Positions 1-64,000 of a stretch of DNA of 64,000 bases are shown piece by piece. The notes beneath the pieces were generated by a model, which did not search any database, was not told the origin of the DNA, and saw nothing but the letters and a program-made list of their open reading frames with translations. The number at the start of each line of letters is the position of its first letter. Position 1 is the first letter of the stretch. Made by a program: the position numbers and the translations under genes. Origin of the DNA: Sporopachydermia quercuum (Eukaryota > Ascomycota > Sporopachydermiomycetes > Sporopachydermiales > Sporopachydermiaceae); NCBI GenBank assembly GCA_001599295.1, contig BCGN01000003.1, positions 1,403,148 to 1,467,147 of the forward strand, written 5' to 3'.

Positions 1-63
1 TCTTATCTTAGTTATTACTACAAAACTCCAATTATATATTATTCTGTCTTACACTTAATCTAC

Positions 64-1797
64 CTATGCAAACTTTGATGCTTCTTCCAGTCCCTTTCTG
101 AAGGTCTCGATCAATTCTTTCTTATCCTCTAAACCAATACTAACTCGTACCAAATCAGTGGCAACGCCATATTGTTTAATCTCTTCTAATTCATTGAAAT
201 GAGCCAAAACAGCATATGGACAAGCAAGTGTAAAATTAGTACCCAAACTTGGACCTTTCGCAAGATTAATAGAGTTAAAGAAAACTTTCGCAACCTTTTC
301 ATTAACAAATATAACAGAGAATAATCCACCGTATCCACCTTGAGGCGTCTTGCAAGTATCATAAAACTGTTTATACTTAGTTAGAAATTTTGGATAGAAC
401 ACTTGTTTCACTAACGGTGACTCTCTTAATAATTCACAGATAGTTTCCGAATTTGAGTTGATCTTTTCATTTCTTTTACGGAAATCTCTTGAGTTTCTTT
501 CGAGATAGATTGCATCTTCTGCCCAGAACATATCTTCATATGTGACAGTATCTAGGACTTCTTTCAACTCTTTGTAGTATGGTCTAGCAGGATTGAGCAC
601 CATAGAACCACCCATTACATTAGAATCACCAGAGAATACTTTGGTTAAGGAGGAAGCTACCATATCAGCAAAAGGAAGAACATGAATATTGGCGAAGTTA
701 CCAACAGTTTCATCGATCACAACAATGAATCCATATTTGTCAGCTAATTCTCTGATTTTGACAAGATTGGGAGATTTCAAAAGAGGATTTGAAGGAAATT
801 CACAGAAAAGACTTGAGATCTTTAACCCTGATGAAAGCTTAGCTTCTAGATCTTCTAGATCTTCAGGTTCACCATTACCATAGAAAATAACACCAGGACC
901 GAACTTCTTTAGAATATTTAGAGTATCGACATAAGGGAAACCAAAACAAACTGATTCTGGTTCATCAGCAGGAGCGATCTTCTTTTTTAAAGATGAATGA
1001 GCACGAACGACTAAATGGGCATGGAAAATAGCTGCCATACCTGATGGGAACAAATAAACATCATCTTCAGCAGCAGATGTTGAAGACGATGACGATACTG
1101 GTGATATTTCACGAGAATCTATATTCAAACTTTCTTTGGATTCATCATCGTCATCGTCTATTTGACCCGCTATTCTTCGTTTCAAAGCTGTTTTCGCATG
1201 AGGAGCAAACTGGAAATCTAAATTTCTACCAAATCGTTCTTCAACAAAAGTACTATGCTCCTTAGCACCATATAAACTTTCCTTCTCTTTCTTTTCCTGC
1301 AGAACTAATTCATTCAATGTATATTCCGCCAATCTACTAGAAATTCCTTCACCAGAATGTTGCCAGTAAGCTTTAATGTAGGGAAATTGAATAGGATTAT
1401 AAAAAACAACTGCAACGGTTACTTGAGCTCTATAATGTTTTTCATCTTCGGTTTGGGGCTCAGGGGTTGTTAACTGTAAGATTCTAACATTTGAATCGGT
1501 TCCAGGTTCGGAATGACATTTAACAAATTCACGACATCTTCTGGCGGATTTGTAAGTACTGAAAACTAAGGCTTCTTCATTTTCCCTTCCATATTTCGCT
1601 TCACACCATCTACACAGTTTTTGAATAGCTTGATGAATGAAAAATCTTGGATATCCTGATTTCATCTTCAGCACAACCCAATCTTCACCTTTTTCATAAC
1701 CAACAGTAGCTTCCCATGATGGCAGCGATACTGATACAGCATGTGGTTCATTAATTGGGATTGTTTGACCAATCTCTGACGGGATATCAAACACCAT
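64..1797 (-). CDS. STR2: Cystathionine gamma-synthase-like PLP enzyme (Str2/YLL058W family)
   Basis: Predicted 577-residue PLP-dependent trans-sulfuration enzyme of the Cys/Met metabolism family. Family members join cysteine with an O-acylhomoserine to form cystathionine. Seen: a fungal N-terminal half (residues ~10-230) with the block around SLPSWEATVGYE and the GYPRFFIH motif, then the PLP-transferase fold. The likely PLP lysine is K386 in SSLTKVFSG, preceded by the VVIDETVGN strand. The stop is TAG at 64-66. The first ATG is at 1797; the frame stays open upstream, but only from a TTG, so the ATG is chosen. Length is close to S. cerevisiae YLL058W (575) and shorter than Str2 (639), so the exact paralogue is open. 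It is divergent from CDC16. I saw no CACGTG (Cbf1) site just upstream. Confidence 0.85.
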   Translation of the reverse strand: MVFDIPSEIGQTIPINEPHAVSVSLPSWEATVGYEKGEDWVVLKMKSGYPRFFIHQAIQKLCRWCEAKYGRENEEALVFSTYKSARRCREFVKCHSEPGTDSNVRILQLTTPEPQTEDEKHYRAQVTVAVVFYNPIQFPYIKAYWQHSGEGISSRLAEYTLNELVLQEKKEKESLYGAKEHSTFVEERFGRNLDFQFAPHAKTALKRRIAGQIDDDDDESKESLNIDSREISPVSSSSSTSAAEDDVYLFPSGMAAIFHAHLVVRAHSSLKKKIAPADEPESVCFGFPYVDTLNILKKFGPGVIFYGNGEPEDLEDLEAKLSSGLKISSLFCEFPSNPLLKSPNLVKIRELADKYGFIVVIDETVGNFANIHVLPFADMVASSLTKVFSGDSNVMGGSMVLNPARPYYKELKEVLDTVTYEDMFWAEDAIYLERNSRDFRKRNEKINSNSETICELLRESPLVKQVFYPKFLTKYKQFYDTCKTPQGGYGGLFSVIFVNEKVAKVFFNSINLAKGPSLGTNFTLACPYAVLAHFNELEEIKQYGVATDLVRVSIGLEDKKELIETFRKGLEEASKFA

Positions 1798-3282
1798 AGC
1801 TGATTGAATAATCAAATGGGTCTTTCTATCCTCTGCAACAGGTTATTAGGGACGTATTCTTCCTGATTATATAGTTAGTATCTTTTCCTCGGTAATTTAA
1901 TATTTCTCTCTTGCACAGGNTTTTGAGATAATCTGACAATTTATTTTGATAACAAAACTTCTTTAACTTAAAACCTCTCTAATGCTTTTTGATTGTTCAA
2001 GTAAGATATGAATCATTTGTTAACTAACTATAATTTTTCGGGGAATTTTTCACTTACCGCCGTTGTGCCGAAAAAGGGCTTTAGATTAATGCGGTGGATA
2101 TGCGAGTCGAGATTAGAGTTCGTGAGACCTCAATACTCACAAAGTGATGATAGACATGATTAAAGGATTTTGGGCATTATACATTGCCTGATTCAATGTT
2201 TGGTTTGTTATATATTTGGTAGTTAATTGTAATGAGTTTTATAAAAGTTTCATTGAAGTTGGTGCTGTCGTTAAGGTTCTTAAGATAGGAGATAGAATGT
2301 AGATCATATGGAGTTATGTAAAGTTGTGCGCAATGTATGAAATCTGCAGTTGCCGGGTTGTTGAGATACATGAAGGGAATAACGATAGGAAGGAGAGACA
2401 CACAAACAATGGTGAGTTTGAGGGAAACAATGAGGTAAAAGCATTAAATATAGCAAGATTAGATAAATGTTAGTTCCATTACTATTACCACATTATTGAA
2501 CCTTTCAGAGAATTTTCCTATGATTGAGAAAATTGAGGAAATTATGGTTGAGNTTTAGTGAAGCTACACTGCAGTGCATATGAGTACATTCCCACATTGT
2601 GGTTTTCTATAGAACTGATGGNCAAACAGTTGAAATGAGAACTAACAATCATCTCAGAATTCATATATAGCAGTTGCAAACCCTCTATTAATAAAGCTTC
2701 AATACGCATCATCAATGGGTAGCCGGTAATTAATTCATCTATCGATTTCACATTCAACGTCGTACTCATCTCATAAATCGGAAATTATCTTTACCTTTCC
2801 ACATCATCATTTCCGTTGTGTCTCGCCATTGTTTTCCTACAATACTGTTTGTATCTNCTTCAATGATCTACATGATCTACATATCCGTCTTCTTTTCCTA
2901 TAATATAACTGATAACTATATTAATCAACAACTCTACGACTGCATCCAATTGTAGTTAAACAGATTAGGTATCTCATCAAACTGTAGAGCTTGGCTACAG
3001 TAGAGTAAACTGGAAATAAAGAGAGTAATCGTTTCGTGAAGGGTCAAGGTAAGTCAATAGTATTACCATCTATTTGATGACATCCGGCACTAAGTGAAAG
3101 AATAGTAATTAAACCACCAGATTAAACAGCATTTGGTCTCCAGGTAAATTGAATAACGAATTGAGTATTTTTACAGTGACGACAGAATATTCAAATCAGC
3201 AATCCACTTTCTACTCAGCTAATCGAATAACAGAGGGAACACATGCCTCCAAGACAATATAAAATGATATGAATTTAACAAA
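1798..3282. other. Divergent intergenic region STR2/CDC16
   Basis: About 1.5 kb separate two divergent starts. It holds a minus-strand TACTAAC near 1874-1880 but no good donor for a spliced STR2 leader, and a plus-strand GTAAGT at 3050 in what may be the CDC16 leader but no canonical branch site after it. One small ATG-initiated ORF (2542-2769, minus) is listed separately. A locally GC-richer patch lies at about 2057-2110. Nothing else recognisable. Confidence 0.6.
2542..2769 (-). CDS. Possible small protein, 75 aa, unrecognised
   Basis: An ATG-initiated ORF in the STR2/CDC16 spacer. The predicted product begins MSTTLNVKSIDELI and has an amphipathic, leucine-rich helix-like stretch (residues ~20-45). 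It carries two ambiguous bases. I do not recognise a family. Against it: the length is within what chance ORFs reach in AT-rich DNA, and no splice extension was found. In favour: a true ATG start and protein-like composition. Treat as a weak candidate. Confidence 0.2.
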   Translation of the reverse strand: MSTTLNVKSIDELITGYPLMMRIEALLIEGLQLLYMNSEMIVSSHFNCLXISSIENHNVGMYSYALQCSFTKXQP

Positions 3283-5316
3283 ATGGTAGTTTCTGGCAAG
3301 CAGCGGATTACCCAACAGAGAGTACCATCTGGGTCTAATTTTGCAGTTCCTACTATTCAAGACTCATTATCAAACCCACAACACTCAACATCAACACTAG
3401 CAATATCTCCAGTAGATAATAGAATAGCAGATTCGCCAATATCTCTAACACCCAGAGGCCCTGGTCCTCAATTCAATAAACATAGACTGAAATACTTGAA
3501 ATCTCAAGCAATCGATACCCCTGATTCTTCTACAGATGATATTGACCTAGAAACAAATAATTCTGCATCTACAACTACTGCTACTGCTACAATATCAGCA
3601 CCATTGTCACAAGCAGAAAAACTAAGGTTATGGCGTCATGACGCTTACATGCAGCATCACTACCGAACAGCAGAGTTTGTTGGTGATAAAGTATTAACTC
3701 TTACCAATGATCCAAATGATGCTTTCTGGTTAGCACAGATTTATTATTCCCAAGGCAATTTCGTTCGCGCAAAGCAGTTGCTGGAAAAACAAGAATTGGA
3801 TAGAAGTGTATCTTGTAGATACCTGATAGCCNTATGTTTAACCAAGATCAACGAATGGGATGAAGCACTGGAAATTCTAGGTAGGACTAATCCTTTCAAA
3901 ACTGATGAAATCAGTTCTGCAAGAAGTTTTGATAGTGGGATTAAATTAGAAGCTTCCATGTGCTATCTAAGAGGGAAGATTTATGCTAACCAGAATAATT
4001 TTGAANTAGCAAAAGAATGTTATAAAGAAGCCCTATTAGTGGATGTTAAATGTTACGAAGCATTTAATGAACTGATTAGCAATCATTTATTAACTCCTGA
4101 TGAGGAAAAAGCATTGATTGATGTATTGGATTTTGAGAGCGGAGTTGATGAAAATGCTGAATTGGTGAAAGCGCTATACATCACGAAGCTTAGTAAATAC
4201 TCTGAACATGATTCAAAAGTAGAAGATGCAGAGATAATATTGAAAGAAGACTATAATATGGGGAAAAACTCTGATTTACTACAAAGTAAAGCTGAAATGC
4301 TATTTATTCAATGCAAATTTCAGCAATGCCTAGACGTTTGCCAACAGATTGTTGATGCTGATCAGTACAACTTTGCAATCTTGCCTACATATCTGTCATG
4401 TTTACACGAACTTGGAGGAAAGAATAGATTGTTTTTGTTGGCCCATAAGCTTGCGGATGATCATCCTTATGAACCTACAACATGGCTAGCTGTGGCTATA
4501 TATTATATATCTATTGGCAAAATACCAGAGGCCAGAAGGTTCTTCTCTAAAGCTTCATTAATGAATCCACATTTTGGTCAAGCTTGGATAGGTTTTGCTC
4601 ATACATTTGCTGTTGAAGGAGAACATGAGCAGGCTATTTCTGCTTATTCAACTGCCGCAAGATTATTTCAAGGTACTCATTTGCCGTCTTTATTTCTCGG
4701 CATGCAATATTTACAGATGAACAACTTTACCCTGGCTGAAGAATACTTGAACACATCTTACAATCTATGTCATACTGATCCGTTGTTGTTGAATGAAATT
4801 GGTGTAGTTCATTATCATAAAAATGATCTATCACGAGCAGAACAGTTCTTCTTTAAAGCTTATAATGCTTCTAGAACCTTGTCTTCTGACCCAAGAGCTT
4901 GGATGTCCATTCAAGCAAATTTAGGTCATGTTTATAGAAGAATGGATATGTTTGATAAGGCAACTGCTTGCTTTGAGCATGTATTACAAGTGAATCCAAA
5001 AGATGGGAATGTCCATTCGGCACTAGGGTTAATTGATTTGAAACAAGGAAAGATAATTGAAGCAGTTGAAAGGTTTCATACAGCATTGGCTCTACAACCA
5101 AATGATCCCATAGCATCAGATTTATTAAAACGGTCATTGGAAGAGAATTCATATGGTTCTTTAGACGATGAAAGCGGGAAGAAGCTTAATTCAGCATTAT
5201 CCAGATCATTATCGGAAAGAAAAAGTCATGTGCTGAAAAGTGAAAAAGATGTGGAAAAATTATTGGAGAATGATGGAATTAGTTCTGATGATTCTATGGA
5301 GATAGAATCTGATTAA
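3283..5316 (+). CDS. CDC16: Cdc16/Apc6, TPR subunit of the anaphase-promoting complex
   Basis: Predicted 677-residue scaffold subunit of the APC/C ubiquitin ligase, acting in the nucleus to drive mitotic exit. Seen: a disordered N-terminal ~110 residues rich in Ser/Thr, with TP/SP sites that could be phosphorylated. The Cdc16 signature follows (LWRHDAYMQHHY then LTNDPNDAFWLAQ, residues ~120-160). Tandem TPR repeats run to ~620, including typical AWIGFAHTFAVEGEHEQAI and NLGHVYRRMDMFDKA units. The tail is acidic. It is shorter than S. cerevisiae Cdc16 (840), mostly in disordered parts. Two N bases give unknown residues. The start is the first ATG, right at the end of a divergent spacer. HSV2 follows in the same direction. 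Confidence 0.93.
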   Translation: MVVSGKQRITQQRVPSGSNFAVPTIQDSLSNPQHSTSTLAISPVDNRIADSPISLTPRGPGPQFNKHRLKYLKSQAIDTPDSSTDDIDLETNNSASTTTATATISAPLSQAEKLRLWRHDAYMQHHYRTAEFVGDKVLTLTNDPNDAFWLAQIYYSQGNFVRAKQLLEKQELDRSVSCRYLIAXCLTKINEWDEALEILGRTNPFKTDEISSARSFDSGIKLEASMCYLRGKIYANQNNFEXAKECYKEALLVDVKCYEAFNELISNHLLTPDEEKALIDVLDFESGVDENAELVKALYITKLSKYSEHDSKVEDAEIILKEDYNMGKNSDLLQSKAEMLFIQCKFQQCLDVCQQIVDADQYNFAILPTYLSCLHELGGKNRLFLLAHKLADDHPYEPTTWLAVAIYYISIGKIPEARRFFSKASLMNPHFGQAWIGFAHTFAVEGEHEQAISAYSTAARLFQGTHLPSLFLGMQYLQMNNFTLAEEYLNTSYNLCHTDPLLLNEIGVVHYHKNDLSRAEQFFFKAYNASRTLSSDPRAWMSIQANLGHVYRRMDMFDKATACFEHVLQVNPKDGNVHSALGLIDLKQGKIIEAVERFHTALALQPNDPIASDLLKRSLEENSYGSLDDESGKKLNSALSRSLSERKSHVLKSEKDVEKLLENDGISSDDSMEIESD

Positions 5317-5865
5317 TTTGTACTAATTTATTTTTAAGAACCAACGGAGGATTATCAGCAACTACTACTAATCAACAAAACTGACTCAACTAACTGTATA
5401 TTAAGCTACTACATAAAAATTACAAGTTTCTATTAACTATGCACGTCAAATAGCACGAAAAGTACCTTGTGGTTAGAAATCACACATTAATAAACTATTC
5501 TCTCTCTTCACTACTTATCTTAGTTTATACTTCATTTCCAATAATTGCTATCCTTATTCTTATTCCTGATCATCTAATCATAAATCTCATAAATTTCGAC
5601 ATATCTCTCAATTTGGAAACCTACTTCTTAAACAATTGCTTTTTCCCTATTATAGTAAGCTCTACCTTATTTGTCATTACAATCTGCTACTCAACTCTGT
5701 TAGNAGTAATATACACAAGCTAATCATGATTTATCCACTCAATGGCTATTCACGCGCTGCTGTAATCATTGGCTACCAGCAATAGCTAGCGCGAACTACT
5801 AATCACCACTTCAATTGTAATTAATCCATCCTTCTGTTAGCAAGTCTGAATCTATCCTACTAGCC
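5317..5865. other. Intergenic region CDC16/HSV2
   Basis: 549 bp between tandem genes, serving as CDC16 3' region and HSV2 promoter. It is AT-rich with pyrimidine-rich stretches and one N (5704). An apparent 84-codon ORF at 5469-5723 has low-complexity hydrophobic content and looks like chance. Nothing else recognisable. Confidence 0.6.
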
Positions 5866-7137
5866 ATGAGCAAAAAAGATAAACCCCCTGTGCTTCTATG
5901 CGCGTCATTCAACCAAGATCAAGAATCATTCGCAGTAGGCCATGAGCATGGATATCGCATTTACAATTCAGATCCAATGAATCTGAGAATCAGAAGAAAC
6001 TTCTCAGAAGGCGGAATTGGAATTATTCAAATGCTTTATATGACCAATTATCTTGTCTTAGTTGGTGGGGGTAGAAATCCTAAATTCCCGGAGAATAAAG
6101 TAATTGTTTGGGACGATCATAAGATGAAACAAGCACTATCATTAGAATTCCTTACTCCTGTATTAAATGTATTACTATCAAGAACACGACTTATTGTTGT
6201 GCTGAAATCAAAAATTCATGTTTATACATTTTCTTCTCCTATTGTCAGGCTGGCTACATATGATACTTGTGATAACATCCATGGTTTAGCTGTGCTATCA
6301 ACATTCAATGCACCTCACAAGACCAATGATTCAGACCAAGTAAGCAAATCACAGATTTTAGCATTTCCCGCTCGTACTGAGGGTCAGATTCAACTAGTTG
6401 ATATTTCTCCTTCAGGACAGGAAAGAAATTTGATTTCTATTCTAAAAGCTCATAAGTCACCCATAAGATGTCTGGCATTGAACAAAACGGGTACTTTACT
6501 AGCAACAGCAAGTGAAACAGGAACAATCATCAGGATTCATTCAACTAAAACAACAGCTTTATTGTATGAATTCCGGAGAGGTTTGGATAAAGCAGTTATT
6601 TTCTCAATGGCTTTCAGTCCTTCTGGGAACCGTTTGGCTGTTGTATCAGATAAAGGTACCCTTCATGTGTTTAATGTTAATTTGGGGAAACCAAATGAGG
6701 AAGACGCTGGATTGAATAGAACTCATATGCTAGGAAAACTACCTTTTCTACCTAGGTATTTTGCTAGTACTTGGAGTTTTTGTTCAATTCACGTTGATGA
6801 TACCAGTGGTGAAATGGAAACAAGTCCAGTTGAAGGTAGAATTCCTACTCAGGGAGTATTGGCATGGAGCTCAGAAGACTCTGTTCTATTAATATGGGTG
6901 GCAGAAGGTAAATGGGAAAAGTACGTTATTGTAGAAAAACAGCAAAAGAGTATTAGCTCTACTACCAATACAACAACGGCTCTAGGATCAAGTGGATCAC
7001 GTGAAGCCTTAGGAATGACACCAGTACATACTAGAACCTCATCATTAGGATCTAATGAGTCAATAGAGCATGAGACCAAATGGGAACTTGTCCGAGAAGG
7101 TTGGAGAAGCTTCAATGATTTAATGTATGATAAATAG
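5866..7137 (+). CDS. HSV2: PROPPIN, Hsv2-type phosphoinositide-binding beta-propeller
   Basis: Predicted 423-residue WD-repeat protein of the Atg18/Atg21/Hsv2 family. These seven-bladed propellers bind PI3P and PI(3,5)P2 on endosome, vacuole and autophagic membranes. Seen: the N-terminal blade CASFNQDQESFAVGHEHGYRI; LVGGGRNPKFPENKVIVWDD; the IKAHKSPIRCLALN-like blade (~200); and the diagnostic lipid-binding FRRG at residues 236-239, followed by FSMAFSPSGNRLAVVSDKGT. The C-terminus ends in WELVREGWRSF, which resembles the end of S. cerevisiae Hsv2 rather than Atg18. Hsv2 acts mainly in micronucleophagy. The start is the first ATG. Single exon. Confidence 0.9.
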   Translation: MSKKDKPPVLLCASFNQDQESFAVGHEHGYRIYNSDPMNLRIRRNFSEGGIGIIQMLYMTNYLVLVGGGRNPKFPENKVIVWDDHKMKQALSLEFLTPVLNVLLSRTRLIVVLKSKIHVYTFSSPIVRLATYDTCDNIHGLAVLSTFNAPHKTNDSDQVSKSQILAFPARTEGQIQLVDISPSGQERNLISILKAHKSPIRCLALNKTGTLLATASETGTIIRIHSTKTTALLYEFRRGLDKAVIFSMAFSPSGNRLAVVSDKGTLHVFNVNLGKPNEEDAGLNRTHMLGKLPFLPRYFASTWSFCSIHVDDTSGEMETSPVEGRIPTQGVLAWSSEDSVLLIWVAEGKWEKYVIVEKQQKSISSTTNTTTALGSSGSREALGMTPVHTRTSSLGSNESIEHETKWELVREGWRSFNDLMYDK

Positions 7138-7794
7138 TTAATGAAGTAGGTAGTAGAAGGACTGGTACAAGAATAGAGATTATAGTAAGAGTAGCAATAA
7201 GGATTATGGTGGTATTTTCTTTTTCTTATTTGGTTTATTTTGTTTCTTATAGTAGCATGGCAATATTGGGATGGTAATAAAGAATATTATACGATAGTCT
7301 TAGTATCAGTAAGGAAATGAGAACTGTAGTTGATTTATGAGATTAAAGGTAGCGCAGATGTTTGATACTAATTTTTTTGCTATATTATTGCTATATACAA
7401 GAGATAGGAGATATAAGGTGTCTCTATATTGCTTTTCATTTTTTATCTCCAATTTTATATTAAGAAATACAAGATTCGTCAGGAATCCATTTGTAGCGTA
7501 TAGAGCACAGTAAAGATAGAGATAAAGTAGCATGTTGATATACTAAGCTAGGTCAGAAACCAGGTACTGCATAATGCAAGCACAAATAGAATGCTTGAAT
7601 GCCCGAATAATAGGCCGATGGTTGAACGCCAGAAATACCACAGTTTAGTTAGAATTACTGTTCTCAAAGATACTGTGCATCCATTCTACCTGCAATACAT
7701 GATGGGGTCAGCGTCTATGCTTTCCTTCGTTCTTTAACCTACCACCTAAGAACCATCCATCAAATAATAGTAACCGAATGCCATTACATGTTTA
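7138..7794. other. Convergent intergenic region
   Basis: 657 bp between two gene ends (HSV2 on plus, the mitochondrial protein on minus). AT-rich, with G/A-rich runs just after the HSV2 stop. I see no gene or structured element. Confidence 0.6.
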
Positions 7795-8826
7795 CTAATC
7801 TAACACTTCACACACCAGGACTCTACCCGATTCACCAAAAGTACTGCCGTTATATTGTCGAACAAATCTCCAAGCGTGTCTTCTATCAGTAAACTGGAAA
7901 ACTGAAACTGAAATGAAATTCTTTCTATCAGCATACACTTCTAAAATTGCTTGTGATTCATCATCAATAAAATCATACGTCCATAGGTCATTTATTAGGT
8001 CGTTTACTCTCAATCCCAATGGTAAACCTTTAACTAGAACACATTGGTTTCTGGGAACCGTTAAATTCACTTTCAATTCATTTGCTTCTACTTCCGCGTC
8101 TGATGCAAATTTAAAGGATATCAGCTCTCCATTAATAGCAGTTCCTTGTGTTTCCAACATAAATACCGCAGCTTCTTCTTCTGATGGAAAAGTAAGAAAG
8201 TATTTATTCAATGGCATAAGTGTTGATGGATCTCTTGCTCGCCGGAGTTCAAATTTCACACCTTTTGTAATATTGGTTATGTACTTTCTCAGGCCAGGCA
8301 ATGGGTATATTTTCAGAAAATCCGATGCCACACAACGAGTATGAATGTAAACTTTTAGAGTAGAAGTAACTATTTCAGTAGTAGATAGGAGCTTTATTGC
8401 TTCTGTCCCTGGTAGAAGTCCTGAAACATCTGTTAATGTGTCAGGCTCTGCTGCTTCATCTGATGTATAGTTTTCTTCTGAGAAAACTGATTCTAGTAAA
8501 TGTTTATTATTATTTGTCCCAATATCATTGAAGTAATCTCTATCGTTTATGCCGTCCTCTGGAGCCGAATTCCTCGTTATCTTCTGTATAGTTGACTCAG
8601 GGTCAAGAGATCTATATTGAGATGGTTCTTGACGGTCTGAGACTCTCCTTTTCATCAACAATTCTTCTGGTGATTCTGGGAACAAAGTTCTCATGAAATG
8701 GTTCAAATTTGAGATTTTGGTAAGCTTTTTCCCGGGTGCGACCGTTGTATTATGTCTTATAAATCGTGTTGATTGGCTCAAGCATTTGAGTCCGTTCAAC
8801 GGTTTATACTTTAGGCGTGACAGCAT
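7795..8826 (-). CDS. Putative mitochondrial RRM-like protein, unassigned
   Basis: 343-residue protein with a true ATG start. The first ~35 residues are basic, rich in Arg/Lys/Ser/Leu and free of acidic residues, which fits a mitochondrial presequence. The middle (~50-150) is charged and probably disordered. The C-terminal half looks like one or two degenerate RRM-type alpha/beta modules: a LKVYIHTRCV strand, the segment FLTFPSEEEAAVFMLETQGT, then QCVLVKGLPLGLRVNDLINDLW and FQFTDRRHAWRFVRQYNGS. This suggests an RNA-binding protein of mitochondrial gene expression. I do not recognise a named family; Pet54- or Mrx-type proteins are possibilities only. Its start faces CDC25 across a long spacer. 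Confidence 0.7.
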   Translation of the reverse strand: MLSRLKYKPLNGLKCLSQSTRFIRHNTTVAPGKKLTKISNLNHFMRTLFPESPEELLMKRRVSDRQEPSQYRSLDPESTIQKITRNSAPEDGINDRDYFNDIGTNNNKHLLESVFSEENYTSDEAAEPDTLTDVSGLLPGTEAIKLLSTTEIVTSTLKVYIHTRCVASDFLKIYPLPGLRKYITNITKGVKFELRRARDPSTLMPLNKYFLTFPSEEEAAVFMLETQGTAINGELISFKFASDAEVEANELKVNLTVPRNQCVLVKGLPLGLRVNDLINDLWTYDFIDDESQAILEVYADRKNFISVSVFQFTDRRHAWRFVRQYNGSTFGESGRVLVCEVLD

Positions 8827-11680
8827 TGTGGGAAAGACTTGGGCAAATTACTGAATGATCTAGTCAGTAGGTATCGCACGAACATCAATTAAACACCGAT
8901 GAATAATAATAGTACTACTTGATAAAGCCCAGAAGCAAAGGAATCCATTTCTCTGGTCATTACCAAACAATCATAGATTAGTTCATAGATTAGTTGAATT
9001 TCAAAAGTGGTTAGCAGTTGTTTATAAGGAAAAAAATATACCAACTGAAAAGGGATCTTTCACGTGATTAAAAGCTGAAGTGCGATGAGATGTGATCTTA
9101 ACGTAAGGAGATGGTAATTATGGTATTTAGGGAACAAGTATGGAGAGAAAGGGAAAAGATAATGATTAATGGGAGTGAATGACTGGCTTACTTAGCAAAT
9201 TTGTTCAGAAACAAAGAAGAGTAGTAGAATTCTAGTAATAGTTTGAGAAATATAAATGTACAGCTTAAAGAGAAACATCAATAATTGAAGAAATATGCAT
9301 CATCATGCGTAGTCATGCGTGAATCTCTAGAGAAAAGATCAATGTATTGTATTGATTACTTCTGTTATATCTTTTAAGACAAATTTAATATATATAGGGA
9401 ATAGTACTATCTATAGAATCTGAAATGGTGACTACATCGCTGTTTTAAATAAGTTCTGGTCGTCGTGAGTAAACCAATATTGTTGTTTCGTAGATCTCCG
9501 TTCAGTTCAGTCCTCACTGAAACGAATGCACTTTAAATGGAACTGTTTCACTTGTACTGCTGAAATTTCCCTTATAAGACAGGTATTAACGTATTCACCA
9601 AATGCTTGAATTTCAGAACAACTAGTAACATTTGTCTCAGGCGCTCGCCATTGCTTTCGATACAGAAAGCCAACCCCAACTTGGCCAATGGCACGGTCAC
9701 TATATTCTCTGTTCTACTGTCAGTACTACGACTATGGCTATGACTTGATATCGGACAGCAGTTTATTGATTTCTTTCCAATAATTAAATTTTATATGCTA
9801 AAAATNCACGTTTCCATAATTCACTATTGTATTAGGTTCTTTGTGCTGAGACATGCATTGAATTCATTTTCATCAATCTTCAAATAAGAACGGAACCAGC
9901 CTGAAAATGTCACTTGCAAAGAAGAATATATAAACCTTATCTCACGTGTCCCTGCATTCAATAAATCCGAGAGATGAGATGGATCGGTACCAGCAATGAG
10001 GAAGAAGNTCAAAGGAAGTCAATTTGGCCTGAACAAATAAAAATGAAATTCCCAAACATTACACCCTAATATGTCAATTTGTTTTGTTTAATTCATCTAT
10101 AGTTAAATATAATTATTTGTTCTACGAACTGTTCAGTCATACAAAAGGTATTTTCCATGGGCTTGTATATAATTGGAGTCTTTACTGATTATATAAGCAA
10201 GAAAGAGAGGGGTGACATTTCGTCATGAACATCTGTTATTTTCAGGAACAAAGTTGTAGGTTACTGTTCTTATTTTTACAGAATGTTTTTTGATGGAAAC
10301 ACAACAATTTATACTTAATAATACTAATATAATCCATTTCAACCATCATACTGAATTTTCTAACTACTTTACAAGTTTTCTCGTCTAAGACCTCCATGAA
10401 AACTCCAAGATCTCCTGCTTTGATTNTAAGTGTAGCCTCACCATACAATCAAAGAACATGACATACCATGACTCTCTCTTTCTCGCTACTTATCTTCAAA
10501 ACCAGTCCAGGAGCCCAAGCAAAAATGCACCTTACTACTCCCAAACTAACTTAATTGTTTTTGCTCAGCGACAACTAAATATCTTAGGGCTNTGTAACCA
10601 ATATTCAAGCTTTCTTTCTCCAGTATTCTATACGTTCCCCAATTCCTCTTTGGCTACTTCTGGTCTTCTGATGGCTCTTCCTTCATTTTATCTGCATGAC
10701 ATGCATAATTCCTGTTATCCCCATTATTCCAACTAAGACAAAACCCTGACAAGTAACCCCAACTCGTTTCTGTGTGTACTGGAACCAAGCATACACATTA
10801 TTGTACTACCAATTATTATATGGAATCCTCATAACAGATATATCTATTCCTATCAATTATAGATAAATAGTATTGTCAACATCTACAGATTATATACTGA
10901 TAATTAGTTAATTGTTATTTTCTATCGGTATTTCTTGATATTTTCTTATTCACGGTGAAGTCGTCTTCAATGTTATATGACATATAATTGCTAGTCTTGC
11001 TTAATTTTACATTGACAGAGCGACAGGTAGACCTTGTAACCTTGTAATGGGAATAATATGAAGTAGAAAGAAAAAAAAGAGAAAAGATAGACTGTTTGAG
11101 AGCAATCAAATGTCAAACAAATAAGGAATATAATAGAGAGACAAGTGAACAAAGCTAGCTATCCAGAATTGGTAAAGATAATCCGGCGAACAGAAAGAAG
11201 AGGTATTTAATTATCTTGATAATCTTCACCCTGTATACGGTAAGTAACCCTGACAGGAGCAGAGGTAATTGCACAGTAGCTGATAATCGTTATTGGTGAT
11301 TCTGTTGTTGAGATCTACGTCTTCTGCGAGCTCAAGATTTATCGCCAGCAGATTTTCATTTTTGTTATTTATATTTTTGGTATTCAGTTATTGAATCCTC
11401 AAGTGCATCTCCTGCCTCTTATCTAATTGCTGTTGTGTTGATTACTCATATTTGCACTGGAGCCTTGATAGCTGTTTTGGACATATTTATTAGCAGTTGC
11501 AATATTTTGGTAATAGCAGGAAGCTCTTTGGTGTCCTATTTCTAGCTAATAATTCTAGGCTGGTTCCCTTTAGCACCTTTTCAACCATTTAAGTGAACTT
11601 CCTTACGAACCAGAAGCTTAATTAACTAAGAGGCCGAGCGGTATACACAACGCTCCCAATTTTTATAACTATCGATCACC
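8827..11680. other. Long divergent intergenic region upstream of CDC25
   Basis: 2.85 kb with no convincing gene. Several ORFs of 62-92 codons occur on both strands but are not recognisable and mostly lack a good start. Seen: a direct repeat of TCATGCGT (9303-9310 and 9313-9320), N bases at 9806, 10009, 10426 and 10592, and an 11-bp match to the S. cerevisiae ACS at 11367-11377 that cannot be trusted in this lineage. It may be mostly CDC25 regulatory DNA. Confidence 0.5.
9303..9320. repeat. Short direct repeat TCATGCGT x2
   Basis: Two copies of TCATGCGT spaced 10 bp apart, one helical turn, about 480 bp upstream of the mitochondrial-protein start and 2.36 kb before CDC25. The spacing suits a tandem regulator site; no factor is assigned. 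Confidence 0.3.
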
Positions 11681-14600
11681 ATGGACCCTTTGGACCCATT
11701 GGATCCTGGAGATCCTCTAGCTAGGCCCATTTCAGCAGAAATAAACAAAATATCAACAAATACTAGTAACGCCAATAGTGCTGCATTGGCATCACATTCA
11801 CCGCCAGCTTCGCCTTTATCCCCCCGATCAACAGGTGCCGGCACGGGATTCAATATTGGTTTATCACAGCTTCACAATGACATCTCATCACCATTATCAG
11901 GCTCCCCTGACGCTCTAAGGCCTAGGAACTTTTCAAAACTATATCCTTTATCATCATCTCTCACTTCTGATACATATCTGCGTTCGCCTACTATACCTGC
12001 CCATCGGGAACCAAGCGTATCTACATCATTTCCACCAGGTGGAGCAGGATCAACAGGATTGCCGCCACCTGCACATTTATACCATGATTTNGTGAGAGCG
12101 ATAGCAGACTACGAAACATATGAACCTGGATTCTTATCGTTCAAAGCGAATGATGTAATTGGAGTAATGAATAAAACAGCTTCCGGCTGGTGGGATGGGA
12201 TACTCTATATGCCAAGCGATGATCCTCATCCTCATAGTTCACCTATAGCGTTATCAAGGGGCTGGTTCCCTTCTAACTTCACCAAGACAGAATCTGCGTA
12301 TCAATACTCTCTAAACAGCAATAATTATATGCCTTCAAGATCCTTATCGCCAGCTCCAGGTCATATGTCATCATTCAGGCATCAACTGCAGCATAAAGCA
12401 AGCTCCCTAATGTCCTTTCAGTCAGATGAAGGTGACAGTCTGGGTTCATCGTTACCGGTGTCTAGAAAAGGCTCAGCTGTGTCATATGTTTCCTCTGATA
12501 GCTCCTGCGCTCATAAACCACTTGAAGGGGTTTCTCCAACAATACATCCAAGCAATCAAAGCTTAGCTGATTCTACTATGAGCCCCTTAGAGAGGACAGA
12601 GTCTCCTGATATTAAGCATGTTGCTGCTGATCCTTCTGATCCAATAGTAGCTTCTGAATCCGCTTATCCGGTGAACTCCACTCTATCAACCGTCCCGGAT
12701 AACATTAGATTCACTATCCCAGACGAACCATGTCCTGCAAGACTGTGGTTTCCTCAAACAACATCGGACGGCCGCCTAGTATTCTGCGAACCAATAAGCA
12801 ATAAGTATTCCGTTCAATTGCCCTTTGAAAAACCTATCGAAGGCGAAGAAGGCTTTGACGACAGCCAAGAACTAACCATCCCGAAATCCAACGAAGTCCC
12901 TACTGAAGTCGCATCCTATGCTGAAGAAAACACCAAAGAACTGTTCCCTTTTGATAGCAAGTTCACGAATCTGCTATTGAAGCCAAAGCGATCGGGATTT
13001 TTGAAAGAGAAGATATTTGCTCCTCAAAGCTCATTTCGTCTTTCAGCCGCAAAACCACAAGTGTATGAATATTTCCTAACCCGCGCAACTGACTTGCGTA
13101 CATGGGATCAACTATTAAATGCCACAGAAGCAGTGATCCATGATCTATTAGGAGCTATGAAGGATAACAAGGTACGGAAGTTTCAATATAAACTACGATC
13201 GTTATGCCGAATATCTACAGTATTGCATTTGGACTCCAGATTGACATTGTCACAGTTTGAACAAGAACGTTTCAATGAAAATGCGACTTCAGCTGAGAAA
13301 GTCGAATTCCAAGCTAAACGCAACGAAATAAGGCTGCTTTTAAGAAATCTGATNGACGTGTTATCGCAGTTAAGTATAAATGGTGATTTATATTTCAGTT
13401 TAGTGGGAAAGCAGAAAGCTGGTGGTTTGGTGCAGGCAGTTAAGGAGGCAAGCTATGATGGTGGTGATACGACAAGAACGTCTCCTACTGATATTGGAGA
13501 TACTAGTACTAATATTAGTATAGTTAGTACTGCCGGTACTGCAGATAGCACTATTACTGCCAAAACTACTGTTGATGACAATAAAAACAATCAAGCAATA
13601 TTGGATGATGAAGATCCTTTGAATCCTTTACCTTCACGTATACCATCTAATAGTTCGAGCCCTCGGAAGCCTGCAAGCAATATCCCTGGTGACAAATCGT
13701 CTGTTGGCTTGAACCAAGTGGAAGATCCCCTGACAGCCCATGAATATTTCCTGCACTGCCAAGCAGAGTCAAATGTCTTTATTGATGCTGTGAAAGCTTT
13801 CCACACTTATTTCTCTGGCAAATCAGAATCAGTGTCCTCTGCTGCTTCAACACAAGGATACCTTCCCGTCAGCTATCCACGTTTTATTAAAAACAAACTA
13901 TCAGCAGCCAATTGGCGGAATATCTTATTGAAAGACCAAGTAGACGCCGACTCGGTTGAACCATCAGAACTAGTACTGGACGGTCAATTAGTGTCAGTTG
14001 TTGATCGCCAGAAAAGCCTTATCCAAGGAATCCTGCAGCAGGTTATTCATGTTTTGGAGTTTTCAGGAAACAATCGATCAGATGCTGAAAGTGTTTTAAG
14101 CAGTTTGAACGTGAAGCAGCAGTCTCAGGAAGAAAAACATGTGAATATTATCAATTCTGTTCATGGAATGTTAAATGCAATGTCTGGTCTACTTAATATC
14201 ATTGAAAACATTGATTTCTCGGACTTCAGATCGTCTCATTCGGCAACTGGGTTATTTAATAATGATAATATGAACGTGGGTGCGAATAGTGATGGAAATG
14301 ATGCTATGAACTCTCCTAATAGTCCTGACAGTCATTTAAATGAATTCGAGAACGAAATGCATCATTCTTTGCTGTACTTTTCATATCCTATAGTACTTGA
14401 TTTCTTTGATTGCAAGCAGGCTTTATACGATTGCGTGGCTGAATTAATCATTTGTGCTCAAGCTATCACTCTTGACGATCCGCGAGTATTCAGGAATATT
14501 GTTGAGTTTGAATCGGATCCTTACGATGATGAGGAAACCGGGCTTCGTATTCTTGATGATTCTAGTGGTGGTGAAGGATCCGCTCCTCCTGATGCTGGCC

Positions 14601-16549
14601 CTGGGGGCGGTGCTTCTTCTGTCTCTTCTGCCACAGACTCAGTATCTGGGTCGATAAGAGAATTTGACCAGAAGTCCTCATCGAAAGAAACTGAAGAAAA
14701 ATTGACTTTAGGCCTGCAATCAATGATTATCACAGAGCGGGAAAACGCTTATTTGGATTTAGACCATGTACTGCTTGAGACAGTTTACAGATTGGAGAAC
14801 CAAGTGCATTTCTTGCTGAATCTACTGCAACAATTGGTTGATGAAAGAGAAACGCTGGTGAATTTTGCCTCTAGAATAATGAACGGTGATTATAGTAAAA
14901 ATATGGAAAATATGAAACAACAGCAAAGGGAATATGGAGATGATGATGACTATGACGATGATGATGATGATGATGATAATGTTCTTGTTAGTGGTGTTGA
15001 TAATGACAGTACCAATGTTCAAGGAATTAATGTTACGGTTGATTATAATGCAGATACTGATACTTCCAGCATTCTAGACAGTCGTGGTAAAGCCCGAAAG
15101 ATTAAACAAGGAGTTGTTCCAAATACAGGAATCATAACTGACAACCAANCAGAAATTGATAGTAATCGGGCCAGCGGATCAATAGGAAGTCCTAAACAAC
15201 TATCGAACGTTCCATGGTTCCTTACTGCTGACTATGAAGATGAACTGGTATTCTCATCTAGAGGAAGTATTAGAGGAGGCACGAAGCTAGCATTAATAGA
15301 ACGACTGACCCATCATGAGTTTCTGGACTCGGGATTCAACTCTACGTTCTTATTAACGTTCCGGTCAATGTTTCAGCCGTTAGAATTCTCAGAAATCCTT
15401 GCTAAACGATTCACGATCCAACCTCCAGAGGGTTTATCATATAGTGAATATACCGTATGGGTTGAAAAGAAACAGAAGTACATTCGTTTGAGAGTAGTGA
15501 ACATTCTGAAAACATGGTTAGAGTCGTTCTGGTCGCCTACGTACGAAGAAGAAGATCCAGACACTAGCTTATTAAACTCCATTCATGAATTTGCTAGTCA
15601 ATTGATGAACCAGAAGCATCTGGCAGCAGATAAGCTATTACATATAACAGAACAAAGAATTCAAGGCAAGGAACCATCTAGAAAATGGACATACCCAACG
15701 TTAAATCTGGATCAAGCATTACCACCTATTTTACCCAGGAATCTAAAGAAATTCAAAGTGATGGATATCGATTCGTTGGAATTAGTACGACAGCTGACAG
15801 TGAGGGAATCGAAGCTATTTTGTCGTATCACCTTCTTCGAGTGCCTGAAACGAGTCGGCGGCAGCAAATATGGTGCTACTAAACCAAGTGTTAATCATAT
15901 TGCCGAGTTTATCTCGAATTCTAATAAATTGACTAATTGGGTGTCATATATGGTGCTTAAAAGAGCAGATATCAAGAAACGAGTGCTTGTTTTCAAGTAT
16001 TTCGTATCAGTTGCAGAGAAATGCCGCCATTATAATAATTTCTCCTCTATGACTGCTATTATTTCAGCATTATATTCAAGTACTATTCATCGGTTAAAGA
16101 AAACATGGGCACTATTACCAGAAAGAACTCTTGTTGCATTAGAGAATATGAATAAGCTAATGAACTCCAACAGGAACTTCAATGAATACAGAGATATGAT
16201 GAGACTGGTAACAGCCCCATGTGTACCATTTTTTGGAGTTTATCTTACTGATTTGACGTTTGTTGAGAACGGGAATCCTGATTATGTGCAAGGAGACTCT
16301 AATATGATCAATTTCAGTAAAAGGGTAAAGATAGCAGACATTATAAGAGAAATCCAGCAGTATCAGGCTTTACCATATGTATTTCATGAGGTGAATGAAT
16401 TGCAGGGTTTTCTTGATGAAGGATTTAATTCGGCTCCATCTATAGATGATCAGTATCAATTATCTTTAGCAATGGAGCCTAGAGAGATGGCTACTGGGTC
16501 AGGTTTACAGCATGATTTGACTGGGAAGTCTGTTAGGCAAATTCGATGA
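11681..16549 (+). CDS. CDC25: Cdc25, Ras guanine-nucleotide exchange factor
   Basis: Predicted 1622-residue Ras GEF that activates Ras and hence the cAMP/PKA nutrient pathway at membranes. Seen in order: a disordered Pro/Ser-rich N-terminus opening with DPLDPLDPGDPL; an SH3 domain at ~138-205 (RAIADYETYEPGFLSF through GWFPSNF); long Ser/Thr-rich linkers; an acidic Asp run at ~1087-1100 coded by a GAT/GAC microsatellite; a RasGEF N domain from ~1190 (RGGTKLALIERLTHHEFLD); and the CDC25 catalytic domain ~1365-1600, including FNEYRDMMRLVTAPCVPFFG. Length matches S. cerevisiae Cdc25 (1589). The start is the first ATG. Just 5' of it, at ~11631, is a short GGCCGAGCGGT word that recalls a tRNA A box but has no partner. 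Confidence 0.95.
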   Translation: MDPLDPLDPGDPLARPISAEINKISTNTSNANSAALASHSPPASPLSPRSTGAGTGFNIGLSQLHNDISSPLSGSPDALRPRNFSKLYPLSSSLTSDTYLRSPTIPAHREPSVSTSFPPGGAGSTGLPPPAHLYHDXVRAIADYETYEPGFLSFKANDVIGVMNKTASGWWDGILYMPSDDPHPHSSPIALSRGWFPSNFTKTESAYQYSLNSNNYMPSRSLSPAPGHMSSFRHQLQHKASSLMSFQSDEGDSLGSSLPVSRKGSAVSYVSSDSSCAHKPLEGVSPTIHPSNQSLADSTMSPLERTESPDIKHVAADPSDPIVASESAYPVNSTLSTVPDNIRFTIPDEPCPARLWFPQTTSDGRLVFCEPISNKYSVQLPFEKPIEGEEGFDDSQELTIPKSNEVPTEVASYAEENTKELFPFDSKFTNLLLKPKRSGFLKEKIFAPQSSFRLSAAKPQVYEYFLTRATDLRTWDQLLNATEAVIHDLLGAMKDNKVRKFQYKLRSLCRISTVLHLDSRLTLSQFEQERFNENATSAEKVEFQAKRNEIRLLLRNLXDVLSQLSINGDLYFSLVGKQKAGGLVQAVKEASYDGGDTTRTSPTDIGDTSTNISIVSTAGTADSTITAKTTVDDNKNNQAILDDEDPLNPLPSRIPSNSSSPRKPASNIPGDKSSVGLNQVEDPLTAHEYFLHCQAESNVFIDAVKAFHTYFSGKSESVSSAASTQGYLPVSYPRFIKNKLSAANWRNILLKDQVDADSVEPSELVLDGQLVSVVDRQKSLIQGILQQVIHVLEFSGNNRSDAESVLSSLNVKQQSQEEKHVNIINSVHGMLNAMSGLLNIIENIDFSDFRSSHSATGLFNNDNMNVGANSDGNDAMNSPNSPDSHLNEFENEMHHSLLYFSYPIVLDFFDCKQALYDCVAELIICAQAITLDDPRVFRNIVEFESDPYDDEETGLRILDDSSGGEGSAPPDAGPGGGASSVSSATDSVSGSIREFDQKSSSKETEEKLTLGLQSMIITERENAYLDLDHVLLETVYRLENQVHFLLNLLQQLVDERETLVNFASRIMNGDYSKNMENMKQQQREYGDDDDYDDDDDDDDNVLVSGVDNDSTNVQGINVTVDYNADTDTSSILDSRGKARKIKQGVVPNTGIITDNQXEIDSNRASGSIGSPKQLSNVPWFLTADYEDELVFSSRGSIRGGTKLALIERLTHHEFLDSGFNSTFLLTFRSMFQPLEFSEILAKRFTIQPPEGLSYSEYTVWVEKKQKYIRLRVVNILKTWLESFWSPTYEEEDPDTSLLNSIHEFASQLMNQKHLAADKLLHITEQRIQGKEPSRKWTYPTLNLDQALPPILPRNLKKFKVMDIDSLELVRQLTVRESKLFCRITFFECLKRVGGSKYGATKPSVNHIAEFISNSNKLTNWVSYMVLKRADIKKRVLVFKYFVSVAEKCRHYNNFSSMTAIISALYSSTIHRLKKTWALLPERTLVALENMNKLMNSNRNFNEYRDMMRLVTAPCVPFFGVYLTDLTFVENGNPDYVQGDSNMINFSKRVKIADIIREIQQYQALPYVFHEVNELQGFLDEGFNSAPSIDDQYQLSLAMEPREMATGSGLQHDLTGKSVRQIR
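14939..14980 (+). repeat. GAT/GAC trinucleotide run inside CDC25
   Basis: An almost pure run of Asp codons with one Tyr interruption, coding an acidic tract between the linker and the RasGEF N domain. Such runs often vary in length between strains. Confidence 0.8.
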
Positions 16550-17382
16550 TAGGTTAGGACTAAGAATAGGACCAGGAATGAGAATGAGAATGGGAATAGG
16601 AATAGGAAAGGGAATATGAATGGGAATGTGATGGGATATTTCTACTATTAGGAATATTAATAGAAATTTAGTGTTAGCCGTACTGAGCAACTGAATAAGC
16701 AACAATAGGCATGACTGTTCATGGTAAGACTATATATAACTATCTATAATTATTCATGGTTATTAATACTGTAAATAGCTTACTTCGTTGTATGTCTTAT
16801 TATTATACCAGTGTTTCTCATCTTACTGTTCATCTTACTGTACAATGCAATAAGTTTAACTTACTTATACTTCTTTATATGTATTATTTGTTATTTCGAT
16901 ATCAATAGTTCCCGTAGTCTTGTAGTATAATAATCATATAATTATATATTTATAGTATGATGATTACATAANTAATTAGTTCTGGATGCCATAAAGATGC
17001 GCTGAATCCACTGATTAGTCAGTTAAGTTCTAGTCATACCTCATGTCAATTGAACGAATGATGCCAATGTTAATGCTGATAATTGAGTATCTAGATTTCA
17101 GTCAGTAAAAATATCCAAACAGTTATACTGTTAGTTCCAATAAGCTAATTGNCTAAGCACCAGTATTAAAGTAAAATGGTCCAAACAGAGGGTTAGACGG
17201 TCTATAATAGAATCAGCATTTATGTAGCACCACTGACATTACATTATCTACTGATACTAGCACTACAATCANCATCATAACCGAAAGCATGAAGCATAGT
17301 TATTATATTCAATAAGAAGCTTTTGGATGATAATCTTCATCATTACTGTACGTTATCTCTTCTGTTACAGCTCATATTCTCA
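16550..17382. other. Convergent intergenic region CDC25/ATS1
   Basis: 833 bp between two gene ends. Directly after the CDC25 stop is a degenerate 6-bp repeat (listed separately). The rest is AT-rich with long runs of TAT and TTA words and three N bases. No gene seen. Confidence 0.6.
16563..16630 (+). repeat. Degenerate hexamer repeat (AATGGG/AATAGG/AATGAG)
   Basis: About eleven units of a 6-bp purine-rich motif in the CDC25 3' region, for example AATGAG, AATGAG, AATGGG, AATAGG, AATAGG, AAAGGG. The purine-rich strand is the CDC25 sense strand, so the repeat probably lies in its 3' UTR. Confidence 0.75.
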
Positions 17383-18723
17383 TTACTGTTTCCTCCTCTT
17401 GACGCTACATATTAACCATGTAGTAGCGCATCCTCCATAAACATCAACAGCTTCCTCTAAATCTATCCCCAGTGATAAATCTCTCGATAACTTATCTAAA
17501 ACACACACTGGATTAGGATATATGAAAACCGAAGGATCACTGAGATCATCCTTCCTATATATACCACCGAAAAGCACTTCCTGATCTGCTACCTTTTGAG
17601 GACTATGCTTATATTTGGGCCCACAGTTACCATGTTCGCCCCAGCCCCATGCATATAAAGTACGGTCCGATTTGTTATAAACGGCTGTATGTTCACTTCC
17701 AACAGCAAAACAAGACAATTGCACTGTTGGATTGAGCTCAGTGAATGAAGAACCAATTACTCTTGATAGGTTAGTATGGCCGCGATCATCAGATAGGCCT
17801 AACTGGCCGTGGCTGTTATTACCATAGGCATAAATGGTGGAATCATCGGACTTAACGATAAGAAAGGACCAGCCAGAACGAATGCTATGTAAAGGAGATT
17901 TCTCTCTGTTTGAAGGTATGGCTAGTTTTTCGGCACCGATGCCAAAGAGAAATAGATCACCAGTGGATGGAACACCAATGGCAGTATAATCTCTGCCCAT
18001 TGTAAGGAAATAATTAGATCTCAATGCTGATAACGAAAATCCAGGTAGCTTAAAGGACAACTCTGTAGGATAATGGAAGATTCCGTTAGAATTTGATGGA
18101 AATTCACCTAATTGACCTTTCCTACCATTACCCCATCCCCAGAGGGTTCCAGAAGACAATTGACATATGGTAGCGGCCATTGAAGATGTAATATTGACTA
18201 TTTCATCGCCAGGTTGAAGGAAATGCGCTAATTTCACCAGGCTATGCCTGTTTTCGCCAGAAGGTTCTTTGGTTGAATCTATTTCTGGTCCTATCCCCAA
18301 TTCACCCTTAGAACCACTGCCAGCTACATAAACTGTGTTTTCAGTGTCAACCAATACGGTGAACTCCCAGCCAGCAGATACTAATTTCCATTTAATATTG
18401 GAATTCGGTTTAACCCCATTTAACGGATGAAGTAAAGGCTCAAAGGTTGGTAATGCTGTTACCGAGATTGGTTTACCGCATTGTCCCTGCAGGTTGGAGC
18501 CAGCAACATAAACTGTGCCATCTTCAATTAGCACTACGGTATGATTACCACCGCACACAAGATTTATCGGTTTGCTGATTAGAATGGTTTTTGATGCATA
18601 GGAGTTTTCTTGCTCAAAAGATGAAACGGTCAAAACATCGGTATCGTTCGAACTCCCGTTACCCAATTGATAGTTGCCGTTGGATCCGCAGCCTAGTATG
18701 ACGAATCCTTCATCCGGGGTCAT
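17383..18723 (-). CDS. ATS1: Ats1, RCC1-type beta-propeller
   Basis: Predicted 446-residue RCC1-like protein. In S. cerevisiae Ats1 suppresses alpha-tubulin defects and works with Kti11/Dph3 in diphthamide and tRNA wobble-uridine modification. Seen: about seven RCC1 blades with the typical G(N/S)xxxGQLG words, such as GCGSNGNYQLG (~12), AGSNLQGQCG, AGSGSKGELG, GWGNGRKGQLG and YGNNSHGQLG. The last blade has GWGEHGNCGP, and the extreme C-terminus has GGCATTW; both are shared with S. cerevisiae Ats1 and distinguish it from Srm1/RCC1. It is longer than the S. cerevisiae protein (333), mainly through loop insertions. The start is the first ATG at the edge of a divergent spacer. Confidence 0.88.
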   Translation of the reverse strand: MTPDEGFVILGCGSNGNYQLGNGSSNDTDVLTVSSFEQENSYASKTILISKPINLVCGGNHTVVLIEDGTVYVAGSNLQGQCGKPISVTALPTFEPLLHPLNGVKPNSNIKWKLVSAGWEFTVLVDTENTVYVAGSGSKGELGIGPEIDSTKEPSGENRHSLVKLAHFLQPGDEIVNITSSMAATICQLSSGTLWGWGNGRKGQLGEFPSNSNGIFHYPTELSFKLPGFSLSALRSNYFLTMGRDYTAIGVPSTGDLFLFGIGAEKLAIPSNREKSPLHSIRSGWSFLIVKSDDSTIYAYGNNSHGQLGLSDDRGHTNLSRVIGSSFTELNPTVQLSCFAVGSEHTAVYNKSDRTLYAWGWGEHGNCGPKYKHSPQKVADQEVLFGGIYRKDDLSDPSVFIYPNPVCVLDKLSRDLSLGIDLEEAVDVYGGCATTWLICSVKRRKQ

Positions 18724-19495
18724 AATGAGCGAATAAAATGTTTAGAGCTGGTTTTTAACTGTGAGAGTTTTATTCAGTTCGAAGAGCTTGCTTTAGAAAT
18801 AATATGGTAGCTTTCCTAGGCAAAATAGCAGCAATTGATGATATAAATNAAGGAATGGATAGGTCAGAAGGACGATTGGCTTGTTAACTTAGGTGATGAG
18901 GTATTGAAATATGCAATTCTATTCGATCGTATGCAGTATTATGCGATATTTTGTAACTTTGCAGAACAATGGGTATCTGAGATGCACTATCGATTTTGCA
19001 CAGCAAAGGAAAACTATTTGAAGTAAAGATTGTTATTTGATTGTTGGAGTATAATTGCTTTGAATACTTCAGCTTTCATTATAATGATATCAAATCTCGT
19101 TAGAAGCCGAAAATACGATAATGGTGGAACAATTAAGTTGGATTTTCATATGCAAGATCATACATGTATATAAGGTGACATTTGTGGTTCGTAACTTGAA
19201 CTTCTATCGGCTAGGCCAATGTATGAATTTTCGGAGATCTTTGTTTATCACNTTATTGCCGCCATATTGGTTTTTTAGTCANTATTTCCGTAATTGGATC
19301 CCTACATCTTTTCCTATTTCTGTAATGTCTTGCTCTTATTCCTTACTGTTTGCATTTGCTATCGTTTTGCTCAACCGACAGATTTTATAGAATAAATAAC
19401 ATCAATAAGTAACATTTATTACTATCAAGGAATAGAAAGATTCGAGCACGTCCTTGCTACGCACTCATTTTGCAGGATCTCAACGTGAGTACATT
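18724..19495. other. Divergent intergenic region ATS1/RRM gene
   Basis: 772 bp shared by two promoters. A TTTTGCAG acceptor-like word at about 19468-19475 lies shortly before the RRM start codon, but no matching branch site or donor was found, so a leader intron is unproven. Three N bases. No gene seen. Confidence 0.5.
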
Positions 19496-20167
19496 ATGTC
19501 AAAGTTTCATCCATATAAACGTGATAATGGCAAGAAAGCTCCATTCAAATCAAAGAATACAAAGGGAGCTTCAGAATTGCCACCAGAATTGATGAATCTA
19601 ACTGATATAGACTATGAAGCAGCCATATCCCAACAGCAAAGTATCTATGCCGCAGGGAAAGAAAGCTCGTCTAGTGGAAAGGTACTTGGAACTATTGCTA
19701 GTGGCTCACCAACAGGAGGAGCTGTTGCTCCAACGGTCACGGGTATATCTCAGGTTGATGATGATACCACAGTCAAAAGGAAGGCAGGAGGGAAAAAATG
19801 GGAGGATAAAACACTGCTTGAATGGGATCCGGCACACTTCAGGTTGTTTGTAGGCAATTTAGGTGGTGATGTACATGATGGAGTATTGACGAAAGCTTTC
19901 CAAGGATTCAAATCGTTTACTAAAGCAAAGGTTGTAATGGATAAGAGTACGGGAAAGAATAAAGGCTATGGATTTGTAGCATTTTCTGACCCTGATGATT
20001 ATTTCAAAGCATTTAAGGAGATGAACAATAAGTACATTGGTGCCCGACCAGTACAGCTGAGGAAGGCTACGACAGAGATTAATGTAATTAAGAAGAACGG
20101 TGGTAACAATAGTAGAATCAATGGTTATGGAAATAAACATAGGAACAGCAGGAATAAATATAGGTGA
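19496..20167 (+). CDS. RBM42-like RRM protein
   Basis: Predicted 223-residue RNA-binding protein. Seen: a Lys-rich N-terminus (MSKFHPYKRDNGKK) with the block LPPELMNLTDIDYEAA; a conserved linker DKTLLEWDPAHFRLFVGNL; and one RRM at ~115-195, with RNP2 RLFVGNL and RNP1 KGYGFVAF. A basic Asn/Arg/Lys-rich tail follows. The segment WDPAHFRLFVGNLGGDV leading into a single RRM is typical of RBM42, a factor linked to the U4/U6.U5 tri-snRNP. The frame is open upstream to 19454, but only from a TTG, so the ATG at 19496 is used. It shares the splicing theme with SAD1 8 kb away. Confidence 0.8.
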   Translation: MSKFHPYKRDNGKKAPFKSKNTKGASELPPELMNLTDIDYEAAISQQQSIYAAGKESSSSGKVLGTIASGSPTGGAVAPTVTGISQVDDDTTVKRKAGGKKWEDKTLLEWDPAHFRLFVGNLGGDVHDGVLTKAFQGFKSFTKAKVVMDKSTGKNKGYGFVAFSDPDDYFKAFKEMNNKYIGARPVQLRKATTEINVIKKNGGNNSRINGYGNKHRNSRNKYR

Positions 20168-21189
20168 AAAAGAGGCCTGCAATGTGTAATAACAGCCGGA
20201 AACATAAGGTTATGTTTGTCTCTATTAGCCTACACAGGACTGAAGTTAGTACATGTGTTTTTCATGTTTATATTGCATAATTACACATAAATACGCAGCG
20301 AAGTCTGAAGGCAGTTGAATGAGAGCAACTAAATGGATGTTCATATAAACACGGACAAGCTCTGAGTGAGTATGAAACAAGGACTGATTCAATAAGGAAT
20401 GGCTACTAAGCCTGTTTTGAGAGATTGCAGTACTATGAACGTTCTTTGGCTTGATTATGCTACAGTTAGTGTTTCGACTGATAATGATAGTTCAACTCAA
20501 TCATGTCAAAGTTTTAATTAATTTTAGCTACACTGTTTATTATATGATAAAAACATAACTTTATATTTAATTAATGAAGGAGGGAAACGTCTCTATTTAT
20601 ATAGATCTGAAAGATTCTATTAGTAGAATGAGGTTTAAACAATATGCACGTATATGAATATTAGTAAATTTCATGCATGTCGTGCATATATCTTACTATG
20701 CTTGAAACCACGATATGATCAATCATATTCACACACCCCTTGTACCGTCAATTAAACCAATAATATTCAACTTTAACCCAGTAAAATGGTTGAATGCTCA
20801 ATTTCAACGATTACCATCTGTATAATCAAGGAAAATTGTTGCTATTCGTTCTATTAATCATTACTCGTCAACCACCATATTTACTGATCACATAATTATA
20901 AAATCTTACTAAGTCATGTGACATTATTATCTCCAGTTCATCTTCCCTTTGAGCATTGTCAACAGGTCCAATTGCTTTTTTTTATTATCTATCCAGAGTG
21001 CCCATTTATATTAGAAGGTAATCTTTTTGAATACTCCTGCAACATAAATTCAGTCGCAATTAAACCCTGCTTTACCACCAGATAAGAAAATCAGCATTTG
21101 AAGTTCCGTCACAACTTATCGTCTAGTTCTACTTCGTCTCCTCCTGCAATCGATATCATAATCACAATCATAATCTCTGTCACATCATC
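20168..21189. other. Intergenic region before the aminopeptidase gene
   Basis: About 1 kb between tandem genes. It contains an imperfect cruciform-forming inverted repeat at 20642-20689 (listed separately) and a pyrimidine-rich stretch just before the next ATG. No gene seen. Confidence 0.55.
20642..20689. repeat. Inverted repeat, two-step stem
   Basis: Arms ATATGCACG (20642-20650) and CGTGCATAT (20681-20689) are exact reverse complements. Inside them ATGAA and TTCAT can extend the stem after small bulges. It lies ~500 bp upstream of the aminopeptidase start. It could be a cruciform or a pair of binding half-sites. Confidence 0.55.
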
Positions 21190-22638
21190 ATGGCTTCAAC
21201 TGTCGCATCAGTAACTGCTAACAGTGTGCTTAAAAAGTACCCGGCTAAAGCACATGCTAGAAAAGTATTCCATCATTTGAGCTCTTTTCTTTCCCCTTCA
21301 AAAGCCGCTGCAGGTTGTCTTTATCTAAGAGGAGAGTCTTTGAAGAGATGGCCTTATTCTGATCAAGATCAACCTCTAAGACAAAACCGTTATTTCTTCT
21401 ATCTTACAGGTATCAATATTCCTGGGTCTCACGTGTTGTATGATAATGTCAAAGATAAATTGAAGNTTTTTATACCTCCAATTGATGAAGAAGACGTTCT
21501 TTGGAGCGGACTTCCAATGAGCAAGCAAGAGATTCTTCATGCATATGATGTAGATGAAGTAGAATACACCAATGAGCTAGAATCAAGCTTAGAAGCTATT
21601 AAAGCAGATTTGATATATCAGGACGTTTTTTCTTTAGAATCTTACTCTGATATCGAAAAATATCTATCATTTAGCCAAACAAACGTTGATGCTGTACTGA
21701 AATCTCTTGATGAGGCTAGAATGATCAAAGATGACTATGAATTAGAACTTATGCGTGAAGCATCAAGAATCACTGATAATTCTCATTATGCAGTAATGAG
21801 TGCTCTACCAATCGAAAAAACAGAGGGACATATTCATGCCGAATTTATTTATCATTCAATGCGTCAAGGATCAAAACACCAAGCTTATGATCCTATTTGC
21901 TGTTCAGGAACTGATTGTTCAACGCTTCATTATGTAAGAAATGATCAACCTTTAGATGAGAAGTTACTAGTGCTTATCGATGCTGGTGCTGAATGGAACA
22001 ACTATGCTTCTGATGTTACACGTGTTTTTCCTATTAATGGGGAATGGACTAAAGAGAGTAGAGAAATATACGAAATGGTGTTGGAGATGCAATCCAAAGC
22101 AATGGAATCAATCAAGCCTGGTGTTTCATGGGATGATCTACATTTATTAACTCATAAAATACTCATTGATCATTTCCTAACTTTAGGACTATTCAAATCG
22201 CAATATTCCAAGCAAGAAATACTGGAATCGCGAGTGTCTGTCGCTTTCTATCCTCATGGTTTAGGTCATTTATTGGGATTAGATACTCATGATGTCGGAG
22301 GATATCCAAATTATGATGACCCTGATGAAATGTATAGATATTTGAGATTACGTAGAGATTTGCAGGAAAATATGGTCGTTACTGTTGAACCTGGTTGTTA
22401 TTTTTCCCCATTTATTCTAGACAAGTATTTATCTCAGGAGAAGTATAAGAAGTATGTTGATTTTGAAGTACTAGAAAGATATAAATCTGTTGGAGGAGTT
22501 CGAATAGAAGACGATGTTCTTGTTACAAGTGATGGATGGGAGAATTTGACGAGGATTGTTAAAGATGCCGATGAGGTTGCGAAGATTGTAAAGAAAGGAA
22601 TTGAGAGAGGAAGAGGATATTTTCATTGTGTAGTATGA
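21190..22638 (+). CDS. X-Pro aminopeptidase / prolidase (YFR006W type)
   Basis: Predicted 482-residue metallopeptidase of family M24 that splits bonds next to proline, most like S. cerevisiae YFR006W and human PEPD. Seen: an N-terminal creatinase-like domain (~15-170) with RQNRYFFYLTGINIPG, then the pita-bread catalytic domain. The five metal ligands can be placed: the two Asp in LIDAGAEWNNYASDVTR, His in FYPHGLGHLLGLDTHDVGG, Glu in VTVEPGCYF and Glu in GGVRIEDDVLVT. It is full length for the family. One N gives an unknown residue near 94. The start is the first ATG, preceded by a pyrimidine-rich leader. Confidence 0.93.
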   Translation: MASTVASVTANSVLKKYPAKAHARKVFHHLSSFLSPSKAAAGCLYLRGESLKRWPYSDQDQPLRQNRYFFYLTGINIPGSHVLYDNVKDKLKXFIPPIDEEDVLWSGLPMSKQEILHAYDVDEVEYTNELESSLEAIKADLIYQDVFSLESYSDIEKYLSFSQTNVDAVLKSLDEARMIKDDYELELMREASRITDNSHYAVMSALPIEKTEGHIHAEFIYHSMRQGSKHQAYDPICCSGTDCSTLHYVRNDQPLDEKLLVLIDAGAEWNNYASDVTRVFPINGEWTKESREIYEMVLEMQSKAMESIKPGVSWDDLHLLTHKILIDHFLTLGLFKSQYSKQEILESRVSVAFYPHGLGHLLGLDTHDVGGYPNYDDPDEMYRYLRLRRDLQENMVVTVEPGCYFSPFILDKYLSQEKYKKYVDFEVLERYKSVGGVRIEDDVLVTSDGWENLTRIVKDADEVAKIVKKGIERGRGYFHCVV

Positions 22639-23081
22639 GAATGAGAGAGCACTGCTTGTTTGACTGGATTGGGGTAGTATTTTGGATGAAAGGGCAAATA
22701 TTCCATACTCTCCAGAGAATAGATAATGAAATGTGAATGTGAATGTGAGGGAATATGGATATTCATAGTAGTATGTAGGTTATACTTAGTAGGCAATATA
22801 TCTTCTTATATAAGATATAAAATACAAGACATAAATTGTACCTGTAGATGCTACTTTGATTTATGTTAACAATTATATATAAATACTGATAGATTACAAA
22901 TACTTACAAGTCATCGGCTATCAAATACCAATAGAATCCAGTCCATTTACTTCCTATCATTATTATTCATCTTCATTAATAAAGTTATCATAGTTTTTAC
23001 AACTACACTGCTTTATCAACCGATCATCATAAACTCCCACAATCCAAATCTCTTCCTGGTTCCTAGTTCCCTTTCCAAATC
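22639..23081. other. Convergent intergenic region
   Basis: 443 bp between the aminopeptidase and transporter 3' ends. A short GAATGT repeat lies near 22731-22745; the rest is AT-rich 3' UTR-like sequence. No gene seen. Confidence 0.6.
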
Positions 23082-25790
23082 CTACACACTGTCTGTTGAG
23101 CTAATACTATCACCACATTGATCCATACTATCTACTGCTAACAATGCCTCATCAATTGAATCAAAATACAACCTACTCCTAATGCGTCCATCTGGTAATA
23201 CAATTGGAACAATAGGATTCACTCCTGCTGTTTCTCCTAACACCTCGTCTGCCCTTGAGATCATTGAATTGATACCTGACCTTTCTAATCCTTTCCTAAT
23301 TTCAACATTATAAGGAACACGTGTTAATAACACTTTGATTCCCCTTCTTCTATATGAAGAAACAATCTCGTTGAGAATCTGTAATGCTGAAGAGTCAATT
23401 TCTGATACTCCATTCAAATCAATGATCAAGAACCGGGTCATGATCTCCTGCCGAGTCCTGGGTTGACCCGGATGTACTTTCAACGACCCGTATAACTCTA
23501 ATCGTTTGAGCCTAGACCTCAAGTCACCAGCATTAGCAAACGTTAACGGTTCAGGCACTTTAACAATCAAACAACCTTCAATTTCTTCTAATACCTCAAG
23601 GATTCTTTCATTCCCTTCATCCCCATTGTTTCCATGACCAATAGCACCATTATGTTTTCTCATGTAGTCATCATAATCTTCAAATTCATCAGCATTGAGA
23701 AATGTGGAAGTATGAGGGATTCTACCAAGAATCTGAATGCGGGATTTTGTTGCGTGTCGGATAACTCTTAGCAGTGAAAAAGCAACTCCTAATAGAACAC
23801 CGATTTCCACTGAATAGAAGATTGTTATCAGCAATGTTATGAAAAACGTGAACAGTTCTTCATATCCTTTGGTTTTCCAATGGAACTTCAAATCTCTGGG
23901 TGATTCTTCTAATAAAGAAAGACCCACAACAGTTACAACAGCAGATAAAACACATTTCGGTAGGTAATAGAAATAATGCATGAAATAGTTCAAACTGATG
24001 AGAGTAATAACAGCCATGACACAGCCTGACATCAACGTTTTCCCCCCAGAAAGAACGTTGATTTTGCTTCTACCATAGCCACCAAAAGCCGGCAGAGCCC
24101 CAAACAGAGATCCTGCAAAATTGCATACTCCCAGGGCAACTAGTTCACGATTTGACGAGATGTTATAGTCAAAGGCACTGCCCAAGGCTTTGGCAGCAGT
24201 TGTAGACTCAAAGAAGCCTAAGACAGCTATTAAGAATGAAGCTGTGAAGCTATCATTGAGGAATCTCCAAGTGCGACTTGTAAAAGGGAAAGATAATTCC
24301 AGTTTACCTGGGCTTATAGGGCCTACGATCTCGACGCCAAAATTGTGATGCCAATCAAAGACATTTGAGCAAATGGTGGAAGCAATAACAGCAATGAGGA
24401 TCTCAGGAACAAACATAAGCCATTTTGTTGATGGTTTAGAAGCCCAGTAGGCTTTGCAAGATCTAATAGCAAGCATGAAGCTAATAGCTATTATTGCTAT
24501 GACAAGAGTGAATAATTGTATGTCGTTTCTCTGATTCCAGATAAATATGCATTTTTCAAAAGGTGAATGATAGAGCTTTGGTGATTCTTCAAACAGCTTT
24601 GATAATCCCAGTTCTGCGATAGCAGAAGTAATCACCATGACAATACCTACAGCGGAGATAAATCCTTGTAGTAAAGCTCTAGATAGGACATTGTCAAGAT
24701 ATCCTAATCTCATTAGACCAGCAGCTAGTAAAACACCACCAGATGCACCGGCCATAACCGTAGCAACATCACCGGTAGATATGTCTGGATAACCGTCACC
24801 ATCATAATCAATACGGGTACTTAGTTCAACGGCTTGTCCTACAACAAGAGAAATAGCTGCTTCAGGTCCAACTATCATCTGAGGTACACTGCCCATAAAT
24901 GCATATAATATAGGCTGAATAGCTAATCCATATAAACCAGAAGCTGCTGGAACATGGGCTAGAGATGTGGCATAAGACATAGACAATGGGATTTGAAAAG
25001 ATGAAAGACTTAATCCTGCTACTAGGTCTCCCCAGAATAGTGTTAGATTATACTGAGGTAGCCATGACATGAACGGTATGTAATAAGAGATATAATATTT
25101 GGTCGTATCTGGTAATGTTCCTGTTGTATAATAATTGGCATCCTTATATCGATCGGAAATGGTATTGTGCTCATCATTGAAAGATATATTATCAGCATTT
25201 ATACCCTTGTTAGCAAGCAATTGAGATTCCTCGTTTATACCGGACGCATTTGCTTGGTTTGAGACGGATCTCCTGTGAGGTTTGAACAAAGGGTCATTTG
25301 AGTAGCTGGGTCTTCGGGTCAATGATATAAGTGGAACAGTTCGAAGGGGAGATGGGCTTTGGAAATGAGTCAAATGATGGCAAGATTCCGGATTAAGAGA
25401 ATCTCTCTCGAATCGAGATGATCGCCGTTGACGGTTAGAGTATTGAGAGTTCCTATCGTTGTTTAAGGAGCTTTCTTGAGATTTANTACTCCCATCTTCT
25501 CTACCATTGTTTCCCGATGAAAGAGCAGTAGAGAGGTACTGAGAAACAGGGTAATCAAATTTAGAGACTGGATTCAAAACTGAATTACCGCTTGGCTGAT
25601 TTCTGTCTCTCCCAGAACGGTCAAATCGGAGAAGATCTGTAGCGCTGTCGGAAGTCTCAGGACGGCGAAGTCTCCGACCAACACTCGTTTGCGGTGGTGA
25701 TAAAGATCTAATAGCGGAGATCGACCTTTTGACTAATGGTGAAGGCTCTCGTTTGTCCAGTAATCGAGCTCTTTCAGAGGAGAACGCCAT
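23082..25790 (-). CDS. SLC26/SulP anion transporter with STAS domain (YPR003C homologue)
   Basis: Predicted 902-residue membrane protein of the sulfate permease family. Seen: a disordered Ser/Arg-rich N-terminus (~1-215); a SulP core from ~225 with the entry motif YYIPFMSWLPQYN and GDLVAGLSLSSFQIPLSMSY; about a dozen hydrophobic segments including VPQMIVGPEAAISLVVGQAVE and LGFFESTTAAKALGSAFDYN; and a C-terminal STAS domain (~690-860) with LIVKVPEPLTFANAGDLRSRL and DLNGVSEIDSSALQIL. It matches the ER-located S. cerevisiae YPR003C product much better than the sulfate permeases Sul1/Sul2, so the substrate is uncertain. It is longer than YPR003C (754) through the N-terminus. YPR003C neighbours AIM45 in S. 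cerevisiae as well. Confidence 0.9.
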   Translation of the reverse strand: MAFSSERARLLDKREPSPLVKRSISAIRSLSPPQTSVGRRLRRPETSDSATDLLRFDRSGRDRNQPSGNSVLNPVSKFDYPVSQYLSTALSSGNNGREDGSXKSQESSLNNDRNSQYSNRQRRSSRFERDSLNPESCHHLTHFQSPSPLRTVPLISLTRRPSYSNDPLFKPHRRSVSNQANASGINEESQLLANKGINADNISFNDEHNTISDRYKDANYYTTGTLPDTTKYYISYYIPFMSWLPQYNLTLFWGDLVAGLSLSSFQIPLSMSYATSLAHVPAASGLYGLAIQPILYAFMGSVPQMIVGPEAAISLVVGQAVELSTRIDYDGDGYPDISTGDVATVMAGASGGVLLAAGLMRLGYLDNVLSRALLQGFISAVGIVMVITSAIAELGLSKLFEESPKLYHSPFEKCIFIWNQRNDIQLFTLVIAIIAISFMLAIRSCKAYWASKPSTKWLMFVPEILIAVIASTICSNVFDWHHNFGVEIVGPISPGKLELSFPFTSRTWRFLNDSFTASFLIAVLGFFESTTAAKALGSAFDYNISSNRELVALGVCNFAGSLFGALPAFGGYGRSKINVLSGGKTLMSGCVMAVITLISLNYFMHYFYYLPKCVLSAVVTVVGLSLLEESPRDLKFHWKTKGYEELFTFFITLLITIFYSVEIGVLLGVAFSLLRVIRHATKSRIQILGRIPHTSTFLNADEFEDYDDYMRKHNGAIGHGNNGDEGNERILEVLEEIEGCLIVKVPEPLTFANAGDLRSRLKRLELYGSLKVHPGQPRTRQEIMTRFLIIDLNGVSEIDSSALQILNEIVSSYRRRGIKVLLTRVPYNVEIRKGLERSGINSMISRADEVLGETAGVNPIVPIVLPDGRIRSRLYFDSIDEALLAVDSMDQCGDSISSTDSV

Positions 25791-27187
25791 TTTGTATATT
25801 GAAATTAATGCAAAGCTTTATGTGTATAAGGATGATTTTTGAGGCAGATAATAGATATCTTACCTATCGTGTCTATGAGTATTGATGCTGAGATAGACTG
25901 ATGATGACATAAGCATCACGAGGTTGANTGAACTGTTTGAATATTTGTACGACGGATTAAAAAAGGTGTCTCGAAATTAAACACAGTTAAACGCTGTGAT
26001 TCTAAGTGTATAATTCAATATTTGAATAGTGGTAAATGAGAAATGGACAGTAGTAGATATTAGCTCCAAAAGTGTTAACAATCAGAGTTAAATCAGTGTG
26101 ACAGACCCACGCCCTATTAGTTTGAATACTAGATGGTTGATTCTACAGTTAATAATATAAGTAGCAAACGTTTTACTGAGTTATTTTGGTTATTCTCAGC
26201 AAAAACTATTTGTTTTATAGCAAGAAAAGTACTGTTTACATAGTGAAATGCTATTTATCAAAACATGGCGTTATGATTTGATACATAGGAAAGAGCAAAA
26301 AGAAAGCGAAACATAATAAGAATATCGGAAAAGATAGGAAAGCTCAACGGAATTTCTGGAGAGATGCATAACTAGTGCATGAGATGTTCGGAATCTGTAT
26401 GTTATTTGGTGGTAGCTTCCAGTCTTCGAGCAACAGACTTTGCCGCTTTGATATTGAAATTAGTAGTCTATTTGACCATTATGCTAATAGAATCTTTAGT
26501 TTTAGTATAGCTATTAAAAATGTTGGAAGACTTCAAAAGAATTTTACTACGTGGAGGGTATTGATATAGCCCTGACTCTAAAGCTACAAAAAATAATCAT
26601 AGGCTCTTGCATGAATTTTACATATTTATGCATATCACATGCGGAGAAGTAGTACCACGTTTTTTNTGAGGAATTGGAGATGTTATGTTGGTATAATATC
26701 ATATGTTTTCATATAACTTTGTGATCTTTTGACTTAAATATATAAATTTATACTAATTGTCATAAAGCAGCGCCATAAAAACTCAAGTTTTTATGAATAA
26801 ATATTCTTATTTTCAATATCATATACCATCAATTACAACTCGACTGTCTGACTATTCGTATGTATAATATTCAAGTTCTTAAACTCTAAACGTTCAAAGT
26901 TCATTATTTCTCATATGCATTGACACGCATGATGTCTCGTAACTTTCCGTTTTCGGAGAGATTAACAACTTTATTTATTTTTCATTTATTACTGTTGTTT
27001 TCTAATTACTGAAAGGTATTAAGTATCATCATCTAATAATTCACTATCATTAACGACTATTTACTTTTATCGTGCGGATTTTATATCGTATTTTTGGTAA
27101 CAGTTGGTTGTGGTTCAATTTAATCTGTTTAAATGATAGTTTGCGGAACCAAACAATTAATTGCATAGCAGAAAGATTGGGTTCAAA
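25791..27187. other. Divergent intergenic region transporter/SAD1
   Basis: 1.4 kb separating two divergent starts. A 64-codon ORF at 26375-26569 begins at a GTG codon and is not gene-like. AT-rich with N bases at 25928 and 26666. The in-frame TTG at 27161 just before SAD1 is not used as its start. Nothing else recognisable. Confidence 0.55.
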
Positions 27188-28913
27188 ATGCCTGAAGATG
27201 TTGAAAGACACAGTAAAAAGCTGAGAGTAGGTGAGACTATTGAAAGGAGCAATAAAGGTATTGCTAATGGAACTCTCAACCTAAATCATGAATCCACCGC
27301 AGAATCTGTTGAGCGTCAAAGTGATAATTCAATGAGTAGTTTATACTTAGAGACTGTAAGTGTCATGGCAATAAAGGTGTAATGTATTGTTCTTCATGAG
27401 AGAAAGCAGTTACGTTGGTCAAAGGAAGAAAGAATATCTACATTTGAATAAAGTTAGCCATGCTGTTGAAATGTCTACTAACATCAATTAATTTTAATAG
27501 ATAGATAGACTGAAAGTTGATTTTGATTTTGAAAAGGTCTGCTCTGTTTCTTTATCAAAAGTTAACATATATTCTTGTCTAGTATGTGGTAAATACTTCC
27601 AAGGAAGAGGCAAGCAATCTTATGCATATTTTCATAGCGTGAATGAAGATCATCATCCATTCATTAATCTTAGTACCAGAAAAGTATACATTCTTCCTGA
27701 GAACTACGAAGTGACCGATGCCTCATTAAACGATATCAAATATGTTGTAAACCCTACTTATACTGTTGAAGAAGTCAGAGCACTTGACTCCAAAGCGGTT
27801 TCCTGTTTGACTTTAGAACGAAAATCATATTCTCAAGGCTTCATCGGAATCAATAATATAAAAGAAAATGATTTTGCCAATGTGGTCCTTCAATCGATTA
27901 TGCATGTGAAGCCAATTAGAGACTTCTTTCTTCTGAATAATTGTCATGAACTACCGGTGGATTCTAGCGTGAATACTGAGTTAGCAGAGAAATTCAGTAT
28001 TATTACTAGAAAACTATGGAATGGTAAAGTATTCAGGGCTCATATTTCTCCTCATGAATTTCTGCAGTATGTTTCTCAGCTATCAAATAAGAAATTTGTT
28101 ATAACCAAGCAAGCTGATCCCTTTGCTTTTCTCAATTGGTTATTGAATCAGTTGCATTTAAGCTTGGGAGGCAGCAAAACAGTACCACTTTCAAGCTTGA
28201 TTCAGAAGACATTTCAAGGCAAAGTTCAAATGGAAATGGAAGATATAAAAACTGGAGGTTTAACGAGAAAAGTTCTACCATTTTTGTTTCTCAAGCTAGA
28301 CTTACCGCCTTTGCCTACCTTCAAATCCGGTAGACAAACAGAAGGAATATTGCAAGTATCTTTATCTAGCTTAATGAATAAATACAATGGTATAACAGAA
28401 AATAAAGAAACCATTTCCAAGGGATTCATTAGAAGGTTTAAGATTGCTGAGGCTCCTAAGTATCTTATACTGCATATTGATCGATTTAATAACTCTTTGA
28501 ATAAGTTTACTATTATGGAGGATAGAAATAGCACTGTTGTGAATTTTCCTTTGGTCATTGACATATCACCATATGTCAAAAATAGTAAGTGCTATAATAA
28601 CAATGATGACAATGGAGATAAACAACCTGTTAATTATCGATTGATAGCCAATATAGCATATCAGTCAACAAATCAAGTCAGTGACTTATCCACGATTACA
28701 CCTNCAAAGCATGTCTCAGATATCAATAAGGATGAGCCTCAGATTGAAAGGAAACAAACAAAACGTGAAGGNGCTTCACATAGTTGGAAAATACAATTAC
28801 TAGACAAAGCTACTAATGATTGGTATGAGATACAGGATCTAGAAGTCAAGAAGATTCAACAGGAGATGATAATTTTGAGTGAAACGTATATTCAAATATG
28901 GGAGAAACTATAG
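27188..28913 (+). CDS. SAD1: Sad1, tri-snRNP assembly factor (USP39 homologue), two exons
   Basis: Join 27188-27355 and 27501-28913 gives 526 residues. Sad1/USP39 is needed to assemble or stabilise the U4/U6.U5 tri-snRNP. Splicing restores the signature LYLETIDRLKVDFDFEKVCS across the junction, as in USP39. Seen: a zinc-finger UBP domain (~65-150) with CLVCGKYFQGRG and AYFHSV, then an inactive ubiquitin-protease fold. In the latter the catalytic-Cys box has become GINNIKENDFANVVLQ with no cysteine, as expected for this family. The ATG at 27188 is chosen over an in-frame TTG at 27161. Two N bases fall in a variable loop. It converges on RPN11 with 285 bp between them, the same relative orientation as in S. 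cerevisiae. Confidence 0.93.
27356..27500 (+). other. SAD1 intron, 145 nt
   Basis: Donor GTAAGT at 27356, exact TACTAAC branch site at 27476-27482, acceptor TAG ending at 27500. Phase 0. Two further AGs follow within 8 nt, but only 27500 gives the conserved T-I-D-R junction. Confidence 0.93.
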
Positions 28914-29198
28914 AATATGATAAAAGATGATGATGATATATCACAGTTTGAAGATGCCCCAGGATAAAAGACATATATAATATATAAGGTTGGGACAAAT
29001 CATAAGTACTGATAGTATCAATGAATGTATATATAGCTACAGATCAATAGAAGAGCATAGCAACAAATTCAGAGCATGGCCTAATGTCAACGTAATATAC
29101 ATGGAAACACGAAGGTGATAATCACAGTATAGGTGAATTAAATCTTTTCGATGATTAGTAGTATGGATGACTGAATGGTAATAAGAATGTGTATGTAT

Positions 29199-30134
29199 TT
29201 ATTTGATGGCAACTGAGTTGATGTTACTTGCTAGCAGACTCACAACGTTTTCTTCGATACGCTTCTCAGCTGTTTCTGATAAATGTTTCTTGGGGTCTTG
29301 TTTTCCGACGTATCGAGTCTTTAGTTCGTCTTCAGTGAACTCCTTTTCTTCTTGTATTCTTGTTGCATATTGTTCTGCTAGTTTCACCATCCTCTTCACT
29401 GATTCAGTGTTTTCCTTCGATTCGTGTTCGTAGTCTTTTAATAATAAACCAGAGTCCCATTTTGTCTTGTGAAGATTTAATAGCATAGCGACTTCAAGTT
29501 GTGGTTTAGAATAGTTGATATTAATTGAATAGTAATGTCGATTCAGGCCATGGATCAAAGCTTGAATAGAAGGTTTGTTGATATGGCCAGTATTACTTGT
29601 AGATTGTCTTGGTTCTTTGCCCATGACTAATGAATTAGTGTTGATTAATCTGAATGCATCAATAACCACTTTACCTTTAACTGATTGAATAGGATCAATG
29701 ACCACAGCAACAGCTCTTCTGTTCAATTGTTCAAAACTTTGTTGTGTATTGATATCCACACTTGAAAGCCAACAACCAAAACCAGGATGTGAGTGATACC
29801 AGCCGACAACCATTTCGTCTCTACCGGTTTGGCGTAACATATCCATCATCCGGGCTTGAAATACATCATCCACCGCTTCAACACTAACGCCAGTTCCACT
29901 TTGAGGCATGGCAAACACATCTTTAACAATTACAGTATAATCATCAACAACTTCACCAAGCATTAATCCCATGACTTCCATTGGCACACCGGCTCTTCCG
30001 TGTTTCAACATTTTCAGTAAGGCTAATGATGATATATGAACTGTCTCTGCGTTATCAATCACTGGTCCATCAGCTAAGGCTGCTCCACCACCTAGAGCAC
30101 CAGCTTGGCTCAGCATTCTTTGTAAACGATCCAT
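29199..30134 (-). CDS. RPN11: Rpn11, proteasome lid deubiquitinase
   Basis: Predicted 311-residue JAMM metalloprotease of the 19S proteasome lid, which removes ubiquitin chains from substrates. Seen: the MPN+ domain with E53 in [11 protein letters not shown] and the zinc box [14 protein letters not shown] giving H114, H116 and D127, then the family C-terminus. It is nearly identical in length to the S. cerevisiae protein (306). The invariant L40 in SSLALLKML is coded by CTG, which supports standard decoding of CUG. About 140 bp upstream, 30270-30278 reads AGTGGCAAT on the plus strand; this matches 7 of 9 bases of the Rpn4 PACE element GGTGGCAAA and is weak evidence for proteasome-type control. 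Confidence 0.97.
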
Positions 30135-30612
30135 TATTGAACTGAGATTGAGGATGCTATAACTAGTTTATCAATAAAATAAATGGCTGTTTGATAGTAT
30201 TATTCAATTATTATATAAAATCATAGTCCAAAACTAACTAACTAGTTGATTGATTGTTTGAATATCTGTAGTGGCAATCATATAATATAGATCCGTTGTG
30301 CATTACTAACTACTGCATATCCACTTAGATAGATACATAATGTATTAATGTATTGAATGAATAGCTTACTACCCAAAGTGTAGGTTACCCGGAACTTCAG
30401 TTATACAGTTCAGGAGATTAGATTTTTAAGTTCATCTCGGTCCCATATCAGGTGTTTAATGCTTAATGTAATGTTGGTAATAGGATAGATCACAAATAAG
30501 GTACAAAATTGTGAAATATGTATGATAAGGAGCTACGAATACATAAGAATAAATAGGTATGTCGACATAAAGGATTGTGGATATGGAAGAGTAAGTGATA
30601 GCTGAATAGTAT
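30135..30612. other. Intergenic region RPN11/AIM45
   Basis: 478 bp between tandem minus-strand genes: the RPN11 promoter and the AIM45 3' end. It includes the PACE-like word at 30270-30278 and a plus-strand TACTAAC at 30304-30310 that belongs to no recognisable gene. Confidence 0.5.
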
Positions 30613-31626
30613 TTACTTGAGCTCGTTGAATTTCTTTGTTAGTTCAGGGACAGCTTCGAACAAATCACCCACATAACCAACATCAGCGACTTGGAAAATG
30701 GGAGCTTCTTCGTCCTTGTTGATGGCAGCGATGACCTTAGAATCTTTCATACCAGCAAGATGTTGAATAGCACCGGAAATACCGACGGCAAGGTAGAGAT
30801 CAGGAGCAACTACTTTACCAGTTTGACCAACTTGCAAAGAGTTATCAGCAAATCCAGAATCAACGGCAGCTCTAGAAGCACCAACAGCAGCATTTAATGA
30901 TTCTGCTAATGGGAAAATCAAGCTTTCGAAATTTTCCTTAGATTTAAGACCTCTACCACCAGAAACAACCTTTGAAGCAGATGTTAAGTCTGGTCTTTCA
31001 GACTTTACAACTTCTTCACCTTCCCAGGTAAGAATGGAAGGTTCATTAGGATCACTAGCAGCTTCAATTGGTGCAGATCCAGAACTTGGTGTAACAGCAT
31101 CGAAAGCGGTACCTCTGACAGTAACGAGCTTGATAGGGTCCTTCGATTTGACTGTAGCTAAAGCATTACCAGCGTAAATGGGACGAATGAAAGTGTCTTC
31201 AGATTCAACTGAAGTGATATCAGAAATTTGCTGAACATCAAGAATAGCTGAGACTCTTGGTAGAACATTTTTACCAACAGAGGTTGCGGCAGCAAAAACG
31301 TGGGTTGCTCCTTGCTCTTTGGTGACACCAGCAATCAAAGCAGCCAAGTTATCTGGTAAGCTCTTGTCATACGCTTCATTCTCAGCAATCAAAATCTTAG
31401 AAACGCCTTCAACTCCTGAAAGTGATTCAGCGATAGCCTTAGATGAGCTACCCGAGACTAACAAAGTCAAGTCACCCCCAACTTTCTTAGCAGCTGTAAT
31501 GGTGTTCAAAGAGCTTGGAACAATAGCGCCTCCATTTTGCTCAACAAATGCAACAGTAGATGCAAATCTACTAACAAAAGATGAGAATGCAGGTCTAGAG
31601 AATAATCGGCTGCCAGTTCTCAACAT
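30613..31626 (-). CDS. AIM45: Electron transfer flavoprotein alpha subunit (ETFA), mitochondrial
   Basis: Predicted 337-residue ETF alpha subunit. With ETF beta it carries electrons from mitochondrial acyl-CoA and related dehydrogenases toward the ubiquinone pool. Seen: a short Arg/Ser-rich presequence (~1-24); the N-terminal ETF fold with ATHVFAAATSVGKNVLPRV; and the C-terminal FAD domain with VVSGGRGLKSKENF, LQVGQTGKVVAPDLYLAVGISGA and FQVADVGYVGDLFE. Full length (S. cerevisiae Aim45 is 344). The beta subunit gene CIR1 lies 14 kb away in the same window, and their promoters share several G-rich words. The start is the first ATG. Confidence 0.96.
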   Translation of the reverse strand: MLRTGSRLFSRPAFSSFVSRFASTVAFVEQNGGAIVPSSLNTITAAKKVGGDLTLLVSGSSSKAIAESLSGVEGVSKILIAENEAYDKSLPDNLAALIAGVTKEQGATHVFAAATSVGKNVLPRVSAILDVQQISDITSVESEDTFIRPIYAGNALATVKSKDPIKLVTVRGTAFDAVTPSSGSAPIEAASDPNEPSILTWEGEEVVKSERPDLTSASKVVSGGRGLKSKENFESLIFPLAESLNAAVGASRAAVDSGFADNSLQVGQTGKVVAPDLYLAVGISGAIQHLAGMKDSKVIAAINKDEEAPIFQVADVGYVGDLFEAVPELTKKFNELK

Positions 31627-33438
31627 CTAGTTATATTGTTAGCATGATTCACAATATTGCAATACTCATATTTAGATCCATTCAAGTATTGATTCACTTA
31701 CTTTAATTTATGATAATGATGAAATATGCAATTGAGATGACTCCTGTGTGTTTAACTGCCAGATTGAACAGGCAAGTACGCAAATCCTGAAAATGTACTA
31801 TTCTATTGAGTCTCAACCTCAGCAGTGATCCTAAAAGAAAATCATACAACAAACTAAGTATCAAATCTTCCCTTTGAATTATGTAGAATCTCATTAACAG
31901 TTCATCCATTCGAAACTACTAACTCAGTTGATTCCTCCCTTATATTTTTCCAAGCTGTTTTTTGGTTTTCCTTTAAGGTGAAGAACGGAATTGCCGAGTT
32001 GAGCGGTGTCATCTCGAGAGATGCCCTCGATGTTCATCATAAGGGGTAAGTAAACAAAAAATGGTGGTATGAAAGCCCCCCGCTCCCCTCAAGACAATAA
32101 ACCGAGCACCCGATGAGGGGTGTATGGCGGTTAAGTGGGATTTCTGGGAATGATAGTGAAACTAAAGGCGATGGATGGTATTATTAGGGCATTATTGATG
32201 AACTTTTGACGAGATGCGTATGATGAGATACAAGGTAAGGCATTGACCGATATGCCATTTTTTGGATAAGGACTCAACCAGAGCGGGAATGGTGGTGATA
32301 CATATGATATGAAATGTGGGGAAACAAGTTGAAGAAAGCAGAGGTACGATTAGCAATGTTTCGAATGTTGTATAGTTGTACATTGAGTACGTCGATTGAA
32401 TCATTGGTAGTAATGAATAATCCTAGGGCAATTAACTCGATAAATCAATGAGCTGCGTACATATATGTTATATAATACAGTCTTTAAAGGCCTTTCTTTA
32501 CCCTTACTTCTAATTCTTCCATTCTTTCTGCCACGTGATTTAAATAAATGATGAGACCTCATAATAAATTCACATTATTTCCGCTATTAGAAGGTCTCCG
32601 GATATTCCGTGTTCACTGCCTCTACGAATTTTAAATTGTCTCGACTGTTGACATCAGTCATCTCACTTTCCTCCTCAGGATTCTCTACAAAAGTGAGAAA
32701 AAAAATGATAAGCCATTGCGCTGCGCCTACCACTAGTGAGTATGCCAATTCAGCATCGAAAACAGTGGTTATCCAGTTTGTATAACAGCCCCCACTTCTA
32801 TTTTATCTGAATTTTAGTCGAGTACCTGACGGCTCGTGCCTGAAATTTTCCCAATTTGGTAATTTTTATTCTATTTTTAATCCTAAATGGCAAGGAGATA
32901 CGAGGACTAGCTGGGATAAATGATAATTTTAGAACAGTGGTGCCTGAATCCCCTGTTGGTTCTCCAAAAGTAAGTAAAAGCATTTAAATCCAACTAGTTG
33001 ATCAACTGAAATCAGTAGAATAAAGAAGGAATAACCGACGGGGCAGTTCTTTTTATNGTCTTGACTAAGCTTTTCTTCCAGTCTACTATTCAGGGTCCAA
33101 TTTCTTTCAATGTCTTGNAGTTTGTCATTAACATGCATCTCCTTTTGAATAGAATTCAAGCTTTTGACAAGACGCACCTTACTTGTGACAATATTTGTAC
33201 TTGGGATGATGACCGATGTCATGTATGACAAGAGAAAGTTGTATTAACTTAAGGACTGGAGAATTATTTATAACTCACAGTTCAGCTTCACATTTGTTAT
33301 TAATCTGTGTTCACTGTATTGTATTATTATTTGAAAAAATTGACTATTGAGTTTTGAGTATTGGAATTTGAGCAGTTTCAGAACCGACTCAATTTTTGGG
33401 CTCAGAATAAGGATATTTTCTTTTGGTTCGACGAAATA
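31627..33438. other. Divergent intergenic region AIM45/yapsin
   Basis: 1.8 kb. The part ~370-490 bp upstream of AIM45 (32000-32120) is much more G/C-rich than its surroundings and holds several words shared with the CIR1 promoter. The yapsin-proximal part is AT-rich. ORFs here are short and unconvincing. The yapsin frame is open upstream to 33361, but from a TTG only. Confidence 0.6.
32000..32120 (-). promoter_or_regulatory. G-rich upstream element of AIM45
   Basis: Within 121 bp are TGAGCGG (32000-32006), ATCTCGAGA (32011-32019), AAGGGGT (32041-32047), AGCGGGGGGCTTTC on the minus strand (32071-32084) and GATGAGGGG (32112-32120). All have a counterpart upstream of CIR1. The GCGGGG core is the Mig1-type motif and AGGGG is the stress-element core in S. 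cerevisiae; which factor acts here is unknown. Confidence 0.5.
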
Positions 33439-35070
33439 ATGAAGATCGCATCTTTTTTGATCCTTGCAGCTGCTGGAATGGCTGCTGCTTCGATTAAGGT
33501 CGCTAAGGATGGATCTAAAGTAATCAATTTAGAATTGGAACCAAAACTTAGACCAGTTACTCCTAAATTCGCAAGGGCACATTCTTTGGAAAGAAGAGAT
33601 GGGTCTTTTGTCGATGTTGTTCTCGATAATCAACAAAACTTTTATTACTCCACCAATCTGTCAGTTGGCAGTAACGGGGACCGAGTAACAGTTTTGGTTG
33701 ATACTGGATCATCTGATTTGTGGGTTCCTTCATCCGAAGATCCTTACTGTCAAATAGCAAGCTTTAGACAGCAATGTGAAATTTGGGGTACATTTGATGC
33801 TGAAAAGTCAAGTTCGTTTTCAGCAAATAACAGTGCTCCAGAATTTTACATTCAATATGGGGATCTCACCTTTGCACAAGGTATCTGGGGAACTGATTCA
33901 GTGGAAATTGGTGATGTAACACTTACCGATTTCTCATTTGCTGTAGCTACTACAACCAATTCTACGCAAAGTGTTCTTGGTATTGGCTATGCAGCTGGAG
34001 AAATGACTAATCTACGTATTCCCTCCGGTGGATCATCCAGTGATCTTTATACTTACGCAAATCTTCCAGTAGCTTTGGTTGAAGAGGGATTTATCAACTC
34101 GAATGCTTATTCTCTTTATCTCAATAGTAACACCTCTGCTACAGGATCTGTTCTTTTTGGGGCAGTTGATCATGCAAAGTATGAAGGTACACTCTCAACG
34201 TTGAAAGTTGTGAATCCTTATGCAGCACAAGTTGACTCACCGGTTCGTCTACAGGTCACTTTAAATGATCTATCTATCAGTGACCAATTCAACATTTTAA
34301 ATTCACCTCTTCCTGTTCTTCTTGACTCCGGTACATCTTATAGTTACCTTCCAAGCACAATAATCGCTGCTATGGACCGATTCTTTGATGGTCTTTATGT
34401 TGACTCTCTTGCTGCCTATGTCATAAGTTGTGATGATGCAAATGCCAACACATTGCAGTTCAACTTGACAGGTGTCACCGTGGATATTCCTTTCTCTAGC
34501 TTCACTACCGCACTTTATACTACAAGAGGCTATGTTGTTACTCTAGATAATGGTGATCCAGCTTGTGTAGTCAATATACAAGATTCATCCACTGTTGGTC
34601 TTCCAATTCTTGGTATAAATTTCCTTAGATATGTTTATGCCGTTTTTGATTTGGATAATAACGAAATCTCAATTGCCAATGCCATCTTCGATGTTGAAGA
34701 TGAAGATATTGAAACAATTGCGAAAGGACCCAGCGGTGTTCCTTCTGCAACTGATGCTCCGTACATTTCAGCAACATATTCTGGTTCAATGTCATCAGAT
34801 TTCTCCGTTGGTTTTGGTGGTTTTTATGACCCTGCTACTAGTTATGATAACAGTGCCATTNTTGGTACTACAACTGATGGTGAGAGTACCCTTACAGATG
34901 GAACTGGGGCCGAAACCACTACTTCTGACACAACGACTGATTTTGACCCCAATTCTGATTCTGGAAGTACAAGTGGTGACGCTGGTGCTTTGGTTACTGT
35001 TGACACCACATATATTTATGGGTCATTCGGAGGTTTGGCGTTAATATTTGGTCTGGGATTATTCGTTTAA
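33439..35070 (+). CDS. Yapsin-type aspartyl protease, predicted GPI-anchored
   Basis: Predicted 543-residue pepsin-family protease at the cell surface; yapsins shed or process wall and secreted proteins. Seen: a signal peptide at ~1-18 (MKIASFLILAAAGMAAAS); a short propeptide ending in a Kex2-like RR at 52-53; the first catalytic motif VLVDTGSSDLWVPS with D88; and the second VLLDSGTSYSYLP with D296. The C-terminus is Ser/Thr/Gly/Asp-rich (~450-520), then ends in a hydrophobic tail as in GPI proteins. The frame is open further upstream from a TTG, but the ATG at 33439 gives the signal peptide and is preferred. It lies directly before the WOR1 upstream desert. One N near residue 475. Confidence 0.92.
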   Translation: MKIASFLILAAAGMAAASIKVAKDGSKVINLELEPKLRPVTPKFARAHSLERRDGSFVDVVLDNQQNFYYSTNLSVGSNGDRVTVLVDTGSSDLWVPSSEDPYCQIASFRQQCEIWGTFDAEKSSSFSANNSAPEFYIQYGDLTFAQGIWGTDSVEIGDVTLTDFSFAVATTTNSTQSVLGIGYAAGEMTNLRIPSGGSSSDLYTYANLPVALVEEGFINSNAYSLYLNSNTSATGSVLFGAVDHAKYEGTLSTLKVVNPYAAQVDSPVRLQVTLNDLSISDQFNILNSPLPVLLDSGTSYSYLPSTIIAAMDRFFDGLYVDSLAAYVISCDDANANTLQFNLTGVTVDIPFSSFTTALYTTRGYVVTLDNGDPACVVNIQDSSTVGLPILGINFLRYVYAVFDLDNNEISIANAIFDVEDEDIETIAKGPSGVPSATDAPYISATYSGSMSSDFSVGFGGFYDPATSYDNSAIXGTTTDGESTLTDGTGAETTTSDTTTDFDPNSDSGSTSGDAGALVTVDTTYIYGSFGGLALIFGLGLFV

Positions 35071-35735
35071 AAGTATGCTTACACATATATTTGATTTGAA
35101 TCTTAAGAATGATTGTTTCACTTTCTAGATTGGATTAATGACTTCATATCTATTTAGGGGTTCATTATTTTATTTTCGAATTTTGAGTAAAGTCATTCTT
35201 ATTAATCGTAGTTAGTGTAGTCGTATAGTTTGAGTTCCATTGTTTTGTTGGGTAACTTTTTCTTAGTAAGCTTGTAGACGTAGTTTCCAATAAGCTAATT
35301 ACATACAACATCCTGGCTTAGAAAAAAACAGAAATCCTTTGAGTAGAACTATCTGGTCCACATATTGCCATGCTTTTCTAACTCGTTCGCTCAATTACTC
35401 ATTCTCTCGTATGATTTTTTCATCCTCTTTAGAAAACACTTCCCTTTCTTATAGCGCAAAAACATTATGCTGTGACTATAATATCTACCATACTAAAAGC
35501 TCCTCTTGCCTACAAGTAAACCATCAAGCAGAAATGAACTTATAACCAAAATACCTTATTTGGCTCGTTTTCATCTTTATTCATTCTTAAATTCAATTGT
35601 CAACTAAATAACAATTAAGTTAAACATCCTTCAGGAACAACCTTTTAACTTATAGCTAAATAAACCATAATGAATTTTAGCCCCAACTTTATGTGGTGAT
35701 CTAAATTCTGGTATAAACTCTTTTCTCAGTTGTTC

Positions 35736-35745
35736 AAAGCTTAAT
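35736..35745 (-). promoter_or_regulatory. Wor1-consensus match
   Basis: AAAGCTTAAT on the plus strand is the reverse complement of a WTTAARSTTT site, the consensus reported for C. albicans Wor1. Confidence 0.3.
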
Positions 35746-37299
35746 TACAGTAAGAAATTGAAATATCACGAACGAAAGAATAAACGAATTATTGTGGTAC
35801 TGTTTCCAAGTATCACATTTTAATTATAAAAATCAACAGTTGATCCCACTTGCAATTCAAATTAGAGATGAAAGATTTATTCTGTATTTCTCGTTTGTGG
35901 TTGACATATGAAGCAGAAACATTGGTTAATCGGAGTTCACCGAACACAAAGTAGGTATCGAAAGTTTTTGAAGACTTCACACAAGATACCTACCTGCATA
36001 TGTAAGACAAATATTGTTTTATAATATCATTCAGTATATATAATGAATGTAGTCTTCAATTCTCACTCTTTACCAACAAAGTATACATTAAATCAAGTCA
36101 ATAGTAGGAAAATTNCATTTGAAGATCCAAGCTCAATATTTTACTGCGTTTGGTTCAGGGCGAAATTCGCACTTCATACATTAGCGAAAGAAAATATGTA
36201 TCTTGAAAACACCATTGATCGTACTCGTAAGGGAATTTAAGGGAGAACAGTTTTTTTTGTGACTGGTTTATAAATCTACTTTGATCGTTTACAAAACAGA
36301 AAATTAACAGCATATGATAGGTGTAGCTTAGCACCATAAAATCCAGTCTGTTCATCTATACTCCGAAAAACTATCAATTGCGACAGTCGTATTGAGTACT
36401 TATCGCCATTCATTGTTTCGAACGGTAACAGCCGACCAAGTCCTTTTGAAAAAAAAGTTTGAAATATTAAATTCGTTAGCATTAAATACAATTATGGTTT
36501 GCTGCTACCTGTTTAGTTGTAAATGTTTTAGCTTCAAGACCTTACTTTTATTTAAGATCTGANTAGAGACTGGTAAAGTTTCAACGGTAGATGAGATGAA
36601 AGGTTACTTATTTATGCAAAAAGAAACAACAAAGACAGACTCAAATTCAAATGAAATGAANGAAAAGAGATTTTCCAACGTTTACTCTACAGCTTGAACT
36701 TTTGGTTCGCTGAATTCTCTCTTTCTAATACCTGGAATATTTTGTGCACTGTTGCTGAGATCTGGCAAACGTTATAGAAAGATATTATGATTTGAAGACA
36801 GAATTTTGTGATAACTTTTTGAAGCTTTATGAGTCCGATGGTTCTAACTTTGTTGAGATTCCATATTTGATCATGCAACAACAAGAATCTCCTTTTTCTC
36901 AACCGTTAAAAATCATTGTTCTTTCGATAAAGGATGAATAAAAATGCATCAGCAAGACACTGAATTGCCGAGAATTAATGATTAGGTTATAGTCCTTGAG
37001 ATTCAACCTTAAAATCCACTTAAGGTGGAAGGTTAATTGCTCTTTGAAAGGGTCTGGTTGATTAGTTCTTGAATCGCTTTGTTTTGGGTGTCGTGTATAG
37101 TAAAAAGGAGGATTTGACACTATATATCTTCATGACTAAGCAGAATAAGGATTTATATACTTCATATAGTTATAATCATGTTGGTGAACACAGGATACTT
37201 AAAGTAGAAGAGCTTATATGAACGACTTCCATGTTTGTTTAAGCAAATAAGTTTGTATTCAAGTGGCAACTTTATATATGAAGCCATGAATACTCGTAC

Positions 37300-37309
37300 A
37301 AAGTTTAAA
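37300..37309 (-). promoter_or_regulatory. Wor1-consensus match
   Basis: AAAGTTTAAA is the reverse complement of TTTAAACTTT, a full match to WTTAARSTTT. A one-mismatch site (TAAGCTTAAT) lies about 35 bp downstream. Confidence 0.3.
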
Positions 37310-40180
37310 AGCTTCACTTAGGAAATTAAGGAACTTAAGCTTAATTTGAAACTTTTTTTCTCACTGTTTGCCTGTCCAAGGATGGCAGTTTCTTGAGAAC
37401 CCAGGGAAGACTTTATATAGATATTAGTATGTTCTTTCACTATCGAATTAACAATTATGACAATCAATTGTAATCCAAATACCGTGATCTTTAATGTTCT
37501 AGTACCTTGTTGTAATAAACTCATGTCACTGTAGGCTCAAGTAGTCCCTCAAATAAACCGTTAGGAAAACCAGACACCTGGCTTGGAGGCTATGGTTATA
37601 TATAATGCTTCCCTACATATAAGCCTCCATTTTACAATTATTAAACACCAGTAGACATATTTTAGTGTCGAGAACTCTGTTCGAATGTATTTCAACTGAT
37701 CTGTAGACGTGATAATATACCATTAATCCAAACCAGTTCATTTACGAGGCCTAATACCTCAATGGGATAACATTCTTCCGATTAATAATATATATTATAT
37801 TTTTTCAACCGCCGTTTATTAATTTACATTTCAGCAACCTCTTTCATATCGTGAGGACGACATCTCAAAATTATAGTTCGGTTCCAACAGTTTTGTTCCT
37901 TCATTAAGATGTACTTTGATATAAAAGGTTCATTATTTCTGTTTCTTTGATGAAAGTATGAAGTGTTACAAGATACCGATGTCCTACTGATAACTGCTAA
38001 GGAAATAGAACTATTGATTTCAATTATCCGAAAGCTATCGTCATATAACAAAATTTTCCCTACTATGTGCCATCCATCATCTAGCTAGTTATTGTACACG
38101 ACTCTACATGACATCACAAGAAAACGATTTATTTAGTTAGTTTAAATTAGACCAAACATAATGGAGAAATTCGAGAACCCTCATTGGATTTAAATACATT
38201 TTTTCTCATGTGTATGAAGAATATTCGTATGAATAGAACTCCTTCCTTGAGCTATCTATCTTATGCAATTCCAGACCAACAAGAGAGCTGTATTTCATTG
38301 AAGAACCATGATATGTCAGGCCAGATTGAATGATATAGTAGTGACTCAATATCTATTGTTATGATACAAACCGATCCAACGACAGTTCTTCCATAAAGTT
38401 TAAGTCTTATCATTTCAATTATTTCAATGTTTGAGCCAGAGAGTGCATTGATACTCATATCTTAATCCTGATAGAACTCGCCTTTATTATTCTTAAGACT
38501 ATTTCAAACTTCCCAAATTCATGTTGAGTAGTTCATTGAGTAGTTCATTACTTTAAGTAACGCGGGTAAAGTTTACATTTAAGATTAGGGTTCACCGAAA
38601 AGTTAAAAATTACCTGAGAGATTTAAGATTCATTTTTATTTCCAACTTTCAACAGGCTTAACTTAAATAATAATAATACTGTTGGCAACATATTACAAGG
38701 CAATACGTAAATGTAGAACGAGATTCAGAATTAGTCACCGGATTAAATGCTTTTTCAATAATCGATATATTCGACGGAAGCATATCTTCTAAATATTAAC
38801 CTTCTTCAATTCGAATCATGTGAATCAATTTAGTGTTTGATTACAAAAGAGTACTTCCTTTTCTATAGTAAAAGTCGTTGAATTCACAACCCCCAATCTT
38901 ATATAAGCTCTCAACTGAACTTTCCAACCTCACATACTGAAAATATGAAGTTAGTTTAGACAACTTCATATTTAGTTGCATCTACTCTTTAACTTAAATG
39001 CTTGTATTTTCAGGGCCGTTGCAGACATTTGGTACCAGGTATGGAAATACATCAAAAGATTCTTGAACATATAGTTGAGTAGTTCTCAGATTTTCGTGGT
39101 AATTCACTACCTGATTTGCTATTCATGTATAATACTCAATTGAGTTCATAATAGGATCTGCCATAGAGCAGAAAAATGCATTGAAGGGACTCTTCGCTTG
39201 AACAGTCGACCTATAAGCAGACTATTGTACACTGGTATGGAAATGTACGATTTTTCGATTACCAGCAGACAAGGTGCGAATAAAAAAAGAGCATTATTTG
39301 TTATACATTAATATGAATATGAAAAGCATCCTACTTGATTTTGAACTTGAAATGTACCATTTGCGCCTTTGGTCTATAACCAGATTTTAACTGCTGTATT
39401 CCAGAAGTTAATTTTTTGCGTGTTACTCCATCCAGGATTTACGCAGTGTGCTTTATTTTACCGTCCAAGTATATCCTGGTTGAATTCTCGCAATCGATGA
39501 CGCTTTCTCAAAGATTTTAATTGGCTTCCCTTCATATATTGTCTATAGTCAATAGTAGTTTAATGTATTGTTTTACTATGATCGTCTGTCGACAATCTTT
39601 AACTTGTGCGTATTAGTAGCTGTTTACACTCGTTCTATCCTTCCCATTCATAGGCAGATAAAATAGTGTTCTTNTGATCTAAAGTTTAGCTGAGTTAAAC
39701 TCCCAATCTTATTTTAATGAAGATCTTAGTATTGACTTTCGTAACACCTCCCAGTCGCAGCAGGAGATGAGCCTAATACATTTTGGACGAAACATTAAGC
39801 AGCAGTAACCAAGAAATCTAAAAAGTAAATCAAATGGAATTAGGATGCTACGCTATATAGAAGTTTTTATACAGTATATTCCTTTTCATATAGCTGTCCT
39901 AAAAAGTAACGAACTGTGAAAGTATAAGAGACACGATCACCCGAAAGACACACCCAACAGATACCTGTGGTATGATATGAGATACATATTTTTCTTCAGT
40001 CAAAATTCCCGAACCATTGGAAGTAGCATTAATAACCAAATTCGAATCTATTTACGAATATATTCCTTTACAATGCCGTAGTAGTAATGCTGGATACCTG
40101 AACAGTTAGTAATTTCTTACCTCCGAAAACTAAATAACCCAGACCATATAAGGGGCTGAGGGCGTTAGACCCTTTCTACT

Positions 40181-40212
40181 GAAACCTTGTTTTGGCTCAA
40201 AAACAAGGTTTC
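40181..40212. repeat. Perfect 13-bp hairpin upstream of WOR1
   Basis: Left arm GAAACCTTGTTTT (40181-40193), 6-nt loop GGCTCA, right arm AAAACAAGGTTTC (40200-40212), with no mismatch. It sits 1.43 kb before the WOR1 ATG, next to a G/C-richer patch (40149-40175) that has its own short AAGGG/CCCTT pairing. If transcribed as leader RNA it would fold strongly. Confidence 0.8.
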
Positions 40213-40987
40213 AATGTTTATTTCAATATCCCTCCCAAAACATGACCATTTAGGTTCTAAGTTTAGAGCAAATGTTAACCTTGTTTGCTTTCGGATGGNT
40301 ATTCTCATCCTTAGATCATTTGGGTTAAGCTTTATGGATTCAATTTGTTTAAGACAAATCCTAATTATGACTTTGGAACGATGGATATTCAAGCCCTGAT
40401 ACATCAAATAAACTATCTCAACGAACATGCAATAATTAAGGGTTTCATACAATGAATCAACAATCGAAGAATACAGGATNCTGTGGAGATATAATAGTTT
40501 TTCGCGTTGGAAAAAGGTAATTGATCCAATTCTAAGTCACAGCGACAGAACTTTAATGGTAAGCCAAGTTGACTTGGTCCTTCGAATTACTCACTAGTTC
40601 TACTTAATGAAATACATATTAACTGGGTGTATCGGCATTGTATCAATAAGACTTTCCTACTTCGTAGAATAAATATAGCGTTAGTAATCAAAAGTAGTCA
40701 ATTCATAAATTGAACCGATGGTAAACAACTGAGACTTGACATTACTTTCGACAATTCCAGCACAACAAAGGGCATCACGTTTGCTTGAATATCATGACAA
40801 GACATTTGTCAATCGTTACTTCTCAAACTGGCAAATAAAAACCATTATTCAATCCAGTAATCCCTGCGTTTCATTTTATCAGCTATTGTTATTTGATTAA
40901 CACGCCCCTTGTTGATAAATTGTATAATCTGTTTTGATGTTTGATTGAAACGAAATTTGCTCTTTCGAACTTTTTAGGTACATCTCG

Positions 40988-40997
40988 TTTAAGGTTT
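40988..40997 (+). promoter_or_regulatory. Wor1-consensus match
   Basis: TTTAAGGTTT fits WTTAARSTTT in full on the plus strand, ~645 bp upstream of the WOR1 start codon. Confidence 0.3.
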
Positions 40998-41641
40998 GTT
41001 CGTCAATGTTTATTAAGTACATTCTCGGAATGTGCGTNCTTTCAACAGTTGGATAGGAGTTCAACTAATTGTTTTAATACTTTCTAATAAAGTTAATCGT
41101 ACATTTAAATACTACTAGTATTTTCACTGGATATAGGTTGATTACTAAGTTACAAAATCTTTCCGTCACCAGAAGCTTTAGAAACAATAAGTAACAAAGA
41201 GAAAATCACCAATTTGAAGAAAAAGGAATTTCTAGTCTTTAAAGTATGTTGTCATACATGCCAAGTGTTTAAACCTTAACTCTAATACATGTAAACGGGT
41301 TGTGTTTATTTTTAAAGTGTGCACTAAAATTTCTAGTAAGTTTCTGATTGTTTCTTCTAAACTTAAGCTTAAATTGTTCATAAAGATGGGAATCTCTCCT
41401 TTTCTTCCTCTTTATGGTTTATATTTGTAAACTGTCTCTCTTTCTCTTCTTTGTTACTTTGATATAAATTAAACTGAATCAAATTAGTTAATTGATATAT
41501 TTATATATTCTTCGATTTGTCAATTTGTTTAACTCCAGACCTTTCTTCAATTTCATAGTTACTGGTTTTAATCTCTGTTTTCGCTTGAATTCACTAACAA
41601 TCCTTGTACTAGGTAGATCAACCAAATGCTATTTAGTAAAA

Positions 41642-43063
41642 ATGCCTTATAGTACGAACTCGAAGATTGTTCCAACCTTTTTTGGTTATGTTGCCACTAC
41701 CAAAGATGCTTTACTCTTAATTCAAGCGACCTTGAATGAAACTATACCACTTGTTCCCAGAAGACCTCATGACAGGGAAAGGGGCGACCTTATTAAGTCC
41801 GGTAATGTTTTCATTTTCAGTGAAGAAAAATCAGGAATTAAGCGGTGGACTGATGGTGTATCTTGGTCACCAAGTAGAATCTTAGGAAGATTTTTGGTGT
41901 ATCGTGAATTAGATTCTGCTGCCGCTGGTGAAAAATCAAAAAAGACTAATGAAGAAAAGGATAAGAAACCAACTATCAATAGTAATGGCTCTANTGATCT
42001 GCCTGGTAACGCTAATATGAACAGAGAACTTGTTGGTTCTTTAGTTTCTTCCTATGCATTCAAAGATCATGGATTGGTAAAGAAGACTCTATCAATCACT
42101 ATAAATAGACCTGAACCAGAAACTGTTCATATGGTTTCTTATTACTGCGCTGAAGATGTTTTGGCCAATAAGTTGATCAAACCTATCGATAGTGAAGAAT
42201 TAAGAGATGTTAAGATCTCTAACGAATTATGGATGGCTGTTAAGGAAACTGGTATTGGCGCAAAGAATGCCGGTGAAGAAGAAAATAATATCGGAACTAA
42301 TACTCCCATGATGGGTGCTGGTGGTGCTCAAGGCCACTTAATTGCTGATGGTAGCCATGATTATTCTACTGTTGGTCCTCATGATTTAAATGCAGCTTAC
42401 CAAATGAAACCAGACGCCATGTCAGGTTATCCATATCAAGTTCCTCAACCAATTCAACTCGTCCGACAGCCAATGACTCAACCTTATCCTCCAGGAAAGT
42501 CTTATGCCTACCCAGGAATGTACCAGCCTTATGGCCCTCAAGGTCAGGTATATGGACATGATATGTATAACACTGGTGCTGGTTTAGCTTATGCACAACA
42601 ATCACAAGGAACTCAAAATAAGTTACCATCACAAGGTACCCAAGGACAAGGGCAAGCACAAGCTGCTCAGGGTCAACAATCAACACCAAATATTCAGCAA
42701 CCCCAATTACAACAAGGATCCACGGAAACCCCTACTAATACTTCAGGGAATGCAGCAACTAATACAAATGCTTCCAATATGGTTCGTCCTATTTCTAGCA
42801 TCGGTGGCATGTCACAAGGATTGCCCCAACCTGGTGAATTGCACCGGCACACTGGGTATGTTCCTCATTATGATCCTTCTGGTCAAGCTTATTCTAGGAC
42901 TAATATGCCTTATACGAGTATGTCATCTAACATAGCTGCTAATTCTGGTAGAATTGGTACAGGAAGTTATTCATCAGCATACGGCAACTTTGATGAAAAC
43001 GCCTATGCTCAACAATATCATCTACAACAACAAAATCAGTACCAAAGTGGTTCTCACCCTTGA
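41642..43063 (+). CDS. WOR1: WOPR-domain transcription regulator (Wor1/Mit1/Ryp1 family)
   Basis: Predicted 473-residue DNA-binding regulator. Relatives control white-opaque switching (Wor1), filamentation (Mit1) and dimorphism (Ryp1). Seen: WOPR box A at ~1-90, with PTFFGYVATTKDALLLIQA, VPRRPHDRERGDLIKSGNVF and the hallmark SGIKRWTDGVSWSPSRI followed by FLVYRELD. Box B is at ~140-205, with HGLVKKTLSITINRPE and HMVSYYCAEDV. The long C-terminal half is rich in Gln, Asn, Gly, Tyr and Pro, like prion-type activation or condensate-forming tails. The upstream frame is open to 41492 but lacks an ATG; the ATG at 41642 puts box A at the N-terminus as in relatives. The gene lies after a 6.6-kb gene-free stretch. 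Confidence 0.93.
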   Translation: MPYSTNSKIVPTFFGYVATTKDALLLIQATLNETIPLVPRRPHDRERGDLIKSGNVFIFSEEKSGIKRWTDGVSWSPSRILGRFLVYRELDSAAAGEKSKKTNEEKDKKPTINSNGSXDLPGNANMNRELVGSLVSSYAFKDHGLVKKTLSITINRPEPETVHMVSYYCAEDVLANKLIKPIDSEELRDVKISNELWMAVKETGIGAKNAGEEENNIGTNTPMMGAGGAQGHLIADGSHDYSTVGPHDLNAAYQMKPDAMSGYPYQVPQPIQLVRQPMTQPYPPGKSYAYPGMYQPYGPQGQVYGHDMYNTGAGLAYAQQSQGTQNKLPSQGTQGQGQAQAAQGQQSTPNIQQPQLQQGSTETPTNTSGNAATNTNASNMVRPISSIGGMSQGLPQPGELHRHTGYVPHYDPSGQAYSRTNMPYTSMSSNIAANSGRIGTGSYSSAYGNFDENAYAQQYHLQQQNQYQSGSHP

Positions 43064-44452
43064 AGATAATTTTATCATAATATCTTAACTGTATCTTATA
43101 TTGCCTTGCTCTATTTCCTTTGAATATTGATGAGTTTGTATTTTTAAGCAAAGTAATGCTAATGCTTGATTTTATAGTTCTATTTTTCTATTTATGTTAC
43201 TACTATTCTTGTATCACTTATATATTAATATAATATCAGCTGTTTGGTAATTTATCTAGGATTTACACCTGTTAACGTTATTCCGTGGATTCTCTCTAAT
43301 CTTCATTTTCAATTCCAGTTAATTATTAGTTGGATTTGAATCTGGATTCTCTAAATTGCTGTCAATTTTTTATAAATAGAGTAGGCTGTATGAATTGCTC
43401 TAAATTTAATTCATGATCCATGTACTGGATTCAGAGATTATTGCTTGCGAAAGGAACTCATACTAGTTGACTGCTTTGATATTTCTTCCACTACTGAACT
43501 GAAACGGATTTACTTAAACATCTAATCTTATTTCATACTTCTTACAAATACTTTATCAACGGTTCCTGACATGCTCTTCTTGTCATCAATCAAGTTTCCA
43601 TTATTCGGCAAATGATATTATTTAAACCGTTTGATAAACTCTCAACTATGAAATACGAAACTCTATTGAATAGGATTTAGAATTTATGTTTAGCTTATGA
43701 CTGAATTATTACGAATCATTAAGTTAAGCTTACGTCTTTGGCTACAAGTACACTATTGAAAAGATACCTGACTGTTAAGCGCTCATGGAAACATGAAGAT
43801 TGTTCCATTTAAGACCAGTTTTCAGCAGTCACCACTTAGCTAATGAAATTTCCTCTAAATGTTAAGAATACAGGAGTTTAGTATTCAAATATTAGCACCA
43901 TAATATCATAAGAGGTGGCTCTACCAACAGAGATATTTGAGTTTCAATTAGATTAAATCATCCAGAATCAGCGTTCACACCATGAAAATAAACACTCAAA
44001 CCATAAACAAAGTCTAAATGCTTTTTTGAGGAAGGTTTTTGTTAGGTCTAATTTAAATTTTAGTAGTAAACTTTAAGTATCACCACATTATAAGTTTAAA
44101 TGGAACGAGACCTGATGAGTCATGGGTAGGTAGAGTGTAGTTGAATGAAAATAGATTGGAACCAAATATAAATTTGCTGATTGAGACGAATATTATTTCT
44201 TGAGTCATAAGTACTGATCAAGAAATTACCTTTTTTTGTTTTAAGATGGTGAGAACGACACATTTGAATCAATTGCTAAAAATCCAATGCTTAGAAGGCA
44301 GTCACTGATTAGTAATGAACGAGTTATGATAACTAGGTCCACCGTAATATGTATATATGTAACTATGAAACAATGAAAATAATGTGCAGTTTTTATTGAG
44401 TATGAATGAAGACATTTCATGATATTGCAATAAGGATATTTTACACAAAGTC
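43064..44452. other. Convergent intergenic region WOR1/CIR1
   Basis: 1.39 kb between two gene ends, long for a convergent pair. It is AT-rich without repeats or gene-like ORFs. A near match to the Wor1 consensus (AAACTTTAAG) lies at about 44070. Nothing else recognisable. Confidence 0.55.
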
Positions 44453-45284
44453 TTACAAAACACCAGCTTCCTTAATCTTTTCAACAAAGGAGTCAATTGA
44501 GTCAACCTTGATTCCAGCTTGTCTTGTAGGTGGCTCAGAAACTTTCAAAGTCTCTAATCGTGGAGAAATATCAACGCCGAGATCTTCTGGCTTAAGCTTC
44601 TCAAGAGGCTTCTTCTTAGCCTTCATAATATTTGGAAGAGTTGTGTATCTGGGTTCATTCAATCGTAAATCGGTTGTGATAATCATTGGCAGTGGTGCAG
44701 ATACAGTTTCTGAACCTCCATCAACCTCGCGGGTAACAGTCACCTTATTACCAGCAATCTCAACTTTGCTTGCATTAGTAGCCTAGCAGTAACAATTGTT
44801 AGTATATCCTTCAAAGAATAATTCAAACATAAAAACTTCAACATACCTGTGGCCATTTCAATAAACCGGCAAGAATTTGACCAGTTTGGTTAGCATCATC
44901 ATCAATCGCTTGTTTTCCAAGAATAACTAATTGACTTCCTTGTTTTTCAACTGTCTTTTGTAAAATCTTAGCAACTGCTAAAGGTTCAACAATCTTTTCA
45001 CCGACATCAACCAATGTAGCGCTATCAACACCTTTAGCCAAAGCAACTCTCAATACTTCTTGTGCTTTAGTAGGACCAATGGAAATACTATGAATTGACT
45101 CAACCAATTCCTTGTTTCCTTCACGTATTCTCAATGCTTCTTCAACTGCAATATCACAGAATGGATTAATACTGAATTTAACACCTTGTGTTTCAACTCC
45201 AGTGCCAGCCTTATTGATTCTAGGCTTGATGGCAAAATCAATTACCCTTTTGACGGGCACAAGAATCTTTAACTTAGAAGACAT
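44453..45284 (-). CDS. CIR1: Electron transfer flavoprotein beta subunit (ETFB), two exons
   Basis: Join of 45284-44847 and 44782-44453 on the minus strand gives 255 residues (S. cerevisiae Cir1 is 261). It is the partner of AIM45 in the mitochondrial ETF heterodimer that passes electrons from dehydrogenases to ubiquinone. Seen: [19 protein letters not shown] at the N-terminus; [43 protein letters not shown], the AMP/FAD-site loop; then after splicing the C-terminal [21 protein letters not shown] and [16 protein letters not shown], which is the ETF-beta signature. No cleavable presequence is obvious, as usual for ETF beta. The ATG at 45284 is chosen over an in-frame GTG at 45332. Confidence 0.95.
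44783..44846 (-). other. CIR1 intron, 64 nt
   Basis: Minus-strand donor GTATGT (from 44846), exact TACTAAC at 44804-44798, acceptor TAG ending at 44783. Phase 0. Removing it joins WPQ to ATNAS in ETF-beta order. Confidence 0.93.
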
Positions 45285-46504
45285 TATATGATATACAGTT
45301 GATGACAACCTTTCCTTCTTTTCTATGGTCACTTGATTATACAGTAGTCCAACTTTTCCGTCAATAATATGAACAGTTACTCTTTACAAAGTTTGTACAA
45401 GAAATTGATACAGACCAATGACAACAATCAACTCAACCGCAAAAGAATTACCAACAGCAATATCACTATAATCAACTATATTCAACTGTATCAACACTAT
45501 CGTAACAACAACACATATACTAACACTTACAATATAAGTATTGAATCAATCAGCTTTTTCTTCATCCATATTCAATGAATTTACCTCATTTGGCCCTCTC
45601 CCTTCTTCCCCCTATTATGTGCCATGCGCTATTCTCTGAGGTTTCCTGATTCATCTTTCTTACCGACAAGCCGGGATTTCAAAAATTTTCAAGCGGGGGC
45701 CTTTCTTGCTATATGCTTTCGGCACTTAGAAATGATCTCGAGACACTCCTCCAAGGGTGAGCGGAGTTTCCCCACAGGGCAAAAGGGGTTACCCGTAGGA
45801 GGATTTGTAGGAAATAAGTACCTACCTGCAAGGATAGAGCCATTCGTACGTTGGATATGTCATGATATAGGGGATGAGGGGCCAGAAAGGCCAGAAATAT
45901 ATCCCTATTTTTGAAGTAAACCGTAGGCACGTATTGATGTATTTATTAAATGCTGGGTTATGAAGAATAAGTTGGCGAAAGTGATATGCTTGAGGATTAA
46001 TCACTGCAGGGTGAACATGCACAATATGACGTATCTACACAAGCATGCATCCCATTGATTACATGTATATTTCCAGTTGACCGATAATCCATCTTTCTCG
46101 GCCCGAAGAGCAGTTGAACAGAATATTCTATAATAATATGACCCTTAATTGCAATTGAGGATACTCTAGTATTTAGATAAGAGAGTTACTGAGCGAATCT
46201 GATTACAGCTCATCAAATGACTGCATTGACAGCACCTATATTTAGTACCTAAGCATCTAGGAGAATGAAACGCTTGCAATTAATATCATTGGTACAAGTA
46301 TCGGTGCATTAGGCTACATCACATATATTCGAGGGCAATAAGTGATACATTTACAATAGTTCGTTGACAAGCACTAACTAACTAATATATTACAATCACA
46401 TTAAGACTACATTCTTATCTGTACTGCAGATGGAACTGTCATCACGACAGCTATTAAATTACAACTCCAACCATATTATCAACTTCTCTGCTTGATTCTT
46501 TGCT
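45285..46504. other. Intergenic region CIR1/STU2
   Basis: 1.2 kb between tandem minus-strand genes: the CIR1 promoter and the STU2 3' end. The part 45690-45885 is markedly G/C-richer than its flanks and holds the G-rich words shared with AIM45. Apparent ORFs of 66-96 codons across it (45624-45914 plus, 45709-45930 minus) overlap each other and look like by-products of the base composition. The STU2-proximal part is AT-rich. Confidence 0.55.
45692..45881 (-). promoter_or_regulatory. G-rich upstream element of CIR1
   Basis: It contains AGCGGGGGCCTTTC (45692-45705), ATCTCGAGA (45735-45743), TGAGCGG (45758-45764), AAGGGGT (45783-45789) and GATGAGGGG (45873-45881), about 400-600 bp upstream of the CIR1 ATG. 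Every word recurs upstream of AIM45. Confidence 0.5.
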
Positions 46505-49477
46505 TCAACTAATCATCGATTTGCTTGCTCTCATTTTCTCTATCCTTTCTTTCAATTGAGATGTCACCTCTGTTGCTCGCTTCCATTCTTCTCTACCATC
46601 TCCGCTTCTACTTGATCCTGAATGATCAAATGTTTTGTACATACCTGTAGAGGTAGAACTTGGTTTACCAAACAAGTTCTCTTTTTGCTCAGTAGAGAAT
46701 CCTTTCATGCCACTGGAGAGACCCATAACAGGGTTTTTATAGCTAGCACCACTATCTATGTTGATATTACTAACTCTAGCTTCTAATTCTTCCATTCTGC
46801 TGCCATTGGGCTTCTGTAAAGGTATCCTTTCAGAGCTCGTTGATTTCACACTTGCTGCTGAAGAATGATACTTTTCTTCTATATCAAAAGAGCCATTTGA
46901 TCCAACAGGACTTTGTTTCCTTTCTGTATTTCCAAACGATTGCTTGTTATCCACACTTAAAGTATCTGTGAGCATATCAGCAGTTACAAGTCCTTTTTGC
47001 ATTATAATATTAAGCCTCTGGGTATATTCAAGCTTCATCTGCTCATTACTCGTCTTTAACCGCTCTATTTCTAGTTGTAGCTTTGAGTTAAGTATCTTAC
47101 TAGCGTCCAAATCTGTACTGGTTCTTGATAGTTGCGTCTCTTTTGATTTCAATGCTAATGTATCTTTTGTATGTTCATCTGTTAATCTGTCAACTTTAGC
47201 TTGGAGATTACTGATTTCCTGCAGCAATCGGGTTTTCTCAGTTTGATGTTCTTGATGTTGCCACATCAACTTTTCTTTTTCCTTTGCTAGTTCTGCTTTA
47301 CCCGCTCGTAATTGTTCTAATTCTGCCCGTTCACTAGGTGTCATTTGACTAATAGCACTAGAATTCAATCCAACTGATACATTATTGCCTACGGTAGTAG
47401 TCACCGGAGCTCCTAAAGTTCTATTGGTCAGGCTACGGCCATTTTGACCATTGTTGAACACTGATACTTTGTTCCCATTATTACCATTACTAGCCGTTGA
47501 TCCATCAATATCATTTATCGGCTGCTGACCATATCCACTGCTTTTTATTGATCCCATTCTCACGGGAGATCCAACAACACTTTTCTTATGTAAACTGGAT
47601 CCTACTAAGCTAGATCCCGGAGTAGAAAGCATTCGTTTCTTTGCAACTTGGGTACCAGGTGTCCTTAAACCAACTGGAACCGCCTCAGAGTTACCTCCAA
47701 GATCAATTTCTGATCCTGCACTACTGCCACCTGCTGAAGTATTTACACCTGCACCTGGTCGTCCGTTCAATGGTCTACGAACAGCTCCCCCTGAACGAGC
47801 AGGTCCTCTGGCAGCTCCGTCTCTAGCACCAGTAAGATTAATAGTAGGTTTACTACCACCGACTTTGGCTCTTACTTCAGCTTGTTCATAAAACTCCTTA
47901 ATTTTAGATTTCTTGGAACCATCTGATACCTTCTCCAAATAGGGATTCATTTCTCGTTCACCAGTTATCTTCATAAGCGTCCCAACTAATTCACAAGCAG
48001 ATGTTCTTACAGGCTCTTGAGCATCGTTCAATGACTTTTCCATTGATGCCATTAGCTGTTGAATCTCTCCTCTATTAGGAGCCAAGGAAGTAACTTTCAA
48101 GCAACGAATAATGAACTTAGTTGTTTCAATGCGAACATTAGGTGTTTTATGATTAAGGAAAGGGACCACAATCTCAAATATATCAGAAAAGGAAACAGTA
48201 CCAAATACAGCATCTAAAGCAGTTGCCAAAACAGTTGCTTGCTTCTTTTCTCTAGTTCTTTCCAATAGACTCGGCAATACCAGAGAAACATATTTCGAAA
48301 ACTCTGTACGCAATGCTGTTGCCAATGAAGTAGTACAAGTAGCCGCAGCATTTGCTACTTGAATATTAGCATCTTTAGAAATAAGTTTACTGAGAATTCT
48401 CATCAAGTTTGTGTAATCAGCAGACTTGACAACTTTAGGAACATTTACAATTTCCACCAGTGAATCGATTGCCTCTTTTCTTTCTTTCCATTTGTTTGAT
48501 ATAATTAGCTCATAGAAACTATCAGGAATCTTACTCAGAATATCAGTTTCTTGAGCCATATCAAATGCATCAATCACTTGATTATCCTCAAAACCACTTG
48601 ATTCATTACCCATCGAATAGTCTTGACTTTCGTTAGAAACAGCGGCAGCTTGTTGACGTTCCATTGCTTTTTGCTGAGATCTAAGGTATCTTTTCTGTTG
48701 AACAGGTTCACTTTTAACAGCATCAAATGCTGCTCTTAGGTCCTTTTGTTGAACAGGCTTCAAATCATTGAACAGCAGTGTCTCTAACGAGTCTCCTATC
48801 CATCTATAAAGCTCTACACATAGTTTAGAGGTTTCTGCTCTTACATTTCGATCACCGTGAGAGAAAAGCTTAGGAAGCAATGATATAATTGGTTGAGGTG
48901 AAACAGTTCTCGCTCCAAAAGCATCGAAGATTGAATTAAGAGCCAAAACTGTTGCTGCTACAAGTTTTGGTAGTTTATGTGAAAGAAATGGTAGCATTTC
49001 ATCAATAACTGGTTGTGGTGTATCAAGCTCAATAAGCCATAATAGTGTTTCAATCGATTTGTTTTTCGTTCCTGCCCTTGAAGAACTTAATCCTTTTTCA
49101 ATCAAGCCTTTAACTACGATGCTTCTTATTCTCAAACAAGCTGTTGATCCACCAAATTCAAGGAACTGGTTCAATGCATTTATACCCTGCTCTTGAGCTA
49201 CCATATTACTATCTGTCACCATCTTTCTAAATAGTTCAGGGTCTGATAATGAAGACTGAAAACATTCATCATATTCACTTGCTGATTTGGAGAATGTCTT
49301 GGCCATTTCTTCATATGCTTCTAAACGAACCTTCCAAACCTATAGATGTCGTTAGTTTATAAACAATGATGCGATTGACCTAGTAGGGATCACGCCTAAA
49401 TCACATAAATGGTCACATACTTTATGAACAGCCCTTTCTTGCAAAGGCAAAGAGGAATAATCTTCTTCGTCAGCCAT
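46505..49477 (-). CDS. STU2: Stu2, XMAP215/TOG microtubule polymerase, two exons
   Basis: Join of 49477-49421 and 49339-46505 on the minus strand gives 963 residues. Stu2 is a plus-end and kinetochore microtubule polymerase. Splicing restores the family N-terminus MADEEDYSSLPLQERAVHK followed by VWKVRLEAYEEMAK, which matches the S. cerevisiae KLWKARLEAYKEL. Seen: TOG1 (~20-245) with DSNMVAQEQGINALNQF and GDRNVRAETSKLCVELYRW; TOG2 (~285-500) with SNKWKERKEAIDSLVEI and KTPNVRIETTKF; a basic, Ser/Gly-rich linker (~505-680) for lattice binding; and a coiled coil for dimerisation (~685-795). Without the first exon the ORF would begin at an internal Met (49306) and lose the start of TOG1. Confidence 0.94.
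49340..49420 (-). other. STU2 intron, 81 nt
   Basis: Minus-strand donor GTATGT (from 49420), branch AACTAAC at 49357-49351, acceptor TAG ending at 49340. Phase 0, after 19 codons. Confidence 0.9.
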
Positions 49478-51168
49478 ATTGATGTAATTATTGTACTGAT
49501 CTAGCTTCTTTGTTTGCCTATATCGTATTCACTTAGCTTTTTATTGTTGAACCTAGATCTCTCGTTATGATACCTATTTATTGTTACTAACACATTAAAA
49601 CAGTTATTGTCTGTTTATCCACTGGTTTTATTAGTGTTTTGGCTTCGAATTCAATATCAAACATCCACATATACCTTCTTTTCGTTCTTTCTGCTACGCA
49701 ACTAGTATTCAATCCATCAAATGTATTGTTTTTACAACAGCCTCTCTAGCACTAAGAATAGTATCCTATTCTACAATCAACGCAATTTTATAGATCTTTA
49801 CAATCCTTTTTTTATCCTTTCTTTTTATCAAGCAAATTATCCACTATTGAAGTCATTTAGCGTATCCAAATCCACACAACATGGAAGAACTCCCGGTGTC
49901 TCTGTCTACAAACTGTATTGTTTATCTGATTTCTTTGCTCCCTCCCAAACAGGCAGAAAATAATTAGAATACCCTCAAAGAATGAAAATAAGGTAGCGAA
50001 GCCTGCATAATGATGCAAGAGCGACATAGTATGTTTAGGTATTTCCATAAAGGGAAAGTATAGAATAGGAAACTTAAAAATATTCCGACACCATGGCAAC
50101 CAATAGGGTGTCTAATATGAACTTTTCTATTGAAGGTGGTGNGGGAATACAAGAGACTGGAAAATGGAGTGATGAGTTGAAGATACAAGTGGAGTTTGGT
50201 AGTGAATGAAAATGACCGTTGAAACAAGGAATGATGGATAATCATTATATTCATTTGTTCTCCTATGATAGTTGACTGAATAATACTAAAAATTGTACGC
50301 AGATACTCAGTACTTCTTATGTTAGAGTTAAGGTGAATGTTGGAGTATTATACGTATGATTCATACGTATAGTGGAAGCGCAGAAGCAATCGAAGGGAGG
50401 AGAAATCAATGAGAAATACATTTGATGATTCACAGATATAGATTTAGGTCCAGATATGTTTTTAGACACTGGTTGTTGATAAATTCATTTGTGATACCTT
50501 CGTATACGAGTACGAAACAGTTCGAGGTATTCTTGCCATCTAAATATCCATTATGTGGAATCAATTCAAATCATATATCAATCATATATCATTTATATAT
50601 TGTCTTTCATCGTATTATCACTGCTCCTACGATTATTTTAATCTCCTCNAACCATAATCTAAGTAAAGCCCAACATATTCAATTCAAATGATATAGTTCG
50701 ACTTGACGACAGAAAGTCCATAACAAATAAAGAAACAAATATATAATAGATAGAAAACAGGATACAGAGAATGAAATGGCCTTCTTAACAGATAAGTTTC
50801 TCATCAATTAGAAGGCATGCAAATAGATGAATTTGTAATTAATTCGGCATTCATTGAATCAAAAATAAAAAAGACACCATAAAAGATGTAATGAAAAGAA
50901 AAAGTCAACAGCCGGTGGTCGCGGAGGCCAAAGAAACAATTCTCCATTCAGAGAAATGATCGAAGAAACAATATCTTCCTTATACAGATTTTCATGACTC
51001 AACCAGAATCTCCTAATATATATCCTATCAATTCTTCAATCATACCCATTTACTTCAACATGTTTTACTTACCTTTTTACCTGAACAGATTTTATATGAA
51101 ACCAGCTGGTAGGATTCTCACATAACGATATATATATCGAACAACCCATTAAAGCTACAAACTGCCTT
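49478..51168. other. Intergenic region STU2/NUXM
   Basis: 1.7 kb: the STU2 promoter and the NUXM 3' end. It contains a 23-bp perfect palindrome (50349-50371) and a short G/C-rich island (50909-50929) in otherwise AT-rich DNA. Several 80-96-codon ORFs on both strands overlap one another and are not recognisable. Confidence 0.55.
50349..50371. repeat. 23-bp perfect palindrome
   Basis: TATACGTATGA, one central T, then TCATACGTATA: arms match over 11 bp without error. It lies ~870 bp upstream of the STU2 start and ~820 bp past the NUXM stop. It could be a dimeric factor site or a cruciform. Confidence 0.8.
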
Positions 51169-51868
51169 TCAAAAGATACCTTTCTTAGCCAATTCTTCAT
51201 AAGGAGGAAGTTGGATTCCCCATTCTTCTTCGCCTTCTCGCACTTCATAATATTTCTTTAAATCGACACCGTGAAAGTCATGATTGACCAAATTAAACCA
51301 TGGGAAAACTCCAAAGGCCAATGCAGAAGATGTGGAATTTCCAGCAGCAACCTTTTGCAACCATGGTGCTAAATTTGATTGACCATATGGCTTTTCTCCC
51401 TTAGAAAGCTTAGACTTGATTTCATATCTATCTTTCTTGACTTCAGGAATGTTCTCTGACCAACCCCAGAATCTCTTTGAAGATCTTTGATATGCCAACA
51501 AGAATCCACCAAAGAAACCCAATAATACTCCAACTCTGTTGTATTTTCCCCCTAAACGTTGAAAAGCTTTGGTTTTATCTATAGGATCCAAATATGACCA
51601 AGCGTTCAATAGAATTGGAACAGATGCTGTTGTACCAGCCCAGTATGCATAATCTGACGTCCTCATATATCTGACAACCCTATTGAAATGCGGATCAATA
51701 TCTATGATCTACGAACTGTTAGTATCATTTCTTGCAACAAAATTCAGCCACAAAACCTTGCTCATCTTTGTTATTTCAAATAACATCACCGATTCAATTA
51801 TCTTCCATTATTTATCCTTTACTTACCTCATATGGAGTCGCAGACGGAGGATTTTGTAGAACACCCAT
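51169..51868 (-). CDS. NUXM: Complex I accessory subunit NUXM (21-kDa type), two exons
   Basis: Join of 51868-51827 and 51708-51169 on the minus strand gives 193 residues. It is an accessory subunit of fungal mitochondrial NADH:ubiquinone oxidoreductase, inner membrane. Splicing restores MGVLQNPPSATPYE followed by IIDIDPHFNRVVRYMRTSDYA; the block P(Y/L)..IDxDPHFxRV is conserved at the N-terminus of Yarrowia and Neurospora relatives. Seen also: a hydrophobic segment ~80-100 (GVLLGFFGGFLLAYQRSS), RFWGWSENIPEV, and FPWFNLVNHDFHGVDLKKYY near the C-terminus. Its presence implies a proton-pumping complex I. The promoter has CCGGGGGGTA at ~52271. Confidence 0.92.
51709..51826 (-). other. NUXM intron, 118 nt
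   Basis: Minus-strand donor GTAAGT (from 51826), exact TACTAAC at 51724-51718, acceptor TAG ending at 51709. Phase 0, after 14 codons. Confidence 0.92.
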
Positions 51869-52675
51869 TTTGATACTTAAGTAATATATAGAAAGTTGTG
51901 ATTCTGTTAGTTGACCTTCCTAACTTTTTATCCTATCTTTATACCGTTAAGCTTCACGTTCTAGTATCACTTTTCATCCTATCTTTTCTGTCTTTTCTTC
52001 TTTTGTTTCCTTTATCTGCATCTGCAGTAGTAGTATATGCAATCTGCAGTAGTAGTATATGCAAACTTCTCATCATTTCTCTTATTATCCTGTCTATTCA
52101 TTGGTCAACTCCTGAAGTGAGTGTTGAGGTGTTGAGATGCTATGTGTGCTATTGTATTACCGGACGGACAGACATGCTCCCTCCCATAGTAGGTATTTTT
52201 GGATATGTACTTTATTCTGGGCAAGGGAAAATTAACATATAGAGCTATTTCCCTTTGTTACGATTATAATCCGGGGGGTATATACAAGATAGTTCTTTAT
52301 ATGGAGAAAGAACACATCATATAATCGGACAGACAATATCACATCTCACTCCGTTATGAAAATTTTCAGCGAGAGTGATACTTTTCGCATTATGAGGCTA
52401 ATAATACATCTGATAAAAGCTACGATAATGATGTTCATCTCAATTAGCCCATCTTGAGTAATAACTCTTGATGATGGGCTTTATAGGTACAGAACATACA
52501 ATCTCATGTTTCTCGAAGAAAAGGACTAAATGCTGGAGGAGATAGGCGAATATTCATTGGCTCAGAATCATAGGGATACTATATGATACAATGAATAGAT
52601 TGTATCAATAGGACGAAGTAACTCAGGACACTTAGATTAAAGTAACTACTTCTCATTAAATGCAAATAGCTGAAA
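51869..52675. other. Divergent intergenic region NUXM/JmjC gene
   Basis: 807 bp with two promoters. It contains a perfect 22-bp tandem duplication (52021-52064) and a CGGGGGG word near 52272. A GTG-initiated hydrophobic 114-codon ORF (51898-52242) includes the duplication and looks like chance. Confidence 0.55.
52021..52064. repeat. Tandem 22-bp duplication
   Basis: Two adjacent exact copies of a 22-bp unit (core CTGCAGTAGTAGTATATGC), at 52021-52042 and 52043-52064, ~155-195 bp upstream of the NUXM ATG. The lack of any difference suggests a recent duplication. Confidence 0.9.
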
Positions 52676-54241
52676 ATGCCTGGAACTATCAGCAATAATA
52701 ACATCACCGAACAGGTGAACAAAAGACATAAAACCGGCTTAGGAGGTAGTCAAAGACCGAAAGATAAACTACTAAAGAACTTATCTGTAATGTACGCCAA
52801 TCAACACCCTCTAGGTGTGAAACCAACAGGGAATGCTTTATTGCTTCCTCAATCTGTTCAAAAACATCATGATCGGCTTCTGGGCGTATTTTCTTTATGG
52901 CCAGATGAACTGATTTTACTCTTTCTTAGTAACTTTCTTTCTGCTAAGGACGTACTAGCATTTGCCCATGCATCCAGAGTAATGTATGCATACACATACC
53001 ATGATGATATTTGGAGACGCCTATATCTATCACAATCTCTAGACTATCAATGGAAAGGTTCTTGGAGGAAAACATATTTACAAATTGACAAAGAATCAAT
53101 GATTTTTTGTACTGGATCCTTATTGTGTTCCGACACTCTTTATCGACCTTTCCAATGTTCTCAAATCGATTACAATGCAATCATTGACGTTGAATCTTTA
53201 CACTCTTTGAACAAAATACCCAGAATTGAAGCACCATTAACCAAAGAGAAGTTTCAAACCACGATTGATTTTCCATTTATTCTCGCGGGTCAAACATGGC
53301 CAAAATGGACTGTAGACGCTTTAGTACAAAGATTTGGAGATGAACTATTCAGAGCTGAAGATGCTTTATGGTCATTAAAACATTATGCGGATTATATGAA
53401 AGCAAATATTGATGAAGCACCATTATATTTATTTGATTGTAATAGCAAAGCACATGCGGAGTTGAGCAAAGAATATGGGATTCCAGAAGCTTTTCAAGAA
53501 GATCTTTTCGTTCTATTAGGTGAGGCCAATTGTAGGCCAGATTTTCGATGGGTCATTCTTGGTCCCGCTAGAAGTGGGAGCACGTTTCATAAGGATCCTA
53601 ATGGAACATGCGCTTGGAATGCCGCAATCAAAGGTCGAAAACTATGGGTGATGTATCCTCCTGGCAATATGCCTGCAGGTGTAAGTACTGACGATGAAGA
53701 AAGCGAAGTAACTAGTCCTGCTAGTTTAGCTGAGTGGTTTTTAGGGGGATTTTACCGTCAGGCAGTAGAAGATATGTTTGAGGGTAGATGTGTAATCGAT
53801 GTATGTGAAGAAGGTGAAATGATGTATGTTCCTGCTGGTTGGTGGCATGCAGTAGCTAATTTGGAAGATTCTATTGCTGTTACGCAAAATTTTGTTCCTG
53901 CAAAGAAGATTGAAAATGTTTTATCGTTTATGAAGAATAAACCTGATCAATTATCTGGATTCAACAAAGGGAAAGTGTTAAGAGCATTGGGGCAAGATTA
54001 TGAGGGAGTTGCAGGAAACATTGAGGATGAGGAAGACGAGGATAAAATTGAGAATGATGGTTGTAAAGTGAATGAGAAGATATTCCCATTGTTTTGCCAG
54101 TTATTAGAGAAATCTCAGTATAAGGATCTACTGGAGAAGGCGTTGGATCATCTGGGTAATAAGGAATCTCAGGCAAAGAGGAAAAAATGGCACGTTGAAG
54201 AAGAAAGCTTCAGCTTTGGATTTAATTTTAATGATGATTAA
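52676..54241 (+). CDS. F-box plus JmjC dioxygenase-like protein (JMJD6/PSR type)
   Basis: Predicted 521-residue Fe(II)/2-oxoglutarate oxygenase with an N-terminal F-box. Seen: the F-box at ~65-115 (LWPDELILLFLSNFLSAKDVLAFAHASRVMY, shown here as a description of two adjoining motifs: WPDELILLFLSNFL and AKDVLAFAHASRV); and a JmjC domain at ~245-410 with the metal triad H305 and D307 in HKDPNGTCAWN and H391 in GWWHAVANL, plus KGRKLWVMYPP for the co-substrate pocket. An acidic stretch follows at ~445-460. The same domain pairing occurs in fungal relatives of JMJD6/phosphatidylserine-receptor proteins; S. cerevisiae has no clear counterpart. Substrate is unknown: protein lysine hydroxylation is the family activity and the F-box suggests a link to SCF. 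The start is the first ATG. Confidence 0.85.
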   Translation: MPGTISNNNITEQVNKRHKTGLGGSQRPKDKLLKNLSVMYANQHPLGVKPTGNALLLPQSVQKHHDRLLGVFSLWPDELILLFLSNFLSAKDVLAFAHASRVMYAYTYHDDIWRRLYLSQSLDYQWKGSWRKTYLQIDKESMIFCTGSLLCSDTLYRPFQCSQIDYNAIIDVESLHSLNKIPRIEAPLTKEKFQTTIDFPFILAGQTWPKWTVDALVQRFGDELFRAEDALWSLKHYADYMKANIDEAPLYLFDCNSKAHAELSKEYGIPEAFQEDLFVLLGEANCRPDFRWVILGPARSGSTFHKDPNGTCAWNAAIKGRKLWVMYPPGNMPAGVSTDDEESEVTSPASLAEWFLGGFYRQAVEDMFEGRCVIDVCEEGEMMYVPAGWWHAVANLEDSIAVTQNFVPAKKIENVLSFMKNKPDQLSGFNKGKVLRALGQDYEGVAGNIEDEEDEDKIENDGCKVNEKIFPLFCQLLEKSQYKDLLEKALDHLGNKESQAKRKKWHVEEESFSFGFNFNDD

Positions 54242-54865
54242 GGAANGGTATAAGGAAACGGTAGAGGTAGTTTAGAATAACATTCTGAAACATGAATTTC
54301 TTTTTATAGAAATACGAAAAAATATATATAGATAAGCTGTATGGAAGTTGTATTGCTATCTTTAAGAAATAAGAAATAACCAGTAGAGCATTAAAGTTTA
54401 CTTGTTTATGAAAGTGCCTATTAACGGTTTATACTCTTTAGTTGCATGTTTATTCATTTGGGCATTATGATCTAGCAGGCTGCCTTCTTCAAAATCCATG
54501 TTTATTAGGAAAGCTAAAGTTTCTTTAATCATAAAGCAATCTAATACAGTCTTACTCTCACCAACCAAAAACACTACATTGAAATACACATACATCTGAA
54601 AAAATCATCATACAATTCATCTATACATAATATCANACTTTTCTTATTTACGCATCAAATAAATAAAATCCGGATCATAAAATCACCTCCCCTTTTCTTT
54701 CTTTCTTTTCTTTTTCAATTCCCTAAGTACAACACAAGCTTAGTCCTTTCTTCCAATATTCATAACTTCACTCATGTCAATAATCATCACCATATCCCTT
54801 ACTTCCTATGAGACGCCTACCCACATATCTAATTAAACAATGTACTAAGGTATTGTCTTATCGGT
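54242..54865. other. Convergent intergenic region JmjC/TIF3
   Basis: 624 bp between two gene ends, AT-rich, with pyrimidine-rich stretches and N bases at 54246 and 54636. No gene seen; the 65-codon ORF at 54398-54595 is unremarkable. Confidence 0.6.
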
Positions 54866-57500
54866 TCATTCTTTCAGGTTTTGTAAGACAGAAAAACCAT
54901 TACGAGGTGTTCTAACAACTGGTGCTTTCTTCATAGGTTGCGCTGGTAATGTTTGAGTCTGTTGTTGAGCTTGTTGCTTATTCACTGGTTTCTTTGTTCT
55001 TTCTATGTTCTTTACCTTATCCTTCGCCTTTTCTTTCGGTTTTTCCTTATCCTTTTCCCTATCCTTGTCCTTATCCTTATCATTGTTTTTATTGTCCCTA
55101 TTGTTCCATGAGCTTCTATCTCTAGGTTTGGAAGTTTCTCTTTCATTGTTGATTCTAGAATAAGTACCACCTGATCTTCCATCTTGTGGACGTATTCTTC
55201 CTCGTCCACGATAGAGTCCTCCTCGATAACCTCTATAACTTTTCGGTCTTTCATCAGTTTTATCACTATCATCTTCAGAACGTAAAGGAATGTATACTTC
55301 GGGTTTTGGTGACAGTGTTGAGGTATATTTTTGATGAATATATGAACCCTCAGCTAATCTGCTTCCTTCTACTTCTTTTTCTTCTTCTTCTTCTTTCTCT
55401 TTTTTTTCTTGCTTATTCTGCTGCAGCTCCAATTGTTGTTGTTGTTGCTGTTTTAACTTGAGCAGTTCTATTCGGTCTTTCAAGGTAGATTCCAATTCTT
55501 CCACACGGGCTTCACTTACTGTTGGCGAACGAGTATGGCCTCTGTTGTATTCCACAGTAACTTCATTGAGAGATGAGGTCAGATTTTCAGTTTGGGCGCC
55601 GCTCTTTTTATTACCTAGTAAACGAGAAGGTTTCAGTATAGTTGGTTTACCTTTGAATTGTCGCTTATCCTTCAAGTTAGCCGTAGCTGTAGGGGTTGCA
55701 TCTTTTGAGGTATCAATAGGTGTGTTAATAGTAGAATTAGTAGTCGTCGTAGCAGCATCAGCACTAGTATTATCATTCGAATTGGTACTTTTTATGGAAT
55801 CTTTTTCATTCTTTTCCAAAACCTCAGAGACTTTCTTCTCATTTCGAACAAGCTTATCTTGTTGCTGGTTCATTTCTTTTTCAACTATTTCTCGTTTTTC
55901 CTTCTCTTCATGTTCATGTTCTAATCTGTTTTCGATTTCAATGAATTTAGAAGCTGTGTCAACAGGCTTTGCTTCGCCAAAGGGATTGGATTTCTTTGGC
56001 TGAGGCGCCGGTGTCGATGCTGATTCAGTAGGAACAACNGTAATATTAGAAGGTGATAAAACGGTAGGTGTTGTCCGCCTTGTTGATTGAAGTCTATTTT
56101 TTGATATTGCTATTGAAGTAGTCGGTACAGCTGACTTATTAGCATTCGTATTGTTGATAATAGGATTATGGCTAACATGAGACCAATCTAAGTTATCTGT
56201 TACAGGCGCAGTGTGTGGGATATCGGTATCTCGATCGCTTCCTGCAGCTGCTTCTGATGTTGGAGTAGATCCTGTTGGTCCTCCAACTAACGATCTTCTT
56301 GGTCCAAATGAAGGCTGGTGTGACTTTTGCATAGCAACATTTACTCTGATTGGTTTCCCATACAAATGGAATCCTTCCATATCCAAAGCTTCTTTTAACA
56401 ATTCTCTGGAAGGGAATTCTATAAAGCAGTAACCTTTTGACCTTTGCGTGAAACCATCTCTGATTAGTTTGATGGATACGGGTTCATTATGAAGAGTGTC
56501 AGTTATTGCGGTGTGTATATCTTCTTCTTGAACATTTGGATGTAATCCTGATATAATAGCAGTAAAAGGAGGTTGATTGGGTACAATTCCTGCATCTGGG
56601 TGAATATATCGTCTGTTATAAGAATTATAAGAATGAGATGAATAACTGCTTTCTCTGTTATGATTTGAGTATCTGGAGTTGTCATGATTATTATAGGAGT
56701 CTTGTCGTCTGTTAGAATAAGAAGAATATGCTTGACCGTTTGAGGCTTTAGTATAATGTTAGTGACAGAAATATTATGCGTGTCAAGAAGACATAATCAG
56801 AGGTTTGGCATTTGAAGTAGGTGTCACAATGTGTAACAATATGTCTATTTTCATGATATGGTTCATAGTGAGGATGAATTCAAAGTAATGATGATTTGGC
56901 TTACTAAAAGTCGGTAGGCCTGCATAACTCTTGTCCTTTTGATTTGTATTTGCCAATTCGATTGACAAGGCTACTTCAATACGGATGCATATGCCCATCA
57001 AAGAAAATGCAGCTCTCATGAAAAATCACCATCTCCTTAGCAATCGATGATACTCCTCGTTACTAATTAACAATTGGAAACACATACAATCATTCAATTT
57101 GATATTAGAAACATCAAATTCATCATCATCAGCCCACGAATCAATTGCTGTACCTGTAGTTGATAAGTTAATAACAATTCTCGATTCTTATAGTTCATTC
57201 TCATCCAATGATCAAAAAAACTATTCATGGCATAGTTTTTCATCAATCAAATACATACTTTGAGCAGCTACAAAAGCTGTCAAGTCAACTTTTTTTCCCT
57301 TTTTATTAGCTGAAAATAGTCAATTATTAGTTAGTTTCTCCGACAAATCAACAGCAATTCAGATTGCTCTTGGCATCAATCCAAATATATTGATGGTCAT
57401 GCTTGATGACACTGTGCCAAACTGTGAACACAGATTGTCATTACATCAGGAACATTGTTTCAACCTCTGGAGTGAACATCAATAGTCAAAACTTACCCAT
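54866..57500 (-). CDS. TIF3: Tif3, translation initiation factor eIF4B, four exons
   Basis: Join on the minus strand of 57500-57497, 57309-57259, 57153-57088 and 56745-54866 gives 666 residues. eIF4B helps eIF4A unwind mRNA leaders and binds the small ribosomal subunit. Splicing restores the eIF4B N-terminus MANKKGKKVDLTAFVAAQ, then TAIDSWADDDEFDVSNIKL, a hallmark acidic block. Seen next: a Tyr/Ser/Asn/Arg-rich segment; one RRM at ~100-175 with RNP2 FTAIISGL and RNP1 KGYCFIEF; a long disordered region with Glu/Lys/Gln-rich coiled-coil character (~300-480); an Arg/Gly segment YRGGLYRGRGR; a Lys/Asp/Arg-rich tract; and the end GFSVLQNLKE. It is longer than S. cerevisiae Tif3 (436). One N near 56039. 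The acceptor of intron 3 could also be 12 nt further on. Confidence 0.88.
56746..57087 (-). other. TIF3 intron 3, 342 nt
   Basis: Minus-strand donor GTATGT (from 57087), branch CACTAAC at 56764-56758, acceptor AAG ending at 56746. A CAAG acceptor 12 nt downstream keeps the same phase, so the exact junction is open. It is the longest intron found here. A 78-codon ORF lies inside it; no box C/D or H/ACA snoRNA could be made out. Confidence 0.75.
57154..57258 (-). other. TIF3 intron 2, 105 nt
   Basis: Minus-strand donor GTATGT (from 57258), branch-like TATTAAC at 57173-57167, acceptor CAG ending at 57154. The junction splits a Ser codon. A second CAG 6 nt later would remove two residues and keep frame. 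Confidence 0.8.
57310..57496 (-). other. TIF3 intron 1, 187 nt, after a 4-nt coding exon
   Basis: Minus-strand donor GTAAGT (from 57496) directly after ATGG, branch AACTAAC at 57336-57330, acceptor CAG ending at 57310. The join makes ATG GCT AAT AAA, i.e. M-A-N-K. Confidence 0.82.
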
Positions 57501-59598
57501 AAGAGAGTAAGTGGTTTCCTTTATTCAATCGAATTGCCAATAGTTTTCTACCGTTGATCTATTGTTTGTCCAATAAGTATATTCAATTGAATTGTTTTAT
57601 CTACCCTGATATCAAGTGAAGGTTTGTAATCTTTTCAATACTAATCACAGTTTCTACTACGTTATATGCCACAATACACAATATGCAATACAATGCACAA
57701 TAGCAGTAAACTAAGATGAGATATAAACACTGTTCTTCTTAATAGATGTTTCCAATAGGTGTATTATATACTAGAAAGCAATACAGCGTCAATTATTATA
57801 ATTTGGATCTGAAAAGAAGACTTTTGTATCAAATTTCTATATTGGTATACGTTTATATCATTAGGAAATAACAAAGAAATACCTTGTTGTGTTTCTTAGT
57901 AACTGTGAGCCACTAAAAGCGAAGAGCATTAAGTAAGGAAATTCGAACTTAACGTCTCACCATGGACAAATAGAGGAAAGGGGCTGTAAGTTACCCGGAT
58001 GGAAATGTGGTTATGGGATGATGGATACAAATGCCGATTGATCACGTAATCTGTATTGGGTAGTCTGATAAGACAGGAGAAGAGTGAGACGTAGAAAGGC
58101 GATATAGAGAAAAGATGAAAACGATTTATCGTTGTTAAGGGTTTGTTTGTTCAAAAGTAGGTATGTCAGTGCCTTCATTAAATTGTTATCAAATATCAAA
58201 CTGTTTGTTTCTATTTTTATGCTATCTCTCATTTTTTGTCTCCATGTTGGCAGGTTTATAGTTTCCGAAATTTAAAATCTTACTTCCCCAAAGTATATGC
58301 AGTTGAAAAGTACGATTTGACATTGACTTTCACTCAAGAATCATTGTCTTTAGAAATGTCAATCTTTCATCTTATTCATCAAAAGGCTATTACATCTAAA
58401 AATGAATCTCTTAAAGCTTGTATTGTTTATATATTTTCATACATATATAATTTGATGTTGTATCATAGCTGAATGAAAGACTCCATGTTGTCAATTAGTT
58501 CTAAGATATTGACTATTATCTCCGAAACTTTTTGCCTATGTCTTTATATGTAAACTGCTAGTTTCTTTNTCAAGAACCAATATCAATTATAACTAAAAAT
58601 ATTCTTTCCAGGAAGAAATTGGCTTACTACGTAATGTCCTACGGCCTTTGCTTTATTACTCGTTCTATCATTGCTGCTTCAAATTGAGGAAACTAATGAC
58701 TCTTGTACGAATCATGAATATGACTTGTCCAATATAGTAGCAATACGGCATACCTTGGCTATGCATAACATGTATCGCTTTATACAACTTCAAAAGTTTT
58801 TGAATTTGTCACAATTATATCCTATGAATCTATCGGATTCAAAACCATACCTAATTATCCTTGCTCACCCTCTAACTTATTTCAACCTCTGTTTCCTAAT
58901 AACTCACTAATGCCTTTTCCCTTCATTATATCTCTCCACTGCCCCCTTTGGAAATTCCAATAAACTTCCAATAAACTTCTCGCTAAACCCCAAATGAAAT
59001 TAGACTTGCAGATATCATACATCATTGTTGCAGCTTACCTTTTGAACCTTATATTTCACTGGTAACAAGAACCCAACGCAAAGCTTACAATTATACAATG
59101 GACTATTCCACTTAGAAGAAGGAAATCCTACAAATAAATCAAATTAACTCTTCTTATTACTGCACTCTATGTAAATCAACTAATTGAATTTAGCTAGTAA
59201 TCAGGATTACTAAGCGCCCAATTGTTCATATCAATTAGAGGTACAACTGTGACATTGCCTTGCCTTGCCTTGCCTTGCTTGTCCTTACTATTATTGATAT
59301 TGCTTGTCTCACTGACAATTGGGCTCACCTGCCTATTAATTGATCTATCGACTAACCGTTGTCAACTTCTATAAATCAATTGGTATAAACAGAAAAGAAC
59401 TTTTTGGCATTTTTTGGTAATTTATTCAATATTTGTTCTACTCGCTTGACTGTTTTATTTTTGTTTCTACTATATTATTTATGACCATATCGCCTATATT
59501 ACCTCCCATCTAAGTAAAGTGTATGGATATGTAATATATACTATTGCTATCGCTACTACTACTGCTACTATCACAACAATAACAACTACTTTTTTATT
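57501..59598. other. Divergent intergenic region TIF3/FMP27
   Basis: 2.1 kb. It holds a (TTGCC)n repeat (59255-59279), one N (58569), and a triplet-rich run (ACTACTGCTACTA) shortly before the FMP27 start. ORFs of 73-79 codons here are not recognisable. No RNA gene seen. Confidence 0.5.
59255..59279 (+). repeat. TTGCC pentamer microsatellite
   Basis: Four exact TTGCC units followed by TTGCT, ~320 bp upstream of the FMP27 start codon. Confidence 0.9.
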
Positions 59599-62500
59599 AT
59601 GTGGATCCAAACATTACCTTCAGAAATACTGGAGATTGCTTCTTCATTTGCTTTGAAAAGTTTGGCTTATCTTGTTACTGGTTTCTTGCTGCAACTGCTT
59701 ATCCTAAGGCTACTATATTGGTTCACAGGGATAAACATCTTATCATTTGGCCACTTGTCTCTTCATAGAATTCGCTATGAACTAAAACCTGGGTTGAAAA
59801 TGTCCGTCAGAAAGATCGGAGTTTCCTTTCATTTACCTAGTGTATCCAGACCCGGATGGTTTACACTATATATAGTGAGTCCTCAGTTTGAGCTGGACTC
59901 ACAAATTCTTATTACTAAAGGATCGAAAGTAAAACAAGCCAAGGGAGCAAAAGAACCTGGACGAAGGAGAAAATCTAAGGGAAGAAACAAAGAAGGTGAG
60001 AATCCTGATGACTCATTATTAATATGGCTGGACCAATTCACAACATCTTCGGATAATGATTTAAGCTATATCTCACTGAAAAGTATTCCTCATTTACCAA
60101 CAATCCTATCTATTGTTAGATGGATGAGATTGCAGTATTTTGATTTGTCTTTGTACAATCTAACTGTTGCATATGCATCTTTGGGTTGTGTAGTGATAGG
60201 AGAAATGCATTATAAGCTTAATCTTGGTGATCGATTAAGTAATTTAGAGTCAATTTCTGGCACTCTTTACTCATTTATGCAGAACCCTAAAGTAACAAGG
60301 CCAATCATCCAAACGTTTACGTGTCGTGAGATTGTTGGTTATTCATTTGAGGGCTCAATTGTTGATAAGACAACTGGTCAACCTCCTGCGTTTGATTTCT
60401 TTCATAAAATCAATTCTGAAGTCCATCAAAGAAATCCCGGTTATAATTACTCTCATTATTCTAAATTAGTTGATGTTTTCACTATCAAGGTTAATTACAT
60501 GTTTGATACTGAAAAATATTACTTATTTGATGCATCTGTTGATGTTAGAGTTGGCACATTAACGTTATTGATGAATAAGATTGCCGCTGCCGTTGCTGTT
60601 ATGATGAATGATTATAGATTGGGCAAAGAGTATTCTGATTATGTTGAAAACGAAGAAAATGCTCCAGAAGAGGTGACTTCCAAAGACCCGGGATTGTTTT
60701 CTAGTACATCTGAATCTCCGGATATAGTTTCCGATATTGATGCTGAAGATCTAACATCTGCACTTAATTCTATCATATTAGCGGCCAATGCAGTGAAACT
60801 GATTCGTGAATTTGAATTCAAAGTTGATGTGATTTCAGTCTTCAAGCTTGCTTTGAACAAGAAATGCCATCAGCAGAATATCTTTTTCTCATTTGTATGT
60901 AATGATTTTCTGATTGATATTAGCAGATTGAACCCTCATAACCCAGGATTCAAGCTATTCTTCTCTCAAGATGAATGTGCTCACCAAGCATTATGCGTCA
61001 TGAATTCAATTCATTTGGGTGTTCATAGAGGCAGTGAGATAGACGAATTAATGTACATCCCTGTTGTCAACTATATATCTAAAACCAATACGTTGTTTCG
61101 AACGCTAAGGCTGATAATACAGAACATCGGGGTGAGTTCTGGGGTTAATATCCGAAAAGATACATGTGGAGGTGAAAGTAGGAAAAAGAAATCAGAAATT
61201 ATAACGGAACAAGACCCAGAGAATATAGAAGAGACACCGGAAGCTAAACCGAATGAAATCCCAACTTCGGAGTCTTCAGAGACTTCAGGGTCTTCAGAAC
61301 CTTTACAACAACCAACTCATAGTATTCTCAACGGCACTCTCAATGTTTCATTTCCGTCATTTGATTTCGCAGAACATCACATTCCCATATTACTGAAACT
61401 AATTGCGTGCTTCAAATCAGCAGACACATCGTCATCAGAATTGAAACCCCAGACGACTTTGTCGGGAAACCCTTCCGAACAGCACATGACTTCAACCGGT
61501 AAATTATTAAGCAAACTCCAGAAGTTTATTCCTATTATGTGCCTTAAAGTTATATTATCGGCTCCTGCTCTCCGAATGTCGATAACAACAATTGAAAATG
61601 GTAAATCTCGAGATGAAATGATCATTTCTTCTTGTGAGGCTTTAGTACTACAATTAACGGGTGAACATAATCACTCCAACTCAGTTTCCGAATCCGATTC
61701 TGATTCCGAGCGCGATTCTGATTCCGAGACCGAGAAAACTTCCGAACATAAACATCGTGGAATCTCATACAAAGCATTAGTTTCTTGCTCTCTCAATACT
61801 TTTGAAACATGGTATCGGCTAAAAAATGGAGCAAGAGTTGATTTAATAAGATCAGAGAGTCTGTCTGCTTCTATTGAAAGCATCCTAACTAATGGAAGGG
61901 TTCTTGCTGCTATTGATGTCGGTTTGAATTATTTCCACGTTGACTGTCAGCGGAAAGAAGTTGTTGATGGGTTCTTAAAACTAGCAGATATAATCCGATC
62001 GACCAAAGCTCCGATTTACTCTGCTCCGAAACCTCAAAATACACAAGCAAATCTCCCCTTAGTGGCATCATTGCCGTCTTGGATTACCAATATCTCGGTT
62101 AAACTACAAGACTTCTCCATTGCTTTAGCGTTACAACTAGAACTGAAAGATTGTAGCTCGGAAGATGAATCTATGGCCAAAATACCAAGAGGATTCAAAT
62201 TAAGCTTAGTTAGTGTTTTGGCTAGGTATAATAATCAGTATGGGGAAAGACCGGAAGATTTTGATCGGAATTTGGAGATATTATTATCGGAATTAAAAGG
62301 ATTAAAAATACAAGAGGATTCCGAGAGCGATACATTTGGTTCAAATCAGTTTTTGAGTTTGCCAGAGTTAACTTACCGAAGCCGATATAATCCGAAAGTG
62401 AATGAATCATGTTTGGATATTAAGACAATCCGGTTGTTTTATACGTTGAATTTGCATTTCCTAATAGCAATGATAATGTTAGCAGGTGGAGGACAACCAG

Positions 62501-64000
62501 AAACTATACCTGAAGAAGGAAACCCCGAATCGGACACTATATCGGAAGGATCTGTTGATGGCTCAAGTATTTTGCTGAGAACTCCGTTATCACGTGCCTT
62601 TTCAAATAGAACAACTGAAACTATTACCCCCCTTTCCCCACATACCCTACCAGCCCCGCTCCCTAACCATTCCTTCAAAACCGACATCAAAACTGTTATT
62701 GTCAAAGCAATCTTACCAAATGATCTTCATTTGATGCTTGAATTGTCATCATCTGTTTTATCTAAGTTACCATATACTCCGCCAAGTTTTCAAACTAAGC
62801 ATTTAAGGTTGTATACCCTGAGTCCCACTATCAAACATACTTGGGTTAAGGTTCTTTCGGCTCAAGAGTTCAAATTAGGGAAAACTCAAATAGAACCGGG
62901 TTCAATCAAAGCTCCCACTGTCGTTGAAGACAAATGGAACGAAATCTCGCTTCCAGAATCGATGGAGCCAACGGAACCCATGGAATCGGCCGAGTCAACC
63001 AAAACGGCAGAAGTGAAGCCGGAAATCTCAGCCGACATGAAATCTTTACTTATTGCCTTACCTCATCAGTACCCCTTCTATAGGATTTTTGATAACATAA
63101 TCACAGCCGCTAAAGCTGTCAAACAAATTCATTACTCGGCTAAGCACGGCATAACTGAAATGATAGCAGGACCGACTATTGAACAACCGAAGGTTCCTCA
63201 TAGAACTAGAATTAAAGCTTCTAGATTCTTATTATGCATTCATGAAGACTCTTTTGAAGCTGAATTAGGAGTTATATTTCAAACCGGGTTGAACGAGCAG
63301 TTAGCTCGGATAAGCCGATGGGAATTGTTTAATAAGAAGTACAAAACTTTACTGCAGATATATCAAAAGCATGGTCCATCAAGGTTAGGACATCCTCATA
63401 CCGATAAGGATGTATTTATTTCCAATCTAGAGTTGGAGGATTTTTCCGAAGATCGGAGGAAAGGTCCATCTTTCCGGCTTCCTCGTTTACATAACCATAG
63501 TAAAAGAAGAAACACTGCGGACGCTTTCAAGTCATCGGAACCTAGAACCCGATCTCCGGGATTAGATGATATTATGACAACAATAGCGGAAGCTCGGGAA
63601 AGAATGTATGAAGGATTTTCCCGAACATGGATCAAAAGAATCCAAGCGGCTAGACGGTATGGTGAAAAACAAGCTCGGAAAGCTCGAGAAGGATTTTTAG
63701 GCAAAGATTGTATTCCGTCATATGAACTTTTAAGTTCGGAAAGAGTATTAGAAGATCCAAGAGCTTTCCCGTTATTTTCCTATATGGTTTCGGAATTAGA
63801 CCTGACATTGGACAAACCGAGATTCCGGCTTGAAGATTTACCGGAATATCTTGCCGAAACAGGTAAGAACATGCCGAAAACGGCGACTTTTACCCTTTGT
63901 TTCCCAATGTATATTCAAGTCGATTCTTGTGATTTAAGAGTCTTACTCCGAGATTACCCGCTTCCTTTACTACATTTACCAGGATTTCCACCCGATCAGC
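59599..64000 (+). CDS. FMP27: Fmp27/Hobbit bridge-like lipid-transfer protein, N-terminal part
   Basis: The frame is open from the ATG at 59599 to the window edge, 1467 codons with no stop, so the gene is cut, not broken. Fmp27 (YLR454W) and YPR117W are ~2500-residue RBG-type proteins that form a groove for bulk lipid transfer at ER-plasma membrane contacts. Seen: an N-terminal membrane anchor (~20-45, SLAYLVTGFLLQLLILRLLYW); then the start of the groove with ILSFGHLSLHRIRYEL, VRKIGVSFHLPSVSRPGWFTLYI and WMRLQYFDLSLYNLTVAYAS; a low-complexity Ser/Asp/Glu repeat at ~697-720; and at the edge DSCDLRVLLRDYPLPLLHLP, the GFWDK-region motif of this family. It is the second half that carries frequent CCG/CGG words. 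Which of the two S. cerevisiae paralogues it matches cannot be told. Confidence 0.9.
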   Translation, partial: MWIQTLPSEILEIASSFALKSLAYLVTGFLLQLLILRLLYWFTGINILSFGHLSLHRIRYELKPGLKMSVRKIGVSFHLPSVSRPGWFTLYIVSPQFELDSQILITKGSKVKQAKGAKEPGRRRKSKGRNKEGENPDDSLLIWLDQFTTSSDNDLSYISLKSIPHLPTILSIVRWMRLQYFDLSLYNLTVAYASLGCVVIGEMHYKLNLGDRLSNLESISGTLYSFMQNPKVTRPIIQTFTCREIVGYSFEGSIVDKTTGQPPAFDFFHKINSEVHQRNPGYNYSHYSKLVDVFTIKVNYMFDTEKYYLFDASVDVRVGTLTLLMNKIAAAVAVMMNDYRLGKEYSDYVENEENAPEEVTSKDPGLFSSTSESPDIVSDIDAEDLTSALNSIILAANAVKLIREFEFKVDVISVFKLALNKKCHQQNIFFSFVCNDFLIDISRLNPHNPGFKLFFSQDECAHQALCVMNSIHLGVHRGSEIDELMYIPVVNYISKTNTLFRTLRLIIQNIGVSSGVNIRKDTCGGESRKKKSEIITEQDPENIEETPEAKPNEIPTSESSETSGSSEPLQQPTHSILNGTLNVSFPSFDFAEHHIPILLKLIACFKSADTSSSELKPQTTLSGNPSEQHMTSTGKLLSKLQKFIPIMCLKVILSAPALRMSITTIENGKSRDEMIISSCEALVLQLTGEHNHSNSVSESDSDSERDSDSETEKTSEHKHRGISYKALVSCSLNTFETWYRLKNGARVDLIRSESLSASIESILTNGRVLAAIDVGLNYFHVDCQRKEVVDGFLKLADIIRSTKAPIYSAPKPQNTQANLPLVASLPSWITNISVKLQDFSIALALQLELKDCSSEDESMAKIPRGFKLSLVSVLARYNNQYGERPEDFDRNLEILLSELKGLKIQEDSESDTFGSNQFLSLPELTYRSRYNPKVNESCLDIKTIRLFYTLNLHFLIAMIMLAGGGQPETIPEEGNPESDTISEGSVDGSSILLRTPLSRAFSNRTTETITPLSPHTLPAPLPNHSFKTDIKTVIVKAILPNDLHLMLELSSSVLSKLPYTPPSFQTKHLRLYTLSPTIKHTWVKVLSAQEFKLGKTQIEPGSIKAPTVVEDKWNEISLPESMEPTEPMESAESTKTAEVKPEISADMKSLLIALPHQYPFYRIFDNIITAAKAVKQIHYSAKHGITEMIAGPTIEQPKVPHRTRIKASRFLLCIHEDSFEAELGVIFQTGLNEQLARISRWELFNKKYKTLLQIYQKHGPSRLGHPHTDKDVFISNLELEDFSEDRRKGPSFRLPRLHNHSKRRNTADAFKSSEPRTRSPGLDDIMTTIAEARERMYEGFSRTWIKRIQAARRYGEKQARKAREGFLGKDCIPSYELLSSERVLEDPRAFPLFSYMVSELDLTLDKPRFRLEDLPEYLAETGKNMPKTATFTLCFPMYIQVDSCDLRVLLRDYPLPLLHLPGFPPDQ
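61681..61740 (+). repeat. Ser/Asp/Glu-coding short repeat in FMP27
   Basis: Repeated GATTCTGATTCCGA words code an alternating Ser/Asp/Glu segment, probably a flexible, possibly phosphorylated loop in the lipid-transfer rod. Confidence 0.6.

Follow-up and report, generated by a model that had tools for sequence, protein, structure and literature searches.

The WOR1-like gene and its upstream gap

The window, i.e. the whole 64,000 nt stretch of Sporopachydermia quercuum DNA that was analysed, contains a WOPR transcription factor gene preceded by a gene-free stretch of 6,571 bp (nt 35071-41641), which extends from the stop of a yapsin-like gene (nt 35070) to the first in-frame ATG of the WOPR gene (nt 41642). 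The features of the locus are as follows.

33439..35070, + strand: yapsin-like aspartyl protease gene, the upstream neighbour (PF00026, E 1.5e-68; ATG read from sequence)
35071..41641, + strand: intergenic stretch free of genes, the proposed control region in front of the WOPR gene
36574..36581, + strand: WOPR core word TAAAGTTT, predicted site
38394..38401, + strand: WOPR core word TAAAGTTT, predicted site
38567..38574, + strand: WOPR core word TAAAGTTT, predicted site
39680..39687, + strand: WOPR core word TAAAGTTT, predicted site
40180..40213, no strand assigned: perfect 14-bp inverted repeat with a 6-nt loop (fold z -3.67)
41626..41652, + strand: 8-codon upstream ORF, the end of which overlaps the WOPR start codon
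41642..43063, + strand: WOR1-like WOPR transcription factor gene, 473 aa (PF09729, E 4.5e-57)

The WOPR (Gti1/Pac2) domain (PF09729) scores 193.3 bits against a curated cut-off of 23.6. The downstream gene had been named a WOR1-like WOPR regulator in the first-pass annotation, and this is upheld by White-opaque regulator 1 being the nearest solved sequence (4qtj, E 3.4e-43), followed by YHR177W (4m8b). The genome carries two WOPR genes, the second of which is PAC2-like; their tentative assignment to the Wor1 and Pac2 branches was made by comparison of motifs. The C-terminal part of the WOR1-like protein is Q/N-rich (21% Q+N across the last 267 positions, stop included). The 8-codon upstream ORF is relevant only if transcription begins upstream of it; nt 41001-41641 contains eight ATGs.

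The gap had been described as lacking any recognisable gene and as lying between two rightward genes. Its coordinates are exact, both flanking genes are on the + strand, and the lack of a recognisable gene was confirmed by codon score, Pfam, Rfam and a tRNA scan. By codon usage the gap scores 7.5 at best; 100 gaps simulated to first order have a median of 7.0 and reach at most 10.4. Intron-split microgenes, non-coding transcripts and short peptides could still fall below this threshold. Of the gap's 10 longest stop-to-stop frames (71-123 codons), none matched Pfam with an E-value below 0.089, ARAGORN (bacterial setting) found no tRNAs in the window, and nothing in the whole window reached the gathering score of Rfam. 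A snoRNA ncR3 match in the gap (nt 39841-39911; Rfam) was rejected as being at chance level (22.9 of 88 bits, E 0.2). A hidden gene was rejected on the codon scores, Pfam and Rfam, and no genes were found in nt 35071-41641. The gap DNA is single copy, with no further copy across the 16.39-Mb genome, and on this ground a mobile element or duplicated DNA was rejected as its origin. It has four tandem repeats, all short, and no notable repeats at its ends or in tandem.

Length of the gap and of upstream regions at related regulators

Spacer lengths were sampled from the window plus 5 kb and from 135.6 kb of contig C5, giving a length background of about 1.2% of the genome. In this sample (58 spacers between 60 genes, 205 kb) the median spacer is 1,277 bp and the 90th percentile 3,340 bp. 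The WOR1 gap is 5.1 times the median, which agrees with the initial impression that it is several times longer than most spacers. The two longest spacers of the sample, 7,155 and 6,571 bp, each lie upstream of a WOPR gene, the third being 4,703 bp. Within the window the second-longest spacer is 3,314 bp, and of the sample's tandem spacers that precede a gene the WOR1 gap is the largest (next, 3,467 bp). An apparent second gap of 7 kb at the right end of the window was rejected, as it is mostly an open frame from nt 59914 that continues beyond the window.

The PAC2-like gene and two APSES genes of the EFG1/StuA class were chosen by family before their upstream regions were seen. Their gene-free upstream regions are 7,155 bp (PAC2-like WOPR) and approximately 7,088 and 8,598 bp (APSES), so that each of the four regions (two WOPR, two APSES) is longer than any of 56 background upstream regions, which reach 4,703 bp at most. 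For the three regulators besides WOR1, an exact rank test gives p 3.1e-5 against all 56 background regions and p 8.8e-4 when only the 17 divergent spacers of the background are used. The upstream regions of five other regulators are not significantly longer. The comparison left out two of the six KilA-N loci (C7:1291947 and C6:460797), one STE locus, one of two TEA loci and one of two MADS loci, together with all 70 Zn-cluster and all five homeodomain loci.

Wor1-type words in the four regions

The published Wor1 site is TTAAAGTTT (extracts of PMC3364952 and PMC8496238). When the four long regions were compared with 60 other spacers (the 55 remaining, plus five spacers of other regulators, the two WOPR spacers being in the foreground and one spacer of less than 100 bp being omitted), the two parts of this site, TAAAGTTT and TTAAAGTT, ranked first and second by enrichment among 14,357 8-mers. 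TAAAGTTT occurs 18 times in the 29.4 kb of the four regions against 10 times in the 93.0 kb of other spacers, with 4 copies each in the WOR1, PAC2-like and larger (8.6 kb) APSES regions and 6 in the other APSES region (7.1 kb). Among 280 anagrams the same two words again rank 1 and 2, with an overall anagram ratio of 1.08 and a conditional binomial p of 1.8e-5. TAAAGTTT keeps rank 1 when the background is restricted to spacer interiors and in three of the four cases in which one region is left out, falling to rank 2 without WOR1. The raw p of 3.5e-10 is unexceptional: of 300 random spacer subsets matched in total length, 114 had a top word as strong or stronger (poly-A or TA repeats in 89 of the 300). 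The evidence lies in the identity of the word and not in the p-value. In none of the 300 subsets did TAAAGTTT or TTAAAGTT enter the top ten; the best rank of TAAAGTTT was 15 and its median rank 7,437.

Taken singly, the WOR1 gap gives a modest signal, with 4 TAAAGTTT cores against 0.71 expected from other spacers (p 0.006), or p 0.035 against second-order shuffles, and the two APSES regions have 6 (p 0.0001) and 4 (p 0.015). The WOR1 and PAC2-like regions had been counted for five Wor1-type variants before the open 8-mer comparison; fully independent evidence for the motif therefore comes from the two APSES regions only. When the WOR1 gap is analysed alone the leading words are ATATGAAG, ACTTCATA and AAGCTTAA, and TAAAGTTT ranks only 73. 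The perfect 9-mer, TTAAAGTTT, does not occur in WOR1's own region (0.42 expected by shuffling). Part of the word signal may be compositional, since the reversed word TTTGAAAT is likewise enriched 2-fold in the four regions, with 11 copies in 29.4 kb and 17 in the 93.0 kb of other spacers, and AAAGTT (85 vs 36.6 expected) and AAACTT (71 vs 31.2 expected) are raised generally.

Words for other regulators, taken as consensus sequences, were also counted. In C. albicans WOR1 is repressed by a1/alpha2. No match with fewer than three mismatches to the 20-base a1-alpha2 operator of S. cerevisiae was found in the gap; matches with three mismatches number 2 (1.48 expected), and shorter forms of the operator are at or below the rate in other spacers. 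The APSES (TGCAT), Ndt80, Tec1, Ste12 and Mbp1 words show no clear rise in the WOR1 gap, the highest being Ndt80 (0.76 vs 0.56 per kb); TGCAT is raised in the C5 APSES region only. An Mcm1-type pattern occurs in the gap at 1.22 vs 0.69 per kb. The word CTTCATA occurs 10 times in the gap, compared with 22 times in 93 kb.

Across the genome, same-orientation pairs of TAAAGTTT within 30 bp number 30, against 12 for the reversed control. The sole cluster of three such pairs (C5:520110-521533) lies upstream of an ORF with its ATG at C5:522026 which, followed to 522200, agrees in frame with a homeodomain at 522677-522847. Three of the 30 pairs lie no more than 5 kb upstream of one of the 70 zinc-cluster domains, where 0.64 would be expected (p 0.027). 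The association is weak, with p 0.057 when the limit is set at 3 kb and p 0.085 when it is set at 8 kb.

Interpretation of the gap

Long regions and Wor1-type words at four regulators suggest an old, self-reinforcing control circuit. The first-pass annotation had proposed a large control region as an old feature of this regulator, and within this genome the proposal is supported by the long regions and shared Wor1 word at three related regulators. We consider it likely that the gap serves as a large cis-regulatory region at which many inputs converge and by way of which the WOPR protein controls both its own gene and its fellow regulators. Under such a model the WOPR protein would be one of the many inputs to the 6.6-kb region. 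It would bind TAAAGTTT-type sites spread across its own upstream region and activate transcription, making the feedback positive, and the long regions would exist to hold many such sites. Since their upstream regions are of like size and share these sites, the four regulators probably form one interlocking circuit, resembling the Wor1 circuit of C. albicans, in which the PAC2-like and two EFG1/StuA-class genes would be the partners of the WOR1-like gene. The model predicts specific regulated genes, foremost the homeodomain gene on C5.

The principal alternative is that the gap is mostly inert DNA of a kind general to a gene-sparse 16.4-Mb genome; a compact promoter would then lie close to the ATG, and the word enrichment would reflect the composition of long spacers. 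Spacers are indeed generally long by the median and 90th percentile given above, an MCM1-like gene also has an upstream region of about 5.3 kb, and the reversed control word is raised 2-fold. Ns are not depleted in the gap (1.07 per kb vs 0.88 in other spacers); should these scattered Ns mark heterozygous positions, variation is no lower there than in the rest of the spacers. However, it is at the two WOPR and two APSES genes that the longest regions cluster, the anagrams of TAAAGTTT are hardly raised, and the seven other spacers of at least 3 kb carry TAAAGTTT at 0.15/kb, compared with 0.61/kb in the four regulator regions. Inert DNA is considered an unlikely explanation.

Smaller still is the chance that unrecognised transcription units (long non-coding or antisense RNAs, or tiny genes) explain the size of the gap, whether regulatory or not. 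There is a precedent in C. albicans, where an antisense transcript lies opposite the long 5' UTR of WOR1 in white cells (PMC2924316, in extract), and the gap includes the perfect 14-bp hairpin, of which no second copy was found in the genome with up to 3 mismatches allowed; in the 60 other spacers (loops of 3-12) there are three perfect inverted repeats, which measure 11-13 bp, and a length of 14 bp is not reached. Against this stand the lack of a coding signal, of significant Pfam matches in the ten longest frames and of any Rfam match at gathering score. The gap exceeds every other tandem upstream spacer in the sample, which might be read as the scar left by a lost gene or decayed mobile element, but this origin is highly improbable given the lack of residual coding signal, of a second genome copy and of notable terminal or tandem repeats, and the similar size of the regions at three related regulators.

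The large cis-regulatory region preferred here can be extended to a wider, and more doubtful, proposal, by which a WOPR-centred interlocking circuit with super-enhancer-like control regions marked by WOPR sites would already exist in full outside the CUG-Ser yeasts. Its members would be the WOR1-like, PAC2-like, two EFG1/StuA-class and homeodomain genes, and perhaps some zinc-cluster regulators. If true, a heritable cell-type switch may be possible in Sporopachydermia quercuum, and giant control regions would be ancestral to the circuit and not an invention of C. albicans.

Comparison with known systems

Cell-fate regulators, both fungal and animal, lie behind oversized regulatory DNA, and the yeast evidence considered here comes mostly from C. 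albicans. A literature search for long intergenic regions at WOPR or biofilm regulators of other species led to work on Histoplasma (PMC3720256) and on Ustilago Ros1 (PMC4917244); extracts of PMC8075579 do not treat region length. A yeast that reads CUG by the standard code, has regulators of these kinds behind comparably oversized regions and shows the Wor1 word as their strongest common signal supplies an outgroup, in which the ancestry of size and wiring can be asked and region length compared with the number of WOPR sites.

In C. albicans, the intergenic regions to which Wor1 binds exceed their expected length about 5-fold, and the WOR1 5' UTR is 1,978 bp (PMC2924316, in extract). Wor1 binds the upstream regions of itself and other regulators, EFG1 being one of the circuit genes (extracts of PMC2924316 and PMC7793994). 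Super-enhancer-like elements and regulator condensates have also been described there (Frazer et al. 2020, as cited in extracts of PMC7793994 and PMC12333994). Sporopachydermia quercuum resembles C. albicans WOR1 in having a WOPR regulator behind a large upstream region, and resembles the super-enhancer-like systems, with their prion-like regulator tails, in the Q/N-rich C-terminal part of its WOPR protein. It differs in the absence of the perfect TTAAAGTTT from the WOR1-like gene's own upstream region, and in its genetic code. The lineage had been taken as one that does not reassign CUG to Ser, and the alignments agree: FAS2 has 11 CTG codons, of which the six within the displayed alignment part face Leu (5), Val (1) and Ser (0), and the four of RPN11 stand opposite L, L, M and V. 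Judged by these codons, Sporopachydermia quercuum is a yeast that reads CUG as leucine.

In S. cerevisiae, Mit1, a WOPR protein of the filamentation network, binds the same site type and other morphology regulators. Histoplasma capsulatum is a filamentous ascomycete. Its Ryp1 is the Wor1 orthologue and is likewise associated with long intergenic regions: those bound by Ryp proteins are longer than the genome average, and the Velvet proteins Ryp2 and Ryp3, a feature of that system, share targets (PMC3720256, in extract).

The gap upstream of the WOPR gene

The genome comprises 16.39 Mb on 12 contigs, the window lying at C3:1403148–1467147. The gap of interest (nt 35071–41641 of the window) is bordered and flanked by the following genes:

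30613–31626: electron transfer flavoprotein (ETF) alpha gene
ending at 35070, rightward: yapsin-like aspartyl protease gene
starting at 41642, rightward: WOPR (WOR1-like) gene, 473 aa
44838–45332: ETF-domain gene, which may encode the beta subunit

The two ETF genes flank the yapsin-WOR1 pair, and a coding segment at 44459–44782, on the same strand as the ETF-domain gene, may be a second exon of the latter. Near the end of the window, an open frame of about 3,000 codons with a strong coding signal runs from 59914 to past 64000, across the window end.

Both neighbours of the gap read rightward, as the first-pass annotation had stated, and its description of the interval as devoid of recognisable genes was borne out. 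On a codon-usage scale trained from 46 long open frames the gap peaks at 7.5 (100 simulated gaps: median 7.0, maximum 10.4), and the ten longest stop-to-stop frames gave nothing better than E 0.089 against Pfam. A tRNA search of the window (bacterial setting) was empty, Rfam gave no matches at the gathering score and a single chance-level match at a relaxed threshold, and no second copy of the gap DNA was found in the whole genome. This is a 6,571-bp gap without a detectable gene. Isolated single Ns, 43 in the window, look like masked ambiguity codes, perhaps marking heterozygous sites; in the length sample (see below) their density is 0.41 per kb in coding versus 0.88 in other intergenic DNA, and there are none in a 10-kb APSES stretch on contig C1 or the 7.2-kb gap upstream of the second WOPR gene.

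The WOPR protein matches PF09729 with E 4.5e-57, and its nearest solved sequences are White-opaque regulator 1 (4qtj) followed by YHR177W (4m8b). Glutamine plus asparagine make up 21% of its last 267 positions (stop included). The genome search yielded two WOPR genes and no third. That in the window carries WTDGVSWSPSR (WTDGISWSPSR in the Wor1 sequence), while the other, on contig C5, carries WTDGKSWSASR, which we take, from a motif comparison, to be of Pac2 type. FAS2, adjoining the second WOPR gene, has 11 CTG codons, six of them within the displayed part of its alignment to 6u5v, the best solved match (presumably from C. albicans); five stand opposite Leu and one opposite Val. The four in RPN11 are opposite L, L, M and V. 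With no CTG codon opposite Ser in RPN11 or the displayed part of FAS2, the proposal that this lineage does not read CUG as Ser is supported.

Upstream length and regulator class

Spacer lengths were taken from two stretches carrying 60 genes between them: the window with 5 kb added, and the final 135.6 kb of C5, chosen because the other WOPR gene lies there; this background represents about 1.2% of one genome. Across 58 spacers the median length is 1,277 bp, and the 90th percentile lies at 3,340 bp. At the top of the ranking are the spacers upstream of the two WOPR genes, with 7,155 and 6,571 bp; the third is 4,703 bp, so that the gap is indeed, as first described, far longer than most spacers. 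Lengths rest on codon scores and mechanically called open frames rather than on transcripts: undetected small genes would make the background even shorter, and an undetected exon could shorten the long regions.

We asked whether this feature is common to other cell-fate-type regulators of the same genome, which has matches to 2 WOPR, 6 KilA-N, 1 STE, 2 TEA, 1 NDT80, 2 MADS, 70 Zn-cluster and 5 homeodomain genes. Candidates were picked by protein family, from coordinates only, before stretches of 6.5–10 kb were retrieved, and nine regulators were measured. Three of the KilA-N (APSES) loci have shorter frames; at two of these, whose domains we take to be of the EFG1/StuA class, the upstream regions span about 7,088 and 8,598 bp. 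The former is divergent from clathrin heavy chain; the far border of the latter is an ORF, presumably a primase subunit, with a low codon score (8.3) and without Pfam support, so the true gap is possibly longer. At two KilA-N genes whose frames are longer the figures are about 2,777 and 1,389 bp, and at the genes which by family we take for MCM1-like MADS, NDT80-like and TEA they are about 5,334, 847 and 3,128 bp. The three long regions other than the WOR1 gap are longer than any of the 56 background upstream regions (p 3.1e-5) and than any of the 17 divergent spacers among the background (p 8.8e-4), whereas those of the five other regulators show no significant excess of length over background (p 0.10). 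Great upstream length therefore goes with these particular regulators, WOPR and EFG1/StuA-class, MCM1 being a partial exception.

A shared word in the long regions

The 8-mers of the four long regions (29.4 kb) were set against those of a further 60 spacers totalling 93.0 kb, of which 55 came from the length sample and 5 belong to other regulators. Among 14,357 8-mers, TAAAGTTT ranks first (18 observed, 3.2 expected; 4, 4, 6 and 4 per region) and TTAAAGTT second (21 observed, 5.4 expected). Each is one of the two 8-mers contained in the published Wor1 site, TTAAAGTTT (PMC3364952, PMC8496238). Five Wor1-type words had earlier been counted in the gaps of WOR1 and the PAC2-like gene, so the motif entered this open comparison as a named hypothesis, and the two APSES regions were the only ones not yet seen for it.

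Among 280 anagrams, which overall are raised 1.08-fold, the two words again rank first and second (conditional binomial p 1.8e-5 for TAAAGTTT). When one region is dropped, TAAAGTTT stays first in three cases and is second, behind TTAAAGTT, without WOR1; it is also first in spacer interiors alone. Its density is 0.61 per kb in the long regions versus 0.15 in the seven other spacers of at least 3 kb, and neither word came among the ten highest in any of 300 subsets drawn at random from the spacers to the same total length. Against the enrichment, the reversed word of TAAAGTTT is also raised 2-fold. Some top word reached p <= 3.5e-10 in 114 of the 300 subsets, so that the p-value alone means little; top words were poly-A or TA repeats in 89. 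The WOR1 gap by itself contains no perfect TTAAAGTTT, and its four cores give p 0.035 by shuffling and p 0.006 against other spacers.

Genome-wide, two like-oriented copies of TAAAGTTT lie within 30 bp of each other in 30 cases, versus 12 for the reversed control. Three of these pairs fall within 1.4 kb (C5:520110–521533), the densest paired-word cluster found in the genome; a rough calculation, made after the fact, gives 0.0001 such triples expected. In 800 bp examined there (C5:521401–522200), an ORF that opens with an ATG at C5:522026 contains the stretch LPPISSLLN. A regulator was therefore suspected and a family search run, homeodomain being the class tested among several considered. It located a homeodomain at C5:522677–522847, in frame with this ATG inside a 444-aa open frame. 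A cluster just upstream of a homeodomain gene supports TAAAGTTT as a mark of regulator genes; zinc-cluster genes are weakly associated with the pairs. Two more homeodomain matches, 7 kb apart on one strand (C3:1856175–1856315 and C3:1863231–1863401), might represent two mating-type homeodomain genes of one locus.

Other elements of the gap

40180–40213: perfect inverted repeat of 14 bp around a 6-nt loop (folding z-score -3.67)
41626–41652: upstream ORF of 8 codons that overlaps, in another frame, the start codon of the WOR1-like gene

No other copy of the inverted repeat was found in the genome at up to 3 mismatches, and the 60 other spacers have no perfect 14-bp inverted repeat, their longest being 13 bp. 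The upstream ORF could lower translation if transcription begins upstream of it. The word CTTCATA/TATGAAG, possibly the site of another regulator, has 10 occurrences in the gap (35142–39536) and 22 in the other spacers, which total 93 kb; one pair in the gap forms a 12-bp inverted repeat (38941–38973).

Proposed mechanism and comparison with known systems

The WOPR protein most likely binds sites spread over its own upstream region, and also the upstream regions of partner regulators, these regions most likely being long because many inputs are collected there. Sizes and words are the observed part; binding, activation, the sign of the feedback and any bistability are what we infer. A tail rich in Q and N would agree with the condensate model put forward for C. 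albicans (PMC7793994, PMC12333994, PMC10718430).

In C. albicans, intergenic regions bound by Wor1 are reported to be about 5 times the expected length, and WOR1 has a 5' UTR of 1,978 bp and antisense transcription in white cells (PMC2924316). Loss of P2, P3 or P4 singly from its promoter is described as blocking commitment, binding regions P1 and P6 being dispensable (PMC8546583). Ryp-bound regions of Histoplasma likewise exceed average length (PMC3720256), and a high degree of mutual binding between biofilm regulators is reported to be conserved in four Candida species (PMC8075579). Long regions of this kind are thus already known; the present one lies in a lineage without the CUG-Ser reassignment, unlike that of C. 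albicans WOR1.
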